From the NCBI RefSeq assembly GCF_001678675.1, contig NZ_LZRN01000006.1, positions 62,001-126,000 of the forward strand: 64,000 nucleotides of DNA. The letters run 5' to 3'. This stretch comes from Gelidibacter algens. Its GTDB lineage: Bacteria; Bacteroidota; Bacteroidia; Flavobacteriales; Flavobacteriaceae. Shown piece after piece: positions 1-64,000 of the stretch (the first letter of the stretch is position 1; the number at the start of each line of letters is the position of its first letter). The position numbers and the translations under genes were made by a program. Below the pieces are notes generated by a model that saw only the letters and a program-made list of their open reading frames with translations, ran no database searches and had not been told where the DNA came from.

Positions 1-2
1 AT

Positions 3-314
3 AGTAGCACTAATTGGACAGTAAAAGATAACGCAAGCACTTTTGTGGAAAGCGAAGTGGCTTGTAGGGCTTTGAGTATAGGTGATGCTGATTTGGCAAA
101 TTTTACTGTGTATCCAAATCCTGCAAGAAATTTTATTAATATTAGCTCATCCACACCAATTTCAAAAATAGAAATTTATTCGCTTTTAGGAACCAAGGTT
201 CTTGAAACCCTACAGACAGAACAAATAAATATCAGTACATTACCCGCAGGCGTTTACATATTAAATGCTCATACAAAAAATGCTAAAACTGCTGCTAGGA
301 TTATAATTAATTAA
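3..314 (+). CDS. C-terminal end of a secreted protein with type IX sorting domain (5' truncated)
   Basis: The frame is open from the first bases of the window, so this is the 3' end of a larger gene. The last ~75 residues follow the type A T9SS sorting domain: a VYPNPARNFINI block, a hydrophobic strand with IYSLLGTKVLE, an INISTLPAGVYIL block and a short basic tail. In Bacteroidota this domain directs outer-membrane translocation by PorU/PorV machinery and is cleaved at the surface. The catalytic or adhesive part lies upstream, outside the window, so the product cannot be named. The stop TAA is at the end of a run ending in ARIIIN. Confidence 0.85.
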   Translation, partial: SSTNWTVKDNASTFVESEVACRALSIGDADLANFTVYPNPARNFINISSSTPISKIEIYSLLGTKVLETLQTEQINISTLPAGVYILNAHTKNAKTAARIIIN

Positions 315-691
315 AATTTACGAAAGCATAAATGAATTCAAATTTCAAAACCTAGCGGCACTAATTCCCAACCAGACAAACATTCCTTATGGAGGTTTTC
401 CAAATGTTTATTGGAAAGCTTCCTTGAGATTTGTAGTTCAAACGCATTATTATAAATAATAAGTAACAGCACTTTAATTTTAAATGTGGTCATTAAATCG
501 ATAGTTGAACCCTCTAAATCTAAGACTGGTATTGAAGTTATGACGTTGTTCATTTTAGATGTTGCTGCGTTTGGAAATGGCTGCAAAGTCAGGGATTTAA
601 TGCTTTTAAGTGTTTTTAATCAAAACTATTTAATGGTTACGTTTTCAATAGTATTTTGATCCACCAACATCTTTTGAGGTCAATCTGATCC
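315..691. other. Intergenic stretch without a supported gene
   Basis: AT-rich DNA between the sorting-domain gene and the DUF4174 gene. A minus-strand frame of 82 codons (338-586) exists, but it has no recognisable family, no signal peptide and no promoter that I can see. No clear terminator hairpin was found. Confidence 0.5.
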
Positions 692-1126
692 TTAATTTTT
701 ATTGCGCTTTATCTCAGATCTTCTCATAGGCATGCCATCAATAGTCACAAAGATATCCTCCATAGGAGTGAGGCTGTATGTACGCAGTTTGATGCTCCCA
801 TCAAGACCAATTAACACTAGTTCAAAACCACTATCCTTTGATATGTATTTTTTGTACAAAGAACCACCAGTATTCCAACGGTCATCATTGGCGTTAAAAT
901 TTTTATAAGCGTCTGGGGAGGCAAGATAGATTTGTAGTTTTCGTTCTTCAAGTCCCGGTCGATTGTTTTCAAATAGCTGAACTTGTTTCTTAAAAGCATC
1001 ACTAGAAGAATCTGTAGTTAAAACAATCAATATCCTTTCTTTCCATTGGTGGGAAGACATGTTTTGGGCGACTGTAGCGAAGGTTGTTAGAAGAATCATG
1101 AGTATGGAAAACACTATTTTTTTCAT
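692..1126 (-). CDS. DUF4174 family secreted protein
   Basis: A 144-residue protein with an N-terminal signal peptide (residues 1-20, ending TTFATVAQ). The mature part fits DUF4174: a conserved W-K-R-x-L start (WKERILIVL), a mid-region LEERKL strand, a predicted helix, a FELVLIGLDGSIKLR strand pair and the family's C-terminal IDGMPMRRSE signature near residues 128-138. The fold is thought to be thioredoxin-like, but I see no CxxC, so redox activity is unlikely. The protein is probably periplasmic. It is flanked by long non-coding gaps, so it is probably monocistronic. Function is unknown. Confidence 0.75.
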   Translation of the reverse strand: MKKIVFSILMILLTTFATVAQNMSSHQWKERILIVLTTDSSSDAFKKQVQLFENNRPGLEERKLQIYLASPDAYKNFNANDDRWNTGGSLYKKYISKDSGFELVLIGLDGSIKLRTYSLTPMEDIFVTIDGMPMRRSEIKRNKN

Positions 1127-1539
<413 letters not shown>

Positions 1540-2562
1540 TTAATACCGAACTCCGGCCCAGATATTATTGTTTACGTCCACCCAAACATCATAGACTAAA
1601 AGTTTTTGGCCCGGCTGTACAAATAAACCGTTACGCTCATAATTTTCTCCTTCGTAGAGTTCGCTTTTAAACAATGGAGTTATGATATCTTCGTATTGTG
1701 GTGGTGTCGTTTGATCCCCAGCATAATACAGATGCTTACTGAAATTAAAATCGCCACCCTTGCTACCATACCAAACTGCTGCGGTTTTGGGAAGGAATTT
1801 GTTTATTTCACTATAAGCATCCGTATAATATTTTGTTGTTTTTCCGTAGTGATATAAAAAGGCAATATAACTGTCCAAATTATTTTTAGTGTAAGTGCTA
1901 TTCCAATCTTGGTCCTCGACCGTTGTATTGAGCTGAGTTTCTTGATAGGCGTTTTCTGAATCATAGTCACCACCGTCTATGTTGTCAGAATCTGGAGTGA
2001 ATACAGCTACTAAAAGAATAATAAAAGCCACGACCATTATGCCGCCCAAAATAATGCCTCCGATTATATATACAAGATTATTGTTAGACTTTGGCTTCGG
2101 TGTTGGAAAAACTGGCGCCGTATGTTGTTTTGGAGGAACAAAAGTTCCCTTTGGTACCTGTACAGTGTCATCATCCATTAATTGAAGGTTGATATCCTTT
2201 ACCAACCTTTCAAATCCCAAATCGTGGCCAAGGATTGCAAAATCAATGAATTGTTTCCGCGCCAAGCGCATGGGCACATTGCACTCCTCTATTTTTATAG
2301 GGTTGACGCTTTTCCCTAAACTCAACGCGTAGGACATCTCATCTTTTACATTTTCTGAAGCCACCGAGGTCTTTGACAGAATAAGAATCAGAGCGTCTGC
2401 ATTTTTTATTTCCTCTTCAATGGTGTCGTCCCAATCATTGCCTGTCATTATATTTTTGTCAAACCAAACATCAAAGCCCTGTTGGCGAAGTGCCTGTACA
2501 AGCGATGATACATACTCTGTATCCTTTTTGGAATAACTGATGAATATCTTTTTTGAAGCCAT
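1540..2562 (-). CDS. Membrane-anchored TIR-domain protein
   Basis: A 340-residue protein. Residues 4-~115 are a TIR_2-type domain: KIFISYSKKD strand A motif, GFDVWFDK (BB loop region), a LILILSKTSVAS strand and Glu75 in the DEMSYAL helix, the position of the catalytic Glu in NAD-cleaving TIRs. A Pro-rich linker (137-158) leads to one transmembrane helix (163-189). An acidic linker and a ~130-residue C-terminal domain follow, which I do not recognise; its final GQKLLVYDVW...WAGVRY segment looks SH3-like. Topology is probably TIR inside and C-terminus in the periplasm. No partner genes adjoin it. A -33/-7 promoter lies upstream. A signalling or defence role is possible but unproven. Confidence 0.85.
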   Translation of the reverse strand: MASKKIFISYSKKDTEYVSSLVQALRQQGFDVWFDKNIMTGNDWDDTIEEEIKNADALILILSKTSVASENVKDEMSYALSLGKSVNPIKIEECNVPMRLARKQFIDFAILGHDLGFERLVKDINLQLMDDDTVQVPKGTFVPPKQHTAPVFPTPKPKSNNNLVYIIGGIILGGIMVVAFIILLVAVFTPDSDNIDGGDYDSENAYQETQLNTTVEDQDWNSTYTKNNLDSYIAFLYHYGKTTKYYTDAYSEINKFLPKTAAVWYGSKGGDFNFSKHLYYAGDQTTPPQYEDIITPLFKSELYEGENYERNGLFVQPGQKLLVYDVWVDVNNNIWAGVRY

Positions 2563-2627
2563 AACCTGAAGTTTTAAAATTTTAGCTCACGTTGTACAAA
2601 ATTCTAAAGGAGAATATTTTTGTAATC

Positions 2628-2657
2628 CAAATTTACAAAGACTAAGGATTTTTTCAA
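2628..2657 (-). promoter_or_regulatory. Bacteroidota-type promoter for the TIR gene
   Basis: On the minus strand a TTG (2655-2657) and a TAAATTTG box (2628-2635, matching TAnnTTTG) are separated by 19 bp, the spacing expected for the primary sigma factor of Flavobacteria. The leader to the ATG at 2562 would be about 60 nt. Confidence 0.6.
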
Positions 2658-3205
2658 ATGTTGCCTTGTCACAGACATGTTTCTCAACAATTACTCGCAA
2701 TATCAATCAAAAAGCTCATCTTGATTGCATAAGAGCATTACCGTCAAATTTTGAAATTAAATTACGATAAAAAATTGACTTTAAGGGATTTAATAAATGG
2801 TTCTTCTATGCTTTCGGCACCTATCAAACGGGTAAGGTCATTGAATGCATCGGAGTACCTCGATTTTTTTTCAGAAATTCCTGCCATTTTCGCGGCTTTT
2901 ACTTCATAGTTATGAATTTTTCAACATACTATATTTAGCGATGTACCGCGCTGATTGGAGTTTTCCACATACTGTAAAATGGGTCTTTTTGGGTGCGCTA
3001 CCTGTTTTGGTGGAAAAATGGATTAGCGCTGGGTTGGTCTTCATTTAATCGACTTAGAAGAGTGAGTTTAATTGCGGGAAAATAAACCAGTTTGTAGTCT
3101 GGATGAGTTCGGCCATCAATTGGGATTGCTTATAATATTTAATTTTATTCAGTCAAGTTTGGGTTGAAAAAGTGTTCAAATATTTTGGTCTGTACCTACC
3201 CCCTG
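2658..3205. other. Gene-free stretch
   Basis: About 550 bp between the TIR promoter and the DUF4251 gene. A 67-codon plus frame (2845-3048) has an odd composition rich in aromatic residues and no family resemblance, so it is not called. No repeat or RNA structure was recognised. It may be a decayed gene. Confidence 0.4.
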
Positions 3206-3775
3206 TTAATCCTTAACCTCTTCCAGTGGACTTACACGTCCTGTGTATTCAATAGAACTTCTTGTTGTAGATTGTATTCTTATAGTACTTCTGTTATTTG
3301 GATATAGTGTGATCATGACATTATAATGTTCATTGCTGCGATGTTCGTCGTCAATTTTAAACCGAATATCAACCGCATGTTTTCTATTGTCATTTACAAC
3401 TTTATAATTTTCGGGTACGTCATTAAATTCGATACCTGAATGGTTTCCGTTATAACCGCCACCAAAATTCTGTTCTCCAAAATAGGGTAAATACCCCTGA
3501 ATGCTGTCGCCTTTAATGATCAATCTGTTGGCGTTTGTTGTAAGATCAATATTATTAGCACTGTTTCCTGGACCTAAAATATTGGAATTTGCCACTCGGC
3601 TAAACGCTGCACTCGCAAATGGCGACGCACTATTGGAGACTATCTCCAAAGATTTTGAAGCTATCAAATCCTGTAAATTTTGATACGCTTGGTTCTCTTG
3701 TTCGGTATAGTTTCTGTTGGAGCCACAGCCCATAAGTAACACGAATACCACACTATATAATAAGACTTGTTTCAT
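3206..3775 (-). CDS. DUF4251 lipoprotein
   Basis: A 189-residue protein when started at the ATG at 3775. The longer frame to 4018 would translate the tcgcagag repeat region and is rejected. The N-terminus is a lipoprotein signal, MKQVLLYSVVFVLLMGC, with the lipid-modified Cys at 17. The mature part matches DUF4251: a long helix with LIASKSLEIVS, a strand with ANRLIIKGDSIQGYLPYFGEQ, and a C-terminal series of strands ending SSIEYTGRVSPLE. Family members are periplasm-facing lipoproteins of unknown function in Bacteroidota. The gene stands alone, downstream of a repeat-rich intergenic region. Confidence 0.8.
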   Translation of the reverse strand: MKQVLLYSVVFVLLMGCGSNRNYTEQENQAYQNLQDLIASKSLEIVSNSASPFASAAFSRVANSNILGPGNSANNIDLTTNANRLIIKGDSIQGYLPYFGEQNFGGGYNGNHSGIEFNDVPENYKVVNDNRKHAVDIRFKIDDEHRSNEHYNVMITLYPNNRSTIRIQSTTRSSIEYTGRVSPLEEVKD

Positions 3776-3840
3776 AATTATTAATTTACGACATCTACTT
3801 GAAATTAGATTGATTTTGCGTGCTAAACTATTCTTAAATT

Positions 3841-3950
3841 TTTCTCGCAGAGGCGCGGAATAGTGTTTCTCGCAGAGGCGCCGAGTCGCGGAGTTGGTTG
3901 TTGCAGAATTGTAAATTCTCGCAGAGTCGCAGAGTCGCAGAGTCGCAGAG
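3841..3950. repeat. tcgcagag repeat tract
   Basis: Four exact tandem copies of the 8-mer tcgcagag occupy 3919-3950. Two related arms, each starting tttctcgcagaggcg, begin at 3841 and 3867. The tract lies upstream of the DUF4251 start in otherwise non-coding DNA. Similar cgcagag/ctctgcg runs are, to my knowledge, scattered between genes in many Bacteroidota genomes. The rest of the gap 3776-4111 holds nothing else that I can identify. Confidence 0.85.
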
Positions 3951-4111
3951 GGCAGGTAGGTTGCTGAAAACTCTATGTATCCCTTTTTGATTTTAAAAAA
4001 ACGCAAAGCACTGAACACTAGTGCTAACTAGATAAGTCCACTAAAAGAAAAGGGTTAATTACAGTCGCCTGCAAATAACCCAATTTCTTTACTACTCTAC
4101 AAGGGTAGATT

Positions 4112-6586
4112 CTATTTAGGATCTAAAATCAATTCAATCCGCTTTACAGCATCTTGATAATGGTATTTGGTTTCTGTATTTGAAACCGAGTTTTTACGGC
4201 TGTTCAATTGAGTTTTGAGTGTATTCAATTCGCCTCTAACCAAAGCCCTGACATCCGACTGATCAACATTATAGTAATCTCCAAAACGACTTGGTTTCAA
4301 AACTTCGGTCATTAAATACGCCATACGCTCAATATAAGCACGTTGCAAATTACGACGGTAAACATCTACGGTTTGGTTGCCGCTCAGCTCTTTCCAAATG
4401 CCTTTGCGCACGTCTTGCAACATCTCCAACGTTGAGTAATTATCCTCGCTGATGGCGCTTCCGTTAATCAATCTTCCCATCACATCAAAAGCAAGGATGC
4501 TGTTGAGATGTCTTGCTTGGGCACTTCTAAACATTTCTGTATACCCAGTGTGATCGATGTTACGGAGAATATTAAAGTTAACCATCCACGTTGGTGTTGC
4601 AAAAGCATTGTCGTGTAACCATGCCATCGCTTCATTTTGATCAGCTTTTGAGGCTGCTGTATAAATCACGCCGCCTTGGTTTGGTTTTTTAGTGTCTTCA
4701 TAAACGCCACCAATATGAGTGGTAACGTGACCGATATAGCGGTTCCAAACACCCAACAACTCCCCTTGCAATTCTTTTAAATCGTCATAATCATTGCTTT
4801 TGTCACTGGTCCATTCTGGAAGATGCTCTGCCACATATTTTAAATTTTTGAGTCCGTAGCTACTGGCTTTTATAGAATTATTGCCAATATCCTCAGTTTG
4901 TGATGACGGATCAAAACGACTGCTTTGTTTGCCATATTTATAACGCGGATCGTCTGCTTTATCTAAGATCCATTTATTCAAGGTTGGGGTCTCCCCTTCT
5001 GTAGTTGCACCATTAATATAGCGGTAGCCCCAATTGGTCGCATAATGATCATAAGGTCCCATCTGACGGATAAAACGTACATTCTCATCTCCAGGTTGGG
5101 CTATATAATTGTAACGTGCATAATCCATTATACTTGCGGCAATTCCGTTTTCTCTTGTGAAAGCGCCATTACGGTAACTTTCCACATCATAGGCATTACT
5201 GGCGCCCATATTATGCGGAAATCCTAAGGCATGACCCACCTCATGGGCAATCACCATGCGCATCATTTCTCCTATTTCTTCATCGCTGGTATTTAAAGTG
5301 CGTGCCGTCGGGTTGGCAGCACCAGTCTCAAGCATGTAACGGTTTCTGTACGAACGTAAATGGTTATGGTACCAAATGATATCACTTTCAATGATTTCCC
5401 CGGTCCGCGGATCAGACACACTTGGCCCTACGGCATTTCTTGTGGTGCTTGCCACATAGCGTACTACGGAATAACGGATATCCTCCGGACTGAAATCTGG
5501 ATCTTCTTCAAAACTAGGTGGATCTTTCGCAATGATGGCATTTTTAAAACCAGCCGTTTCGAAGGGTTTGTTCCATTCTTCAATGCCTTTTTTTATGTAT
5601 TTACGCAGCTTTTCAGGTGTTGCAGGATCTAGATAATAGACAATTGGTTTGATAGGCTCAACCAATTCGCCACGATTATAAGCGGCAAGATCTTTGGGTT
5701 CCAAACGCCAGCGGCGGATGTATGTTTTTTGGTCTGATTTTAAAGCTTCACTGCTATAATCATATTGACTGACAGTGAAAAAGCCCACACGCGGATCAGC
5801 AAGTCTCGGCTGCATTGGTATGGATGGCAATAAGACCATAGACTGGTTCATTTGCAGACTAATGGTTTCTGTTTCCGGAAGCATCGGAGGTTTTGCAGCG
5901 TTGTAGCTAAAATCTTGTACGACTTCAATATTCAACGGAAAACTTTTTGCCGAGGTGATAAAACTACGGGAATCATCTAAATTGCGCACTTTGTAAGTCT
6001 CCCGCAAACTGCTTGACAAACCGCTGATGGCCTTTACATCACTGCTGTAAAATTTGGTCACATCAATAACCACTGCTGATGAATCTTTGTTAAAAGCTGC
6101 AATATCAAAAGCATATAAGATGGGTTCATAATTATTTGCCTTTACGGAAATGTTGATAGGCAAACTGTCATTGGCCACGGCGTTATACGATTTGACTTTG
6201 ATTACTATTTTGTCTTGAAAACGCTCCCAGTTGATGAGTTGCTCATTGGCTTTAGAACCGGCGTTGACATAGCCTCCACCAAGATCAGAAGGTAATTTAG
6301 CAATACGACTCACGAGCAGCATGTCTTTATTGAGCAAGCTGTCCTGAATCTCAAAGAAATAGGTGTCCTTTATTTTATGGACCTTAAACAGACCTTCATC
6401 AGTCACGGCATCTTTGGTGATCACCTTGTCATAGGGTTTGATGGCCTCCTCTTTCTTTTTTTCAGGTGCTGGTGCCTCTACCTGATTTTTTGACTTCCTT
6501 TTTTTGTTTTTTGTGGATTGTGCATGGGTTGCCAGTGGATTTATAAGACAGCCAACAAACAGTGCTAAAAGACATAGTTTCTTCAT
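4112..6586 (-). CDS. Zinc-dependent metalloprotease (DUF5117/DUF4953 family)
   Basis: An 824-residue secreted protein with a signal peptide (1-23, ending ATHAQ) and a lysine-rich linker (24-50). It has the Bacteroidota arrangement DUF5118/DUF5117 followed by a metzincin catalytic domain. The zinc site HEVGHALGFPH is at 448-458, with ligands His448, His452 and His458 and catalytic Glu449. The downstream ASIMDYARYNY segment supplies the Met-turn. The last ~300 residues are the helical DUF4953-like region. The length is typical of the family. It probably acts on the cell surface or in the periplasm; the substrate is unknown. It stands alone behind the terminator at 6677-6714. Confidence 0.9.
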   Translation of the reverse strand: MKKLCLLALFVGCLINPLATHAQSTKNKKRKSKNQVEAPAPEKKKEEAIKPYDKVITKDAVTDEGLFKVHKIKDTYFFEIQDSLLNKDMLLVSRIAKLPSDLGGGYVNAGSKANEQLINWERFQDKIVIKVKSYNAVANDSLPINISVKANNYEPILYAFDIAAFNKDSSAVVIDVTKFYSSDVKAISGLSSSLRETYKVRNLDDSRSFITSAKSFPLNIEVVQDFSYNAAKPPMLPETETISLQMNQSMVLLPSIPMQPRLADPRVGFFTVSQYDYSSEALKSDQKTYIRRWRLEPKDLAAYNRGELVEPIKPIVYYLDPATPEKLRKYIKKGIEEWNKPFETAGFKNAIIAKDPPSFEEDPDFSPEDIRYSVVRYVASTTRNAVGPSVSDPRTGEIIESDIIWYHNHLRSYRNRYMLETGAANPTARTLNTSDEEIGEMMRMVIAHEVGHALGFPHNMGASNAYDVESYRNGAFTRENGIAASIMDYARYNYIAQPGDENVRFIRQMGPYDHYATNWGYRYINGATTEGETPTLNKWILDKADDPRYKYGKQSSRFDPSSQTEDIGNNSIKASSYGLKNLKYVAEHLPEWTSDKSNDYDDLKELQGELLGVWNRYIGHVTTHIGGVYEDTKKPNQGGVIYTAASKADQNEAMAWLHDNAFATPTWMVNFNILRNIDHTGYTEMFRSAQARHLNSILAFDVMGRLINGSAISEDNYSTLEMLQDVRKGIWKELSGNQTVDVYRRNLQRAYIERMAYLMTEVLKPSRFGDYYNVDQSDVRALVRGELNTLKTQLNSRKNSVSNTETKYHYQDAVKRIELILDPK

Positions 6587-6676
6587 TCGTTAATTTGTTT
6601 TATTAAGGTTGATAAAGATAGGAATAAGTTTTTAACAAGGATAACTTGACTATGTAAGTTGGAACTTATTGAAAAT

Positions 6677-6714
6677 AAAAATGACCTTATCAGTTTATAG
6701 ATAAGGTCATTTTT
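6677..6714 (-). terminator. Rho-independent terminator of the F420-reductase-like gene
   Basis: A perfect 15-bp inverted repeat, aaaaatgaccttatc / gataaggtcattttt, with an 8-nt loop. It lies 20 bp past the stop of the 6734-7357 gene and gives a U-tract on the minus strand. Its symmetry could make it work in both directions. Confidence 0.85.
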
Positions 6715-6733
6715 GTATGTACTATAATTTATG

Positions 6734-7357
6734 TTAGAGCATCGCTTCCAATTCTGCCCTATTCACAGATTTGCCATATATTTTCTGGTCAGGATCCATG
6801 ATTTTAGTTTTGCTCAAATCGCCCACATAAACGGCATCGAAACCAATGTCTTCTATCAGTTGTCGGGTCACTTGTTTACTGTCTTCATCCTGTGCAGCAT
6901 ACGGAATCGCAATCCTATCCTGATCTCTCCAGGCTCTATTTTTGAGATGCTCTGCTTTGATCGTATTAAAAGCCTTAGCTGTTTTTGCAGTCCCAAATTT
7001 CATCGCCGTATATTCTGATGCATTTTCATTCCCGTCCCTAACGTCTTGTGCCATTTTTCCATCGCGTTCTGGATATGGATTTGTAGCATCAATAATCACC
7101 CGGTTGCCATATTCTCCTGCATACAATTCTGCTAACTGGTCAATCGCCTTAAAAGGGACGGCTAGCAAATACACATCAGCATTAGCTTCAAATGCTTTTT
7201 CAACACTCACTGCTTTCGCATTCCCTTCGGTCTCTCTGATCAAATTACTTAATTCTTCTGGGTGACGTGAACTGAAAAGTACCTCATGGCCCGCTTTGGC
7301 CCAATGTTTTCCTAAATTTCCACCAATATTTCCGCTACCTATAACTCCTATTTTCAT
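6734..7357 (-). CDS. NADPH-dependent F420 reductase-like oxidoreductase (NAD(P)-binding)
   Basis: A 207-residue protein with an N-terminal Rossmann dinucleotide site GSGNIG (7-12) and an FSSRHPEE segment after strand 2, where S/R/H residues suggest NADP(H) preference. The overall pattern is that of the F420:NADP oxidoreductase / NpdG family (PF03807-type). Flavobacteria do not normally make F420, so the name records family membership only; the true substrate may be another flavin, ferric or quinone compound. It is cytoplasmic, with no signal. It is a single gene bounded downstream by a clear terminator. Confidence 0.8.
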   Translation of the reverse strand: MKIGVIGSGNIGGNLGKHWAKAGHEVLFSSRHPEELSNLIRETEGNAKAVSVEKAFEANADVYLLAVPFKAIDQLAELYAGEYGNRVIIDATNPYPERDGKMAQDVRDGNENASEYTAMKFGTAKTAKAFNTIKAEHLKNRAWRDQDRIAIPYAAQDEDSKQVTRQLIEDIGFDAVYVGDLSKTKIMDPDQKIYGKSVNRAELEAML

Positions 7358-7567
7358 GTATCTACCTATTATGTAATGTTATTGATTATTTTTTTATCGC
7401 CGTTGGCAACACAGCCTTGAAGTTCAAGGTCTACAATAACCCTAAGATATGTTGATATCAGAAAGAAACGTTGTTGGAATGCACAAGATGTTGACCCAAT
7501 CCGTGTTTGGTTAGGGTAAATGAAAATCTTAGACTATAAAATTTAAAGGTAATTGAAGTTTGTTTGA

Positions 7568-9124
7568 TTATTCTTCAGGTGGATGGCCATGGATGTCTTC
7601 AAACACCGTATCAAAGTTTTCTCTGATGTAAGCACGAAGTTTCATCCGGTAATCGTCATGCAGCCATTTCACAAAGTTATAGGTACTTTTACTGATGCAC
7701 TGTGTGTAACGTTCCAAGCGGTGATTGATATCATCTTCCAACAATTTCATCAAGGCCAACGCATCATAAACATCTTCACTATTTTCAACACATATATGAG
7801 TGTGGTGTGCGATAGACTGCTCTAAAAGCACTTTTGAAGAATCGCCTTTATTGACAGAATCGATATAGGCCTGTTTCATGTCAAAATACACCTCTTCAGA
7901 ATTGGCAAATTCCTTACGGATGGCATCAGGCATCTCATATCTAAAATTGGATTCAATATCGTCATCGTTAACAAGACTATCCAAGTAATAGTTAGGAGAA
8001 CCAAAGATTTTATTCCAATCAATATCAGCACCCCATGGTCCAAAACGGTGGAGGTTGTTGCCCAAATCGATGATCTTAAAGACTTCTTTATCTTTATAGA
8101 TACGTGACCCACGCCCTACCATTTGATAATATAATGCCAATGATTTAGTAGCTCTATTAAGGATGATGGTATCTACGGAAGGCTCATCAAAACCTGTAGT
8201 CAAAATACTCACGGATGATAAAATAGCATTTGGGGTTTCCTTAAACCATTTCAAAATCATCTTACGCTCCTTTTTGGTAGCTGTATTATCTAAATGGGCA
8301 ATAGTATACCCAGCTCTTTTAAAGGTGTCATAAACATGTAGAGACGTATTGATGCCATTGTTGAAAATCAGCGTTTTCTTATTTAGCGAATGTTGCTCAT
8401 AAGCATACACCACTTTTCTCAACATGTCTGTATTGGTATACAAATCTTCAGAAGATTTTACAGTATAGTCACCATTGGAGCCTATTTCCAAAGAGGTCAA
8501 TCCCACATTATACTGATAGGTTTCTGCTGGAGATAGGAACTTATTTTCAATGAGTGATTCAATGGTTTCACCCGTAATAAGTTCATTATAATTGTCCTTC
8601 ATTGGCAAATCTTTATTAGAGCTCAACGGCGTTGCCGTAACGCCCAAAATAAAGGATTTTTCGAAGTATTTGAAGAGTTTTGTAAATGAGTTGTAATGGG
8701 CCTCATCAATGATAACCAAGCCAACGTCAGAAATATCCAACATGTCTTCTTGAAGTCTGTTGTTCAGGGTTTCCACCATCGCCACAAAGCAGCTGTAATC
8801 TGCCTGATCATCCAAATTGGCCTTACTGTCCACCACTTTATTGGTGACATTAAATTCCGTCAGCATTCTTGAGGTCTGTTTCAACAATTCAATACGGTGG
8901 GTTAAAATCACTACTTTCTTATCGTGATTTTTGATATATTGTCTCACAAATTCAGAAAAAATAACCGTTTTTCCACCACCAGTAGGCAATTGGTAAAGCA
9001 AATGGTAATCTTCAGGAGCTTCATCAAAAGCTTTAAACACCTTGTCGATAGCTTTTTTCTGGTAATTGTATAAATCTTTACCGGTTTGACGTTCTAAATT
9101 TTCTGAAAGAGTTTTTACAGACAT
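7568..9124 (-). CDS. DEAD/DEAH-box SF2 helicase (paralogue 1)
   Basis: A 518-residue protein. Motif I PTGGGKT is at 47-53, motif II DEAH at 140-143, motif III GVTATP at 161-166, motif V TTGFDEP at 309-315 and motif VI QMVGRGSR at 334-341. This is the compact ResIII/Helicase_C arrangement, with an N-terminal ~20-residue tail and a C-terminal ~170-residue extension of unknown fold. Such helicases are common in Flavobacteriia. The gene at 15222-16736 is a close paralogue (roughly 60% identical by eye). It is probably an ATP-dependent RNA or DNA helicase; the substrate is unknown. A good -33/-7 promoter precedes it. Confidence 0.9.
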   Translation of the reverse strand: MSVKTLSENLERQTGKDLYNYQKKAIDKVFKAFDEAPEDYHLLYQLPTGGGKTVIFSEFVRQYIKNHDKKVVILTHRIELLKQTSRMLTEFNVTNKVVDSKANLDDQADYSCFVAMVETLNNRLQEDMLDISDVGLVIIDEAHYNSFTKLFKYFEKSFILGVTATPLSSNKDLPMKDNYNELITGETIESLIENKFLSPAETYQYNVGLTSLEIGSNGDYTVKSSEDLYTNTDMLRKVVYAYEQHSLNKKTLIFNNGINTSLHVYDTFKRAGYTIAHLDNTATKKERKMILKWFKETPNAILSSVSILTTGFDEPSVDTIILNRATKSLALYYQMVGRGSRIYKDKEVFKIIDLGNNLHRFGPWGADIDWNKIFGSPNYYLDSLVNDDDIESNFRYEMPDAIRKEFANSEEVYFDMKQAYIDSVNKGDSSKVLLEQSIAHHTHICVENSEDVYDALALMKLLEDDINHRLERYTQCISKSTYNFVKWLHDDYRMKLRAYIRENFDTVFEDIHGHPPEE

Positions 9125-9163
9125 TGGTAATGTGGCTTAGGCGATTGGAATATTAAGAAGCTA

Positions 9164-9194
9164 CAAAGGTAAGTGTATTAGAGGGGTATTACAA
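9164..9194 (-). promoter_or_regulatory. Promoter for helicase paralogue 1
   Basis: On the minus strand, TTG (9192-9194) and TACCTTTG (9164-9171) are separated by 20 bp, matching the flavobacterial TTG/TAnnTTTG consensus. The leader to the ATG at 9124 is about 35 nt. Confidence 0.65.
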
Positions 9195-9235
9195 TTTTTA
9201 GTCTAAAAGATATTTGTAATTTGCGAAGGTTAATC

Positions 9236-10042
9236 ATGGATTTAAACAATTTACAACGCAATTTCGAGGGGTATTTGAACACTCCAATATTATGGTGTGA
9301 TGATGATTTATATCGTTTAAAACCTTATATACTAAGGACTAGCGCCCCTGAACCATTTGAAGAACATCTTGGTCATAATCTCAGACTTGGGAAAATGGTG
9401 GAGCGATTTGTGTTCCATCAACTGGCAGCTGACCTCTCATGCACTATTTTAGCTGACAACATACAGATACAAGATGGTAAGCGAACAATTGGCGAATTGG
9501 ATGTACTCCTTATGACTAAAGCTGGCCCCGTCCATTTAGAAATTATCTATAAATTTTACCTGTATGATCCCGATGAAGGCGATACTGAAATTTCACATTG
9601 GATCGGTCCGAATAGACAAGATGCATTGGTTCAAAAACTCAGCAAGCTCAAAGAAAAACAGTTGCCTCTCCTCTACCATCCCAAAACTCAACCCTTACTT
9701 GAACATTTAGGTCTTGCCCTCACTAAAATTAAACAAGAAGTGTTATTTAAAGCCCAATTATTTTTGCCGCTTGATCTTAAAGACGCAGTATTTCATAAAT
9801 TGAATCCGGCATGTGTTGTCGGGTTTTATATCAGGAGAGATCAACTTTGTCGGTTTAAAAGTGCTCAATTTTTTATTCCCGAAAAAGGAGATTGGATCAT
9901 GAATTGCCATGAAAATGTAGCTTGGTTGGATGATGTCGATTTTACAACTGAGGTCAATACCTGGCTCGATAAAAAGCGGTCACCTTTGTGCTGGTTAAAG
10001 GAGGGTGACACTATTGAAAAATTCTTTGTGGTCTGGTGGTGA
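9236..10042 (+). CDS. DUF1853 family protein (PD-(D/E)XK nuclease-like)
   Basis: A 268-residue cytoplasmic protein. The ATG at 9236 is preferred to an upstream TTG at 9221 because family N-termini begin close to the LQRNFEGYLNTPILW block. A nuclease-like core is visible: Glu56 in a helix, Asp89 in GELDVLL, then HLEIIYKFYL with Glu102 and Lys106, giving the E...D...ExxxK pattern of the PD-(D/E)XK fold. DUF1853 has no established function that I know of. It lies between a helicase (divergent) and topoisomerase III (co-directional, 162 bp away), so a nucleic-acid role is reasonable but inferred. Confidence 0.8.
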   Translation: MDLNNLQRNFEGYLNTPILWCDDDLYRLKPYILRTSAPEPFEEHLGHNLRLGKMVERFVFHQLAADLSCTILADNIQIQDGKRTIGELDVLLMTKAGPVHLEIIYKFYLYDPDEGDTEISHWIGPNRQDALVQKLSKLKEKQLPLLYHPKTQPLLEHLGLALTKIKQEVLFKAQLFLPLDLKDAVFHKLNPACVVGFYIRRDQLCRFKSAQFFIPEKGDWIMNCHENVAWLDDVDFTTEVNTWLDKKRSPLCWLKEGDTIEKFFVVWW

Positions 10043-10204
10043 TTTGTGTGCTCAGTTGATCAGCGGGACCTTCGTGTGTTTTATCTTAATTCTTGCAGTA
10101 TCCCTTCAAAAAGTTTTACTTTGCACACGCCAATTTTTAGATGGTGTGACATCGTCTGAAATCTAATTACTCATCATTCAACAACTTAAATATAAACTCT
10201 TATT

Positions 10205-12502
10205 TTGAAAGTCTGTATCGCCGAAAAACCAAGCGTAGCGCGAGAAATCGCCACTATATTGGGAGCCAATAGTAAACATGATGGGTATTATGAAGGCAAC
10301 GGTTATGCAGTAACCTATACATTTGGACATTTGTGCACCTTGATGGAGCCCAATGACTATAAGCCGCATTGGAAAAGTTGGGATTTGAACAATTTGCCCA
10401 TGCTGCCCGAAAAGTTTAAAACGAAGGTGGTGAGCAATTCTGGCATTCAAAAGCAGTTTATGATTGTCAAGAAGTTATTTGATACTGCTGATGTGGTTAT
10501 TAATTGTGGAGATGCTGGTCAGGAAGGGGAATTGATCCAACGTTGGGTTTTGGACCAGGCGAATTACAAAGGCAAAGTGCAGCGTTTATGGATTTCTTCA
10601 TTAACTGCCGAAGCCATTAAGGAAGGTTTTGAAAATCTGAAACCGTCAGAACAGTATGATAATCTTTTTTACGCAGGATTTTCTCGCGCCATTGGCGATT
10701 GGCTTTTGGGGATGAACGCCACACGTCTGTACACTCTGAAGCACGGCGGCTACAAGCAGGTATTGTCTGTGGGCCGCGTGCAAACGCCAACCTTGGCCAT
10801 GGTGGTCAACAGGTTTAAAGAGATTGAAAACTTTGTGCCTCAACCCTATTGGGAATTGCAAACACTTTATAGAGACACGTTGTTCAGTTATGAAGAAGGT
10901 CGCTTTACCAAAATGGAAAATGGTGAAGTATTGGCCAATAAAGTTAAGGAGCACGAGTTCGAAATTGTGTCCATTACCAAGAAAAAAGGAAAGGATTACG
11001 CACCAAAATTGTTCGACTTGACAGGGTTGCAGGTGTATTGCAATACGAAATTCGGATTCTCGGCAGATGAAACCCTTAAGATTGTTCAGAAACTGTATGA
11101 GCAGAAAGTCGTCACCTATCCAAGAGTTGACACCACGTTTCTACCCAACGATATTTACCCTAAAGTGCCAGGCATATTAAGTAACCTTTCAAAATATGCA
11201 TCGTTAACGACGCCAATTTTAGGAAAAAAGATTAAGAAATCGTCAAAAGTCTTTAATGACAAGAAAGTTACAGACCATCACGCGATAATTCCTACTGGTG
11301 TTGAAAGCAATTTGCAGTATAACCAACAGCAGGTGTATGACATTATTACAAGACGTTTTATCGCCGTGTTTTATGACGATAGTACGGTATCAAACACGAC
11401 CGTTATTGGAAAAGCAGCAGATGTAAATTTTAAAGCCACCGGCAAAGAGATTTTGAGCAAAGGCTGGCGGGTTGTTTTTGAAACTGCCAATGGCACTAGT
11501 GGTACTGCAAAAGAAAACTTATTGCCAAGCTTTGTCAAAGGTGAAAAAGGATCACATGAACCGTCCTTTTTGGAAAAACAGACCAAGCCACCCAATCAAT
11601 TTACAGAAGCGTCCCTTTTACGTGCCATGGAAACCGCAGGAAAGCAAGTTGATGATGATGAGATGCGCGAATTGATGAAAGAAAATGGAATTGGCCGTCC
11701 TTCAACACGCGCCAACATTATTGAGACCCTCTTCAAACGTAAATACATTGAGCGTAATAAAAAGCAAGTTCTGCCTACACAAATAGGCATTCAACTCATT
11801 GATACAATTCAAAATGAATTGCTGAAATCGGCCGAATTGACCGGCATGTGGGAAAAGCAATTGAAAGACATTGAAAAAGGCACCTATAGCGCAGCCCAAT
11901 TTATTGCCAATATGAAAAAAATGGTGGATGCCTTGGTGTACGAAGTGCGGAGTGAAACCCAACGTGCCAACATCTCCCATATAAAGATTGAAGATAAGGC
12001 GGTAGCGAAAAAGGAGCCTAAGAAAAAAGCAGGAATCACTTCAATAACCTGTCCGAAATGTAAAAACGGAACATTGATCACAGGGAAAACGGCTTATGGT
12101 TGCAGTGACTTTAAAAATGGCTGTCGTTTTTTGCTACCATTTAAGTTTAAGGATAAAAAGGTTTCAGAAAAACAATACCTGCGCTTGCTTCAAAAAGGCT
12201 CTACAGTAAATCTTAAAGGATTCAAAAATGAAACTGGAGAATTGGAAGGACTCATCAGATTTGATGATATGTTTCAATTGGTATTGGAACCAAAAAAAAT
12301 GGCCAAAAAAGAAACTTCAGACAGTTTGACTTGTCCAAAGTGTAAGAAAGGCACTGTCATAAAAGGGAAAACTGCTTATGGTTGTAGCCATTATAAAGAA
12401 GGTTGTGATTTTAGGTTTACGTTTGATGATGTGCGAAAAAAAGGTGAAGGAAAAAAAATGAGCAAAGAACTGGTTTACAGTATTTTAAATGGAAGAATCT
12501 AA
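10205..12502 (+). CDS. topB: DNA topoisomerase III (type IA)
   Basis: A 765-residue type IA topoisomerase. The TOPRIM domain begins at the N-terminus (VCIAEKPSVAREIA) with the acidic NCGDAGQEGE cluster. The catalytic tyrosine is Tyr305 in VVTYPRVDTTFL. The RPSTRANIIETL segment is conserved in the family. Two near-identical C-terminal zinc ribbons follow: CPKCKNGTL...GCSDFKNGC (~616-643) and CPKCKKGTV...GCSHYKEGC (~709-735). The start codon is TTG at 10205; there is no in-frame ATG near the conserved N-terminus. TopB decatenates DNA and works with RecQ-type helicases. It overlaps the next gene by 14 bp, implying coupled translation. Confidence 0.93.
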   Translation: MKVCIAEKPSVAREIATILGANSKHDGYYEGNGYAVTYTFGHLCTLMEPNDYKPHWKSWDLNNLPMLPEKFKTKVVSNSGIQKQFMIVKKLFDTADVVINCGDAGQEGELIQRWVLDQANYKGKVQRLWISSLTAEAIKEGFENLKPSEQYDNLFYAGFSRAIGDWLLGMNATRLYTLKHGGYKQVLSVGRVQTPTLAMVVNRFKEIENFVPQPYWELQTLYRDTLFSYEEGRFTKMENGEVLANKVKEHEFEIVSITKKKGKDYAPKLFDLTGLQVYCNTKFGFSADETLKIVQKLYEQKVVTYPRVDTTFLPNDIYPKVPGILSNLSKYASLTTPILGKKIKKSSKVFNDKKVTDHHAIIPTGVESNLQYNQQQVYDIITRRFIAVFYDDSTVSNTTVIGKAADVNFKATGKEILSKGWRVVFETANGTSGTAKENLLPSFVKGEKGSHEPSFLEKQTKPPNQFTEASLLRAMETAGKQVDDDEMRELMKENGIGRPSTRANIIETLFKRKYIERNKKQVLPTQIGIQLIDTIQNELLKSAELTGMWEKQLKDIEKGTYSAAQFIANMKKMVDALVYEVRSETQRANISHIKIEDKAVAKKEPKKKAGITSITCPKCKNGTLITGKTAYGCSDFKNGCRFLLPFKFKDKKVSEKQYLRLLQKGSTVNLKGFKNETGELEGLIRFDDMFQLVLEPKKMAKKETSDSLTCPKCKKGTVIKGKTAYGCSHYKEGCDFRFTFDDVRKKGEGKKMSKELVYSILNGRI

Positions 12503-13085
12503 ATCATCACAACACGTTCATTATCTGCTTCATAAACCCTTAGGATACCTCAGTCAATTTATGAGCAACGCCAAACATGAGCGCAATAAAAAGTTTTTAG
12601 GTGCCCTTTATGAGTTCCCTGATGGTGTGATGCCTATTGGGCGCTTGGATAAAAATTCAGAAGGACTTTTATTGCTGACCACTGATGGTTTTTTGAGCAA
12701 CACAATCTGTAGCAACCACGTTGAAAAGGAATATTATGTGCAGGTAGATGGTGCCATTACAGATACCGCAGTTGAAGAACTTCAGCGAAGTGTAACCATA
12801 GGATTCAAAGGCATTAAATACGACACCCAGCCCTGTAAAGTTTTCAAATTGAAGCATACGCCCAATTTTGCAGAGCGATCTAAAAAAATAAGGGATGCAC
12901 GCCATGGGCCAACCTCATGGATTTCAATCACCTTAAATGAAGGAAAGTTTAAGCAGGTGCGCAAAATGACTTCTGCGGTTGGTTTTCCTACCCTGAGATT
13001 GGTACGTGTGCGCATTGGTAGCATTCATTTAAACAGAATGGCACCAGGAGATGTTATTAAAATGGATGAATTAAAGGTGGATTAA
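12489..13085 (+). CDS. rluE: rRNA pseudouridine synthase, RluE-like (RsuA/RluB/E/F family)
   Basis: A 198-residue enzyme without the N-terminal S4 domain, as in RluE. It starts HYLLHKPLGYLSQF, followed by the catalytic motif GRLDKNSEGLLLLT with nucleophile Asp54. The KEYYVQVDG and KFKQVRKMTSAVGFPTLRLVRVRIG segments are family signatures. RluE isomerises a uridine in 23S rRNA (U2457 in E. coli); the exact target here is inferred. The ATG at 12489 lies inside the end of topB (14-bp overlap), so the two are probably co-transcribed. The stop overlaps the convergent cold-shock gene by 3 bp. Confidence 0.88.
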   Translation: MEESKSSQHVHYLLHKPLGYLSQFMSNAKHERNKKFLGALYEFPDGVMPIGRLDKNSEGLLLLTTDGFLSNTICSNHVEKEYYVQVDGAITDTAVEELQRSVTIGFKGIKYDTQPCKVFKLKHTPNFAERSKKIRDARHGPTSWISITLNEGKFKQVRKMTSAVGFPTLRLVRVRIGSIHLNRMAPGDVIKMDELKVD

Positions 13086-13525
13086 ACGCGCTTTACTCTT
13101 ACAGCATTCATACCTTTCATACCGCGTTCCAATTCAAAAGTTACTTTGTCATTTTCAGCGATATCATCTAAGAGTCCACTAACGTGACAAAAATACTTTT
13201 CATTGTTTTCAAGGTCGATGATAAATCCGAAGCCTTTAGAACTGTCATAGAATGACACTTTTCCTTGTCTTATTGGATCTTCTTCTTCACCTTCTTCTTT
13301 TTTGGGTACACCCAAAACAATATCTTCTGCTTCTACTTTAATCTTATCTGCAGGATTTGGTGGTGTATCTGTCAAATTGCCGTGAGCATCAACGTAAGCA
13401 AATTGGATACCATCGGTTCCTCCTTCTGCTTTACGGGCTTCTTTTTTCTTTCTTTTATCTTCACGCTTTTTTGCACGTGCTTTTTCTTTTTCAATTTTGT
13501 TAAAGGTCTGTTGCGACTTAGCCAT
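13082..13525 (-). CDS. Cold-shock domain protein with charged N-terminal extension
   Basis: A 147-residue protein. The N-terminal ~35 residues are highly charged (many K/R/E), followed by a ~45-residue linker. Residues ~86-147 form a CspA-type OB fold with RNP1-like KGFGFI (97-102) and RNP2-like YFCHVS (111-116). Such domains bind single-stranded RNA/DNA and melt mRNA structure. The ordinary CspA is ~65-70 residues, so more than half of this protein is extension. The stop overlaps rluE convergently. A candidate -7 box about 160 bp upstream suggests a long leader, as in cold-regulated csp genes. Confidence 0.9.
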   Translation of the reverse strand: MAKSQQTFNKIEKEKARAKKREDKRKKKEARKAEGGTDGIQFAYVDAHGNLTDTPPNPADKIKVEAEDIVLGVPKKEEGEEEDPIRQGKVSFYDSSKGFGFIIDLENNEKYFCHVSGLLDDIAENDKVTFELERGMKGMNAVRVKRV

Positions 13526-13682
13526 TCTTTTTTTTTAATATGTTTTAAGGGTTAATTTTGAAATACCAATCAATACTTAGGATAAGCAATTTTGGAAATT
13601 GAAATGTCGAAAGATTAATCTAGTGATTGCAATGTAAATAAATAATACAGTAACATAAGTCTCTGATTATCTATATACCTTA

Positions 13683-13690
13683 CAAATATA
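13683..13690 (-). promoter_or_regulatory. Candidate -7 box for the cold-shock gene
   Basis: The minus-strand sequence TATATTTG matches TAnnTTTG. It would give a leader of about 150 nt before the ATG at 13525. A TTG lies 26 bp further upstream, longer than the usual 17-23 bp, so the match is imperfect. Confidence 0.35.
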
Positions 13691-14200
13691 GGATTTTGAT
13701 TTTAAATTCCATCTTTCAATACACTATTCTTTATGCGTGTCTGTTCAATTAATTAATCTGAGGGCCTTATTATAGTATATATCTTATGATTTAATTAAAG
13801 AATTTGAATTTCACTTTTAATAGCAAAAAAGAGCGACTAGTGATTAATAAATAATCCTTACGTTAATAACAGGCAGAGCGATCAGATTGATAAATGTCGT
13901 CTCAACTAATATTACTTGGAAAAAACTGACCTAATAATGCAATCTTATTTTAGCATTTAATTTCATATGAAAACGAACGAGCTGACAAGGGACATTGAGA
14001 AGGGATTCTTAAGAAGTGTTTTCCAAAATAGAGAATGCGGCTGTTTTTCCTTTAACTTAATTATAACACCTCCAAAAATCTTAAGATTAAGAAGTTACCT
14101 TCAATAGGCGTCAAAACCTTTTATAAAGCCGAACTGCATTAGGTGAAGTCTAATTATTTATCTAATTTTATAGTTAGAATCACATTAAACGTTTAAGAAA
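13691..14200. other. Long intergenic region with one possible micro-ORF
   Basis: About 510 bp, very AT-rich, between divergent genes. One plus-strand 46-codon frame at 13967-14107 begins MKTNELTRDIEKGF and ends in LRSYLQ. It has no recognisable homologue and no promoter that I can see. No tRNA, repeat or terminator was found. Confidence 0.4.
13967..14107 (+). CDS. Possible 46-residue protein
   Basis: A short frame from ATG to TAG. The first ~20 residues (MKTNELTRDIEKGFLRSVFQ) have a plausible protein composition, but the rest, with CGCF and TPPKILRLRS, looks less natural. It could be a remnant of a longer gene. I list it only as a possibility. Confidence 0.15.
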   Translation: MKTNELTRDIEKGFLRSVFQNRECGCFSFNLIITPPKILRLRSYLQ

Positions 14201-14467
14201 ATGACTTTTATCTCTGAAAATATAATTCCTGGAAATTACGGCAAAAAATTCACAACAGATGTTGATGAAGCCTCTGAACAAGCAAAACTTGAAGCGGCCA
14301 TTATGGATGTTGAGGGCGTCAAGGATGTTGTTTTTGAAAAAGATGTTTTCCCATTAGTGTTTACCGTGTATACAAATCAAGTTGTAGACATCACTGACCT
14401 GCAAAACAAAGCACTAGAGTTAGGATTTCATGTCATTGCCAAAGAGCCTTTCTTCCCTTTATTCTAA
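14201..14467 (+). CDS. Small HMA-fold-like protein lacking the metal-binding cysteines
   Basis: An 88-residue protein. The pattern of predicted strand-helix-strand-strand-helix-strand, with KLEAAIMDVEGVKDVVFEKD and DITDLQNKALELGFHVIA, resembles heavy-metal-associated (HMA/CopZ) domains. The CxxC metal site is absent, so copper binding is unlikely. It may be a cytoplasmic adaptor or have another ligand. It converges tail-to-tail with the 14471-15130 gene with only 3 bp between stops and no terminator. Family assignment is by pattern only. Confidence 0.6.
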   Translation: MTFISENIIPGNYGKKFTTDVDEASEQAKLEAAIMDVEGVKDVVFEKDVFPLVFTVYTNQVVDITDLQNKALELGFHVIAKEPFFPLF

Positions 14468-14470
14468 AAA

Positions 14471-15130
14471 CTATTTCTCTTTTACAATTATAATACTGGC
14501 CGTTACACCAGTGAGAAGATTCCATTTTTTTGAAGATACCTGCAGACCATTATCATCAAAGACATGGAATTCTGCTGTATTTGGCCCTGACTCACCTTGG
14601 TTGAGCGCCACAAATTCTATTTTGTTGATACCTTCTACCAAAGGGACATCAAAATTCTTATAGCCTCCTGTCAGTAAAAGATCGGGTATAAAAACGATGC
14701 CATTTACAAAAACACGCACGCGGTCTCCATCAGGATATTCATGGTCTCTACATTTTATGTTGGCTTTCTTTCCGGTCATCCTAAAAGTGCCCAAAAACTG
14801 ATCTTCCATGGTTTCCATCCTAAAACCTTGCTCTACAGCTTTACTGTTCCATTTTTTATCAAAGATTTCACCCGGATCTCTAAGGGTGCTGTTGTCAAAC
14901 ATTGAAAACTCTGTTTTCTCTTTTTCAAATGTGATGGGATTCTTAACCGTAGGTTTTTCTTCCTTTTTGACCGGTTCAATTTTAATAGGTGTAGGTGCTG
15001 GTTCCTTTTTGTCATCCTCTCGCTCTACGGCAGGAATAGGAATACTTTTAATTGGAATTTCCTGAGCCTTCATTTGAAAAATGGCAACGAGAAAGAAAAT
15101 GCCTAAAAGATTATATTTATAAAATGCCAT
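14471..15130 (-). CDS. Secreted protein of unknown function
   Basis: A 219-residue protein with a signal peptide (1-22, ending FQMKA). A Pro/Lys/Glu-rich low-complexity stretch runs from ~24 to ~70. The remaining ~150 residues look beta-rich: RVRVFVNGIVFIPDLLLTGGYKNFDVPLVEGINKIEFVALNQGESGPNTAEFHVFD resembles a carbohydrate-binding or Ig-like sandwich in which a ligand phrase is followed by an alignment of short strands. I recognise no named family. It is probably periplasmic or surface exposed, with the low-complexity stretch acting as a spacer. Confidence 0.7.
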   Translation of the reverse strand: MAFYKYNLLGIFFLVAIFQMKAQEIPIKSIPIPAVEREDDKKEPAPTPIKIEPVKKEEKPTVKNPITFEKEKTEFSMFDNSTLRDPGEIFDKKWNSKAVEQGFRMETMEDQFLGTFRMTGKKANIKCRDHEYPDGDRVRVFVNGIVFIPDLLLTGGYKNFDVPLVEGINKIEFVALNQGESGPNTAEFHVFDDNGLQVSSKKWNLLTGVTASIIIVKEK

Positions 15131-15221
15131 AAGCCTAAAACCGATTTTGAGTACTTAAATCAAAAACTGTACCTCTTAGCGAAACTAACGATTAATTCTG
15201 ACTCTAATTTTTAAGGAAACG

Positions 15222-16736
15222 TTAAAACTTGCCGTTGAAACTCAACCTTAGCTTTCGGATGTATTCATCTATGAGCCAATCTTTGTAATTCTGGGTACTG
15301 TTCATCATACAATAGGAATATTGCTTGATTCTATAAGAAATATCATCCTGCAAATATTTGATCAAATCGCGTGCATCAAAAATAGTTTCGGCATTGGCAA
15401 TGATCATCTGAGAGTGCTGTTCTATTGAACGTTCAATAGCAGTAATGGATTTTCGTCCTTCTGAAACAACTTTTTCATACTCTGCCTTAACATCAAAATC
15501 AATATTTTCAGAGTTGCTGAAACGTTCTCTGACCGAGTCTGGCATGACATAAACAAAGTCGCGCTCAATATCTTCATCATTGCGAAGGTTTTCAAGATAA
15601 AGATCTGGATATTTAAAAATGTGTTGCCAATCTACAGCTTGATTCCATGGTCCAAAACGAACAGCATTATTACCCAAGTCTAACACCAAAAAAGATTTTT
15701 TATCTGAAAGGATGCGAGAGCCACGCCCGATCATCTGAAAATATAATGTCAATGATCGTGTGGCACGATTCAAGATTACAGATTCTACGGTAGGTTCATC
15801 AAATCCGGTAGTCAAAATACTGACAGAGGTCAAGATGCCATCTGGTGTGTTTTTAAACCACTTCAAAATTTCCTTCCGCTCTTGTTTACTACAGGTGTTG
15901 TCTAAATGCCTCACATTATAACCCGCACGTTGAAATGAATAATACACCTCTTTTGAGGTTTGGATACCGTTGTTGAAAATTAAGGTTTTCTTGCCTTTAG
16001 ACATTTCTTCATAAGCAAAAATAAGCTTGCTCAACATATAGGAATTGGTGTAGAGCGCTTCTGAAGATTTTACAGTATAATCGCCATTGATGCCAATTTT
16101 TAAGGTATTCAATTCCACATCAAAATTATACAGCTCTGCATTTGCCAAAAATCCATTTTTTATCAAGGTTGAAATATCATCACCAACTATCAATTTTTGG
16201 TAATTATCCTTCATTGGCAATTTGATATTGGAACTCAAAGGCGTAGCCGTGACACCAAGAATAAAACAGTTTTCGAAGAATTTAAACAGTTTTCTGAAAG
16301 AGTTATAATGGGCCTCATCAATAATAACCAATCCAATATCTTCCAAACGAAGCTTTTTTTCATTGAGACGGTTGTTCAAGGTTTCAACCATGGCCACAAA
16401 ACACTTGTACTGATCTTGGTCTGGAAGTTCCTTAACCTTGCTGTTGATAATCTTGTTGTGGACATCAAAGCTGGTCAGCATTTTTGAAGTTTGCTTGCAC
16501 AGTTCAATCCTATGGGTCAAAATAACCACTTTCTTATTATGGTTTTTGATATAGCGTCTAACAATTTCAGAAAAAATAACCGTCTTCCCTCCTCCCGTTG
16601 GCAGTTGGTACAATAAATTATAATTGTCTGGAGCAGTTTCCAATACCTCAAAAATCCTGTTGAGATCAGCAAGCTGATAATCATAAAGATTCTTTTTGGT
16701 TTTGGCTTCGTTAAGGTGTTCTGCAGTTTCAGACAT
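15222..16736 (-). CDS. DEAD/DEAH-box SF2 helicase (paralogue 2)
   Basis: A 504-residue helicase when started at ATG 16736. The longer frame from 16766 begins inside the -7 box and is rejected. Motifs in order are PTGGGKT (~46-52), DEAH, GVTATP, TTGFDEP and QMIGRGSR. It aligns along its entire length with the helicase at 7568-9124, including the C-terminal extension. Differences concentrate in the N-terminal tail and the last ~100 residues. Two copies 6 kb apart, in the same orientation, suggest an old duplication with diverged roles. The substrate is unknown. Confidence 0.9.
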   Translation of the reverse strand: MSETAEHLNEAKTKKNLYDYQLADLNRIFEVLETAPDNYNLLYQLPTGGGKTVIFSEIVRRYIKNHNKKVVILTHRIELCKQTSKMLTSFDVHNKIINSKVKELPDQDQYKCFVAMVETLNNRLNEKKLRLEDIGLVIIDEAHYNSFRKLFKFFENCFILGVTATPLSSNIKLPMKDNYQKLIVGDDISTLIKNGFLANAELYNFDVELNTLKIGINGDYTVKSSEALYTNSYMLSKLIFAYEEMSKGKKTLIFNNGIQTSKEVYYSFQRAGYNVRHLDNTCSKQERKEILKWFKNTPDGILTSVSILTTGFDEPTVESVILNRATRSLTLYFQMIGRGSRILSDKKSFLVLDLGNNAVRFGPWNQAVDWQHIFKYPDLYLENLRNDEDIERDFVYVMPDSVRERFSNSENIDFDVKAEYEKVVSEGRKSITAIERSIEQHSQMIIANAETIFDARDLIKYLQDDISYRIKQYSYCMMNSTQNYKDWLIDEYIRKLRLSFNGKF

Positions 16737-16765
16737 AGAAATAGGACGTTCGGAAAAAATTTCCA

Positions 16766-16773
16766 CAAAATTA
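16766..16773 (-). promoter_or_regulatory. -7 box for helicase paralogue 2
   Basis: TAATTTTG on the minus strand matches TAnnTTTG and gives a leader of about 25 nt to the ATG at 16736. It overlaps the alternative start at 16766, which argues against that start. No clear -33 TTG was found. Confidence 0.5.
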
Positions 16774-17149
16774 AGGTATTATAGGGGTTAATGTTAGTTA
16801 ATGTTGAAAAGATTTAACAAGTTGAGGATCATTGTCTCTAACCAATGCTTGAAGTACACTCCCTTCTAATTAAAGTCGGTTCAAAAAAAGCTTTCAGGTA
16901 AAATTCATTCTGCTAGAAGTACTTTTAAAAGAGATGAAGTGACTGTTTTAATACATGATGAGGCTGTGTCTATATTATTTAAAAATTATTTTCAGAATTA
17001 ACATATTGATAAATAAGGACTTATCTATTTAAAAAAATATAAATTACTTTGTATTGCATAGTACTGTAACAAAACATTATTTGCTTCGTCTCTATAGTAT
17101 AAACAACAACAAACCATCTAAAAATGTGGTACATTAAATTATAGAAATC
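16774..17149. other. Intergenic stretch upstream of the micro-ORFs
   Basis: AT-rich DNA of ~375 bp with no frame that looks coding. It should contain the promoter for the transcript that ends at 17391, but I found no full TTG/TAnnTTTG match, only ttactttg at 17044-17051. Confidence 0.4.
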
Positions 17150-17239
17150 ATGAGAACATTAAACAGTAATCAAACAACAGGAACATTTCAGAACTCAAAA
17201 ACCCTTACTTGGAACAGTAAAAGACGTTTTAAGAATTAA
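17150..17239 (+). CDS. Possible 29-residue basic peptide
   Basis: A short frame from ATG to TAA. The peptide is polar and ends in a basic cluster (WNSKRRFKN). It lies on the same transcript side as the 23-residue frame at 17277 and the terminator at 17363. No family is recognised. It may be a leader peptide, a small toxin or peptide precursor, or the RNA may be the functional product. Confidence 0.3.
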   Translation: MRTLNSNQTTGTFQNSKTLTWNSKRRFKN

Positions 17240-17276
17240 TTTCAAAATTTCATCAATCATTTATACCAAGGTAACT

Positions 17277-17348
17277 ATGAAAGCTTTAGCTAAAATAATC
17301 GATTCTTCAGGCAGTCTCGACGACGATCTAGACACTTTCAAAATGTAA
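17277..17348 (+). CDS. Possible 23-residue acidic peptide
   Basis: A short frame beginning MKALAKIIDSSGS and ending in an acidic segment with DDDLDTFKM. An aagg element sits about 7 nt upstream of the ATG, unusual for Bacteroidota, where Shine-Dalgarno sites are rare. The stop is 14 bp before a strong terminator. The acidic tail contrasts with the basic peptide encoded 37 bp upstream. No family is recognised. Confidence 0.3.
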   Translation: MKALAKIIDSSGSLDDDLDTFKM

Positions 17349-17362
17349 CCACCCCATTCAAT

Positions 17363-17391
17363 CTGGCGCTCTCATCAAGCGCCAGTTTTTT
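17363..17391 (+). terminator. Strong Rho-independent terminator
   Basis: A GC-rich 8-bp stem ctggcgct / agcgccag with a 7-nt loop, followed by six T. It ends a short plus-strand transcript that contains no normal-sized gene. Confidence 0.9.
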
Positions 17392-17442
17392 ATTTGGCAC
17401 CAATTTTGTGATTTCTTTAACACATCCTTAAAACTTCACACT

Positions 17443-18003
17443 ATGAGACACTCACAAAACTCTTCGCCACAAGTTAATGCTGGTTCAATGGCCGATATTG
17501 CCTTTTTATTGTTGATCTTCTTTTTGGTGGCCACCACCATCTCGGCCGATAAGGGTATCAATAGAAAACTTCCTCCTGAATGTCCGCCAGGTACGGACTG
17601 TTCTGCAGAAATCAACGAGCGTAATATTTTGAGAATAGAATTGAACTCTAAAAATGAGCTCATGGTTGATGGTGAAATTATAGAACTACAAGATCTAAGA
17701 GAGGTTACAAAAGCCTTCTTGGACAATAATGGCAATGGCACCTGTACGTATTGCAACGGAAATTCTCTTGAGCTATTTTCTGACCATCCTAAAGAAGCGG
17801 TTGTATCCTTAACCACGAGCGATACTTCTAACTATGCCGCCTTTATTGCAGCACAAGATGAATTATCAAAAGCCTACTATGAACTTCGTGAAGTATATTG
17901 CTATGCTGTTTTTGGGAGATCTCCAAAAGATTTAAATCCTGCACAATTAAAGGAAGTCAAAGAAGCCTATCCCTTTATCCTTTCTGAAGCTGAAACAAAA
18001 TAA
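17443..18003 (+). CDS. ExbD/TolR family protein, isolated
   Basis: A 186-residue protein with a short N-terminal cytoplasmic tail, one transmembrane helix (~16-35) carrying the family's conserved Asp in MADIAFLLLIFFLV, and a periplasmic domain. ExbD works with ExbB and TonB to power outer-membrane transport. Here no exbB, tonB or second exbD is adjacent, whereas Bacteroidota usually carry exbB-exbD-exbD clusters. The periplasmic part has two unusual cysteine pairs, CPPGTDC and CTYC, and an extended C-terminus. It is probably monocistronic: terminators lie on both sides. Confidence 0.85.
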   Translation: MRHSQNSSPQVNAGSMADIAFLLLIFFLVATTISADKGINRKLPPECPPGTDCSAEINERNILRIELNSKNELMVDGEIIELQDLREVTKAFLDNNGNGTCTYCNGNSLELFSDHPKEAVVSLTTSDTSNYAAFIAAQDELSKAYYELREVYCYAVFGRSPKDLNPAQLKEVKEAYPFILSEAETK

Positions 18004-18008
18004 ACTTT

Positions 18009-18045
18009 AAAAGCTGGTTCTTGATGTTAACTAGAACCAGCTTTT
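18009..18045. terminator. Bidirectional terminator between exbD and oligopeptidase B
   Basis: A 13-bp perfect stem aaaagctggttct / agaaccagctttt with an 11-nt loop. It sits between convergent stops (18003 and 18066), with A- and T-runs on both flanks. Confidence 0.88.
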
Positions 18046-18065
18046 AATTTGAAGTCTTCTACACT

Positions 18066-20231
18066 CTATTTTAAATTTTTTCGATCTAAATTGATAAAAA
18101 ACGCATAGGTTAATGCAGTGCGTTTGTAGCGTTCAAAACGACCTGAAGCGCCACCATGACCGGTATCCATGTTAACGTCCATCAACAATAGATTATCATC
18201 AGTTTTCATCTCACGCAATTTAGCGACCCATTTTGCTGGCTCCCAATATTGGACCTGACTGTCCCAATAGCCTGTTGTGACCAGCATGTTTGGATAGTCT
18301 TTTGCTTCTACATTATCATAAGGAGAATAGGATTTCATATAGTCATAATAGACTTTTTCTTTCGGATTTCCCCATTCATCAAACTCAAAGGTGGTTAAAG
18401 GAATCGTTTCATCGAGCATTGTAGAAACCACATCAACAAATGGAACAGCAGCCACAACGCCATTAAACAAATCCGGTTCCATATTAATAACCGCCCCAAT
18501 CAATAAACCACCAGCACTACCGCCCATTCCATAAAGGTGTTCTTTGCTTGTAAACCTTTCATTAATCAAAAATTTTCCACAATCTATAAAATCTGTAAAC
18601 GTATTTTTCTTTTTGAGCAATTTGCCATTTTCATACCAATCACGTCCCATTTCCTGTCCACCTCTAATATGCGCTATGGCATACACAAAACCTCTATCCA
18701 ACAGGCTTAAAATGTTTGAAGAGAAAGCGGCTTCCTGATTAATCCCATAAGATCCATAGGCATATAATAACAACGGATTTTTGCCATTTTTCTCTACTCC
18801 TTTTTTATAAACCAATGAAATTGGAATTTGAGTGCCATCAGTAGCTGTTGCAAATAGGCGATTAGAAACGTAGTTTTTGCCGTCAAAAGTACCGCCAACA
18901 ACTTCCTCCTGCTTTAGCAATTTCTGAGATTTCGAGTCCATATTATACTCATAGGTAGTAGAAGGCGTTGTCAATGAAGTATACACGTAGCGTAAAATGT
19001 TGGTATTGAAATCGAGATTGTTTGTGGTATATGTCCTGTAACTTGGGTCTTGAAAATCCAGATAATAATCCTGCGATTTGTCCCAAGTCATGACACGTAT
19101 TTCACTTAATCCGTTTTTACGTTCAGAGGTGACCAAATGGTTCTTAAAAAGTTCAAAATCCTGTAAATACACATCCTCTCTATGTGGAATGACATCTACC
19201 CAATTTTCTTTGGCAGTATCATTTACAGGCGTTTTAACAAGTTTAAAGTTATGGGCATCCAAATTTGTTCTGATATAAAAATCATTGGCATAATGATCTA
19301 CAGAATATTCGAGATTTTTTTCTCTTGGCTGTATAATTTTAAATTTTCCATTAGGTGTATTGGCATCTAAAAATTGAAATTCTGATGATAGGGTTTGGCT
19401 ACTTCCAATAATAATGTAGGCATTGGATTTTGTTTTGTAAACATACGTGTTGAAGGTTTCGTCCTTTTCTTCAAAAACCAGTACATCCTGAGATTGATCT
19501 GTACCCAGAACATGTTTGTAAATTTTATTGTCCCGCAATGTTTGTGGGTCCTGTTGTGCATAAAAAAGGGTCTTATTGTCATTGGCCCAAATAGCGCTAC
19601 CGCTGGTATTGCTTAATTTGTCTGTCAATAATGTACCAGTTTCTAAATTTTTGATATAAAGAACATACTCTCTACGTGAAATAGTATCAATACCAAACAC
19701 CATGAGGTTATTGTCTGGACTTACAGAACGTCCACCAATACCATAATAGGTGTATCCATCAGCCAATTCAGGTCCATTCAAAAGGATTTCCTCATTGTCG
19801 CTTCCAGTTTTCTTTCTGCAATACAATGGGTAATCCATCCCTTCTTCATAGCGGGTATAGTAGCTGTAACCATTGTCAGTAACTGGAACAGATTGATCAT
19901 CTTTTTTGATACGGCCTACCATTTCTTTGTATAAGGTATCCTGAAGTTGTTCAGTACCGCTCATCATCGTTTTCAAGTAGCTGTTCTCAGCTTCAAGATA
20001 GTTGAGTACATCTTGGGTTTGGGCATCAGGAGTTTGGGCATTTTTTTGTGCATCACTCAACCGCATCCAAAAATAATTATCGATGCGTTTGTCATCATTT
20101 GCAATCAGTTCTTTAGGGACTTTCTTTGCAATTGGATTCTCATGTTCATCAGCTACAGCAATTTGCTCATTTTTTTTACATGCAGAAAGCACGATTAAAA
20201 ATGACATCAAGACATAAAATTTAATTTTCAT
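18066..20231 (-). CDS. ptrB: Oligopeptidase B-type S9 peptidase, lipoprotein
   Basis: A 721-residue prolyl-oligopeptidase family enzyme. It has a lipoprotein signal with Cys18 (FLIVLSAC), an N-terminal seven-bladed propeller (~40-430) and a C-terminal alpha/beta-hydrolase. The nucleophile is Ser572 in GMGGSAGGLL. The catalytic His is His692 in DTGHGGASGRFE, and the acid is expected in the VTTGYWDSQV region. Oligopeptidase B cleaves short peptides after basic residues. In Bacteroidota this lipidated form is probably attached to the outer membrane facing the periplasm. It is convergent with exbD. Confidence 0.9.
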   Translation of the reverse strand: MKIKFYVLMSFLIVLSACKKNEQIAVADEHENPIAKKVPKELIANDDKRIDNYFWMRLSDAQKNAQTPDAQTQDVLNYLEAENSYLKTMMSGTEQLQDTLYKEMVGRIKKDDQSVPVTDNGYSYYTRYEEGMDYPLYCRKKTGSDNEEILLNGPELADGYTYYGIGGRSVSPDNNLMVFGIDTISRREYVLYIKNLETGTLLTDKLSNTSGSAIWANDNKTLFYAQQDPQTLRDNKIYKHVLGTDQSQDVLVFEEKDETFNTYVYKTKSNAYIIIGSSQTLSSEFQFLDANTPNGKFKIIQPREKNLEYSVDHYANDFYIRTNLDAHNFKLVKTPVNDTAKENWVDVIPHREDVYLQDFELFKNHLVTSERKNGLSEIRVMTWDKSQDYYLDFQDPSYRTYTTNNLDFNTNILRYVYTSLTTPSTTYEYNMDSKSQKLLKQEEVVGGTFDGKNYVSNRLFATATDGTQIPISLVYKKGVEKNGKNPLLLYAYGSYGINQEAAFSSNILSLLDRGFVYAIAHIRGGQEMGRDWYENGKLLKKKNTFTDFIDCGKFLINERFTSKEHLYGMGGSAGGLLIGAVINMEPDLFNGVVAAVPFVDVVSTMLDETIPLTTFEFDEWGNPKEKVYYDYMKSYSPYDNVEAKDYPNMLVTTGYWDSQVQYWEPAKWVAKLREMKTDDNLLLMDVNMDTGHGGASGRFERYKRTALTYAFFINLDRKNLK

Positions 20232-20262
20232 AACACCCTTTATTTGTTAGTGGTTACAACGC

Positions 20263-20664
20263 TTAATTTTTAATAGGTAATCGAAAATCAATACAAACTT
20301 TTCTCCTTCCCCACTGCCTTGCGGCTTCAACATCAGTACCCATATAGATATCGATATGTTTACGCCATTTATGGTGCATTTTATCCTTTACCAAATACAC
20401 ACCTTCAAAACCTTCAATAACCACAGGCGTGTTGTACTCTAGTCCATTTTTCAAGAGATCTCGGGATACCGCAATATATTTCATGCCTGGTTTTAAACTG
20501 TCGCCAAAAGCGGTAATTTGAGGATTGTTGCCTGTTTGCCTAACTGTTGAGTTATAAGCACTTGCGATGACCGTAACGGAGTCCCAGTAATATTCGGGTT
20601 CTTCTTTTTGTGCTTCAGCACAACTCGTTAACATCAAGAGTAGTATTAAAAAACGTATTTGCAT
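20263..20664 (-). CDS. 3D-domain lipoprotein
   Basis: A 133-residue protein when started at ATG 20664, which gives a clean lipoprotein signal MQIRFLILLLMLTSC with Cys15. The rest is a 3D domain (MltA/RlpA-type double-psi barrel): SVTVIASAYNSTVRQTG at the start and VYLVKDKMHHKWRKHIDIYMGTDVEAARQWGRRKV at the end, split here by the conserved Asp residues. Such domains bind or cleave peptidoglycan glycan strands. A murein role in the periplasm is inferred. It lies 31 bp upstream of ptrB on the same strand and may share its transcript. Confidence 0.82.
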   Translation of the reverse strand: MQIRFLILLLMLTSCAEAQKEEPEYYWDSVTVIASAYNSTVRQTGNNPQITAFGDSLKPGMKYIAVSRDLLKNGLEYNTPVVIEGFEGVYLVKDKMHHKWRKHIDIYMGTDVEAARQWGRRKVCIDFRLPIKN

Positions 20665-20739
20665 GAAATAAATATACAACTTAAAGAAACATAAATTCAT
20701 TTTTGTAACTTGTCACATCATAAATTTATTGTAAAATCC

Positions 20740-22053
20740 ATGACAAAAACTATGCTTTCTTTAAGTTTAATCACGCTTTTTATGAGCTGTAAAACTGACA
20801 ACAAAAAAATGACAGATACCAATTCAAGTCAAGATTCCATCGCACTTATAGAGCGTGCAAAGGCTATTCATGAGCGTGTAATTACCTTAGACACTCACTG
20901 TGATTTTAACGTTAAAAACTTTACTGACTCTACTAATTACACCCAAGATTTAGAATCACAGGTGACATTGCCAAAAATGAACCAAGGCGGATTGGATGTG
21001 GCGTGGTTTATTGTCTATACAGGGCAAGAAGACTTGACGGACGAAGGTTTCAAGAAGGCTCATGAAACGGCTATGGGCAAGTTCAATGCCATTCATAAAC
21101 TGGTAGATGATTTTGCACCTGAGCAAATTGAGTTGGCCCTGACTTCAGATGATGTAAGACGTATTGTCAAATCTGGAAAAAAGGTAGCCATGATTGGCAT
21201 TGAAAACGGCTATTCGGTCGGAACGGACATTACAAATGTGGAGAAATTTTATGATTTGGGCGGACGTTATATGTCTTTGGCCCACAATGGCCACAGTCAA
21301 TTGAGCGACAGTAATACTGGAGAATTGGATTCCATTTGGTTACATAACGGATTGAGTGCTTTAGGAAAACAGGTCATAACAGAAATGAACCGTGTAGGGA
21401 TGATGATTGATGTGTCGCACCCAAGCAAAGAAGCGATGAGAGCTATGATTGATTTATCTCCAGTGCCACTTATCGCCTCTCATTCTTCAGCAAGAGCGTT
21501 ATGCGATCATAGCCGAAATTTGGATGACGAGCAATTGGAATGGTTAAAAAAGAATGGTGGCGTTGTGCAAGCAGTGGCATTTTCGGCTTATTTGAACACT
21601 GAAAAGCACGAAAAATATGCGGCTTTCAAAAAGGAGATCGCTTTGAAAATAATGGACTCCATGAATGTGGCATATTTGGAACGAAGTGATCTTAAGGAAT
21701 TATCAGAAGAAGAGCGAGATGCCTATTACAGTGTTCTTCAAAAGGTAAATCCTTTGGTAGACGCAAAATTAAAGACGATGAAAAATGTACCAGAAGCTGT
21801 AAACGTTTCAGATTTTATAGACCATATTGATTACATGGTGAATAAAATTGGAATAGAACACGTGGGTATCAGTAGTGATTTTGATGGTGGTGGCGGTATC
21901 GAAGGTTGGAAAGATGCTTCTGAAACTTTCAATGTAACATTAGAACTCGTTAAACGTGGCTATACTGAAGAACAGATTGCTATGCTTTGGAGCGGCAATT
22001 TGTTGCGTGTATTAGATGCAGTGCAGGCATTTGCAAAAAACATGCAAAGTTAA
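20740..22053 (+). CDS. Membrane dipeptidase (M19 family), lipoprotein
   Basis: A 437-residue protein. ATG at 20740 is chosen over a TTG at 20710 because it gives a lipoprotein signal MTKTMLSLSLITLFMSC (Cys17). The M19 zinc motifs are present: THCDF (HxD) near residue 55, a bridging Glu in IGIENGYSVG, SLAHNGHSQL, DVSHPS and IASHSSARALC. The family hydrolyses dipeptides, including D-amino-acid dipeptides, at a binuclear zinc site. The enzyme is probably anchored facing the periplasm and may complement the oligopeptidase B encoded nearby. It is followed by a strong terminator. Confidence 0.92.
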   Translation: MTKTMLSLSLITLFMSCKTDNKKMTDTNSSQDSIALIERAKAIHERVITLDTHCDFNVKNFTDSTNYTQDLESQVTLPKMNQGGLDVAWFIVYTGQEDLTDEGFKKAHETAMGKFNAIHKLVDDFAPEQIELALTSDDVRRIVKSGKKVAMIGIENGYSVGTDITNVEKFYDLGGRYMSLAHNGHSQLSDSNTGELDSIWLHNGLSALGKQVITEMNRVGMMIDVSHPSKEAMRAMIDLSPVPLIASHSSARALCDHSRNLDDEQLEWLKKNGGVVQAVAFSAYLNTEKHEKYAAFKKEIALKIMDSMNVAYLERSDLKELSEEERDAYYSVLQKVNPLVDAKLKTMKNVPEAVNVSDFIDHIDYMVNKIGIEHVGISSDFDGGGGIEGWKDASETFNVTLELVKRGYTEEQIAMLWSGNLLRVLDAVQAFAKNMQS

Positions 22054-22072
22054 AACTCAAACATATAAATGT

Positions 22073-22099
22073 AAAAAGTCCGCTACACGCGGACTTTTT
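22073..22099. terminator. Terminator after the M19 dipeptidase
   Basis: An 11-bp stem aaaaagtccgc / gcggacttttt with a 5-nt loop. It lies between convergent genes and has T-runs on both strands, so it may serve both. Confidence 0.9.
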
Positions 22100-22120
22100 G
22101 CATTTATAATCAATAACGAT

Positions 22121-22324
22121 TTACTTTGTTCTACTGTCTAAAATCAACTGTGCTTTTTCAGCATCAGCTTCAGAAACAAACAGCTGTATTTCACCAAGGA
22201 GCCCTGCATAAGAAGAATCCAATTTGTTCATTTCGTGGAACGCAATACCTTCATTTTCCAATAAATTTTTGATTTCCATAACTCTCACTTGGGAGGTGCC
22301 GGAATATATTTTTATGTCGCTCAT
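22121..22324 (-). CDS. DUF2007 family small protein
   Basis: A 67-residue protein fitting DUF2007: IYSGTSQVRVMEIKNLLENEGI at the start and LFVSEADAEKAQLILDS at the end, a ferredoxin-like alpha/beta pattern. The family is described as a putative signal-transducing domain related to GlnB-like folds, with no firm function. It is cytoplasmic. It is a single gene between two terminatable regions; the 227 bp upstream contain no other gene. Confidence 0.85.
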   Translation of the reverse strand: MSDIKIYSGTSQVRVMEIKNLLENEGIAFHEMNKLDSSYAGLLGEIQLFVSEADAEKAQLILDSRTK

Positions 22325-22551
22325 GCTATCTGATTTTTAAAATTGAGGATTGAACTTTCTAAGTTAGGAAAAAAAAGTGACTTAAAAAGAGTTATTGCAG
22401 ATTTGAACTAGCTTTTGATTTTAGTTTATGAGTGTGAATCAATAAAGTGTTGTGCTCTAAAACATCAACAATGGGTTAGATTTAGAAATTGAGCATTTAA
22501 AATATAATGGTTCGTGTATTCGTGGCAAAAATAACCCATGCAAAAAAAGAA

Positions 22552-24552
22552 TCAATACGCTAAAACCTCCCTCAATGCCTTTTCAAACTTACCTTTTGAC
22601 AAATACTGATCTTCCAATTGGTTGATGAACGGAATAGGTGTTTCCATACTCGCGACACGTTTTACTGGTGCGTCCAAATATTCAAAGCAGGTTTCCATAA
22701 TCATGGCGCTCAAATCGCTCGCAATACCACCGAACATAGAATCCTCCTGAAGAATGATCACACGCCCTGTTTTCTTGACTGAGGTAAAAATAGCTTCGGT
22801 ATCTAGAGGTTGCAGCGTTCTTAAATCGATAAGATCAGCTGCGATGTCTTCATTTTTTTCTAAGGTATCCAATGCCCAATGCACACCGGCACCGTAAGTT
22901 ATAATTGTTACTGATTCGCCTTCTTTTAAAAGTGCTGCTTTGCCAAATGGAATGGTAAAATAATCCGTCGGTACTTCTTGACGAATGCTTCTATACAAAG
23001 CTTTATGCTCAAAATACAACACCGGATTTGGATCATTGATTGCGGTGGCCAACAAGCCTTTGGCATCATAAGGAAATGCTGGATAAACTACTTTTAATCC
23101 TGGGGTTTTTGTAAACCATGCTTCATTGGTTTGTGAATGGAAAGGTCCCGCGGCAACACCTGCGCCACAGGGCATTCTTACCACCACATCGGCATTTTGG
23201 TTCCAGCGGTAATGGGATTTTGCCAAATAGTTGACAATCGGATTAAAACCTGATGTCACAAAATCAGCAAACTGCATTTCTACAACCGCCTTCATTCCTG
23301 CAATGGATAAGCCCATGCCGGCTTCAATTATGGCCGATTCACATATAGGCGTATTTCGGACACGGTGGTTTCCAAACTCTTCTACAAAACCTTCGGTAAT
23401 TTTAAAAACACCACCATATTCTGCAACATCCTGTCCCATAATAACAAGATCCTCATGCCGTTGCATACTTTGTCTCAATCCTTGGGAAATGGCATCTATA
23501 AAACGAATTTCTTCCTGTTTTGATTGTGGTTCAATGTGCTGATATTCATGCGATTTGTATACGTCGTTTAACTCAATACTTTCATCCGCAATAATCGCTT
23601 CTTCCGCGCCTGCGGTTTGTAAAGCCTTGTCAATTTCTGCCTTGATGGCGTGGTGCATTTCTTCATCGGTGGTTGTATTTAATACCCCTAAATTGAGAAG
23701 ATATTTCCTATAATTATTTATAGGGTCTTTAGCTTCCCATTCTGCAATCAACTCCTGAGGAACATATTTGGTGCCACTCGCCTCTTCATGACCTCGCATT
23801 CTAAAGGTCTTGAACTCAATCAAGATTGGACGCGAACGCTTGCGCACACTTTCTGCAAGTTTTGAAATTTTACCATACACTTCAAGAATATTATTGCCAT
23901 CTAATATAAAGGATTCGATGCCATAGCCTTTGCCTCTATCTGCCAAATCCTTGCAATAATACTGCTCGTTGGTTGGCGTTGACAAACCGTAACCATTATT
24001 TTCAATACAAAAAATGACTGGCAATTGCCATACAGCGGCAACGTTAAGGGCTTCGTGGAAGTCGCCTTCACTGGTACCTCCTTCTCCAGTAAAAACTGCG
24101 GTCACCTGATTTTTATTTTGGAGTTTGCTCGCCAAGGCAATACCATCAGCAACGCCTAATTGTGGTCCTAAATGAGAAATCATACCTACAATATGAAATT
24201 CTTGCGTTCCAAAGTGAAATGAACGGTCACGGCCTTTAGTAAAGCCATTTGCTTTTCCTTGCCACTGACTGAACAATCTGCTTAAAGGAATCTCACGTGT
24301 GGTAAACACCCCTAAATTTCTGTGCATTGGCAAAATATATTCTTCAGGTTGCAATGCCATAGTCACCCCAACAGAAATGGCCTCCTGGCCAATACCAGAA
24401 AACCATTTTGAAACTTTGCCCTGACGTAGAAGAATCAACATCTTCTCTTCTATCAATCTAGGCTTCAACATATTTTTGTAGAGCTGAAGAAGCGTCTTGT
24501 TGTCAAGATTTTTCTTATCATATTTAATAGCGCTCTTGGTAGGTGTCAACAT
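22552..24552 (-). CDS. Fused alpha/beta 2-oxoacid (branched-chain) dehydrogenase E1
   Basis: A 666-residue protein in which the E1 alpha (~1-330) and beta (~345-666) subunits are fused. The alpha half carries the thiamine-diphosphate site GEGGTSEGDFHEALN ending in ENNGYG. The beta half starts with RFIDAISQGLRQSMQ and has the transketolase-type GQDVAEYGGVF and the C-terminal IILQEDSMFGG. It decarboxylates 2-oxoacids (2-oxoisovalerate and similar) and passes the acyl group to an E2 lipoamide enzyme, not encoded nearby. This fusion is typical of Bacteroidota. In Flavobacteria it feeds iso-branched fatty acid synthesis. A promoter lies upstream, divergent from the oxygenase gene. Confidence 0.92.
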   Translation of the reverse strand: MLTPTKSAIKYDKKNLDNKTLLQLYKNMLKPRLIEEKMLILLRQGKVSKWFSGIGQEAISVGVTMALQPEEYILPMHRNLGVFTTREIPLSRLFSQWQGKANGFTKGRDRSFHFGTQEFHIVGMISHLGPQLGVADGIALASKLQNKNQVTAVFTGEGGTSEGDFHEALNVAAVWQLPVIFCIENNGYGLSTPTNEQYYCKDLADRGKGYGIESFILDGNNILEVYGKISKLAESVRKRSRPILIEFKTFRMRGHEEASGTKYVPQELIAEWEAKDPINNYRKYLLNLGVLNTTTDEEMHHAIKAEIDKALQTAGAEEAIIADESIELNDVYKSHEYQHIEPQSKQEEIRFIDAISQGLRQSMQRHEDLVIMGQDVAEYGGVFKITEGFVEEFGNHRVRNTPICESAIIEAGMGLSIAGMKAVVEMQFADFVTSGFNPIVNYLAKSHYRWNQNADVVVRMPCGAGVAAGPFHSQTNEAWFTKTPGLKVVYPAFPYDAKGLLATAINDPNPVLYFEHKALYRSIRQEVPTDYFTIPFGKAALLKEGESVTIITYGAGVHWALDTLEKNEDIAADLIDLRTLQPLDTEAIFTSVKKTGRVIILQEDSMFGGIASDLSAMIMETCFEYLDAPVKRVASMETPIPFINQLEDQYLSKGKFEKALREVLAY

Positions 24553-24571
24553 AAGGTTGGATTTTAACTCT

Positions 24572-24604
24572 CAAATGTAAATAAAAATAGAGAGATTGAC
24601 TCAA
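24572..24604 (-). promoter_or_regulatory. Promoter for the E1 fusion gene
   Basis: On the minus strand TTG (24602-24604) and TACATTTG (24572-24579) are spaced by 22 bp, within the range for Flavobacteria. The leader is about 15-20 nt. Confidence 0.6.
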
Positions 24605-24656
24605 AACACTTGTTTTTTTAGCGTAATAAAGCGACTACGTTTTACAGTATTTTAGT

Positions 24657-24664
24657 TACTTTTG
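24657..24664 (+). promoter_or_regulatory. -7 box for the 2OG-Fe(II) oxygenase operon
   Basis: TACTTTTG matches TAnnTTTG and lies 36 bp before the ATG at 24700. The -33 element is weak: a T-rich stretch rather than TTG. Confidence 0.5.
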
Positions 24665-24699
24665 TAATAAAGCAGTTAAATCTAAAACCATATATAGCG

Positions 24700-25650
24700 A
24701 TGAATGTGATACCAAGTGTAAACCTTCAGGATTTCGTTTCAGGCGATCCAGTCAGAAAACAGAAATTTATTGATGAAATTGGAAAAGCTTATGAAGAAAT
24801 AGGTTTTGTAGCCCTTAAGGGTCATTTTTTAGATGATGCGTTAGTGGACAATCTTTATGGAGAGGTCAAGAATTTCTTTTCTTTACCTACAGAAGCCAAA
24901 CAAAACTATGAAATTCCTGGTATTGGAGGTCAACGCGGATATGTCTCTTTTGGAAAAGAAAGCGCTAAGGGCCAGAAGCAAGGCGATTTGAAAGAGTTTT
25001 GGCACTTTGGACAGTATGTGGAAGATGATCCCGTACGGGCAAAAGAATATCCTGAAAACGTTACTGTTACTGAATTGCCAAGGTTTAATGAAGTGGGCAA
25101 AGAAGCTTACGCCATGCTTGAAAAAACGGCCAAATATGTACTCAGAGCCCTAGCGCTCCATTTAGATTTAGAAGAAACCTATTTTGATAATTACATTCAT
25201 AATGGCAACTCTATTTTGAGACCTATCCACTATCCGCCAATTAAGGAAGAACCAAAAGATGCTGTACGTGCGGCGGCTCATGGAGATATAAATTTGATCA
25301 CCCTTTTAATGGGGGCCCAAGGGCGTGGACTTCAGGTGCAAAACCATAAAGGCGAATGGCTTGATGCTATTGCACAGCCCGATGAAATTATGATAAATGT
25401 TGGTGACATGCTTTCAAGACATACCAATAACAAACTAAAATCTACCATCCATCGCGTGGTCAATCCACCAAGGGAGTTATGGGGTACTTCCCGTTATTCT
25501 ATTCCATTTTTTATGCATCCAATCAGCGAAATGAAGTTGGATGTGTTAGAAAGCTGTGTTGATAAAGACCATCCCAAACAGTTTGAGGACATCACTGCTG
25601 GCGAATTTTTACATGAACGCCTAATTGAACTAGGGTTAATCAAAAAATAG
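24700..25650 (+). CDS. 2-oxoglutarate/Fe(II)-dependent oxygenase, isopenicillin-N-synthase family
   Basis: A 316-residue enzyme. The N-terminal DIOX_N region (IPSVNLQDFV...YEEIGFVALKGH) precedes the double-stranded beta-helix. The iron ligands are His194 and Asp196 (AAHGDINLITLL) and His251 (STIHRVVNPP); the 2-oxoglutarate-binding RxS is Arg265/Ser267. The substrate is unknown: many Bacteroidota carry this housekeeping-like copy without antibiotic clusters. It heads a run of five co-directional genes (oxygenase, SUI1, DUF1835, nucleoside phosphorylase, binding protein), although an 82-bp gap with degenerate repeats separates it from the SUI1 gene. Confidence 0.9.
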   Translation: MNVIPSVNLQDFVSGDPVRKQKFIDEIGKAYEEIGFVALKGHFLDDALVDNLYGEVKNFFSLPTEAKQNYEIPGIGGQRGYVSFGKESAKGQKQGDLKEFWHFGQYVEDDPVRAKEYPENVTVTELPRFNEVGKEAYAMLEKTAKYVLRALALHLDLEETYFDNYIHNGNSILRPIHYPPIKEEPKDAVRAAAHGDINLITLLMGAQGRGLQVQNHKGEWLDAIAQPDEIMINVGDMLSRHTNNKLKSTIHRVVNPPRELWGTSRYSIPFFMHPISEMKLDVLESCVDKDHPKQFEDITAGEFLHERLIELGLIKK

Positions 25651-25660
25651 TTTGCACTCG

Positions 25661-25726
25661 GCAGTCTTTAGTTGGCGTTCTTGTAACCACCGTAAACTGG
25701 AGACTGACGACTGAAGACTCAAGACT
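25661..25726. repeat. Degenerate agact/agtct repeat
   Basis: The gap before the SUI1 gene contains agactgacgactgaagact followed by caagact at 25701-25726, built from agact-like units, and the opposite-sense ggcagtctttagttggcg near 25661. Together they form short direct and inverted repeats of a type I associate with Flavobacteria intergenic regions. The tract at 32008-32050 after mutS2 (gggcagttggcaatt) is similar. Confidence 0.55.
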
Positions 25727-25732
25727 AAAAAA

Positions 25733-26056
25733 ATGGATTTACAAGATCAACTTAAAAATTTGTTCCCTGAGCATACACCGGAAGATGCACCAGAAGCTGA
25801 GTCCTCCAACGTATGGCTACAAGATGACCCGATCATTTGCAAATATGAAAAGCGAAAGGGAAAACCAATCACTATTTTGGAAGGCTATACGGGAGCAACT
25901 GAAGATTTCAAAATTTTAGCCAAAGAACTTAAAACAACATTGAGTGTTGGCGGAAGTTTCAAAGATGATAAAATCATTATCCAAGGTGATTTCCGAACCC
26001 AAATTATGGAGATCTTAAAAGAAAAAGGTTTTGCTGTAAAACGTGTTGGTGGCTAA
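25733..26056 (+). CDS. SUI1/eIF1-like translation factor (YciH family)
   Basis: A 107-residue protein. A ~40-residue acidic N-terminal part precedes the SUI1 domain (~45-107): GKPITILEGYTGATEDFKILAKELKTTL, with core GGSFKDDKIIIQGDF and a helix ending KRVGG, as in YciH. eIF1-like proteins tune start-codon selection; in bacteria YciH acts on initiation fidelity under stress. The stop TAA and the next ATG overlap by one base (TAATG), so translation is coupled to the DUF1835 gene. Confidence 0.88.
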   Translation: MDLQDQLKNLFPEHTPEDAPEAESSNVWLQDDPIICKYEKRKGKPITILEGYTGATEDFKILAKELKTTLSVGGSFKDDKIIIQGDFRTQIMEILKEKGFAVKRVGG

Positions 26057-26985
26057 TGTTACCTCAAACCCTACATATCACCAACGGCAATAATCTGACC
26101 GATTATTTGAAGGACCTTCATTATGAAGGTCACTTTTTGACTTGGCAAGAAATGCTTTGTGAAGGCCCAACCATAGAACGTATCGATTCTGACAAATTTT
26201 TCAATCTCAGAAAAAACTTTTTATTGGACTTTTATGACATTGAAATCAATGAAGATGAGCTCCGGCAAGAATTGGATATCTTAAACCATACTGATCAATT
26301 TCAAGAAATTGTCTTATGGTTTGAATATGATTTATTTTGCCATATTAACCTGATTGCTATCCTGAGTCTGTTACATCAAAAAAATGTCGAGCTCCCACTC
26401 TATTTGGTGTGCAGTGGCAGAGTAAAAGGAGAAAAAGAACTTAAAAGCCTGACCGAATTAAAACCGGAACAACTGCAGGAACATTATAACAACAAAATTG
26501 CGTTGTCTCGCAGAGATAGTGATTTGATGCATTCCTTATGGCAAGTATATTGCGGAAAAGACCATAATTTGTTCAAGCCATACATTGTTCAACAATCTTC
26601 TTTTCCCTATTTGAGCAATTGTTTGAAGGCTCATCTGGAGCGCTTTCCTGATTCAGAGACCGGCCTTTCAACTTTAGAGACGCATACGCTTCAAATGATA
26701 TCAGATTATAAAATAAAATCAAAGCGTCACCTTTTGGGGTACATTCTTAATTTCCAAGGGTACTATGGCTTTGGTGATATGCAGATTAACAGAATGGTTG
26801 ACGTGCTTGAGATATTCTTTTCTAAAGAAGGAGAGCAACTTGTTCTTAACAAAAAGGGATATGAAGCTATTGAAGAGCAGCATGATTTTTCTTCAGAATT
26901 TAATGCTCCAATGATTTTTGGAGGTGTCATAAAACATGATTTTAAGTTCAGTAAAATTCAAAATAAACTTATAAAAACAAATTAA
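26056..26985 (+). CDS. DUF1835 domain protein
   Basis: A 309-residue cytoplasmic protein with the DUF1835 N-terminal domain: LHITNGNNLTDYLKDL, then LTWQEMLCEGP, and a catalytic-looking VLWFEYDLFCHINLIAIL block. The C-terminal half is DUF3658-like. The fold is reported as Rossmann-like, function unknown. It overlaps the SUI1 gene upstream and the nucleoside phosphorylase downstream by a single base each (TAATG junctions), so the three are translated as a unit. A role linked to nucleotides or translation is only an inference from neighbours. Confidence 0.82.
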   Translation: MLPQTLHITNGNNLTDYLKDLHYEGHFLTWQEMLCEGPTIERIDSDKFFNLRKNFLLDFYDIEINEDELRQELDILNHTDQFQEIVLWFEYDLFCHINLIAILSLLHQKNVELPLYLVCSGRVKGEKELKSLTELKPEQLQEHYNNKIALSRRDSDLMHSLWQVYCGKDHNLFKPYIVQQSSFPYLSNCLKAHLERFPDSETGLSTLETHTLQMISDYKIKSKRHLLGYILNFQGYYGFGDMQINRMVDVLEIFFSKEGEQLVLNKKGYEAIEEQHDFSSEFNAPMIFGGVIKHDFKFSKIQNKLIKTN

Positions 26986-27854
26986 TGTCTATACAAGCAT
27001 CAGAACTTATATTAAATCCAGATGGTAGCGTATATCATCTCAATTTGAAACCAGAACATTTGGCCAACACTATTATTACTGTTGGCGATCCTGATCGTGT
27101 GGACAGTATCACCAAACATTTTGATACCGTAGAATTTCAAACCAAAAAAAGAGAATTCCATACCCAAACCGGGACTTATAAAGGCAAACGTATCACGGTC
27201 ATTTCTACAGGAATTGGTACCGATAATATTGATATCGTGTTTAATGAGTTGGATGCATTGGTGAATATTGACTTGGAAAATCGTGAAATAAGAAAGAAAC
27301 TCACCACTTTAGAAATCATCAGAATAGGAACTTCAGGTTCCATCCAAAAGGAAATCGCAATAGATGCTTTTTTAATCAGTGAGTATGCCGCGGGTTTTGA
27401 TAGTTTATTGCATTTTTATAAAAATGAAAATATTCAAGATCACGAGATTTCAGATGCTCTTGTAAAGCATACCAACTGGAATCCGTTAAAGTCAAAGCCC
27501 TATATTGTAAAATGCAATAACGCCTTATTTCGTAAATTTAGTTCTGACAAAACAGTAAAGGGTTTTACGGCTACGAATGTCGGGTTTTACGGACCTCAAG
27601 GCAGGGTTTTGAGACTCGCTTTAGAGGATGATGAACTGAATGCTAAGTTGGCAAGTTTTAGTTATAACACTATGCCTATAACCAATCTTGAAATGGAAAC
27701 CGCAGGGATATATGGCTTATCAGCACTTTTAGGCCATAAGGCCATCTCGATGAATGCTATCATCGCGAATAGAGCGACGGGCGAATTTAGTGCGGATCCA
27801 AAAGCTGTTGTTGATGCCTTAATAGCATATACCTTGAACAAATTAGTAGAGTAA
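26985..27854 (+). CDS. Nucleoside phosphorylase (uridine phosphorylase family)
   Basis: A 289-residue PNP/UDP phosphorylase. Visible family blocks are TVGDPDRVDSITKHFD (phosphate/nucleoside site), ISTGIGTDNIDIVFNEL, RIGTSGSI and NLEMETAGIYGLSALLGHKAISMNAIIANRA, where the NxExE-type residues contact ribose. It cleaves nucleosides with phosphate to base and ribose-1-phosphate; uridine specificity is likely but not certain. It overlaps the DUF1835 stop by one base. It is cytoplasmic. Confidence 0.9.
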   Translation: MSIQASELILNPDGSVYHLNLKPEHLANTIITVGDPDRVDSITKHFDTVEFQTKKREFHTQTGTYKGKRITVISTGIGTDNIDIVFNELDALVNIDLENREIRKKLTTLEIIRIGTSGSIQKEIAIDAFLISEYAAGFDSLLHFYKNENIQDHEISDALVKHTNWNPLKSKPYIVKCNNALFRKFSSDKTVKGFTATNVGFYGPQGRVLRLALEDDELNAKLASFSYNTMPITNLEMETAGIYGLSALLGHKAISMNAIIANRATGEFSADPKAVVDALIAYTLNKLVE

Positions 27855-27950
27855 TTAGGCTAAAAAGTATCCAGTACAATAGTAAAATTAACAAAAATAT
27901 ATTTCCTCACGATCACATTGATCTTGTGGGAATTAATTATAAAATATGCA

Positions 27951-28805
27951 ATGAAGACTGTAAACATTGGAGGTGTTCCAGAACATTTCAATTTGGCGTG
28001 GTACTTAACGCTTAAGGGTGGGGAGTATAAAGATGAGGATATCAATTTGCGTTGGAAAGATTACCACGGCGGCACGGGCGCTATGACTGAAGCGCTCAGA
28101 ACTGGCACCATTGATATGGCCGTTATACTGACAGAAGGAATTGTTAAGGATATTGCTGAAGGAAACCCGAGCAAAATTGTGCAGACTTTTGTACAAACAC
28201 CTCTTATCTGGGGCATTCATGTAGCTCATGGTTCTGAATTTAAATCGGTTGAAGATTTAAAGGGAAAACGATGCGCTATTAGTAGATATGGGTCAGGTTC
28301 TCACTTAATGGCTTATATCAATGCTGAAAACCATGGCTGGAATTTGGAAACGGATCTAAATTTTGAAGTGGTACAAGACTTGGACGGAGCCGTTGAAGCT
28401 TTGAGCAATGGCAATGCTGATTATTTTATGTGGGAAAAGTTCATGACCAAGCCCATTGTAGATTCCGGTATATTTAGGCGCATTGCCAATTGTCCAACGC
28501 CATGGCCCTGTTTTGTCATTGCCGTAAGAAATGAATTCTTGGAAGCCAATGAACGTATCGTCAAAATTATTCTGGAAATCATTAATAATACAACTATTGA
28601 TTTTAAGGAGATCCCAAGTATTGATCGGATGATTGCCAATAGATATGCTCTCAAATTAGAAGACGTTCAAGAATGGTTGACACTAACAGAATGGTCACAG
28701 AGTCATTTAGATGAAGCCACAGTAAAGAAAGTTCAGCAAAAATTAATTCAGCTAGATATTCTATCAGCACAACGCCCTTACCATCAAATTGTTAAAAATG
28801 TATAG
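27951..28805 (+). CDS. Soluble NMT1/THI5-like substrate-binding domain protein
   Basis: A 284-residue protein from ATG 27951 (the upstream TTG/ATG options add an unlikely leader). It has the type II periplasmic-binding fold pattern: KTVNIGGVPEHFNLAWYL, GGTGAMTEALRTGTIDMAVILTEG, then SVEDLKGKRCAISRYGSGSHLMAYI and a VQDLDGAVEALSNGNADYFMWE segment. There is no signal peptide or lipobox and no permease or ATPase gene nearby, so it is probably a cytoplasmic enzyme-like or sensor protein rather than a transporter subunit. It is the last gene of the run that starts with the oxygenase. Confidence 0.8.
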   Translation: MKTVNIGGVPEHFNLAWYLTLKGGEYKDEDINLRWKDYHGGTGAMTEALRTGTIDMAVILTEGIVKDIAEGNPSKIVQTFVQTPLIWGIHVAHGSEFKSVEDLKGKRCAISRYGSGSHLMAYINAENHGWNLETDLNFEVVQDLDGAVEALSNGNADYFMWEKFMTKPIVDSGIFRRIANCPTPWPCFVIAVRNEFLEANERIVKIILEIINNTTIDFKEIPSIDRMIANRYALKLEDVQEWLTLTEWSQSHLDEATVKKVQQKLIQLDILSAQRPYHQIVKNV

Positions 28806-28872
28806 ATGAGTTTTAATTTTAACGTTTTATTAAGTTATTATGGTTTCATGATCCACGCGTAAAATTTTTTTA

Positions 28873-28880
28873 TAGATTTG
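28873..28880 (+). promoter_or_regulatory. -7 box before the 59-residue protein gene
   Basis: TAGATTTG fits TAnnTTTG and lies 42 bp before the ATG at 28923. No TTG is seen at the -33 position. Confidence 0.4.
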
Positions 28881-28922
28881 TACTCTCAAATCTTCATAGC
28901 CCTTTGACACAACCTATAAATT

Positions 28923-29102
28923 ATGATCATCACTATTCTTGTTGTTGCTTTTTTAATTGCTTTAAATTTTCTACTGCTTGCCTTTAGTTGTAATAAAATC
29001 ATGAAAAAAGACTTTATTCAGGCTCCTAAACCTGATCATCAATCTGACGCAGTAGTTACCAAACAATTGCACGAGCGTCAACTTGCTCCAACTGGGAGTT
29101 AG
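28923..29102 (+). CDS. Small single-pass membrane protein (59 residues)
   Basis: An ATG-to-TAG frame of 60 codons. Residues 2-22 form a hydrophobic helix (ITILVVAFLIALNFLLLAF) followed by SCNKIMKK and a polar tail. This is the layout of small inner-membrane proteins, and it has a -7 box upstream. The last 47 bp overlap the 3' end of ung on the opposite strand. No function can be assigned. Confidence 0.55.
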   Translation: MIITILVVAFLIALNFLLLAFSCNKIMKKDFIQAPKPDHQSDAVVTKQLHERQLAPTGS

Positions 29103-29721
29103 TTTTACTAAAACTTTTATTTCCAAACCAATATCCTCTATTTGCACTTAATGGTGACGGATGGCCTGAAGTAATGATCCTGTGTTTTGACGCATCAATA
29201 AATTTCAATTTTTGCTTTGCAAAACCTCCCCAAAGTATGAAAACTACATCCCTCTTCTGTTCGCTTATGGTTTTTATGACACTGCTTGTAAAGGTTTCCC
29301 AGCCTCTCTTTTGATGGCTTCCTGCTGCTCCTGCACGTACTGTTAAAGTAGCGTTGAGCAAAAGCACCCCTTGTTTTGCCCATGGTTCCAGATCTCCTGA
29401 TATTGGATAGGGTTTACCCACATCTGTTTCCAACTCCTTAAAAATGTTTTTTAGCGATGGCGGATGTGCAATCCCATAGTTTACAGAAAAGCATAACCCA
29501 TTGGCTTGGCCAGGTCCGTGATAGGGATCTTGTCCTATGATGACCACTTTTACCTGATCAAATGGGCACCAATCAAAAGCATTGAAAATGTCTTCTTCTT
29601 TTGGATAACAGGTATGCATACTATATTCCTCCCTAACAAATTTGGTCAAGTCCTTAAAATAAGATTTTTCAAACTCTGACTTCAATTGCTTTAGCCAACT
29701 GGAATGCATTTTGACGTCCAT
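29056..29721 (-). CDS. ung: Uracil-DNA glycosylase (family 1)
   Basis: A 221-residue enzyme starting at ATG 29721, where MDVKMHSSWLKQL matches the usual N-terminus; the longer frame to 29757 adds a lysine-rich leader. The water-activating motif GQDPYHGPGQANGL is at 63-76 with catalytic Asp65. The uracil-binding HPSPLSANRG motif is near the C-terminus. It excises uracil from DNA to start base excision repair. Its 3' end overlaps a convergent small membrane-protein gene. It is divergent from mutS2. Confidence 0.95.
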   Translation of the reverse strand: MDVKMHSSWLKQLKSEFEKSYFKDLTKFVREEYSMHTCYPKEEDIFNAFDWCPFDQVKVVIIGQDPYHGPGQANGLCFSVNYGIAHPPSLKNIFKELETDVGKPYPISGDLEPWAKQGVLLLNATLTVRAGAAGSHQKRGWETFTSSVIKTISEQKRDVVFILWGGFAKQKLKFIDASKHRIITSGHPSPLSANRGYWFGNKSFSKTNSQLEQVDARAIVW

Positions 29722-29801
29722 AATCATTTTTTTTATTTTGAATAAAAATAAAGCCATTTTTGTATGTGTTAAAATATATATTCCAAAACTTTAAATTTCC
29801 T

Positions 29802-29809
29802 TAAATTTG
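29802..29809 (+). promoter_or_regulatory. -7 box for mutS2
   Basis: TAAATTTG matches TAnnTTTG and sits 30 bp before the ATG at 29839, giving a leader of about 24 nt. The -33 element is not clear. Confidence 0.5.
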
Positions 29810-29838
29810 AACTTAATTATAAGATCCACCAAAAGCGA

Positions 29839-32001
29839 ATGCACATTCAAGAGAAAACCCTAATAGACATTGAATTCCACACCGTCTTAAATCAAATGTC
29901 GTCCTATTGCATTACTCATTTGGGAACAGAGAAAGCCTTGCAGACGGCTCCTTTCGCCAACAAAGAAGTCTTGTTGAAGGCTTTGCTGCTTACCAACGAT
30001 TATTTGTCGTCTTTTGATAATGATAATCGGATTCCAAACCACGGATTTGAACCAATTACCAGAGAAATCCAACTTCTTAAAATAGAAAACTCGGTTTTGG
30101 AGACTGAAAGTTTTAGAAAGATTAAAGCCATTTCCTTAGCGAGTAATGAGATTATTAATTTCCTGAAAAAATTTAAGGATTATTATCCCAACCTCTTTAA
30201 TTATTCATTAAGTATTACGGTTACCGTAGAATTGATCAATGATATTGATGCGGTGATTGATCGTTTTGGGGATGTAAAAGACAATGCTTCGGAAGAGCTT
30301 TTTAAACTCCGCAAAGACATTAACAGCGTGAGGGGAAAAATCAACCAAAGTTTCGGATCGGCTTTAAACTCTTATATCGCTTTGGATTATTTAGATGACA
30401 TTAGAGAATCTGTAGTTGAAAATAAGCGCGTTTTGGCGGTAAAGGCGATGTACAGGCGCAAAGTGAAAGGCAGTATTTTAGGGGGAAGTAAAACCGGAAG
30501 TATTGTTTATATAGAGCCGGATGCCACTTTTAGATACTCGCGGGAGCTCAACAATTTGGAGTTTGAAGAGAAGGAAGAAGTGACCAGAATCTTAAAGCAG
30601 CTCACGGATTACATCAGGCCATTTCATAATTTGCTAAAAGAATATCAGATTTATTTGACAGAATTGGATGTTATTTTTGCAAAAGCCAAGTATGCAGCGT
30701 CCATGAACGGTATTTTACCTGAAATTACTGACAACAGAGAATATGTCTTGAGAGATGCCATTCATCCTTTGCTCTATATTTCAAACCAAAAGAAGAATAT
30801 AAAAACTTTTCCGCAATCAATTGAACTGCATCCCGACAATAGGATTATCGTGATTTCAGGACCAAATGCCGGCGGGAAAAGTATCACATTAAAAACGGTT
30901 GGTTTGCTGCAAGTGATGTTACAAAGCGGCTTGTTGATTCCTGTACATGTGCGGAGCAAATTGTGTTTGTTTGATCGGATACTGACAGATATTGGTGACA
31001 ACCAATCGATAGAAAATCATTTGAGCACCTACAGTTACCGTTTGAAACAGATGAATTATTTCTTGAAAAAGTGCAATAAGAATACACTTTTTTTAATTGA
31101 TGAGTTTGGTACAGGTAGTGACCCTGAATTGGGAGGCGCTTTAGCAGAAACCTTTTTGGAAGAATTTTACCATAGAGAAGCCTTCGGTATTATTACCACC
31201 CACTACTCCAACCTTAAGGTATTGGCCAATGAGTTGCCCTTTATGCAAAATGCCAATATGATGTTTGACGAAATAAGCTTGGAACCCATGTACAAATTGG
31301 CTTTAGGTCAGGCAGGTAGTTCATTCACCTTTGAGGTGGCGCAAAAAAACGGCATACCCTATAGTTTGATCAATCGTGCAAAAAAGAAAATAGAACGCGG
31401 TAAAGTCCGCTTTGATGCCACCATTGCAAAGCTCCAGAAAGAACGCAGCAAGCTTGAAAAAACAGAGCAATCCCTAAAGATTAACGAGCGGAAAACACAA
31501 TCTGAAGCAGAAAAGCTTGAAGAAACCAATATTAAAATCCAAAAGAAGCTGGAAAGCTATCAAGAATTGTATGATAGCAATCAACGGTTGATTTATTTGG
31601 GTCAGAAAATGAATGATCTTTCTGAAAAATATTTTGACAACAAGAGAAAGCGAGAATTGATGGACGAGTTGTTCAAGTTGGTGCAGATTGAAAACTCAAA
31701 ACGAAAGAAGCTTTCTGCCAAAGTGAAAAAAGTTCAGAAAGCCAAAGAAGAAAAAGTCATTAAAGAGGCTGAAAAAACGGTGGACGTCATTCGACAAAAA
31801 AAGAAAGCAGCGAAGATCAAAGTAGAAGCAGCACCAAAACCGAAAGCTATTTTTAAAATTGGAGACCGGGTCCGGTTACAAGATGGAAGGGCCGTCGGCA
31901 GCATTGACAAACTCGAAAAAAATAAAGCTACCATAAATTATGGCATGTTTACGACTAACGTGAGTGTGGACCAGTTGGAATTGGTTGAAAGAGTGAAGTA
32001 G
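29839..32001 (+). CDS. mutS2: MutS2-family ATPase lacking the Smr domain
   Basis: A 720-residue MutS2-type protein: an N-terminal helical core/clamp, Walker A GPNAGGKS (341-348), Walker B LFLIDEFGTGSDPELGGAL and the ABC-like TTHYSNLKVLA. A long coiled coil (~520-640) rich in K/E follows, then a KOW/SH3-like FKIGDRVRLQDGRAVGSIDKLE end. Canonical MutS2 (~780 residues) ends in an Smr nuclease domain with LDLHG/LDLRG; that is missing here, as in other Bacteroidota. MutS2 acts on recombination intermediates and on collided ribosomes in other bacteria. The role here is inferred. Confidence 0.88.
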   Translation: MHIQEKTLIDIEFHTVLNQMSSYCITHLGTEKALQTAPFANKEVLLKALLLTNDYLSSFDNDNRIPNHGFEPITREIQLLKIENSVLETESFRKIKAISLASNEIINFLKKFKDYYPNLFNYSLSITVTVELINDIDAVIDRFGDVKDNASEELFKLRKDINSVRGKINQSFGSALNSYIALDYLDDIRESVVENKRVLAVKAMYRRKVKGSILGGSKTGSIVYIEPDATFRYSRELNNLEFEEKEEVTRILKQLTDYIRPFHNLLKEYQIYLTELDVIFAKAKYAASMNGILPEITDNREYVLRDAIHPLLYISNQKKNIKTFPQSIELHPDNRIIVISGPNAGGKSITLKTVGLLQVMLQSGLLIPVHVRSKLCLFDRILTDIGDNQSIENHLSTYSYRLKQMNYFLKKCNKNTLFLIDEFGTGSDPELGGALAETFLEEFYHREAFGIITTHYSNLKVLANELPFMQNANMMFDEISLEPMYKLALGQAGSSFTFEVAQKNGIPYSLINRAKKKIERGKVRFDATIAKLQKERSKLEKTEQSLKINERKTQSEAEKLEETNIKIQKKLESYQELYDSNQRLIYLGQKMNDLSEKYFDNKRKRELMDELFKLVQIENSKRKKLSAKVKKVQKAKEEKVIKEAEKTVDVIRQKKKAAKIKVEAAPKPKAIFKIGDRVRLQDGRAVGSIDKLEKNKATINYGMFTTNVSVDQLELVERVK

Positions 32002-32081
32002 CTATTAGTGGGCAGTTGGCAATTTTGAATGGTCTGTTTGTCAGTTTCAGTGTAATACATAAATATAAAAGTTAACATATC

Positions 32082-32498
32082 ATGGCGCTAAATTTAGGAA
32101 ACAACAAACAGCTGATTCTTTTTGACGGGGTTTGTAACCTTTGTGACGCATCGGTGCAATACATCGTCAAACATGATCAGCATGATATGTTCAGGTATAC
32201 AGCGCTGCAAAGTGATGTGGGGAAAGAAATTATAGAGACATTTAATATTGACACCGCAAAAATGGATTCTATTCTGCTTTATTCGGTAGAGAAAGGAATT
32301 TACTATAAATCGACAGCCGCATTGAAAATTGCATCACAACTTGGGTTCCCAAGAAATCTCATGGCCATATTTCTAATTGTCCCTCCATTTATTAGAAATT
32401 GGGTGTATGATTATATTGCGAAAAACAGGTATGAATGGTACGGCAAGAAGGAAGAATGTATGATTCCGACAGCGGAATTGAAATCTAAATTTTTATAA
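32082..32498 (+). CDS. DCC-family thiol-disulfide oxidoreductase (DUF393)
   Basis: A 138-residue protein. The DCC signature is FDGVCNLCDASVQYIV with the CxxC pair Cys18/Cys21, followed by FRYTALQSDVGKEI and a YYKSTAALKIASQLG helix. This is a thioredoxin-like fold predicted to be a thiol-disulfide oxidoreductase. It is cytoplasmic, possibly membrane associated through the aromatic FLIVPPFIRNWVYDYIAKNRYEWYG segment. It is 80 bp downstream of mutS2. The intervening tract has degenerate repeats. Confidence 0.88.
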   Translation: MALNLGNNKQLILFDGVCNLCDASVQYIVKHDQHDMFRYTALQSDVGKEIIETFNIDTAKMDSILLYSVEKGIYYKSTAALKIASQLGFPRNLMAIFLIVPPFIRNWVYDYIAKNRYEWYGKKEECMIPTAELKSKFL

Positions 32499-32895
32499 AT
32501 CAGAACCTACAGAATACAAAAAAAGTCCTCGGCAAAGAACTTTTTTAAAATTTAACAACTTAGTTGAAAATTAATCGAAACTAAAAAACGGAACTTTTAA
32601 TAGTATCGAGGGAATACTCTTTGATGTAGCACATTATTTTGATACAGTAAATTTATAGCATTGGGCTGCACTCCAAAAACAAAATCGTTGTATGCCTCAA
32701 AATATTTGATAAAAAAGAGAAACGTGCACAAAACAACTGAAAACCGACATTTCGCTGAAAAAAAGCCTCAAAATAAATCTTTCAAATAAATCCAACCTTT
32801 AAAAGTTGGGAATGACTGAAAATCTTCAATTCCATTAATTTACACCGTCGACCCCTATCAAGCCAATAGAAAAACTCTTAATTTAAGGCCATATC
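32499..32895. other. Intergenic stretch with a weak hairpin
   Basis: About 400 bp between convergent genes. A hairpin aaaaaagt / acttttttt-like at 32519-32546 with a 12-nt loop could be a weak terminator for the DCC gene. No coding frame or repeat is convincing in the remainder. Confidence 0.45.
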
Positions 32896-33936
32896 TTATA
32901 ATGTTGCCAATCTGCTATTGTACAAATAATCTTTATACATACTCTTGTAATAAACTTTACGCTCAATCGATTCAATCACGGGAGTTGCAAAATCAGCATC
33001 GTACATTTGCCCCATTACATTTAATCCGCCAGGACTGAACACGTTTATTTCCATCAGTTTTGAGCCCACGATATCAATTCCTACCAAAAACATACCGTCT
33101 TGCACAAGTTTAGGTCTCACAATATCTGCCAGCTCCATGATTTGATCGGTCATCTTAACTTTTTGGGGTTGCCCACCTGCGTGAATATTACTTCTGATAT
33201 CTCCGGAGGCATTTACGCGCTGCATTATGGCATATTGCCCGTTGGCCTTCAACGGTTCGCCATTCATTAAAAATAAACGTGTGTCGCCTTTTGTGGCTTC
33301 GGTTAGATATTCTTGTGCAATCACAAAGCCGTCTCTACAAATGGCATCAATAGTTTGCGAAAGGTTGTGTTCATTTTTTTTATCCATCATAAACACATTG
33401 GTACCTCCTGAGCCTTGCAATGGTTTAAGGATCATTTTTTGTTTCTGGTCCTTGAAAAACTCTTTGATTTCGTTGTGATCTCTGGTGATGATGGTTTTTG
33501 GACGGAGGATTTCAGGAAAATGCTGAAAGTACATTTTGTTGACAGCGCCAGCTAAGCTACTGGGATGGTTAAGAACAATAACGCCGTTTGCCGCAGCAAT
33601 TTCACCAAAAATAAAGGCCGCATTATAGGCCCAATCACGTTCATTGATTTCATCGGCAGGATTGTTTCTTAAGAACAGGACATCCAAATTTTTGGATGAC
33701 ATATTAACAAATTCTTCCTTTTGCAGGGCTTTAAAATACGTTTCTTCACTTTTAAAAACCCTGTCTTTTATAGTTTTGCAGCGTACTGACAGATGCCCTT
33801 GAGAGGCATATGACAGCTCGCCAACACCAATAAAAAATACGTCATGCCCTCTTTTGTAGGCCGCATAGCCCAAAGCGGGCGTTGTATAATTCCATTTTTC
33901 TGTGGAATGTTCATTTATTATAAATCCTATTTTCAT
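32896..33936 (-). CDS. GshB-like ATP-grasp ligase
   Basis: A 346-residue protein. The N-terminal half resembles the prokaryotic glutathione synthetase N-domain (IGFIINEHSTEKWNYTTPAL). The C-terminal half is an ATP-grasp fold: MILKPLQGSGGTNVFMMDKK (glycine-rich loop), FVIAQEYLTEATKGDTRLFLMNGEP, and GMFLVGIDIVGSKLMEINVFSPGGLNVMGQ with the metal-binding Glu/Asn. It makes an amide from an acyl phosphate. It is the last gene of a three-gene operon, 5 bp after the QEGLA gene. No gamma-glutamylcysteine ligase is in the window and BshA is present, so a glutathione-synthesis role is doubtful. Confidence 0.88.
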   Translation of the reverse strand: MKIGFIINEHSTEKWNYTTPALGYAAYKRGHDVFFIGVGELSYASQGHLSVRCKTIKDRVFKSEETYFKALQKEEFVNMSSKNLDVLFLRNNPADEINERDWAYNAAFIFGEIAAANGVIVLNHPSSLAGAVNKMYFQHFPEILRPKTIITRDHNEIKEFFKDQKQKMILKPLQGSGGTNVFMMDKKNEHNLSQTIDAICRDGFVIAQEYLTEATKGDTRLFLMNGEPLKANGQYAIMQRVNASGDIRSNIHAGGQPQKVKMTDQIMELADIVRPKLVQDGMFLVGIDIVGSKLMEINVFSPGGLNVMGQMYDADFATPVIESIERKVYYKSMYKDYLYNSRLATL

Positions 33937-33941
33937 TTTAT

Positions 33942-35780
33942 TTAATTTACAAGTTCAACAATGGTAATGCCTTCACGTAGCTTTTGTAATCGTAATTTTA
34001 CGTCGTTACGATCTAAAAATCTTGGTAAAATAGGCTCTTTCAAAACCTTTCGGTAAAGTAATTCTTCAATTAATTTAATATGCGTCACATTAAACTTACC
34101 TGTATAAAGAGGTTCAAGCTTGCCACCGTTTTTCAAATAGGCCATTAAATCAATTAGTCCTGCAAGATAGACCGCATCTTTTGTTAGTCCGCCGCCTCTA
34201 AATACACGCATCGTAATGTAATACGCAGTACGCTCAGAGAATGAATAGGTTTCTCTTAGCATATCAAAAGTTTCTATAAAGCTGGCATTATCAACCATAG
34301 ATTGTACAGCAATAACCCGTCCTGCCAAAAGCCTGAGTCTATTAACTGTTAAACCTCCCACCAAATACTCTGCTATTACCGCTAAGCCTTCCTGCAATTG
34401 ATCATAGCCTTCAAAACCTTCATACATTTGCTTCAAGGGTTGGCTTTTTCCATTACAATAGGTTAAGATATGTGTACCAATTTCATGCTGAATAAGCGCG
34501 TCACATCTATTGGCATCAAGGTCCATTTCAATATTTATGAGTAATTTTGACTTTGAGACCATGATGCCTGCAACATCATCCCTAATTTCAATACCGAGGT
34601 CTAAATCTGGAAATAGTTCTACATAATGATTCATTTCTCTTTGTGCGTATGCTGCAAATTCTACCCCGTTTAAACGCTTTGAACTTTTAATGTTTTCTGT
34701 TTGGGGGTATACTTTTAAAATATGCTCTGCAGTGGCTAAAACGTCTTCTCTAATCACGCCATAGAGACTTTCTCCTATAAATCTAAAATTATCAGTACCG
34801 CGTTCCTCCAGCATAATCAGTTGCTTTTCTATTTCAAGACGTTTACCTCTCAAAATAAAGGCTATGGTGGGGTCTTCTATAAGATCTAAAGGGATGTTAT
34901 AAAGTTTACGTTTTTCAAGTTCCGGATCAATGGCAAGGAGTCTGTATTTGAAAGAAGGAACGGTTTTGAATTGATTTTGCTCAAATTTGTCCCATTCTTC
35001 ATTACTGTTTACAGGTGTAACTCTTAGCAGGAAAGACATACCTTCACTAATCTCTGCCAATTTTGCATCTGATGATAAGGTCACCTCATCAATGTGGGTT
35101 TTACCAAGCATCAAATAGTTTTCAAATGCATCTGTAGTTTGCACTCTTATAAATTCATAAACAGCCCTTTTAATTGTTTCGGAGAAAATGGTATAAAACT
35201 TCCTGAAAAACAGAGTGAACAATTTATTGGTGTACGTGTTTTTGTAAACTACCGGTATTGAAATTCCTATAATCAGTGTTCCTGATTTTTTAGACGCATT
35301 AATATCTAGTAAAGACGTTAAGTGTTTTGGGTGCCTAAATTCCGTTTGGATGATTTTACAACTTACATTGGACAAGGTTTTTTTGATTTCGCTAAACCCA
35401 TCGCTTAAAGCATTCACCGTCTCCAATGATTTATTTTTAGGAGCGTAAATTTGAAACTGATTTCTCAAAGAGTCCTCGTTTGGCCATAATTCTAAGATCA
35501 AAAAAGTATCAAACTTTTCAGAAGTCATTAGTCTAATGGCTTCCAATAGATGCGAAATATCAATACTTTCGTCCACAATAACATAAGACGCCTGTGTTTT
35601 CAAAAGCCTTGAAAAATAAACATCTCGCTCTTTAAATCTGTAAACACAAATAAAGGGAAGCAGTTTATCAATATGCAATAAGCCTTTTCTTGGCAACGCC
35701 ACATTTACTGGAACATTTTCAGTAATATTTTTGCAAATTGTTTCAATTAATTCAGCAGCTATATGGTGTTGTTCAATCAT
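33942..35780 (-). CDS. QEGLA-motif metallopeptidase (DUF1704, MATCAP-like)
   Basis: A 612-residue protein. The C-terminal half carries the zinc motif HEIGTH (His432, Glu433, His437) and the family-naming QEGLA block (Glu464 in QLQEGLAVIAEYL), followed by RVFRGGGLTKDAVYLAGLIDLM. This is the DUF1704 / 'flavohemoglobin expression-modulating QEGLA' family, which includes the eukaryotic tubulin tyrosine carboxypeptidase MATCAP. The N-terminal ~350 residues are less conserved. Stop of the upstream gene and this ATG abut (TAAATG). Predicted activity: zinc carboxypeptidase; the substrate is unknown. No secretion signal, so probably cytoplasmic. Confidence 0.88.
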   Translation of the reverse strand: MIEQHHIAAELIETICKNITENVPVNVALPRKGLLHIDKLLPFICVYRFKERDVYFSRLLKTQASYVIVDESIDISHLLEAIRLMTSEKFDTFLILELWPNEDSLRNQFQIYAPKNKSLETVNALSDGFSEIKKTLSNVSCKIIQTEFRHPKHLTSLLDINASKKSGTLIIGISIPVVYKNTYTNKLFTLFFRKFYTIFSETIKRAVYEFIRVQTTDAFENYLMLGKTHIDEVTLSSDAKLAEISEGMSFLLRVTPVNSNEEWDKFEQNQFKTVPSFKYRLLAIDPELEKRKLYNIPLDLIEDPTIAFILRGKRLEIEKQLIMLEERGTDNFRFIGESLYGVIREDVLATAEHILKVYPQTENIKSSKRLNGVEFAAYAQREMNHYVELFPDLDLGIEIRDDVAGIMVSKSKLLINIEMDLDANRCDALIQHEIGTHILTYCNGKSQPLKQMYEGFEGYDQLQEGLAVIAEYLVGGLTVNRLRLLAGRVIAVQSMVDNASFIETFDMLRETYSFSERTAYYITMRVFRGGGLTKDAVYLAGLIDLMAYLKNGGKLEPLYTGKFNVTHIKLIEELLYRKVLKEPILPRFLDRNDVKLRLQKLREGITIVELVN

Positions 35781-36611
35781 TTAATTGGAATATATATTAT
35801 AAAAATTTGAAGCGTGTTCAGGAAGCCGCTTTTTAAGACCTTTTCTAATGGCAGACACCACTTCTGGGTATGAGACTTGACCTTCTTCATCACAATATAT
35901 TTTAGCCACTTCTGTAGCCAAGACCAAAGAGTTATCGAAATTGTTGGTAATAAATTTTAAAAAATAGCCATTTCCTTGGAAGGTATCATTTACTTTGGCT
36001 GTTGTTGGGATACCATTAGGCAGTTTAATTTCAGATAATTCTTTCCTCCAATCTTCCACCGAATTTCTGTAGCGTTCATTATCAATATTTGAAGTCCCTA
36101 AATTCCAGGTTGGCACTTCTCTGTCCCAACGTTTCCAATTATAGCTATGCATATCATAAACAATACAGCATCCAAATTTCATCTCCAACGTTTTAATGAG
36201 CGCATAAACAACTTTATAAAAATTTTGATGTTTTTCAAGACTTCTTGACTTCTCATCTTCAGTCAATGGTTCTTTCCACAGTTGTTTGCCCCAAGCATCT
36301 TCATAGATTGCAGTATCAGGGTCTCTGTTTAAATCATATTCAAATCTTGAGTCTAGGCCCGAAATCACTATAGGATGGGGTTTCAACATGTTTTTGGTTT
36401 TTGGATCTTCTTCATACCAACGGTCATATTCCGAATGCAGACATTTTGACCATAATTCTTTCCGGAACTGATGCCCGTTATGTATTGCTGCACAAGCATA
36501 GGGTACATAGTCGTCAATTTTGATAGTGAAGGAATAATCAGAGGCCACGGCATGAAATAACTCTTCAGATTCAATTTTTGAGATAATGTCTTTAACTGAT
36601 AATTTCCGCAT
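35781..36611 (-). CDS. N-formylglutamate amidohydrolase-family protein
   Basis: A 276-residue protein of the FGase/HutG-like family: VPYACAAIHNGHQF at the start, LIVYDMHSYN-type CCIVYDMHSYNWKRW metal-binding segment, then TWNLGTSNIDNERY and NDTFQGNGYFLKF. The family hydrolyses N-formyl-L-glutamate and similar N-acyl amino acids using zinc. No other histidine-degradation (hut) gene is present. It heads the operon with the QEGLA peptidase and the ATP-grasp ligase, pointing to a specialised amide substrate. It is cytoplasmic. Confidence 0.87.
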   Translation of the reverse strand: MRKLSVKDIISKIESEELFHAVASDYSFTIKIDDYVPYACAAIHNGHQFRKELWSKCLHSEYDRWYEEDPKTKNMLKPHPIVISGLDSRFEYDLNRDPDTAIYEDAWGKQLWKEPLTEDEKSRSLEKHQNFYKVVYALIKTLEMKFGCCIVYDMHSYNWKRWDREVPTWNLGTSNIDNERYRNSVEDWRKELSEIKLPNGIPTTAKVNDTFQGNGYFLKFITNNFDNSLVLATEVAKIYCDEEGQVSYPEVVSAIRKGLKKRLPEHASNFYNIYSN

Positions 36612-36833
36612 ATGCTAAAATTTTAATTAAATTTAAAATTAGTGCTTTCAAAATAGGTAGACTGACTCATATCATAGCAATTGTGTCGGTAATTGATTTG
36701 TCATACAGTATTAAGAATTTATTAAGAGTTTACTAAGTTTCAGTCTGCCTAAGTACATCAGAAACTTCTGTAAATTATAATATTTTACGTGTGATTTTTG
36801 GGATACATTTGCCAACTTATTTTAAACATTGCG

Positions 36834-37739
36834 ATGAACTCTAAATATTATGTTGCAGTTATTACCGCCTTTAGCATTTGGGGCTTTTTTAGTGTGGTGC
36901 TCAAGTCTCTTGAAGCATTTACAGCATTTGATATTTTGAGCTATCGAACCTTAGGTTCTGTTGTTATTATGCTTTTTGTGTCGTTACTGCTTCGGCCAAA
37001 GGCTTTGAAAGCAAATTTAGATTTGTTCAAAGGATTGGGGCAGCTAGACAAACGACGGATTATCATTGTCAACATTCTGAGTGGTCTCTTCTTGGCTTTA
37101 AATTGGTATATCTATATCTATGTAATGAACAATGTTAGCGTAAGTGCTACGTCATTGGCCTATTTGATATGTCCTATTTTAACCATGGTGTTGGCGTATG
37201 CAATTCTGAAGGAAAAGCTTTTTAAATTGCAGTGGGTTGCTGTGGCATTGAGTTTGACAGGATGTTTGATGCTCTCTTTAGGTAATTTAACTGACTTGTT
37301 TTACAGTATGATTATTGCACTTACCTACGCTTTGTATTTGGTTTTACAACGAAAGAATCAAGAGATGGATCGGTTTTTAGTCTTAACCTGTCAGGTTTTT
37401 TTTGCGGTTCTTTTTCTTTTGCCATTTATAGTCACCTACGATTCTCCAAATGAAAAAACACCTTTTTTCTATGGCATGTTGGCATTAATCGCGGTGGTAT
37501 TCACCATTATTCCAATGTTTCTTAATATTTATGCGCTAAGAGGTTTAAACTCGTCTGTTGTAGGTGTTTTTATTTATTTAAATCCGCTCATCAATTTTAT
37601 GTTCGCCATTTTCTATTTTGATGAAAAGGTCAGTTTTTTGGAAGCGATATGTTATTTTCTCATCCTTGTTTCTATTGTCATTTTTAATTTTTCAGCGATA
37701 AAAAACAGGATCAACAGAAGGCGCGCGGCACATATTTAA
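36834..37739 (+). CDS. rarD: RarD/EamA-family transporter
   Basis: A 301-residue integral membrane protein with ten predicted transmembrane helices in two EamA repeats. ATG at 36834 is chosen because the frame from TTG 36798 adds a poor leader. Characteristic segments are FSIWGFFSVVLKSL in helix 1, SLAYLICPILTMVLAYAILKEKL and NSSVVGVFIYLNPLINFMFAIFYFDEKV near the end. RarD was linked to chloramphenicol resistance by name only; family members export metabolites or amino acids. It converges on the sulfurtransferase gene with no terminator seen. Confidence 0.88.
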   Translation: MNSKYYVAVITAFSIWGFFSVVLKSLEAFTAFDILSYRTLGSVVIMLFVSLLLRPKALKANLDLFKGLGQLDKRRIIIVNILSGLFLALNWYIYIYVMNNVSVSATSLAYLICPILTMVLAYAILKEKLFKLQWVAVALSLTGCLMLSLGNLTDLFYSMIIALTYALYLVLQRKNQEMDRFLVLTCQVFFAVLFLLPFIVTYDSPNEKTPFFYGMLALIAVVFTIIPMFLNIYALRGLNSSVVGVFIYLNPLINFMFAIFYFDEKVSFLEAICYFLILVSIVIFNFSAIKNRINRRRAAHI

Positions 37740-37928
37740 TAGCTGTTATATTCTAGAAAAGAACCAAAACCGCTAACTTAATATATTAGAATCGAGACTC
37801 AAACCGCAGATAATACGGTAAAATATCAAACTTAAGGCCGGCTTAATTTTAATTGGAGATGAATGATTCGAAGCTAGGGCATATTCCTGAAATTACCACA
37901 GGATTTGGATTACCCTTAGTTCTAGTTG

Positions 37929-38741
37929 TTATTCCGTTAAAGTTCCATATTCTGTCCAAGAGCCGTCGTAAACAGAAATGTTATTGTAATCAGCTAAGGT
38001 CGCTCCGAGCGCCACAACACAAGCTGTTATACCAGAACCGCATGAAAAGGTCAGTGCGTCTGATGGTTTGGCTAGCGTATTGAAGATATGTTTTAATTCA
38101 TTAGTGCTTTTAAGACAATACTCGTCTATTAGACTTTCAAAAGGTAAATTAATCGAATTTGGAATCGTACCTCTTCTCAAACCGGCCTTTGGTTCATCAA
38201 CCAGACAATTAAAGCGTTTTTCCGACCGTGCATCAATAATAATTTGAGACTTATCTTGAGTTTCAGCGCTGACATCCTCGAAAGATTTCATCAAATTGTT
38301 ATCCTTAAGGCCAACAAAATTGCCTTTCTGTCCCTTATATGATTGATAGGGCCCAGTCTTGTATTTGAATTTATTCCATTCAGGAAGTCCACCGTCCAAA
38401 ACAGCGACATTGTGATGACCAAACACCCTGAAAAGCCACCACGCCCTTGCACTCGAATAAATCCCTTTATCGTCATAAACAACGATAACACTATCTTTAT
38501 TTATGCCAAGAGTTTGTGCTTCTTGTGTAAACTGCCCTTCTGAAGGACATGTGCTCGGAAAGGGTGCTAAAACATCACTAAATTTAATTTTAATATCAAA
38601 AAACCGTGTGTGTGGAATTAGTCTTTCAGCTAAAACAGTTTCAGATACTTCACCTGCTTTTGGAATGCTGGCATTCAAAACAATAAGCTCGGGTGCTTCT
38701 AAATTATCTTTTAGCCACTTAACTGACACGATAGGATGCAT
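37929..38741 (-). CDS. sseA: Thiosulfate/3-mercaptopyruvate sulfurtransferase
   Basis: A 270-residue tandem rhodanese. The N-terminal inactive domain (IVSVKWLKDNLEAPELIVLNAS) is followed by the active domain with the catalytic loop FSCGSGITACVVALG; CGSGITA is the mercaptopyruvate-type signature (active-site Cys in CGSGIT). It transfers sulfur to thiols or cyanide and contributes to cysteine and sulfide metabolism. It is cytoplasmic and lies 12 bp downstream of the symporter gene on the same strand, so the two may be co-transcribed. Confidence 0.9.
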   Translation of the reverse strand: MHPIVSVKWLKDNLEAPELIVLNASIPKAGEVSETVLAERLIPHTRFFDIKIKFSDVLAPFPSTCPSEGQFTQEAQTLGINKDSVIVVYDDKGIYSSARAWWLFRVFGHHNVAVLDGGLPEWNKFKYKTGPYQSYKGQKGNFVGLKDNNLMKSFEDVSAETQDKSQIIIDARSEKRFNCLVDEPKAGLRRGTIPNSINLPFESLIDEYCLKSTNELKHIFNTLAKPSDALTFSCGSGITACVVALGATLADYNNISVYDGSWTEYGTLTE

Positions 38742-38753
38742 AATTGCTGATGG

Positions 38754-40199
38754 TTAAGAATCGAGATCAAATGTTTCCGTTGGGCTTTTATGATCTTTAT
38801 AATCCATCATGTTTTCGCCATCGGCTATAATAGAACAAACCGTGGCATCTCCAGTAACGTTAACCACGGTTCTGAACATGTCCAGAATCCGGTCCACTGG
38901 AAAAATAATTGCAATCCAAGCGGGATTTAGTCCTACAGAATCCAACACAATAATCAACATGACCAAACCTGCACTCGGCACTGCGGCTGAGCCAATAGAT
39001 GCTAACGTAGTGGTCATCACAACGGTCAATTGCTGGCCAATAGTCAAATCAATCATATGTAATTGCGCCAAGAATATAACGGCAACTGCTTGGTAAAGAC
39101 TCGTCCCATCCATGTTGACAGTAGCTCCAATAGGGAGTACAAAACTGCTTATTTTTTTGTTGACGCCAAGGTTTTGCTCTACACACTCCATTGTTACAGG
39201 AAGTGTTGCTGCACTACTGGATGTAGAGAATGCCAAGGTTTGCGCTGGGCTCATAGCTTTAAAGAAGCCTGCGTAAGGAATTCTTTTAACAAAACCCTTC
39301 AATATTAAAGGATAGGTTACAAATATCATGATGAGGAGCCCCGATAGAACCGTCAAGGAATACCAACTCAAGCCTTTGAAAATTTCAATTACCTTTCCAA
39401 TATCATTACCTGCCATTTTGCTAACGACCCCTGCCAATAATGCAAATACAAAAAATGGTGCAGCTTGCATGACAATATCTACCATTTTGAGGAAGACCTC
39501 ATTGATGCCATCGACCAATTTTAGCACAGGACCCGATTTATCATCGGGAATAAACAGCAGACAGACTCCAAAGAAAATTGCGAAAAAGATAATTTGCAAC
39601 ATCAGGCCATTGTTGGAGAGTGCATAAAAGAAATTATCAGGCACAATATCCACCAATGGCTGTAAGGGTGTGGATTCCTTTTGCTTACCGGCAGTTTCAA
39701 TCTTATCTGAAACAGAAACTTCTCTCAAATCCTTTTTGGTCAAATCAGAAATTTCCTGTGCTCTTTTAAAAAATTTAGGATCTTTTAAATAATTGATCCC
39801 ATCTTTAATTTGATACCCTTGCGAATCTGCCCAGATTTCATAGTTGATCCGGTTGTCTATTCGGCTTTGCTTGTCAATAAGTTCGCCTGGTTTTACCGTG
39901 TTTACCAATAAGAGTCCAAGTGAAATTGCAAGAATTGTGGTTACTAAATAGATAAGTAAGGTCTTCCCTCCCATTCTTCCTAAACTCGACGGGTCTCCAA
40001 TATTAGCAACACCACTTATAATTGAAAATAATACTAAAGGAACGGCAATCAACTTTAATAAGTTGATGAAAATGGTTCCAAACGGATCAATCCAGTTGAT
40101 GGTAAATGCGCTCCAGCCCATAGTGCTGGAAACTAATGCCCAAATAATACCAAGGACCATTCCGATGATGATTTTCCAGTGTAATGCTAGTTTCTTCAT
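38754..40199 (-). CDS. Dicarboxylate/amino acid:cation symporter (DAACS)
   Basis: A ~481-residue transporter started at MKKLALHWKIIIGM (ATG 40199; an ATG three codons upstream is possible). Key motifs are ALAFSTSSSAATLPVTME (serine-rich hairpin), GATVNMDGTSLYQAVA and the substrate-binding VDRILDMFRTVVNVTGDAT. It carries out Na+ or H+-coupled uptake of glutamate/aspartate or C4-dicarboxylates. An ~80-residue polar loop between helices 3 and 4 (~120-200) is longer than usual. Eight transmembrane helices and two re-entrant loops are expected. Confidence 0.92.
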   Translation of the reverse strand: MKKLALHWKIIIGMVLGIIWALVSSTMGWSAFTINWIDPFGTIFINLLKLIAVPLVLFSIISGVANIGDPSSLGRMGGKTLLIYLVTTILAISLGLLLVNTVKPGELIDKQSRIDNRINYEIWADSQGYQIKDGINYLKDPKFFKRAQEISDLTKKDLREVSVSDKIETAGKQKESTPLQPLVDIVPDNFFYALSNNGLMLQIIFFAIFFGVCLLFIPDDKSGPVLKLVDGINEVFLKMVDIVMQAAPFFVFALLAGVVSKMAGNDIGKVIEIFKGLSWYSLTVLSGLLIMIFVTYPLILKGFVKRIPYAGFFKAMSPAQTLAFSTSSSAATLPVTMECVEQNLGVNKKISSFVLPIGATVNMDGTSLYQAVAVIFLAQLHMIDLTIGQQLTVVMTTTLASIGSAAVPSAGLVMLIIVLDSVGLNPAWIAIIFPVDRILDMFRTVVNVTGDATVCSIIADGENMMDYKDHKSPTETFDLDS

Positions 40200-40273
40200 A
40201 AGCTGCATTCCTGCAAAGGCAAGAATCTTTTCTATTAATTAATTATAAATTATAAAGCTCAAGGCATCTCAAT

Positions 40274-41341
40274 TTAGTGATGAGACTCCTGCCTGCGCAA
40301 GAGCTGGTAGTCTGCTAAAACCAGCGCTGCCATGGCTTCCACAATAGGGATTGCTCTGGGTACTACACAAGGATCATGTCTTCCTTTACCTTGCATTTCT
40401 ACAATGTCTCCTTTATTGTCGAGAGTGTTTTGCTTTTGGATGATGGTTGCAACAGGTTTAAACGCGACCCTGAAATAGATATCCATTCCGTTGCTGATGC
40501 CTCCTTGGATGCCACCAGATAAATTGGTTTTTGTACTACCGTCTTCATTGAATTGATCGTTATGCTCACTGCCCTTCATTTTAGCACCACAGAATCCGCT
40601 GCCATATTCAAATCCTTTAACGGCATTAATGGAAAGCATTGCTTTACCTAGTTCGGCATGTAATTTATCAAAGACAGGTTCTCCAAGACCTACTGGTAGA
40701 TTCTGAATGACACAAGTGACCGTTCCTCCTATGGTATCGCCTTGCTTCCTGATTTCTCTTATTTTTTCAATCATTTGATTGGCAATCGTTTCGTCAGGGC
40801 AACGTACAGTATTGCTTTCAATCTTTGAAAAATCTAAATCTTGATAAGGTTTGTCCAAAAAGAGATCCCCTACAGACGATGTATAGGCATGAATCTTCAC
40901 GTCTTTTAACATTTGTTTTGCAATGGCACCTGCCACAACTCTACATGCGGTTTCTCTTGCAGAGCTTCTTCCGCCGCCTCTGTAATCGCGTACCCCATAT
41001 TTCTGATCGTAGGTATAATCTGCGTGACTTGGGCGGTATACATCTTTTATGTGCGAGTAATCATTTGATTTTTGATCGGTATTTTTGATGATAAACCCTA
41101 TTGGGGTTCCTGTCGTTTGCCCTTCAAAAATTCCAGATAAAAATTCAACTACATCTGACTCTTTTCTTTGGGTTACAATATCAGACTGTCCGGGCTTGCG
41201 ACGGTCCATTTCTAATTGTATGGCTTCAAAATCTAAGGGTATTCCTGACGGGCAACCATCAATAATACCGCCAATAGCGACACCGTGGGACTCTCCAAAA
41301 GTGGTGAGCTTGAACAATTTTCCGAAGGAATTTCCTGCCAT
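40274..41341 (-). CDS. aroC: Chorismate synthase
   Basis: A 355-residue enzyme of normal length. It carries the signatures [19 protein letters not shown] (N-terminus), [23 protein letters not shown] (central His/Arg active site region) and [21 protein letters not shown] (C-terminal). It converts 5-enolpyruvylshikimate-3-phosphate to chorismate, the last common step to aromatic amino acids, folate and menaquinone, using reduced FMN. It is cytoplasmic. It has its own -7 box and a ~42-nt leader, with 66 bp to the downstream symporter gene. Confidence 0.97.
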
Positions 41342-41382
41342 ATATGTTATTTTATGCTAATGTAATTGTATTCTGAGAGAAA

Positions 41383-41390
41383 CAAAAATA
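41383..41390 (-). promoter_or_regulatory. -7 box for aroC
   Basis: TATTTTTG on the minus strand matches TAnnTTTG, with a leader of about 35-40 nt to the ATG at 41341. No -33 TTG was identified. Confidence 0.45.
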
Positions 41391-41504
41391 GAATTTTAAA
41401 ACCTTTTTTGACTTTTTAATTGCACAAACGTAACAATTCCTTAATAAAATGCTCATAATTAATTAATTGTGCAGTAACCTTTAAGACATATTTAATTTTT
41501 TCCT

Positions 41505-42385
41505 TTGTCTGCAGAAACTGAATCTAAACCATTGAAATTAAAAAGAAAAGTTGAAGTTGCAGTCATCTCAGATGTACATTTGGGAACTTACGGCTGCCAT
41601 GCTAAAGAATTGCTCACGTACCTTAGTAGTATAGATCCGAAGAAGCTGGTCTTGAATGGAGACATTGTGGACATTTGGCAGTTTAGCAAGCGCTATTTCC
41701 CTAAATCACATTTAAAAGTCATTAAGAAGCTTATAGATATGGCTGCTGATGGCGTTGAAGTGATTTACATTACGGGAAACCACGATGAAATGTTGCGTAA
41801 ATTTAGTGGGACTTCCATTGGTAATATTTCTATTGTAGATAAAACTGTCTTAGAATTAGATGGTAAGAAAGCGTGGATTTTTCATGGTGATGTGTTTGAT
41901 GTTTCAATTCAAAATGCTAAATGGCTTGCCAAACTAGGAGGTTATGGCTATGACATGCTTATTGTTTTGAATGGTATCATCAATTGGTGTTTGGAAAAAT
42001 CTGGAAGAGAGCGTTATTCGTTGTCCAAAAAAATAAAAACAGTGTCAAAAGTGCTTTAAAATACATCAACAATTTTGAAGATGTCGTTTCTGATCTCGCT
42101 ATTGAAAACAATTATGATTACGTTATTTGTGGACACATCCATCAACCTAAAATGCTGCTAAAGGAAAACAAGATGGGTAAAACAATGTACTTAAATTCAG
42201 GCGATTGGGTCGAGAATTTTACCGCGTTGGAATATCAATTTAAGCGTTGGAAAATCTACAATTACCAACATGATAAACTGTCTGCTTTTTTTGGTGATGA
42301 GGAGCTAAAAGACATGGATATCAAAGACTTAATTGCAGCAATCACCATTATCGACCCAAAAAAAATAAGTTTTAGGCGGTTATGA
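41505..42385 (+). pseudogene. LpxH-like metallophosphatase interrupted by a frameshift
   Basis: Two overlapping plus frames (41505-42059 and the 42040-42385 part of a second frame) together make one ~293-residue phosphoesterase. The first half has AVISDVHLGTYG, NGDIVDIWQ, TGNHDEM and IFHGDVFD; the second has YVICGHIHQPKM and LNSGDWVENF, so all metal ligands of the UDP-2,3-diacylglucosamine hydrolase family are present. One A is missing around 42027-42039 (A7-T-A5). The first frame stops at 42059. It could be a real lesion, an assembly error or recoding. The start is probably TTG at 41505. Function would be lipid A synthesis or a related phosphodiesterase. Confidence 0.85.
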
Positions 42386-42456
42386 ATGAGGTGTCACTTA
42401 AATTCTATTCTTGTAAAATCTAACTTCGTCAAAGCATCCAGTAATTCATAAGGACC

Positions 42457-45384
42457 TTACAGAAGTGCGCGTCTCAAAATAGTGATAGGGTGCAACGCCT
42501 CTCTTTGTGTGCCATCTTTAATTTGGTGTCTGCAGCTGGTTCCATTTGCTGAAATTACAGTGTCTACTGTGGTGCTTCTTACCGCAGGGAATAGCGTCTG
42601 CTCACCCACTTGCATGCTGACTTCGTAATGTTCTGCTTCATAACCAAAACTCCCTGCCATTCCGCAACACCCACTTGGGATAATGGTCACTTTATAATTC
42701 TCTGGCAGATTTAAGACCTCGAAACTTGAAAGTTGGTTGCGCAGCGCCTTTTGGTGGCAATGGCCATGAAATTTGATGGTTTTGGTGTTCTGGGTAAATT
42801 GTGAGGGTTTAATGTTGCCTAATAGGATTTCTTGTTGGATAAACTCTTCAATCAAAAAGGTGTGTTTCGCTATGCTTCTGGCAGCTTCTTTTTCATCGGC
42901 TAACTTTGGATATTCATCCGTAAAAGTTAAAATTGCAGAGGGTTCTATTCCTACCAATGGCGATTCTGAAGAAATGAGCTCTTTAAAAATAGCCACATTT
43001 TCATTCGCCACTTTTTTGGCCTGTTCGAGCAGTCCTTTGGATAAAAATGCGCGACCTGATTCTGAGTGCGAAATAAACTTAATGTGGTAGTTTAAACCTA
43101 CTAATAATTCGATGGCATCTTGTCCAATGGACGCATCTAAATGATTTGTAAACTCGTCATTAAAGAAGTAAACCGTTTTTATATTTTTTGATCCAACTAT
43201 CTGATTAACATTCTTTTTTATATAGTTATTTAAGCTTTTGGTTGAGATCAATGGCAAGGTCCTTTTTTTGGCAATCTTGAACGTGTTTTTCAGCAATGAG
43301 GACGTCAATTTATTATTAAAAAAGAAATTTGTGAGTTGAGGCATTCTACTCGCAAAATTGTTCAAATCATTATTATAGGCAAAGAGTTTTGTCCTTAAAG
43401 AGACACCATTTGCTTTTTGATATTGGTACTGAAATTCTGCCTTTAAACTCGCGACATCCACACTGCTAGGACATTCACTCGCGCAAGCTTTACAACTCAA
43501 GCAGAGGTCAAAAACCTCTTTCAATTCATGGTGATCGAACTTATTTACTTTTTCCGAATTTGTCAAAAACTCCCTCAGGGCATTTGCCCTGGCTCGGGTA
43601 GTATCTTTTTCATTTCTTGTGGCTCTGTAACTTGGGCACATCGTCCCGCCAAATTCAGGGAGTTTCCTGCAATCACCAGAACCATTGCATTTTTCAGCTT
43701 CCCTTAGGATTCCTAATGATGCTGAAAAGTCCAATAAGGTTTCTATTTCTGGCTCGACTCTATCCGATTGATAACGCAGATTTTCATCCATAGGATAGGC
43801 ATCTACAATTTTGCCAGGATTGAAAATATTTTGAGGATCGAAAACAGTTTTGATACGTTTCAGGAGTTGGTAATTTTCCTCACCAATCATTAAAGGTATA
43901 AATTCAGCTCTGACAATACCGTCACCATGCTCCCCACTCATGGAGCCTTTGTACTTTTTTACCAAATGTGCCACGTCAGTTGTTATTTGCCTGAAAAGCG
44001 CCACATCCCCACTCTTTTTTAAGTTTAGGATGGGTCTTAAATGCAACTCTCCTGCGCCAGCGTGTGCATAGTATATGGCTTTTTGATCATGGCGCTTCAT
44101 TAATTGTGTAAACTCATTGATATAATTGGCCAGATCAGGTAAGGCTACAGCCGTATCTTCAATACACGCTGCCGATTTTTTATCGCCCACCATATTGCCA
44201 AGTAGTCCCAGGCCTGCCTTTCTTAGTTCTACTGCTTTATCAATCTCTGATCCAACCAAAACAGGCGTTGCATAGCTCAATCCTGAATCTTGAATGACTT
44301 TCACGAGAGCGTCAGCTTGTTTTTGAACATCTTCAAACGAGTTCGCTCTGACTTCACACATCAAAATCGCCTCTGGATCACCAATAATAAAGGTTCTGTT
44401 CTCTGCTTGGGTTTTATTTTGTTTGGTACAATCTAAGATGGTCTTATCCATCATTTCACAGGTAAAAAGATGGTGCTGCATGGTCATTTCTACACTTTGC
44501 AAGCACGCTTCTATACTTTCAAAATGTGCTGCAACCATTATGCTTTCACTCGGTGGCAGTAGATCTAGGTGTAATGTAATTTCTGTTGTAAAGGCTAAAG
44601 TACCTTCACTCCCAGACAAGAGTTTACACATATTGAACTCTTCTGAAGTTGTACTGAACACCTCACTTTTTAGAAGTTCATCAATGGCATAACCTGTATT
44701 GCGGCGGTGGATTTCTGGCTTGGGGAAACTATCAGTGATACGTTGTTGCACGTCTTGTGGTTGAAGCTCTCGATACAGTTCCTCATAGATACGTCCTTCT
44801 AAGCTGTTCAGTTTCGTATTCGAAAAGAAATCTTCCTTAGATGTATTTGCAAAGACCGCCTCACTCCCATCACTTAATATGGTTTTCATTTTTAGAACCT
44901 TGTCCCTGGTAACGCCATATTGAATTGAGGTGGTGCCAGAAGAATTGTTTCCCACCATACCGCCAATCATACACCGGTTGGATGTAGATGTATTGGGTCC
45001 AAAAAAGAGTCCAAAAGGCTTTAAATAGTTATTGAGTTCATCTCGTACAACGCCTGGCTGTAGGGTAACAGTCCTTGCTTTTTCATTGATATCGAGAATT
45101 CTGGTAAAATGTTTAGAAACATCCACAACAATCCCTTCTCCAACACACTGGCCTGCCAAAGATGTGCCTGCCGTACGTGGAATCAAGGAGGTTTTATTGA
45201 CTGTTGCAAAATTAATCAGCAATTTTAAATCGGTTATGGTTTTGGGATATGCCACGGCCAAGGGCAACTTTCTATAAACTGAAGCATCCGTAGCATAAAG
45301 CGCTTTCATTAAGTCATCTGTAAAAAACTGTCCTTCCAATTGATCCTTAAGACCTTGTAATTCGGCGCTGAACTCTTTATTCAT
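42457..45384 (-). CDS. FAD-linked oxidase with Fe-S and CCG domains (YdiJ/D-2-hydroxyacid dehydrogenase type)
   Basis: A 975-residue fused oxidoreductase. In order: FAD_binding_4 (~40-270, with SLIPRTAGTSLAGQ and NNSSGTTSIQYGVT), FAD-oxidase C-terminal domain to ~530 (GEHGDGIVRAEFIP), a Cys-rich linker with GDCR and MCPSYR, a [4Fe-4S] site CLSCKACASECPSSVD (~630) and a C-terminal CCG region ending FHGHCHQKAL and SGCCGMAGSFGYE. E. coli YdiJ has this arrangement and oxidises D-2-hydroxyglutarate; D-lactate is an alternative. It is cytoplasmic or peripheral to the membrane and presumably passes electrons to quinone. It is monocistronic. Confidence 0.88.
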   Translation of the reverse strand: MNKEFSAELQGLKDQLEGQFFTDDLMKALYATDASVYRKLPLAVAYPKTITDLKLLINFATVNKTSLIPRTAGTSLAGQCVGEGIVVDVSKHFTRILDINEKARTVTLQPGVVRDELNNYLKPFGLFFGPNTSTSNRCMIGGMVGNNSSGTTSIQYGVTRDKVLKMKTILSDGSEAVFANTSKEDFFSNTKLNSLEGRIYEELYRELQPQDVQQRITDSFPKPEIHRRNTGYAIDELLKSEVFSTTSEEFNMCKLLSGSEGTLAFTTEITLHLDLLPPSESIMVAAHFESIEACLQSVEMTMQHHLFTCEMMDKTILDCTKQNKTQAENRTFIIGDPEAILMCEVRANSFEDVQKQADALVKVIQDSGLSYATPVLVGSEIDKAVELRKAGLGLLGNMVGDKKSAACIEDTAVALPDLANYINEFTQLMKRHDQKAIYYAHAGAGELHLRPILNLKKSGDVALFRQITTDVAHLVKKYKGSMSGEHGDGIVRAEFIPLMIGEENYQLLKRIKTVFDPQNIFNPGKIVDAYPMDENLRYQSDRVEPEIETLLDFSASLGILREAEKCNGSGDCRKLPEFGGTMCPSYRATRNEKDTTRARANALREFLTNSEKVNKFDHHELKEVFDLCLSCKACASECPSSVDVASLKAEFQYQYQKANGVSLRTKLFAYNNDLNNFASRMPQLTNFFFNNKLTSSLLKNTFKIAKKRTLPLISTKSLNNYIKKNVNQIVGSKNIKTVYFFNDEFTNHLDASIGQDAIELLVGLNYHIKFISHSESGRAFLSKGLLEQAKKVANENVAIFKELISSESPLVGIEPSAILTFTDEYPKLADEKEAARSIAKHTFLIEEFIQQEILLGNIKPSQFTQNTKTIKFHGHCHQKALRNQLSSFEVLNLPENYKVTIIPSGCCGMAGSFGYEAEHYEVSMQVGEQTLFPAVRSTTVDTVISANGTSCRHQIKDGTQREALHPITILRRALL

Positions 45385-45479
45385 CTATAGGTGTAAAATT
45401 CTGATTAAGACTAATAATAATGGCTTAAAATTAGGTGTATTTTGCCAATTTTAACATAAAGTTGGCGGATTATTTTAGC

Positions 45480-45507
45480 TTCTATAGCAATTCAAAATGT
45501 ACATTTG
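45480..45507 (+). promoter_or_regulatory. Promoter for the beta-barrel protein gene
   Basis: TACATTTG (45500-45507) matches TAnnTTTG. A TTC at 45480-45482 is 17 bp upstream, a weak -33. The leader to ATG 45530 is about 17-20 nt. Confidence 0.5.
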
Positions 45508-45529
45508 TTAAAACTTAAAAACTCAAATT

Positions 45530-46042
45530 ATGAAAAAAATACTTTTAATTGCTGTTGCATTTGTTGGTGGTACCATGATGATGAATGCTCAGGATATTGC
45601 TGACAATGCTATTGGTTTACGTATAGGCGGAAACAGCGATGGTTCTGGTGCTGAAGTTTCTTACCAGCGTGCACTTGGAGATTCTAATCGTTTGGAATTA
45701 GACTTAGGTTTCATAAACTCTAATAAGAAAAATGATGAATATGACGGATTTAAACTTGCTGGTATATACCAATGGGTATGGAATATTGATGGCGGCTTTA
45801 ACTGGTATGCTGGTCCTGGTGCTGGTATTGCAAGTAAAAATTATAATAAATATAGAGGATTAGATATTGACGAAACGCAAACGTTTGTTTTTATAGGAGG
45901 AGACGTAGGAATTGAATATAATTTCGATTTTCCATTATTATTATCTCTTGATTTCAGACCAGAATTTGGTTTAGGAAATGACGAGTTTAATAATAATGAA
46001 TTAGATTTTGCATTAGCCTTAGGTGTAAGATACCAATTCTAA
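45530..46042 (+). CDS. Small outer-membrane beta-barrel protein
   Basis: A 170-residue protein with a signal peptide (1-20, ending MNAQ). The rest alternates short polar/hydrophobic strands with aromatic girdles (DGFKLAGIYQWVW, GGFNWYAGPGAG, VFIGGDVGIEYNF, LLLSLDFRPEFG) and ends in the barrel C-terminus ALGVRYQF with a terminal Phe, as recognised by the BAM machinery. About eight strands are expected. It belongs to the porin-like OMP_b-brl type; a specific function cannot be named. It is followed by a bidirectional terminator. Confidence 0.85.
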   Translation: MKKILLIAVAFVGGTMMMNAQDIADNAIGLRIGGNSDGSGAEVSYQRALGDSNRLELDLGFINSNKKNDEYDGFKLAGIYQWVWNIDGGFNWYAGPGAGIASKNYNKYRGLDIDETQTFVFIGGDVGIEYNFDFPLLLSLDFRPEFGLGNDEFNNNELDFALALGVRYQF

Positions 46043-46078
46043 AACGCAACCAATTTTCTTTAAGGAAGATATGACACG

Positions 46079-46113
46079 AAAAACCATCATTTTAAAAAAT
46101 GATGGTTTTTTTT
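46079..46113. terminator. Bidirectional terminator between the barrel gene and the AraC gene
   Basis: A long inverted repeat around accatcat / atgatggt flanked by A- and T-runs, between convergent stops at 46042 and 46118. Confidence 0.88.
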
Positions 46114-46117
46114 ATTG

Positions 46118-47137
46118 TTATTTTTTTAGATGCAGATTGCGATATTCGGTAGGCGTCATCTGATATTCTTCTTTAAAGATTTTAGAAAAGTAGCTGCGAC
46201 TAGTTAAGCCAATTTTATAAACCACTTCAGAGATATTGAAATTTGTGCCTCTTAACAATGTTGACGCAAGATCTAAACGCACCGTGTTGATGTAGTTGTT
46301 AATAGTAGCTTTATATAGAATTTTGAATCCTTCTTGAAGTTTTGCTTCGGTTAGCCCTACTTCTTTACAGATATCACCGATGGTAAATGTCTTTTCAATA
46401 TTCTGTCTGATATATTGCACAGCCTCTCTAACTTTAGAGACTTCATACTGCCTTAAAACATGTCGGTTTTCTTCGCTCATCAAATCGTCTTGGTACTGTA
46501 AAATTTGTTTTCCCAACAATTGATATCCACTACTGATCATAAAAATGGATCTTAGGAGAAAGTTATCTTCAAAATTTTTAATCTCTTCAAACACTTCGGC
46601 AAGTGCCAAACTGTAGTAGCCTTCGTGATAAAAACTATTTTTGGCAAGGACATCTCCAAATATAGTGTTGAGCTCAGATTTGATAATTTCTGAAGAACAT
46701 TCTCCATAAAGCGCAAACTGTTCTCTGTCCATTTCCAAACTGTAAAGGTTGATCTCTTGATCTTTCTTAAACCGTATCACATGACCATTATAATCTTTAC
46801 TGGCAACAATAGCTTGTTGATATTCATGCAAATCGTGCACTTGAGCTTCATTGGAAAACCTATGATCAAAATTGCCTTTAGTGCAGTACAAAAATTTTAA
46901 TGGATGGGTTAAATCTTTGACGAACTGAATTTCCACATCCATTTTAAACTGACAATGGTATTCTATAATGCCCAATCCAGATTCAAGCATCATCGCTTTT
47001 ATATAGCCTGTGCCTACGTTTTCGGTAAGTTCTAGGTGATACTCTCTGCAATGGAGCTGGTAAGATAATTGCAATGCTTCAGCCAAATCTTTGATGACCA
47101 AATCCACTGGTAAAGAGTTAACTTTTATCGTAATCAT
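46118..47137 (-). CDS. AraC-family transcriptional regulator (PchR-like)
   Basis: A 339-residue protein. Residues ~1-235 are an effector-type N-terminal domain of low similarity. Residues ~240-339 hold two helix-turn-helix units: TIGDICKEVGLTEAKLQEGFKIL and NISEVVYKIGLTSRSYFSKIFKEEYQMTPTEYR, the classic AraC second-HTH end. PchR-like AraC proteins of this kind often sense iron chelates, but no siderophore genes adjoin it. It is 58 bp downstream of bshA on the same strand, so it may be co-transcribed. Confidence 0.88.
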   Translation of the reverse strand: MITIKVNSLPVDLVIKDLAEALQLSYQLHCREYHLELTENVGTGYIKAMMLESGLGIIEYHCQFKMDVEIQFVKDLTHPLKFLYCTKGNFDHRFSNEAQVHDLHEYQQAIVASKDYNGHVIRFKKDQEINLYSLEMDREQFALYGECSSEIIKSELNTIFGDVLAKNSFYHEGYYSLALAEVFEEIKNFEDNFLLRSIFMISSGYQLLGKQILQYQDDLMSEENRHVLRQYEVSKVREAVQYIRQNIEKTFTIGDICKEVGLTEAKLQEGFKILYKATINNYINTVRLDLASTLLRGTNFNISEVVYKIGLTSRSYFSKIFKEEYQMTPTEYRNLHLKK

Positions 47138-47195
47138 GAAATGAAAATTTTAAGTTTTGGAATTTTGAATGATGGCAGCATTTATATTGGAAGCT

Positions 47196-48335
47196 TTATT
47201 TAGTAAGGGCACATTCTTTTAAAGTTCGAACATAGATGGCTTCATATTGTGGTACGACATTGGTGATCGCAAATTTTGCTGCTTCTTTGGTGGCATTCAA
47301 CTTAAATGTTTGCAGTCGGTCTTCATCGCTCAAAATATGAATAGCATTTTTTGACATGTCCTCAACATCACTCACATTGCTTAAAAATCCGGAGACACCT
47401 TCGATGTTGACTTCAGGAATTCCCCCAGTATTACTAGAAATAACTGGTACTCCTGACGCCATTGCTTCTAATGCTGCCAAACCAAAACTTTCGGTTTGCG
47501 AAGGCAATAGAAACAAATCGCTAAAGCATAATATTTTATCAATTTCATTACTGTTTCCAAAAAAGACCACTTTATCTTCAATCCCCAATTTTTCACAAAG
47601 ACGCTCAGCTTCCAATTTTTCAGGGCCTTCCCCTACCATCATTAATTTTGCGGGCATCGCTTTCTGAATGTTATAGAATATCTTGATGACATCAGGAATT
47701 TGTTTCACTTTACGGAAATTACTGATATGGGTGATGATCTTTTCATTATCCTCTGCCATAATACCTCTTTGGCAATCAGTAAATTGTGTTTTATGTCTGC
47801 TAAAATCTATAAAATTGGGAATGACATCAATATCTTTCTTAATATCGAATAAACGTAGGGTGTCGTCTTTCAAACTTTGGGAAACTGAAGTGACGGCATC
47901 AGATTTGTTGATGCTAAACGTGACCGCTGGTTTATAGAACGGGTGGCTTCCTACCAGAGTAATATCTGTGCCGTGGAGTGTGGTTACAATAGGAACATAA
48001 ATGCCCTCTTCCTGCAACATTTTTTTGGCCATATAGGCCGCGTACGCATGTGGTATGGCATAATGGACGTGCAAAATTTCTATGCCGTGCAATTTGACCA
48101 TATCTACCAACTTGCTGGACAGCGCCAGCTCATAGGGTTGGTATAAGAACAAGGGATATTCAGGAACAGTAACCTCATGATAATGGACATGTTCTCCCAA
48201 CAAATCCAATCTTACAGGTTGGCTATAGGTTATAAAATGAATTTCATGACCACGTTTGGACAGCGCAAGACCCAACTCTGTTGCCACCACACCACTACCG
48301 CCAAAGGTTGGGTAACATACAATTCCTATTTTCAT
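47196..48335 (-). CDS. bshA: N-acetyl-alpha-D-glucosaminyl L-malate synthase (bacillithiol)
   Basis: A 379-residue GT4 glycosyltransferase. The N-terminal FPTFGGSG-type loop appears as CYPTFGGSGVVATELGLALSKRGHEIHFIT. Other BshA features are HVHYHEVTVPEYPLF, LHVHYAIPHAYAAYM and the GT-B C-terminal E7 motif ESFGLAALEAMASGVPVI. It joins UDP-GlcNAc to L-malate, the first step in bacillithiol synthesis; BshB and BshC are not in the window. This indicates bacillithiol, not glutathione, as the main low-molecular-weight thiol. It is cytoplasmic. Confidence 0.93.
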   Translation of the reverse strand: MKIGIVCYPTFGGSGVVATELGLALSKRGHEIHFITYSQPVRLDLLGEHVHYHEVTVPEYPLFLYQPYELALSSKLVDMVKLHGIEILHVHYAIPHAYAAYMAKKMLQEEGIYVPIVTTLHGTDITLVGSHPFYKPAVTFSINKSDAVTSVSQSLKDDTLRLFDIKKDIDVIPNFIDFSRHKTQFTDCQRGIMAEDNEKIITHISNFRKVKQIPDVIKIFYNIQKAMPAKLMMVGEGPEKLEAERLCEKLGIEDKVVFFGNSNEIDKILCFSDLFLLPSQTESFGLAALEAMASGVPVISSNTGGIPEVNIEGVSGFLSNVSDVEDMSKNAIHILSDEDRLQTFKLNATKEAAKFAITNVVPQYEAIYVRTLKECALTK

Positions 48336-48469
48336 GTTTTAGTTTTTAATTGAAATACCTAAATGCACTTAGGGTTCGGGTTTATAAATTTATAAAATTT
48401 AAAATTAAAGTTTTTTAACCTTTTAAGAGTGTGGCTGCATACTTTACGTACTTACAACTTGTCCTCAGT

Positions 48470-51385
48470 TTAATCAATGATTGCTTCGTAGATCAATCTC
48501 TGAATTTCAGTTCTGATCCCTTCTTTGAGCAAAATATTATTATTGGCGGTTGGATAGGTTCTGTTTGACAAAAATACATATATAATTTCCTCATCAGGAT
48601 CAGCCCAAGCATAAGTACCTGTAAAACCGGAGTGCCCAAAGCTAGATAAAGAGACACATCCACAGGTGGGTCCCGCCGTTCCCAATTGCGGTTTGTCAAA
48701 TCCAACGCCACGTCTTACCCCATCTTCACAGTAATAGCAGGTGTTAAATTTATCAATCGTTTCTGTTTTCAAATACCGTTTACCACCATAAAACCCTTTT
48801 TGAAGGTACATCTGCATAATTTTGGCAACATCGTTACTATTGCTAAATATCCCGGCATGTCCGCCTACGCCATTTTGCATTGCCGCACCCATATCATGCA
48901 CATAGCCCTGAATGGTTTGGTATCTGTAATAATCATCTTCCTCACTAGGCACCAATTGTGAATTACTAAATTTTGAAGCGGGATTATACGTGGTATGGTT
49001 GGCACCCATAGGTTGGTAAAAATGTTCTTGCACCAACTCATCCAATCCTTTATTATAATAACGTTCAATGTATTTTTTCAGAATAAAATAAGGGAAGTCG
49101 CTATACCTGTAACTCAAACTTGGTAATAAATCAGTATCCCTTATTATTTTTTGGATGGTGTCAGGATAATCGTGTCTTAAATACATCTCCTCTGCTACCT
49201 TAACGTTGAACATCGGACTGGACTTTCTTCTGTAAAACTTAGGATCTGGTTTTTTGTTGGCATCAAGAGTAGCTGTGTAAAAAGGGATCCAAGGTTTCAA
49301 TCGCGCATAATGTGATAACATTTGTTTTAAAGTGATATTTTTTTTGTTGGAGTCTCTATACTCAGGTAAAATTTGAGACAGCTTTGTTTCTGTAGAGACA
49401 ATGCCTTTCCCTTCCAGTTCCATCAGTAACGGTAAAGTTGCCAGAATCTTTGTCAGCGAAGCTACGTCATACATATCATCTAAATCCACCATTTCATTGC
49501 CGTCATAGGTGTGTTTGCCAAACGCTTTGTTATAGATGACCTTGCCTTTTCGTGCCACCAAGATTTGTAACCCTGGTGCTGCTTTATGAGCAATAGTAAT
49601 ATTGGCCATAGAGTCCAATTTTTTCAATTTTTCTGAACTCATCCCTACCGATTCCGGAAGTCCATAACTTAATGACTGTAAGCTATTATATATATACCCG
49701 ACACCAACCTTAAAATGTTCAGCGGTCGAAACGGGTAATGTGCCTTTTGCAGGAATGGCTCCAAAGATAAGTTGGGCCGATTTGCGCATGGAAATTTCAC
49801 TGTTTTGATAGCTCACCACGATGCCCTCAATATTTTCTATAGAATGTAAGTCGATAAGCGCATAAGGACTTGCAAAAACATCTAGAATAACCGTGTTGGT
49901 GCGTGCCATTTCATAAAGCCAAATCATTTCCTTATCTGAAAATTGATAGGGTTTCCATGGATTGACGTTCGACTTATGAAGGCCCACAATCACTGTATTG
50001 TAATTTTGAAGTTTGGTCAGCAGCTCATCTAACTTATCAGCTTTAATGTGATGGACCTTGGTATATTTTCTCAATTCCTCAAGATAGGCGGAGTTATCAA
50101 GAGAATCACCCAGTTCTACATAGGCTATTTCTTTTGTTGCCAAATGTCTTAAAGGCAGAATTTCCTTCTGGTTACGCACCACTGTAATGGCATTTTCAAT
50201 AAGTTTTTCGTAAAGCAAATCATCTTTCAATCGGTTGAGATCTTCTACCAAATTTGCAGTCCCTATAGGTATGTAATCCTGAAGGCCCACTTTGTATTTG
50301 GCCATTAGTATTTTTTTGACAGAATGTGCCAATCGTTCTTCAGTATAAACATTGTTTACATAAGCGTCCACCATTTTATCAATGGCGATAGGCACGTTTT
50401 CAGAAATTAAAAGTACATCATTGCCCGCCAGAAAAGCCGCAAGATCAATATCTCCAGGTGTACTGAAATTAGACACCCCTTTCATTTCTAGGGCATCAGT
50501 GAAAATAAGTCCTTCAAATTGTAAGCGCTCCTTTAAGATATCTGTAACAATATGTTTTGATAAAGAGGAAGGTGTTCCTTCTATAGGCTCTAAACTCGGT
50601 ACGTTTAAATGGGCCACCATAACACTGGATAAGCCTTCACTGATCAGTTTTTTATAGGGGTAGAGTTCAATGGAGTCGATCCGTCTTTCATTAAAATTAA
50701 TGGTAGGCAGTGTTTTATGACTATCTGTATCTGTATCTCCATGACCAGGAAAATGTTTGGCGTTTGCCAGCACTCCGGCACCCTGCATTCCTTTCATAAA
50801 TGCCAAGGCTTTGGCGGTCACATTGTCTCTATCTTCTCCAAAAGAGCGGTTTCCGATAATTGGATTTTTAGGATTGGTATTAATGTCTACAGCTGGCGCA
50901 AAATTAAAATGAACACCAATACGCTTGCAATGTTCCCCAAGTTGATGGCCCATTTGCTCTATCAGAGTGTTATCTTTAATTGCGCCAAGTGTCATATTAT
51001 ATGGAAACGCATAAGTAGAATCCAAACGCATGCTCAGGCCCCACTCGGCATCCATACCTATCAACAGAGGCACTTTGGAAATGGCTTGGTATTGGTTGTT
51101 TAGTTTTGCTTGTTTAACAGGACCACCTTTAGAATAAATGAGCCCTCCAATGTGATAATCATTAATAAGCTTGGCAATCTCAGTTTCATTAGATTTGCTG
51201 TTGTTGGACAGTGCCCTAGCCATAAACAATTGCCCTATACGCTGACGAAGATTCAACCCGTCATAAATGCTATCCACCCATTTTTGTTGTGCCACTGCAT
51301 CTGTTGTTGCTAATGGATTTTTAGAGTTCTGGGCTGAACTCGGAAAAATATAGAAACAAAAAATGAGGGAGAATATAAAGCGCAT
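48470..51385 (-). CDS. NagZ-like glycoside hydrolase 3 fused to a serine beta-lactamase-type hydrolase
   Basis: A 971-residue fusion with a signal peptide (1-19). Residues ~45-380 are GH3 with the NagZ signature KHFPGHGDTDTDSH (210-223). Residues ~390-575 are the GH3 C-terminal domain. Residues ~590-960 are a beta-lactamase/DD-peptidase domain with SxxK at Ser643/Lys646 (ASLTKILATLP), a SYRYSDFPY motif and GHSGFTGTYAW. This fusion is known from Bacteroidota. It probably trims muropeptides or recycles cell wall in the periplasm. The Asp/His pair for GH3 is inside KHFPGHGDTDTD. It is far larger than canonical NagZ (~340). Confidence 0.92.
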   Translation of the reverse strand: MRFIFSLIFCFYIFPSSAQNSKNPLATTDAVAQQKWVDSIYDGLNLRQRIGQLFMARALSNNSKSNETEIAKLINDYHIGGLIYSKGGPVKQAKLNNQYQAISKVPLLIGMDAEWGLSMRLDSTYAFPYNMTLGAIKDNTLIEQMGHQLGEHCKRIGVHFNFAPAVDINTNPKNPIIGNRSFGEDRDNVTAKALAFMKGMQGAGVLANAKHFPGHGDTDTDSHKTLPTINFNERRIDSIELYPYKKLISEGLSSVMVAHLNVPSLEPIEGTPSSLSKHIVTDILKERLQFEGLIFTDALEMKGVSNFSTPGDIDLAAFLAGNDVLLISENVPIAIDKMVDAYVNNVYTEERLAHSVKKILMAKYKVGLQDYIPIGTANLVEDLNRLKDDLLYEKLIENAITVVRNQKEILPLRHLATKEIAYVELGDSLDNSAYLEELRKYTKVHHIKADKLDELLTKLQNYNTVIVGLHKSNVNPWKPYQFSDKEMIWLYEMARTNTVILDVFASPYALIDLHSIENIEGIVVSYQNSEISMRKSAQLIFGAIPAKGTLPVSTAEHFKVGVGYIYNSLQSLSYGLPESVGMSSEKLKKLDSMANITIAHKAAPGLQILVARKGKVIYNKAFGKHTYDGNEMVDLDDMYDVASLTKILATLPLLMELEGKGIVSTETKLSQILPEYRDSNKKNITLKQMLSHYARLKPWIPFYTATLDANKKPDPKFYRRKSSPMFNVKVAEEMYLRHDYPDTIQKIIRDTDLLPSLSYRYSDFPYFILKKYIERYYNKGLDELVQEHFYQPMGANHTTYNPASKFSNSQLVPSEEDDYYRYQTIQGYVHDMGAAMQNGVGGHAGIFSNSNDVAKIMQMYLQKGFYGGKRYLKTETIDKFNTCYYCEDGVRRGVGFDKPQLGTAGPTCGCVSLSSFGHSGFTGTYAWADPDEEIIYVFLSNRTYPTANNNILLKEGIRTEIQRLIYEAIID

Positions 51386-51599
51386 ATAGATTAGGTATTT
51401 TAAGCTAAGTAATCAATTTAGATACGGTGGCAAAGTACCACTTTTACTCGTAAGCCTATAAAATTTTAAGATAGTTTTATAACGAGCCTCAGCAATTAAA
51501 TAGCTTGAAATTTTAGACAGTATTTTGTAGAAAAAAATTGGTATTCAATGCTTTAAGAGAATAGAATTCAAAAAAGATACCTCGTAAGAGATGAATAGT

Positions 51600-52085
51600 T
51601 TAATTTAAGAAACGATTGTGCCAACTTTCACTTGCAGGGACTTCCCAATTCTCATTAAATTCTGCAATGTTGATGACCAAATTATTGAAAACAATGGTGT
51701 TTTTTGAAACTGCCTTTTCCTTCGCCATTTTTTTGAAATCCAATAGTGTTTTATAGGCAATGAAATCCCCCTGTTTGTAAGACACATTCATCTTGTCCAT
51801 AAGGTCTACATTGTAATCTTTTTCCAATTGCTGAACAAAATGCACCGAAGCATCAATGCTGCAACCCGTGGCCTTGTTTAAGTTTTGATTTAAAGCAAAA
51901 ACGATAAACCGCTTGTACTTGATAAGATATCCAGACCGTAAATCACTACCATGTGCGGTCCAGTTTGTAATAAAGGTATCTATTTTAGATTCTAACTCTA
52001 CAATCTCTTCATCTGTAAATGAACGATTGGCTTGATAGATCCAAACTCTAGATTCTTCAGGTAAGGTATTAAAATCGACTAGCAT
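51600..52085 (-). CDS. Conserved flavobacterial protein, often mislabelled 'ABC transporter ATPase'
   Basis: A 161-residue protein: MLVDFNTLPEESRVWIYQANRSFTDEEI..., with FALNQNLNKATGCSIDASVHFVQQLE in the middle and a C-terminal SWHNRFLN. No Walker A, Walker B or ABC signature is present, so the common database name is not supported. It is cytoplasmic. Homologues occur next to the PH-domain and NagZ genes in related genomes, as here. Function is unknown. A -7 box at 52106-52113 precedes it. Confidence 0.8.
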   Translation of the reverse strand: MLVDFNTLPEESRVWIYQANRSFTDEEIVELESKIDTFITNWTAHGSDLRSGYLIKYKRFIVFALNQNLNKATGCSIDASVHFVQQLEKDYNVDLMDKMNVSYKQGDFIAYKTLLDFKKMAKEKAVSKNTIVFNNLVINIAEFNENWEVPASESWHNRFLN

Positions 52086-52105
52086 ATTTTTGTTTTTTCT
52101 GACTA

Positions 52106-52113
52106 CAAAAGTA
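52106..52113 (-). promoter_or_regulatory. -7 box for the 161-residue protein gene
   Basis: TACTTTTG on the minus strand matches TAnnTTTG and is 21 bp before the ATG at 52085. It lies just past the stop of the PH-domain gene, suggesting a separate transcript. Confidence 0.45.
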
Positions 52114-52118
52114 CACTT

Positions 52119-53615
52119 TTACATCCAATTCTTATCTTGGGATTCAATCTTAAATAACAGATAATCATAGATGGATCTGGCGTCATGTTCTTTAATGTAT
52201 GGAATTTTAACCTGCTCTGATGCCGTAGCGATGTAAACGGACGCGATATTTTTTTGTTTCTGAAAAATGCTCTGTTTCAACTCTACTGATTGAATTTTGT
52301 GGAGTTCGCTGATATTCCGTAACCGATCAATAAATCCGCTAGTGATGGTGAGATAGGTATCGGTAATTTGGTAGCTGGCCTTTTTATAGGTGTAATGGAC
52401 AAATAAAACTATCCACGTTATACTAATGAAATTAATGAGCCAAAAGTAGGCTCCAAATACAAAAAAAGCAGGAATATTAACCAGAGCGCCAATACCAATG
52501 GAGCGCCACATTAGCAAACGTTTGTAATACCTATCGGGTTTTTGGTACACTCCTTCATCATTATAATCCTTAAAAAATTTTTGGACCAAGTGAGAAACCT
52601 GATCTTTTTCTAGAGCTACAATCTTAAAGTTTTTCTGTTGTTTTTTATTGACCATCGCCTGTTTGATGGACAGGGTGTGCAACCCCAAATACCTTTTAAG
52701 GCGGTTGGTTTTAATGACTAGATTTTGGATCTTTGCTGGTGTTAAAGTCAATGACACTTTGTTAAACAGCCCTTTATTGATCTCAATGGTGTCTTCATTT
52801 TCAATCACTTCCAGATTATAATTAGAAACAAATGTTTTGATCACCGAAAACAGCATCGAAATAAGGATAGCAAGAGCGACAATGAGCAGGTTGGCCAAAA
52901 TAAAATTGAGGATATTGCCAGTTTCAAACTCTACAGAAGATTCTAGTCGATCTTCAAGATTGAGATCTTGAACGTATTTGCCAAATTCACTATACAATCC
53001 AAATACAAAGGAAACGATGATCAAAAAACTTTGGATATGACTTTGTGACAGGCCTTCCAATAACAAGCGTTTCACTGAAGCCTTAAAAAACACGGTGGTC
53101 TGCATTTGTTTTTCATCAAGTTCCAAATCAACAAGGTGATTCTTACTGAACAATTGCTGTTTGAGATCAAGAGCAGTTTCACGATCAAGAGCATTGATTT
53201 CAATTTCAGCCTTGTCATCTCCTGCGGTTTCGATGTTTAGCGAAACGACATTGATAAGTTGCTGAATAAAATTTTGCTTAACGTAGACATTCTGGATCTT
53301 TGACTTCGGAATGATTGTGGTGTCCTTATTTATGATACCTGTGGATAAGTGAAACTCATCTGTATCCAAATAAAATTTAAAATTTCGAAATTTGAGAATC
53401 GCTAACACCAGAATCACTATAAAAATACTCAGAATGATAAGTGTGATGTGTGTGGTGGATAAAAATGCAAGTGATTTATTTTTAGATATCGATAGCCCAT
53501 ACACCAAAAAAAGGCCAAAGAAATTCCTGATAAACTTGTACGAATTGAGTGCGAAGATAACGAGAATCCCTTTTGACGATTGCCGTGTTGGCTTTGAAAA
53601 ATCAGTTAGTTCCAT
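52119..53615 (-). CDS. Bacterial PH-domain protein, YdbT-like
   Basis: A 498-residue membrane protein. ATG at 53615 is chosen over a GTG at 53627. It has paired transmembrane helices (~25-70, ~205-265, ~370-410) alternating with three bPH_2 domains (~75-165, ~275-350, ~415-490), as in YdbT. It overlaps the smaller PH gene upstream by 14 bp. Members of this pair (YdbS/YdbT) have unknown biochemical function; in several bacteria they help tolerate antimicrobial or envelope stress. Inner membrane, with PH domains probably cytoplasmic. Confidence 0.88.
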   Translation of the reverse strand: MELTDFSKPTRQSSKGILVIFALNSYKFIRNFFGLFLVYGLSISKNKSLAFLSTTHITLIILSIFIVILVLAILKFRNFKFYLDTDEFHLSTGIINKDTTIIPKSKIQNVYVKQNFIQQLINVVSLNIETAGDDKAEIEINALDRETALDLKQQLFSKNHLVDLELDEKQMQTTVFFKASVKRLLLEGLSQSHIQSFLIIVSFVFGLYSEFGKYVQDLNLEDRLESSVEFETGNILNFILANLLIVALAILISMLFSVIKTFVSNYNLEVIENEDTIEINKGLFNKVSLTLTPAKIQNLVIKTNRLKRYLGLHTLSIKQAMVNKKQQKNFKIVALEKDQVSHLVQKFFKDYNDEGVYQKPDRYYKRLLMWRSIGIGALVNIPAFFVFGAYFWLINFISITWIVLFVHYTYKKASYQITDTYLTITSGFIDRLRNISELHKIQSVELKQSIFQKQKNIASVYIATASEQVKIPYIKEHDARSIYDYLLFKIESQDKNWM

Positions 53616-54123
53616 TGACCTTTCCACTTAAAAAGTCATTGATTTGCTTTGCCTCATCGTAGTTTAAACCATCAATGCTCAAATCAATTCCAGATTCTCC
53701 TGCGGTAAAAATCTTCAGGGTCGCCAGGTTAAATTTTCGAGCTAACCAACTTCTGGAAATCTCTAAATGCTGGATCCGTGAAATTGGCACCGCAGAAATT
53801 GAATTCACCAATAAGCCTTTTGAATAAATAACATCCTGCTCTCTAATGGCATATTTGCGCTTTTTAAAGGCTAATACAGTGATGACGACATCAATTATGC
53901 AAACTAACACAACACCCCATAGGACATACCAGAATACCAAATGGAAATTTACAGCTTCGACCATAAATTTGGCAATGATCAATGCTGAAAACAGAAGGCT
54001 ATAGAATAAGCTTCTGTTAAGAACAATAATTTTAAGATATCGTTTTGAAATAGGTTTAAAGACTATATCATCAATGGTGGGCAAAGTCTCTAAGTCAATT
54101 TGCTGATTGGTGAACATAGGCAC
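53602..54123 (-). CDS. Bacterial PH-domain protein, YdbS-like
   Basis: A 173-residue protein: an N-terminal cytoplasmic tail, two transmembrane helices (~35-80) and one bPH_2 domain (~85-165) with AIREQDVIYSKGLLVNSISAVPISRIQHLEISRSWLARKFNLATL. This is the usual small partner of a YdbT-type protein. Start at ATG 54123 is followed by a plausible N-terminus. It overlaps the next gene, so the two are co-translated. Confidence 0.88.
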   Translation of the reverse strand: MPMFTNQQIDLETLPTIDDIVFKPISKRYLKIIVLNRSLFYSLLFSALIIAKFMVEAVNFHLVFWYVLWGVVLVCIIDVVITVLAFKKRKYAIREQDVIYSKGLLVNSISAVPISRIQHLEISRSWLARKFNLATLKIFTAGESGIDLSIDGLNYDEAKQINDFLSGKVNGTN

Positions 54124-54148
54124 TTTGAGTGTTTTTTTTAAAGGCGTA

Positions 54149-54346
54149 TTATTTTTTGTTGTGTTTCTTTAAATTTCTATAGGTTAAAAACCCATACATA
54201 ACTACGGCAAACGGGAAATAAAATGCCAATCGTTGCCAACTAAATTCACGACCCAAGATATAGTCAACAAATAATATCACGACACAAAATATAGTTCCAC
54301 CAACAAGTGCTGCAACAATCACTCTCTTTTTACTGACTTCTGGCAT
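54149..54346 (-). CDS. Small two-helix membrane protein
   Basis: A 65-residue protein from ATG 54346, one base after the stop of the Fe-S protein gene; the longer start at 54364 would overlap it. Two hydrophobic segments (VIVAALVGGTIFCVVILFVDY and LAFYFPFAVVMYGFLTYR) are separated by ILGREFSWQR and end in a lysine-rich tail. No family is recognised. It sits between the HdrB-like gene and the PH genes in one tight minus-strand run. Confidence 0.7.
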   Translation of the reverse strand: MPEVSKKRVIVAALVGGTIFCVVILFVDYILGREFSWQRLAFYFPFAVVMYGFLTYRNLKKHNKK

Positions 54347-54347
54347 G

Positions 54348-55139
54348 TTATAGATCTTGTGCATTTGCTATCAACTCTGCAATATCCATGACGGCAATTT
54401 CAGATTCTTTATCCTTGGCCTTAACACCATCCGTCATCATGGTATTGCAAAAAGGGCAGCCTGCAGCAATAATTTCAGGTTTCACGTCAATGGCTTGCTC
54501 AGTGCGTGCCACATTTATTTCTTTATTACCAGGTTCAGCATCTTTAAACATTTGGGCACCACCGGCACCACAGCAGAGTCCGCGCGATTTGCAACTTTTC
54601 ATTTCCACCAGCTCCGCATCCAATTTGCGGATAAGCTCTCTTGGTGCTTCATAAATATCATTGCCACGACCTAAATAACACGGGTCATGAAAAGTAATGC
54701 GCTTGCCTTTAAATTGACCGCCTTCAATGGTAAGGCGTCCTTCATCTAAAAGAGATTTAAGAAATTGGGTATGATGCATTACTTGGTAACTGCCACCAAG
54801 TCCTGGGTATTCATTTTTTATCGTATTGAAACAATGCGGACAGGCCGTAACGATTTTCTTAATTTCATAAGCATTAAGCACCTCAATGTTGGTGACGGCC
54901 TGCATTTGAAAAAGAAATTCATTGCCCGCGCGTTTGGCAGGATCTCCTGTACAGCTTTCTTCAGTCCCTAAAACAGCAAAATCGACATTGGCCCTATGTA
55001 GTAGCTTTACAAAAGCTTTGGTTACTTTCTTCGCTCTGTCATCAAAACTTCCCATGCAACCCACCCAAAAAAGTACTTCGGGTTGTTTTCCTTCTGCCAG
55101 ATATTCTGCCATCGTTGGCACTTTCAATGTGTTACTCAT
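54348..55139 (-). CDS. CCG-domain Fe-S protein (HdrB/LutA-like)
   Basis: A 263-residue protein with two cysteine-rich CCG domains. The first block has LFWVGCMGSFDDRAKKV with ACPHCFNTIKNEYP; the second has HDPCYLGRGN, CKSRGLCCGAGGAQM and AGCPFCNTMMTDG. These bind non-cubane Fe-S centres in HdrB and act in glycolate, lactate or disulfide oxidoreductases. It is cytoplasmic and probably partners the integral Fe-S protein encoded at 55862, although a HAD gene lies between. An 11-bp inverted repeat is just upstream. Confidence 0.88.
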   Translation of the reverse strand: MSNTLKVPTMAEYLAEGKQPEVLFWVGCMGSFDDRAKKVTKAFVKLLHRANVDFAVLGTEESCTGDPAKRAGNEFLFQMQAVTNIEVLNAYEIKKIVTACPHCFNTIKNEYPGLGGSYQVMHHTQFLKSLLDEGRLTIEGGQFKGKRITFHDPCYLGRGNDIYEAPRELIRKLDAELVEMKSCKSRGLCCGAGGAQMFKDAEPGNKEINVARTEQAIDVKPEIIAAGCPFCNTMMTDGVKAKDKESEIAVMDIAELIANAQDL

Positions 55140-55152
55140 ATATAATGGTTTG

Positions 55153-55185
55153 AGGTTTGAGTTCTATAACTTGAAACTCAAACCT
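55153..55185. repeat. Inverted repeat upstream of the CCG protein gene
   Basis: An 11-bp perfect inverted repeat aggtttgagtt / aactcaaacct with an 11-nt loop. It has a T-run on the plus-strand side only, so it is not a good terminator for the minus-strand operon. It may form mRNA structure in the leader of the gene starting at 55139. Confidence 0.7.
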
Positions 55186-55197
55186 TTTTAAACGTTA

Positions 55198-55644
55198 TTA
55201 GTCGTGTTGACCATCATCAAAAACCTGAATGGTCACATTTTTGTCTACAAGATCTGTGAACTTCCCTTTATAGCGTGTTGCTTTTACCAAATGGTTATCA
55301 ATCCAGTGGTAATTACCACCTCTTGGTTTGCCCATAAGCAGGGTGTGGTATTTGAAACCGTGTTTCTTTAACCACGTTTCTGTATACCCTCGATGCTCTT
55401 CCATACGAGAGGTAAAGAAACAGATCATATGGCCTTCTTTAAACCATTTATTACAGGTGATCAATGCATCTGGATAAACTTCTGCCGTGAGCATGCGTTC
55501 TGGTTCTTCATTTGGGATGTCATCGCAAATGGTACCATCAATATCTATTAAGTAATTCTTAACGCCTTTAGGAAGCACAGGACTTACCTTTTCTCCTTTT
55601 TCTACTTTGTCATGTAAAAACTTGTCTGCCTCTTCTCTTTTCAT
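55198..55644 (-). CDS. HAD-superfamily phosphatase
   Basis: A 148-residue HAD protein: the nucleophile motif YLIDIDGTICDD (~30-42, Asp nucleophile), ICFFTSRMEEHRGYTETWLKKHGF (motif II Ser/Thr and Lys helix) and IQVFDDGQH near the end (acidic motif). The cap is minimal. Databases sometimes call these proteins 'phosphoheptose isomerase', which the motifs do not support. The substrate is unknown. It is cytoplasmic and lies in a minus-strand operon between two Fe-S genes. Confidence 0.82.
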   Translation of the reverse strand: MKREEADKFLHDKVEKGEKVSPVLPKGVKNYLIDIDGTICDDIPNEEPERMLTAEVYPDALITCNKWFKEGHMICFFTSRMEEHRGYTETWLKKHGFKYHTLLMGKPRGGNYHWIDNHLVKATRYKGKFTDLVDKNVTIQVFDDGQHD

Positions 55645-55861
55645 AAATTTTCACCCTTTTGAACGTCGGGATTTTTTTTATTAATTATACACTTGACTTA
55701 AAAAATTCAAGCTTAAAACTAATATTATTCTTTTAAATGACCCTTGATAGTGCCTTTATTATAATCTTTTTCAAGAATACGCAATAATTAAAGTCTTCTG
55801 TAACATTAAGTTCAATTATTGGATTGATTTTCAACACATCTTGAAAAGGCAATTTCGAAAC

Positions 55862-57184
55862 CTATTCGTTTTTCCAGTTCAATCTATCCATTTGATTGTA
55901 AGGCCAAGGTGCGCCATTATTTTCAACATTTGTCATCATGTTATTCAGTTCCAAGGGTGCTGCAGATTGCTCCATCACCAAATAGCGGCGCATCTCCATA
56001 ATAATAGATAAGGGGTCAATACTCACAGGACAGGCCTCAACACAGGCATTGCAAGTGGTACAGGCCCAAAGCTCTTCTTTGGTAATATAATCATTCAACA
56101 ATTGTTTGCCATCATCTTTGAACGTACCACCGTTGGCGTCAATATTTTTTCCTACTTCTTCAAGACGGTCTCTAGTATCCATCATGATTTTACGAGGCGA
56201 TAATTTTTTACCGGTTTGGTTGGCAGGGCATTCACTGGTGCATCGTCCGCATTCCGTACAGGTATAGGCATTGAGTAATTGTACCCAACTCAAATCTTGA
56301 ACATCACTAGCTCCAAATTTTGCAGGTGCTTCTGTATTTTCTGGTTGGGCGGCAAAAGGATCAATGTTTGGATCCATCATCATTTTGACCTCATTGGTCA
56401 CGGATTCCAAATTATCAAATTCTCCTTGTGGTTCTACTCTTCCAAAATAAGTGTTTGGAAATGCCAAAAGAATATGCAAATGCTTGGAGAAATAAAGGTA
56501 ATTTAAGAATGCCAAAATACCTAAGATATGCAACCACCAAGCACCACGTTCAATGATGTGAATGGTACTTTCTGAAAATCCGTTAAATAAAGGCGCAATA
56601 AACTGACTGATCACATTGCCACTGTTCATGGCTTGAAATTTTAGGTCGGTAGCATTCATAACCAGAAACAATACCATGAGCACCATTTCAATATAGAGAA
56701 TATAGTTGGCATCATTTTTTGGCCAACTCGTCATTTCATTGGCCCAAAACCGTTTGATTTTTAAGGTGTTCCGTCGCAACCAAAAGACAACCACAGAAAC
56801 AAACACAAGTGTGGCGAGGATTTCAAAGCTCGCAATCAGAAAACCATAGACTGATTGAGGTAATATGGATAGAAACACTCGATGGTCTTCATAGAGTATG
56901 CCAGCAAATAAACCATCAATAATGATTTCTAAAACTTCAATATTAATAATAATGAAGCCTAAATAAACGATGACATGCAGAAAACCAGAAATAGGTCTTT
57001 TTACCATTTTGCTTTGGCCTAGCGCAATCTTTGCCATGTTTTTCCAACGCTGTGGCTTGTGATCATTGGCATCAACATCATGACCTAATTTAATATTGCG
57101 GATTAGCTTTTTTACATTTTTTGCAAAATAACCAATGCCAACAATGAGTGCTATGGCAAAAAGGATATTTGGAATGTAATTCAT
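55862..57184 (-). CDS. Membrane-bound Fe-S protein (HdrC-like with cytochrome-like helices)
   Basis: A 440-residue protein. The N-terminal ~240 residues hold five or six transmembrane helices of the NarI/HdrE type, with histidines that could bind haem. Two [4Fe-4S] sites follow: CTECGRCTSECP (~310) and CTTCNACVEACPVSI (~375). With the CCG protein at 54348 it resembles a split heterodisulfide-reductase-like (HdrC/HdrB) electron-transfer pair moving electrons from a cytoplasmic donor to quinone. The physiological donor is unknown. It is separated from the MCE gene by 10 bp. Confidence 0.87.
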   Translation of the reverse strand: MNYIPNILFAIALIVGIGYFAKNVKKLIRNIKLGHDVDANDHKPQRWKNMAKIALGQSKMVKRPISGFLHVIVYLGFIIINIEVLEIIIDGLFAGILYEDHRVFLSILPQSVYGFLIASFEILATLVFVSVVVFWLRRNTLKIKRFWANEMTSWPKNDANYILYIEMVLMVLFLVMNATDLKFQAMNSGNVISQFIAPLFNGFSESTIHIIERGAWWLHILGILAFLNYLYFSKHLHILLAFPNTYFGRVEPQGEFDNLESVTNEVKMMMDPNIDPFAAQPENTEAPAKFGASDVQDLSWVQLLNAYTCTECGRCTSECPANQTGKKLSPRKIMMDTRDRLEEVGKNIDANGGTFKDDGKQLLNDYITKEELWACTTCNACVEACPVSIDPLSIIMEMRRYLVMEQSAAPLELNNMMTNVENNGAPWPYNQMDRLNWKNE

Positions 57185-57194
57185 TATACGTTGG

Positions 57195-58187
57195 TTAGTT
57201 ATTTTCTAGTTCTACTTGAATTTCTTCTGGTTGTGATTTTACATCTTCAATGATGTTACCTTCAGCATCAAACTGCTTTGCTTTTTTTCCGAAGACCGAA
57301 AAATGGACGTAACGTTTTGGATTCAACTTAACGTCTTGGAGCAGTTGTTCCAATTGTAAGGAGGCCATTTCAAGATTTGTATATAATTGATCGTCATTGA
57401 GCATTTTGCCAAGGGTGCCTTTGCCATCCTTAACACTTGCCAACAAATCATTGACTTCTTGAAGTGTATTATCCAGACTTGCGAATGTTTTTGAAATTTC
57501 GACCTGCTTAAATTCTGTAGTAATCTCAGCCAGGTTGCCAGATAAGGTATCAAAATTACCGATTGCAGAGGTTAAGGCAGCATCATTTTTAACCACCAAA
57601 GTACTCATGGCATTCGATACGGATCTAAAGGAGATAATAGTTTTGTTTAGTTCTGCAATGGCAGACCTCAAACCATCCTCGTTTTCATTAATGATTAACG
57701 TATTGAAATTGCTCATTAATGAATCGGCGGTTTTTAAGGTCACACCCAAGTTACTGCTGATTCCTGAAAAGTTTTTGGTTAAGCTTGTGATAAGGCCTTC
57801 TTCAATTTCAGATTCCAAAAATTCACCATCTTCAGCAAGTTCTGGTCCAGGCATTGGAATAATTGCCAAGGCATTTCCACCCATAAGGCCTGTTTCATAC
57901 ATGCGAATTTTACTGTTTGTTGAAAACTTGACGTTTTCAGTAACCACAATCGTCACAATTGTTTTGCCCGTAAGGTCGTCATAAGATATTTCTTCAACCT
58001 TACCTATTTTGTTCCCTTTAATAGTTACTATAGATGATGTACTCAACGCGTTGTAATCAAATTGTGTTTGGTAGCGATTATGCTCATTTAAGATGTTGAT
58101 ACCTTTCAAATAATTAATCGTAAAAACCATAAGTAATATCCCTGATATTACTAAAATGGCTGTTTTAACTTCTCTTGATATTTTCAA
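57195..58187 (-). CDS. mlaD: MCE/MlaD-family lipid transport protein
   Basis: A 330-residue protein: an N-terminal transmembrane helix (~9-30), an MCE domain (~38-115, starting YQTQFDYNALSTSSIVTIKGNKIGKVEEI) with the hydrophobic GGNALAIIP strand, then a long helical tail (~130-290). MlaD hexamers move phospholipid between inner and outer membranes. The permease and ATPase partners (mlaE/mlaF) are not in the window. It is the second gene of a minus-strand run after the amidase (53 bp). A -7 box at 58209-58216 suggests an extra promoter. Confidence 0.9.
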   Translation of the reverse strand: MKISREVKTAILVISGILLMVFTINYLKGINILNEHNRYQTQFDYNALSTSSIVTIKGNKIGKVEEISYDDLTGKTIVTIVVTENVKFSTNSKIRMYETGLMGGNALAIIPMPGPELAEDGEFLESEIEEGLITSLTKNFSGISSNLGVTLKTADSLMSNFNTLIINENEDGLRSAIAELNKTIISFRSVSNAMSTLVVKNDAALTSAIGNFDTLSGNLAEITTEFKQVEISKTFASLDNTLQEVNDLLASVKDGKGTLGKMLNDDQLYTNLEMASLQLEQLLQDVKLNPKRYVHFSVFGKKAKQFDAEGNIIEDVKSQPEEIQVELENN

Positions 58188-58208
58188 AGTCCTTGAGATT
58201 TAGTTGCA

Positions 58209-58216
58209 CAAAATTA
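58209..58216 (-). promoter_or_regulatory. -7 box for the MCE gene
   Basis: TAATTTTG on the minus strand matches TAnnTTTG and is 21 bp before the ATG at 58187. It lies in the short amidase-MCE gap. Confidence 0.45.
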
Positions 58217-58240
58217 GGTATAAATATATTAAGAATCTTT

Positions 58241-59386
58241 TTAATTAGAGGGAGATTTTAGAACCTCAGAGACCTCCACACGCTTGCCATTTTGATAGGC
58301 AACAACAAAAGCGGAAGGATAGCCTTTGCTCTTTGCAACCTCTGCAAGATCTTTAACCTCATTATAATCAGAAGTATGGCCGTAGAAATATTTAAAATAC
58401 TTACCCTCCTTTTCTCTTGAAATATCCTGCAACCCTTTAAAATTAAAAGATTTTGGCTCAATTTTATTTGAACTGGCCGCTAATTGTACTTTAAAAATAG
58501 TATTCAGATAAACAGCTTTAGTAGATTCTTTAGGCTTAATCTCTTGATCAACAGCTTCTTTAATCATTTCAGTATTAGCCACTTCTTTGTAAATATTTTG
58601 TCCTACATTTCTATCTAAGATCATTTTATAATCCATAATTCCTTTGTAAATGGACAAGGACATTTCGTTTTGTCCTTTGGTAGAATTGAGATAAGAACCC
58701 TCTGATTTATAAGTTAAAAATCCAGTTTCTACTAAAACACTAGGCATATACGTATTGTGCAACACCCAAAAACCTGCTTGTTTAACGCCCCTATCATTTC
58801 GCTTCAAAGAACTGGTAAAATTATCCTGAACCAATCGCGCCAATTGTGTGCTTTGATCTAGATAATCTTCTTGCATTAAGGTGAGACCTATAAAAGATTC
58901 CGGAGAATTGGGATCAAAACCATCATAATGGGATTTGTAATCATCCTCCAAGAAAATTACCTCATTTTCCTTTTTGGCAATTTCAAAGTTTTGCTGATTG
59001 GCATGTAAACCCAAAACAAAAGTTTCAGCACCATGGGCACTTGAGTGGTGAGCGTTGCAATGGACAGAAACGAATAAATCAGCATCAGCATCGTTCGCTA
59101 TTTTTGCCCGCCCTCTAAGAGTTACAAAAACATCAGTTTTACGGGTGTAAATCACTTTAATATCAGGATGCTTCTCTAAGGCCTTCCCTACTGTTAAAAC
59201 AATATTAAGTGCGATTTCTTTTTCCTTGTAACCGTTTCCCGTATTTCCTGGGTCATGGCCACCATGTCCAGCATCAAGAACGACTACAAATTTGCCCTTG
59301 TTTTTCTGAAAGGGATGTGCAGTTGTAATAAAACCAGCAAATAAAAGGATATGTAATACGAATATGTAATGAAGGTGCGTTCTCAT
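58241..59386 (-). CDS. N-acetylmuramoyl-L-alanine amidase
   Basis: A 381-residue Amidase_3 protein with a signal peptide (1-23). The zinc motifs are VVLDAGHGGHDPGN (~33-46), DLFVSVHCNAHH (~105) and VLVETGFLTYKSEGSYL (Glu). The C-terminal ~90 residues (IFKVQLAASSNKIEP...FVVAYQNGKRVEV) resemble a SPOR peptidoglycan-binding domain that targets division septa. It cleaves the bond between MurNAc and the peptide stem during cell separation. It is periplasmic. It is divergent from lptD. Confidence 0.93.
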   Translation of the reverse strand: MRTHLHYIFVLHILLFAGFITTAHPFQKNKGKFVVVLDAGHGGHDPGNTGNGYKEKEIALNIVLTVGKALEKHPDIKVIYTRKTDVFVTLRGRAKIANDADADLFVSVHCNAHHSSAHGAETFVLGLHANQQNFEIAKKENEVIFLEDDYKSHYDGFDPNSPESFIGLTLMQEDYLDQSTQLARLVQDNFTSSLKRNDRGVKQAGFWVLHNTYMPSVLVETGFLTYKSEGSYLNSTKGQNEMSLSIYKGIMDYKMILDRNVGQNIYKEVANTEMIKEAVDQEIKPKESTKAVYLNTIFKVQLAASSNKIEPKSFNFKGLQDISREKEGKYFKYFYGHTSDYNEVKDLAEVAKSKGYPSAFVVAYQNGKRVEVSEVLKSPSN

Positions 59387-59468
59387 AAAGGCTTTAACGA
59401 ATAAAAAACTCGGTTTATTTTAATTTGAAATTTTAAATGAATAATAATCAATCACAAAAAAATATATG

Positions 59469-59476
59469 TAATTTTG
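59469..59476 (+). promoter_or_regulatory. -7 box for lptD
   Basis: TAATTTTG matches TAnnTTTG. It includes the TTG at 59474 that would start the longest frame, so translation probably begins downstream at 59525. No -33 TTG was found. Confidence 0.5.
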
Positions 59477-59524
59477 ACTTTTCAAAAACCGAGCCATACT
59501 TTTACAAAAATACACTTAAAAGCA

Positions 59525-62236
59525 TTGCAGACAAACAGCTTTAATATTCTTTTTTCCCTGAGTTTTACAGTGTTTATTAACACTTTGGGGTTCTCTCAAG
59601 AAATCCCTAAAACCCAAACTCCCATATTGCCAAAAACAGAAAATGATACGATGAGGGTTACTATTGATGTTGACTCTCTATTAAAGCCCACCGTCAATCT
59701 TAAGGAAACCGATAGCACATTACAAGACACACTCCCCAAAAAAAAAGAATTTCTAACTGATGTAGTCAACTATAAGGCATTAGGCTATGTGACTCTCAAC
59801 CAAAGGTTAAAACAGACCACCCTGTATGATGAAGCTGAAGTAAATTATCAGGATATGGAAATTAAGGCTGGCATAATTGTCATTGACCATAACAAAAATT
59901 TGGTGTATGCCGGACGATTAAAAGATTCAGCGGGTGTCTATTCTCAAGCGCCTACTTTTAAACAAGGCGCTAATTTAGTAGAACCAGATTCTATTATTTT
60001 CAATACAGAAACCAAAAAAGCCCTGATTTTTAATTCGAGGACTGAACAAAGTGGTGGCTATATCATTGCTGATGTGACCAAAAAGGAAAATGATTCTGTC
60101 TATTTTATCAATCGCGGAAAGTTTACGACCTCTGAAAATAAAGATGATCCAGAGTTTTACTTTTTAATGCGCAAGGCTAAAATTGTTCCCAATAAAAAAG
60201 TGGTAACAGGCTTGACCAATATGTATATCTATAATGTTCCTACACCCATTGGCTTGCCTTTTGCTTTTTTTCCATTGACAAAAAAGCAGACTTCAGGCAT
60301 CCTTTTTCCTACGTTTGGTCAGGACAGTAGGCGTGGTTACAACCTTCAAAATGGAGGATATTATTTTGCCATTAGTGATTATGTGGATTTGGCGGTTTAT
60401 GGTGATTATTATACTAATGGTAGCTACGGATTGCGCACGGAAAGCAGCTATGCCGTACGTTATAAATTTAGAGGAAATTTTGGCTTCAGGTACGAGAATT
60501 TAATTAATGAAGAACGCGGTTTTCCAAATTACTCTAAGACCTCTATTTATAATCTCAGATGGTCACACTCCCAAGATTCAAAGGCGAATCCAAGTTCACG
60601 ATTCTCAGCTTCTGTCAATTTAGGGAGTAGTAAATATTATCAAGAATCTGTCAATCAAATCAACGCGTCCAATTTCTTGAATAACACGTTGTCATCGTCA
60701 GTGTCCTATGCCAAGTCATTTACAGGTGAGCCACAGGTCAACCTGAGTGTTACCGCTACCCACTCACAAAATACCAGGACGCAACAAATTGACATGACCT
60801 TACCTACTTTTCAAGGAAGTGTGAGTAGGATCTTCCCTTTTGCACCAAAAATCGGGACCAAAAAAGGAATTATTGATAATATCAATTTTCAATATAATGT
60901 CAATGCCCAAAATAAGATCAACACTACCGATTCTCTCTTTTTTACTAAAGAAATGTTCGATGATGCCAGGGTTGGCGTACAACAAAGCATTCCCATCTCA
61001 ACAAACTTCAAAGTGTTTAAGCATTTTAGTGTGAGCGCAAGCACCAATTTTCAAGAAAACTGGACGCTCAATACGATTCGTAAATATTATGATGACGAGG
61101 AAAATAAAATATTAAAACAAGATTTAAGTGGCTTTGATAGCTTTAGGACTTATAATTTCAGTACAAGTATTGGAACCACCATTTACGGGATGTTCAATTT
61201 TGAAAAGAAAGGACAGGATGCGACGATTAAAGCAATCAGGCATATCATGAGGCCTTCCATAAGTTATAACATTAACCCTTCCTTTGATGAATATTATGAT
61301 TCCTTTGATTATATCACTGCGAATGGCGATCTAACAAGAGCAGAATACAGCCGATTTGAAGAATCCATTTATGGCTCACCAAACAAAAACTTTTCAAGCT
61401 CATTGGGCCTGAACTTAGGAAATAATCTTGAAGCCAAGGTAAGAGATCGGGATTCTACAAAAACAGAACCCAAAAAAATCATTTTATTGAACAACCTTAA
61501 TTTCTCAACCTCCTATAATTTTGCGGGTGATTCGTTACAATGGAGTCCCGTAAGAGTTTCTGGTGGTACGCAACTGTTTGATAATAAAATGAGTGTTAAT
61601 TTTGGGATGACCTTAGATCCTTACGCACTTGATAATAACAATAGACGTGTAGACCGATTTAATGTCAACAATGGTGGTAGTCCGTTTAGATTGACCTCGG
61701 CAAGTTTAAATGTAAGCTACTCCTTGAGTAGTGATAGTTTTTCTGGAGAAAAAGAAGTAGATCAGGATGCTATTGACGAATCTGTAAGAAGTGGTGGACG
61801 TGCGGATGATCTTTTTGGGGAACCGCAGAATTTTGCCAATCAACGCTTAGGCGATGAAGAGCGTGATAATGAAAAAGAGATGGACTCTGAGTTTTATAAA
61901 TTCACCATTCCCTGGAGTTTACGTTTAGCCTATGCTGTTAATTATTCCAACAGTTCACGACAAAACGAGATTTCATCAAATTCCCTGATGTTTTCTGGAG
62001 ATGTAGATTTATCGCCACGGTGGACAGTTGGGGTGTCTTCAGGTTATGATTTCAAGAATCAAGGTTTTACGTATACACAATTGCGTTTTGAGCGCGATTT
62101 GATGAGCTGGAAGATGAACTTTAGTTGGATTCCATTCAGTCAACGTGCTTCATGGAACTTCTTTATTGGGATCAAATCAGGCTTGTTGAAGGATATCAAA
62201 TACGATAAGCAACGTGAACCTGATCAAAGATTATAG
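59525..62236 (+). CDS. lptD: LPS-assembly outer-membrane protein LptD (OstA family)
   Basis: About 903 residues from TTG 59525, which gives a signal peptide (LQTNSFNILFSLSFTVFINTLGFSQ read with Met first). The frame is open from 59474, but that TTG lies in the -7 box. A jellyroll OstA-like region (~50-200, with KAGIIVIDHNKNLVYAGRLKDSAG) precedes a large C-terminal barrel of repeated aromatic strands. LptD inserts LPS at the outer surface with LptE. The C-terminus ends in KYDKQREPDQRL rather than a terminal Phe. It is essential in most Gram-negatives. Confidence 0.9.
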   Translation: MQTNSFNILFSLSFTVFINTLGFSQEIPKTQTPILPKTENDTMRVTIDVDSLLKPTVNLKETDSTLQDTLPKKKEFLTDVVNYKALGYVTLNQRLKQTTLYDEAEVNYQDMEIKAGIIVIDHNKNLVYAGRLKDSAGVYSQAPTFKQGANLVEPDSIIFNTETKKALIFNSRTEQSGGYIIADVTKKENDSVYFINRGKFTTSENKDDPEFYFLMRKAKIVPNKKVVTGLTNMYIYNVPTPIGLPFAFFPLTKKQTSGILFPTFGQDSRRGYNLQNGGYYFAISDYVDLAVYGDYYTNGSYGLRTESSYAVRYKFRGNFGFRYENLINEERGFPNYSKTSIYNLRWSHSQDSKANPSSRFSASVNLGSSKYYQESVNQINASNFLNNTLSSSVSYAKSFTGEPQVNLSVTATHSQNTRTQQIDMTLPTFQGSVSRIFPFAPKIGTKKGIIDNINFQYNVNAQNKINTTDSLFFTKEMFDDARVGVQQSIPISTNFKVFKHFSVSASTNFQENWTLNTIRKYYDDEENKILKQDLSGFDSFRTYNFSTSIGTTIYGMFNFEKKGQDATIKAIRHIMRPSISYNINPSFDEYYDSFDYITANGDLTRAEYSRFEESIYGSPNKNFSSSLGLNLGNNLEAKVRDRDSTKTEPKKIILLNNLNFSTSYNFAGDSLQWSPVRVSGGTQLFDNKMSVNFGMTLDPYALDNNNRRVDRFNVNNGGSPFRLTSASLNVSYSLSSDSFSGEKEVDQDAIDESVRSGGRADDLFGEPQNFANQRLGDEERDNEKEMDSEFYKFTIPWSLRLAYAVNYSNSSRQNEISSNSLMFSGDVDLSPRWTVGVSSGYDFKNQGFTYTQLRFERDLMSWKMNFSWIPFSQRASWNFFIGIKSGLLKDIKYDKQREPDQRL

Positions 62237-62263
62237 TTGAAATTAAAAAAAAACTAAAAAGCT

Positions 62264-62291
62264 AAATTCCAAATTCTAAATTCCAAATTCC
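62264..62291. repeat. aaattcc heptamer repeat
   Basis: Four tandem heptamers, aaattcc with one aaattct variant, lie 20 bp before the ridA start. Runs of aaattcc are, in my experience, common between genes in Flavobacteriaceae. Confidence 0.85.
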
Positions 62292-62310
62292 AAAAAAGTA
62301 TAAAATCGTC

Positions 62311-62691
62311 ATGAAAAAAATCATTAACACACCCAATGCTCCTGCTCCTATTGGCCCCTATAATCAGGCCGTTTTAACTGGAAATACGCTATATACTTCG
62401 GGACAAATTGCTTTTGACCCAAAGACAAATGCATTGGTACTTGATACCATTGTGGCTGAAACCAGGCAAGTCATGGAAAACCTGAAGGCTGTTTTAGCTG
62501 CTGCAGATATGACTTTTGAAAACGTTATTAAGGCTTCAATTTTTATTAGTGACATGAATAACTTCGGACAAATTAACGACGTTTATGCCACCTATTTTGA
62601 TGCCGATACAGCGCCCGCAAGAGAAACGGTAGAAGTTGCCAACCTGCCAAAGTTTGTGAATGTTGAGATTAGTATGATTGCGGTAAAGTAA
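62311..62691 (+). CDS. ridA: RidA-family enamine/imine deaminase
   Basis: A 126-residue protein of the YjgF/YER057c/UK114 family: INTPNAPAPIGPYNQAVLTGNTLYTSGQI at the start, and a C-terminal APARETVEVANLPKFVNVEISMIAVK with the catalytic Arg in PARE. It hydrolyses reactive 2-aminoacrylate and other enamines formed by PLP enzymes. It is a cytoplasmic trimer. It is 74 bp downstream of lptD and followed by a bidirectional terminator. Confidence 0.95.
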   Translation: MKKIINTPNAPAPIGPYNQAVLTGNTLYTSGQIAFDPKTNALVLDTIVAETRQVMENLKAVLAAADMTFENVIKASIFISDMNNFGQINDVYATYFDADTAPARETVEVANLPKFVNVEISMIAVK

Positions 62692-62715
62692 ATCAAAATT
62701 TCAAAATCTGAATAA

Positions 62716-62752
62716 AAAAAGCAGTGTTCATACGTTGAGAACACTGCTTTTT
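62716..62752. terminator. Bidirectional terminator between ridA and the GlcNAc-kinase-like gene
   Basis: A 14-bp stem aaaaagcagtgttc / gaacactgcttttt with a 9-nt loop between convergent stops (62691 and 62779). A- and T-runs flank it on both sides. Confidence 0.9.
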
Positions 62753-62778
62753 GTTTTACCAATTATTTTAAATCTTGC

Positions 62779-63639
62779 TTACAATTTCTTTGTGTGGTAG
62801 GCCACTAAGCCTTCAATAGGGCGACGGACAAAATTTCCTGTCGTAAATCCCATTTCTTTGGCGACTTCCTTAATCTGATCTTTAGCAAAAAATGCAATTG
62901 AGCCCGCAAAATGGACCGGTACTTTTTCTACCTCATTTTTAAACTGAAAAATCATGTTTTTTGCAAACAATCTAATGCCTTCTTTAATCATATTTTGAAT
63001 ATAAGTAGAATCTACGTTCAAGAACATAAATTCGGCAAAATTTGCCAAATACGCATTAGGACTCGGTTGCTTATAAAGGTTGAATTTAATAAAATCAGCA
63101 TCCATATTATACTTATCGGCAAAAGATACTCTGATGGTTTCTGGCATATGATTAAAGTAATAATCACGCACCATCTGTTTGCCAAAATAGTTACCCGAAG
63201 CATCGTCCATTAAAGTATATCCCAATGATTGCACACGCTGGTGTAGACGGGTCCCATCATAATAACTACAGTTAGAGCCTGTACCCAAAATGCACACAAT
63301 GGCAGCCTCATCATCCTGATTGATCGTAGCTCTTACGGCGGCCATCGTATCTTCAGTGACTTCAACTTCTGCGTTTACGAAAATGTCTTCCAACACACGT
63401 TTTAAAAGCAATCTCGGATTTTCAGTACCGCAACCTGCACCATAAAAGAAGATATGAGTAACGTCGCGTTTGTTCTTCATCAATTCTTCACTCTTTCGGA
63501 TAATTTTATAAAGCTTCTTTTCCTTAAGAATTTCAGGATTCAAACCACTGGTTCGAATTTTCTCCTGGATTTGTTCGCCATTATTGTCTACTGAAATCCA
63601 ATCGCATTTTGTAGAACCACTGTCAACTATTAATATCAT
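62779..63639 (-). CDS. BadF/BcrA-type ATPase, N-acetylglucosamine kinase-like
   Basis: A 286-residue ASKHA-fold kinase. The phosphate-1 motif is LIVDSGSTKCDWISVD (1-18), with phosphate-2 ACILGTGSNCSYYDG and adenosine motif HFAGSIAFFAKDQIKEVA near the end. This is the BadF/BadG/BcrA/BcrD family, of which Bacteroidota members phosphorylate GlcNAc or a muropeptide sugar. With the NagZ-type fusion at 48470 it would fit a cell-wall recycling role, although the genes are 11 kb apart. It is cytoplasmic. Confidence 0.88.
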   Translation of the reverse strand: MILIVDSGSTKCDWISVDNNGEQIQEKIRTSGLNPEILKEKKLYKIIRKSEELMKNKRDVTHIFFYGAGCGTENPRLLLKRVLEDIFVNAEVEVTEDTMAAVRATINQDDEAAIVCILGTGSNCSYYDGTRLHQRVQSLGYTLMDDASGNYFGKQMVRDYYFNHMPETIRVSFADKYNMDADFIKFNLYKQPSPNAYLANFAEFMFLNVDSTYIQNMIKEGIRLFAKNMIFQFKNEVEKVPVHFAGSIAFFAKDQIKEVAKEMGFTTGNFVRRPIEGLVAYHTKKL

Positions 63640-63652
63640 GTGTATGTAGGAT

Positions 63653-63706
63653 AAAAAATCCGTAGAACTCCAAGCTGTCTAAAACAGCAAAAGTTATACG
63701 GATTTT
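63653..63706 (-). terminator. Branched terminator after gapA
   Basis: An outer stem aaaatccgta (63655-63664) / tacggatttt (63697-63706) encloses an inner hairpin gctgt / acagc. On the minus strand it ends in a T-run. It lies 10 bp past the gapA stop. Confidence 0.75.
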
Positions 63707-63716
63707 ATGGAGTTAC

Positions 63717-64000
63717 TTATTTAGAGTGAATGTGTTGTGCCAATTCAACCAATTTGGTAGAATATGCAAATTCGTTATCATACCAGCCCACAAGTTTGAA
63801 GAATCTTGAATTCAATTCAATTGCAGCATCAGCATCAAAAACACAAGTTCTTGTTTCTCCCACAAAATCTTGGGAAACTACCAATTCTTCAGTATAGCCA
63901 AGTATACCTTTCATCTCTCCTTCTGAAGCATCCTTAAATGCTTTCTTAATGGCTTCCAAAGATGTTTCTTTAACTGTTCTCACAGTTAAATCTACCACAG
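63717..64000 (-). CDS. gapA: Glyceraldehyde-3-phosphate dehydrogenase, C-terminal part (5' truncated)
   Basis: The last ~94 residues of GAPDH; the gene continues beyond the window's right edge. The conserved end [42 protein letters not shown] and [23 protein letters not shown] match the catalytic domain of GapA, including the WYDNE strand-turn. It is a glycolytic/gluconeogenic enzyme, cytoplasmic. The active-site Cys is outside the window. A branched terminator follows the stop. Confidence 0.95.

Follow-up and report, generated by a model that had tools for sequence, protein, structure and literature searches.

In the 64,000-nucleotide stretch of Gelidibacter algens DNA analysed here (the window), three minus-strand genes coding for an FGase-family hydrolase, a QEGLA/MATCAP-family protein and a GshB-like ATP-grasp ligase form an operon that most likely represents a third ligase/peptidase module of the kind known from rim and rlo. 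We give an even chance to a function in attaching an amino acid, glutamate being the likeliest, to a protein or peptide and removing it again.

The operon and its conserved neighbourhood

The following features of the operon and its flanks were recognised:

35781..36611, minus strand: gene 1, FGase-family zinc amidohydrolase, 276 aa, type-B lineage (PF05013)
33942..35780, minus strand: gene 2, QEGLA/MATCAP-family protein, long form, 612 aa (PF08014)
32896..33936, minus strand: gene 3, GshB-like ATP-grasp ligase, 346 aa, PRK12458 subfamily, type A (NF009110)
32792..32809, minus strand: terminator-like hairpin directly 3' of gene 3 (consensus match only)
37929..38741, minus strand: rhodanese-like sulfurtransferase (PF00581)
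38754..40208, minus strand: SDF-family (dicarboxylate/glutamate-type) symporter (PF00375, 399 bits)

The genes follow one another in the order FGase, QEGLA/MATCAP and GshB-like ligase, with intergenic gaps of 0 and 5 bp; the outer coordinates and the gaps are the same as those from which an earlier sequence-only reading had proposed a single minus-strand operon. The Bacteroidetes -7 motif, TAnnTTTG, was found 84 times across the window against 86.6 expected, with no excess over chance, and no minus-strand copy was present between the FGase start and position 36800. Matches to sigma-70 type promoters in the window were at chance level (17 versus 15.7).

Beyond the window, the gene set is present in Flavobacteriaceae, in further Bacteroidota and in Rhizobiales, and Photobacterium has a relative of it; the order FGase-QEGLA-GshB is identical in Gelidibacter, other Bacteroidota and Rhizobiales. 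The sample used for the distribution consisted of Bacteroidota and plasmids, Proteobacteria being represented through plasmid records only; a scan of genome contigs found nine Gelidibacter loci and one Lacinutrix locus. Pairing of QEGLA and ligase exceeds chance in Flavobacteriaceae, where a listed ligase of PRK12458 type lay no more than 6 kb from at least 131 of the 150 PF08014 places listed and, reciprocally, a listed QEGLA gene lay within the same distance of at least 136 of the 150 ligase places listed. Arrangements were counted in 63 inspected neighbourhoods, partly chosen by hand: FGase-QEGLAlong-GshB occurred in 16/63, QEGLAlong-GshB-AstE, with an AstE gene in the place of FGase, in another 16, GshB-FGase-QEGLAshort in 17 and the QEGLAlong-GshB pair only in nine, the five others carrying QEGLA with neither ligase nor other module neighbours. 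The window operon is a hybrid, with its FGase coming from one module lineage (type B) and its QEGLA and ligase (type A) from another. At loci L033 and L047 FGase is fused to QEGLA, both halves retaining their catalytic residues. An apparent QEGLA-GshB fusion of 914 aa at L041 was discarded as a spurious long ORF, because the two matches sit in different frames. In the open-access literature, which leaves most subscription journals aside, we found no description of the FGase/QEGLA/ATP-grasp set, nor any substrate or activity for a bacterial member of the QEGLA module.

As for the flanking genes, the rhodanese lies inside the operon at L022, L034, L037, L090 and L095, and is separated from it in the window by a divergent transporter gene. 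A DCC1-type thiol-disulfide gene often adjoins the module. The nearest NCBIfam model of the SDF symporter is GltP, far under its cut-off. The best clusters of small ORFs beside the module covered 3/16 AstE-type and 2/11 FGase-type loci (the window and the Gelidibacter locus L016), and a precursor peptide was rejected as a widely conserved component at these loci. One further cluster, present in 8/9 pair-only loci, is probably a frame within a conserved neighbouring gene.

Predicted folds and family assignments of the three proteins

The QEGLA protein was divided as follows:

35106..35780, minus strand: residues 1-225, degenerate FGase-like domain (structure match, HHalign)
33945..35087, minus strand: residues 232-612, predicted MATCAP-fold metallocarboxypeptidase domain (human MATCAP 7z5g)
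34470..34487, minus strand: residues 432-437, HEIGTH, HExxxH metal-binding motif (alignment)
34389..34391, minus strand: E464, presumed third metal ligand (alignment)

It matches Pfam PF08014 (MATCAP) with 319.8 bits (cut-off 27) and falls short of the QEGLA hypothetical equivalog TIGR02421 (307.5 versus 338.65 bits). The AlphaFold2 model (pLDDT 91.6, pTM 0.87) superposes on human MATCAP 7z5g over residues 251-610 (Z 24.1, rmsd 3.0, 290 aligned; Foldseek E 9.9e-9), with ≈20% identity in the structural alignment and weak sequence likeness (phmmer E 0.093). Residues H432, E433, H437, Q463, E464, G465 and A467 are invariant in the alignment of 40 long forms, window included; among 45 aligned long and short forms, HExxxH is retained in 44, being missing in L123, and QEG likewise in 44. 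According to the accessible part of PMC10499314, human TMCP1/MATCAP has EEG at the corresponding motif, and TMCP1/2 are tubulin carboxypeptidases and deglutamylases. Judging from alignment and predicted model, the bacterial QEGLA protein is presumed to be a MATCAP-type metallocarboxypeptidase. The sequence-only reading, which had recognised HEIGTH and Glu464 and had placed the protein in the family of MATCAP, was right in both respects. It had also expected its hypothesis to suffer from neighbourhoods confined to close relatives or from a QEGLA model unlike MATCAP; neither objection applies, since the neighbourhood is conserved in two phyla and the model has the MATCAP fold with HExxxH and the glutamate. 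A third objection it had raised, a ligase that makes glutathione, has indirect evidence against it for the window's type and less so for type B. What it overlooked is the degenerate FGase domain, the hybrid history of the operon, the AstE version and the parallels with rim and rlo.

The N-terminal 215 residues of the long form resemble FGase most closely and are probably a degenerate FGase domain. In the predicted model, the top PDB match for residues 30-215 is the FGase 2q7s (Z 13.4, rmsd 3.1, 173 aligned), and HHalign gives a collinear alignment with type-B FGase over residues 5-214 (E 1.9e-4, with a moderate probability of only 47). The FGase histidines have no counterpart in this domain, in which one column (36) among 225 is His-dominant. 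The domain may descend from an FGase-QEGLA fusion and may now bind a substrate or a partner.

Gene 1 passes the Pfam cut-off for FGase PF05013 (48.7 versus 28.9 bits) and its AlphaFold2 model (pLDDT 94.2) matches FGase 2q7s (Z 24.8, rmsd 2.4, 236 aligned) and 2odf (Z 21.9), with 1yw4 also among the structure matches (Z 11.0). H44, H47, D153, H155 and E234 are invariant in 27 sequences; based on the M14/FGase fold, we take H44, H47 and H155 to be ligands and E234 to be catalytic. No relation between the FGase and AstE sequences was detectable by HHalign (E 0.45); the two are linked by their operon position and by M14-like folds, as the 1yw4 match of the FGase model also suggests. The module's AstE scores best with aspartoacylase and the AstE beside RimK with DoeB, both below cut-off.

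Gene 3 had been read from sequence as an ATP-grasp enzyme, in agreement with its score for PF02955 GSH-S_ATP (177.6 bits, cut-off 23) and with the ATP-grasp residues it keeps, K171, R248-S249-N250, D288, E296 and N298 being invariant in 26 sequences. It passes the cut-off of NF009110 (PRK12458; 424.9 versus 408 bits) and misses both glutathione-synthase equivalog cut-offs (NF003573, 217.6 versus 272; TIGR01380, 207.2 versus 299.05). It scores higher with GshB than with RimK models, missing the cut-off of RimK TIGR00768 (82.6 versus 143.4 bits) and sharing 29% identity over 191 aa with the RimK of its own genome. The TTL profile PF03133 gives 13.5 bits, under its cut-off of 20.1, and similarity to the graspetide ligases TIGR04185 and TIGR04187 is weak.

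Of the two γ-glutamylcysteine-ligase families searched, PF04262 was found in 0/299 Flavobacteriaceae genomes and is absent from the genome under study, in which GCS2 PF04107 lies on another contig, in another cluster. Both are absent, among the matches listed, from 113/148 QEGLA-positive Flavobacteriaceae genomes, which would therefore lack γ-glutamylcysteine made by these families. Because both equivalog cut-offs are missed and these 113 genomes have neither family, the window-type ligase is, on sequence grounds, unlikely to make glutathione. The glutathione reading is weakened less for the sister type B, one ligase of which (L030) passes NF003573 (281.6 versus 272) and fails TIGR01380 (237.4). 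In the annotated records inspected, the bacterial MATCAP relative is labelled 'flavohemoglobin expression-modulating QEGLA motif protein', and 'glutathione synthase' is the label of its partner. The findings for the window's type support neither label, and PRK12458 'glutathione synthetase' matches in Flavobacteriaceae should not be taken as glutathione synthesis without more proof.

Proposed role and alternative explanations

For the direction of the reactions, the glutamate, the C-terminal site and the substrate, we infer the following scheme, which keeps the reversible amino-acid addition proposed in the sequence-only reading. After activating a carboxylate with ATP, the ATP-grasp ligase would extend the C-terminus of a protein or peptide by an amino acid, likeliest glutamate. 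The MATCAP-type enzyme, by means of HExxxH and E464, would strip C-terminal residues off the ligase product, as MATCAP/TMCP does on tubulin, its counterpart in the rim module being RimB. The FGase, or the AstE-type enzyme of sister modules, would cut an amide bond in a released N-acyl amino acid or in the chain. In favour of this scheme are the conserved gene order, the FGase-QEGLA fusions, the MATCAP fold with its motif, the RimB-RimK-AstE parallel, the identity shared with RimK, and the joint rise of 'GshB', QEGLA and RimK at low salt in a published transcriptome of P. damselae. Points that weigh against it are the higher GshB than RimK scores of the ligase, the passing of NF003573 by L030, the rhodanese and DCC1-type neighbours, the five of 63 neighbourhoods in which QEGLA has no adjacent ligase, the weak sequence similarity to MATCAP, the moderate HHalign probability for the N-terminal domain and the six of 20 AstE loci with no RimK in the stretch read. 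A bolder combined reading, which we regard as improbable, would make the operon a full bacterial counterpart of the tubulin-tail code, writing and erasing C-terminal glutamates upon osmotic change, with eukaryotic MATCAP/TMCP descended from such a module and the dead FGase domain acting as substrate reader.

A small-molecule pathway, in which the ligase product would be a glutathione-like or γ-glutamyl/N-acyl peptide (a thiol or an osmolyte) degraded or trimmed by QEGLA and FGase/AstE, is possible, if rather doubtful. It would suit the GshB fold and PRK12458 assignment of the ligase and the score of L030 above the NF003573 cut-off, and the rhodanese and DCC1-type neighbours could point to a thiol peptide. 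FGase and AstE families use N-acyl amino acids as substrates. An osmolyte would also fit expression in P. damselae, where the accessible part of PMC10308900 gives increases at 1% versus 3% NaCl of 38.42-fold for 'GshB' (A0J47_RS17020), 27.51-fold for QEGLA (A0J47_RS17025) and 52.24-fold for RimK; adjacent locus tags and the arrangement in Photobacterium sp. DA100 (L047) suggest that this gshB/QEGLA pair is a type-B operon. Against such a pathway stand the equivalog scores of the window ligase, the distribution of PF04262 and PF04107, the position of the genome's own GCS2, and the action on protein tails of the MATCAP-type enzymes described in the accessible part of PMC10499314.

The SDF symporter raises the question of a catabolic or salvage operon, importing an acidic or N-acyl amino acid or peptide which FGase and QEGLA would hydrolyse, with the ligase recycling the product. 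The SDF gene is upstream of the module in 25/27 loci read, though with intervening genes in L118-L121; L122, L123 and L128 combine QEGLA and SDF with no ligase, and the FGase family belongs to histidine degradation. SDF-cluster genes are, however, absent from the 16 AstE-type loci and three rhizobial loci have no SDF annotation; gene 1 is far below the HutG deformylase cut-off TIGR02017 (16.9 versus 278.75 bits), and an ATP-consuming ligase would be unexpected in a purely degradative operon, so that we consider this explanation quite unlikely. Least credible of all, with very little probability, is a graspetide-like pathway, in which the ATP-grasp enzyme would modify a gene-encoded small precursor peptide and QEGLA would be a leader or tail peptidase: the combination of ATP-grasp and peptidase and the weak resemblance to TIGR04185 and TIGR04187 would fit, but no widely conserved small ORF adjoins the AstE-type and FGase-type loci, nor the pair-only loci if their cluster is a frame of the neighbouring gene.

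If the operon is the ligase/peptidase module we favour, the three-gene unit provides a common, testable role for the QEGLA, FGase and PRK12458 families, adds a third such module alongside rim and rlo, and gives a prokaryotic context to the MATCAP family, otherwise described on tubulin (PMC10499314, accessible part).

Comparison with known systems

By analogy, rim and rlo would be closer functional parallels than the tubulin cycle. In Pseudomonas, RimK extends RpsF by C-terminal glutamates, which RimB takes off again (PMC11957791, accessible part). The rim module likewise combines an ATP-grasp ligase and a peptidase in one operon, and RimB-RimK-AstE of Bacteroidota has the same three-part plan, its third partner (PF24827) being found also in the QEGLA-GshB-AstE version; among 20 AstE loci, RimK adjoins in 14 and RimB in 13, RimK being missing in six within the stretch read. 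RimB, however, is a retropepsin-like aspartic protease, whereas QEGLA is a metalloenzyme and gene 3 is of PRK12458/GshB type and not a RimK; no match to the retropepsin-like PF05618 was found among the three operon proteins. A PF05618 gene is present at L044. RloA/RloB/RloC of P. aeruginosa share the ATP-grasp enzyme, a polyglutamate-cutting protease and a link to low osmolarity, and differ in their secreted retropepsins and membrane transglutaminase-like protein; the description of their operon in the accessible part of PMC12239564 includes neither a MATCAP nor an FGase.

Bacterial QEGLA resembles MATCAP/TMCP1 (KIAA0895L) and TMCP2, all PF08014, in fold, HExxxH and the glutamate of the EG motif; its long form adds the degenerate FGase domain and the operon context of a GshB-like ligase, with no tubulin. 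TTL/TTLL ligases and CCP hydrolases are eukaryotic enzymes of tubulin tails, and together with MATCAP they make up the same three classes as the operon (ATP-grasp ligase, M14-like hydrolase and MATCAP peptidase), although the operon ligase is weakly TTL-like and the bacterial substrate cannot be tubulin. Gene 1 has the fold and catalytic residues of N-formylglutamate amidohydrolases (2q7s, 2odf) but is not HutG, and no histidine-degradation genes were seen adjoining it. Gene 3 is akin to prokaryotic glutathione synthetase GshB (1gsa) in sequence family and ATP-grasp residues, and departs from it in its sub-cut-off equivalog scores, its linkage to QEGLA and the absence of both γ-glutamylcysteine-ligase families searched from 113/148 QEGLA-positive genomes.

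Gene order of the operon and its recurrence

The three-gene minus-strand run described in the sequence-only reading was recovered by ORF calling with its positions, order and gaps of 0 and 5 bp as claimed, and each ORF scored above its Pfam cut-off:

35781-36611, minus strand, FGase ORF (PF05013)
33942-35780, minus strand, QEGLA ORF (PF08014)
32896-33936, minus strand, GshB-like ORF (PF02955)

Searching with the window QEGLA retrieved ten named loci, nine from Gelidibacter (79-87% identity) and one from Lacinutrix (69%), and the gene was present in 9/9 Gelidibacter genomes. PF08014 was detected in 15/247 and 19/395 genomes of two overlapping Bacteroidota samples and in 148/299 Flavobacteriaceae genomes, with up to three copies per genome in four of the latter (G405, G464, G623 and G654). 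In the 247-genome sample, a GshB-like ligase adjoined QEGLA in 13 of the 14 neighbourhoods from other genomes; 12 of the 14 carried an FGase, one an AstE-type gene instead and one a lone QEGLA. Among the Flavobacteriaceae matches listed, at least 131 of 150 QEGLA places had a PRK12458 ligase within 6 kb, and at least 136 of 150 ligase places had a QEGLA within the same distance. QEGLA also matched 127 plasmid records, to which rhizobial genera contribute at least 111. The window order FGase-QEGLA-GshB is given by annotation in Shinella, Pararhizobium and Sinorhizobium meliloti, and was found by profiles in S. meliloti 2011 and Phyllobacterium. A conserved three-gene neighbourhood beyond close relatives was indeed found, the order recurring in Bacteroidota and rhizobial genera. 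In Photobacterium sp. DA100 GshB is followed by an FGase-QEGLA fusion, and Pseudoalteromonas shioyasakiensis has QEGLA with the partner genes absent.

Arrangements were counted in 63 neighbourhoods with profiles built from our own data, the choice of loci being partly ours: 14 from the first Bacteroidota sample, two named-relative loci, six plasmid loci, the window, and 26 long-form and 14 short-form places sampled from the 395 Bacteroidota and the Flavobacteriaceae. FGase-QEGLAlong-GshBA (long-form QEGLA with a type A ligase, as in the window) accounted for 16/63, five of which (L022, L034, L035, L090 and L095) bear an additional type B ligase, GshBB, upstream. QEGLAlong-GshBA-AstE was equally frequent (16/63), with AstE on the opposite strand in L115 and two tandem GshBA between QEGLA and AstE in L105:3810-5963; in a further 9/63 QEGLAlong and GshBA had no third gene. 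GshBB-FGase-QEGLAshort was seen in 17/63, including two loci (L033 and L047) where FGase and QEGLA form a single protein whose halves both keep their catalytic residues. The remaining 5/63 (L029, L048, L122, L123 and L128) had QEGLA without module neighbours. In L048:7034-9260, on a Pseudoalteromonas megaplasmid, QEGLAshort adjoins a redoxin-family gene, with neither ligase nor FGase. On a Shinella plasmid (L046), copper nitrite reductase and NnrS genes lie a few kb from the module, perhaps a link to the "flavohemoglobin" in the family name.

Predicted structure of the QEGLA protein

The long-form QEGLA was modelled with AlphaFold2 from a 45-sequence alignment (pLDDT 91.6, pTM 0.87 for the window protein). 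The suggested kinship with MATCAP was borne out by the predicted fold: residues 251-610 match the human enzyme with Z 24.1 (290 residues, rmsd 3.0), ahead of the functionally uncharacterised Shewanella lipoprotein 3u24 (Z 14.7) and of M32 carboxypeptidases (Z 10-12); the sequence-only match was weak (E 0.093). HExxxH and QEG are retained in 44/45 aligned members, including the lone QEGLA L122; L128, also lone, lies outside the alignment. The exception, L123:5907-7058, is a QEGLAshort without ligase or hydrolase in which both motifs are lost (HEIGVN, QAGLA).

For residues 30-215 of the model, the best structural match was the FGase 2q7s (Z 13.4), followed by M14 carboxypeptidases, amidases and poly-γ-glutamate hydrolases (Z about 10). 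The model of the window FGase itself (pLDDT 94.2) gave Z 24.8 and 21.9 against known FGase structures. By HHalign, the N-terminal part aligned end-to-end with type-B FGase (E 1.9e-4, probability 47), E values being 0.0023 for type-A FGase, 0.029 for AstE, 0.23 for the ligase and 0.55 for short QEGLA. In the type-B alignment, the FGase residues H44 and H47 fall opposite a gap and H155 opposite W99, a column holding Trp, Tyr or Phe in 35/40 long forms; within the first 225 columns only column 36 is His-rich. Column 174 faces E234, the putative catalytic residue of FGase; 18/40 long forms have Glu there and the window protein has Ser. Column 97, facing D153, is Glu or Asp in 40/40. We read this region of the model as a putative FGase domain devoid of the metal site, in agreement with the FGase-QEGLA fusions found elsewhere.

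A common chromosomal site and hybrid loci

Among 27 loci bearing FGase or QEGLAshort whose context was read, an SDF symporter gene lies upstream in 25, and 24 of these 25 have chorismate synthase, DCC1 or MutS2 genes nearby; the module thus occupies roughly a single chromosomal position in Flavobacteriaceae. At this site GshBB-FGase-QEGLAshort occupies 15/25 loci and QEGLAshort alone 3/25. In the five loci with additional GshBB (L022 being from Lacinutrix), GshBB and FGase are retained and QEGLAlong with GshBA replaces QEGLAshort. GshBB is missing from the window and from Gelidibacter L016, where the gap is filled by a gene absent there from the other context loci:

36798-37739, divergent, EamA transporter, flanked by the rhodanese and FGase genes

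A 100/100 branch of the 33-sequence FGase tree separated the FGases of nine other long-form loci from 17 short-form and seven hybrid-locus sequences (window included), indicating that one FGase lineage operates beside either QEGLA/ligase pair. The internal order of the latter group is poorly resolved, the hybrid loci forming no single supported group.

Proposed reaction and comparison with rim and rlo

On comparative grounds, we favour a reversible modification in which an amino acid, probably glutamate, is added at a protein or peptide C-terminus: the ligase would write, joining the residue to the C-terminus, the MATCAP-type peptidase would erase it, and FGase or AstE would clear an amide product. 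The main rival is a small-peptide pathway in place of C-terminal modification. Against it, the window ligase scores above the NCBI PRK12458 subfamily cut-off but below those of the glutathione-synthase equivalogs, and both γ-glutamylcysteine ligase families searched, PF04262 (0/299 Flavobacteriaceae genomes) and GCS2 (58/299), are missing in 113 of the 148 QEGLA-positive genomes; association of GCS2 with QEGLA was not clear (35/148 vs 23/151, Fisher p 0.079). A point counted against our non-glutathione reading is that the type-B ligase of L030 exceeds the NF003573 cut-off, so that the type-B branch may have glutathione-like chemistry. The ATP-grasp residues are invariant across 26 ligases of both types. 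Elsewhere in the G. algens assembly (L043:6072-12404, contig C15), ATP-grasp-like genes, a GCS2 ligase (the sole member tested by profile) and glutamine-amidotransferase-like and esterase-like proteins form what looks like a further uncharacterised peptide-bond pathway.

The favoured C-terminal modification has a parallel in the same assembly, where RimB-type (PF05618), RimK and AstE-type genes stand in one run (L044:8580-10930, contig C50). This AstE was found in 37/118 Bacteroidota genomes; in the best 20 rim-type AstE loci RimK adjoins in 14, RimB in 13 and neither in six. The rim-side and module AstE are distant (27% over 132 aa). An ATP-grasp ligase and a hydrolase of the AstE family thus accompany each of two peptidases, RimB and QEGLA, that are themselves unrelated. 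According to the rim paper (PMC11957791), in which the words "succinylglutamate" and "aspartoacylase" are absent, RimK adds and RimB removes RpsF glutamates. In P. damselae at 1% vs 3% NaCl, PMC10308900 gives increases of 38.42-fold for "GshB" (A0J47_RS17020, discussed by the authors as glutathione synthetase), 27.51-fold for QEGLA (A0J47_RS17025) and 52.24-fold for RimK. RloA/RloC of P. aeruginosa (PMC12239564) is another ligase/peptidase pair like RimK/RimB, with RloA required at low osmolarity.
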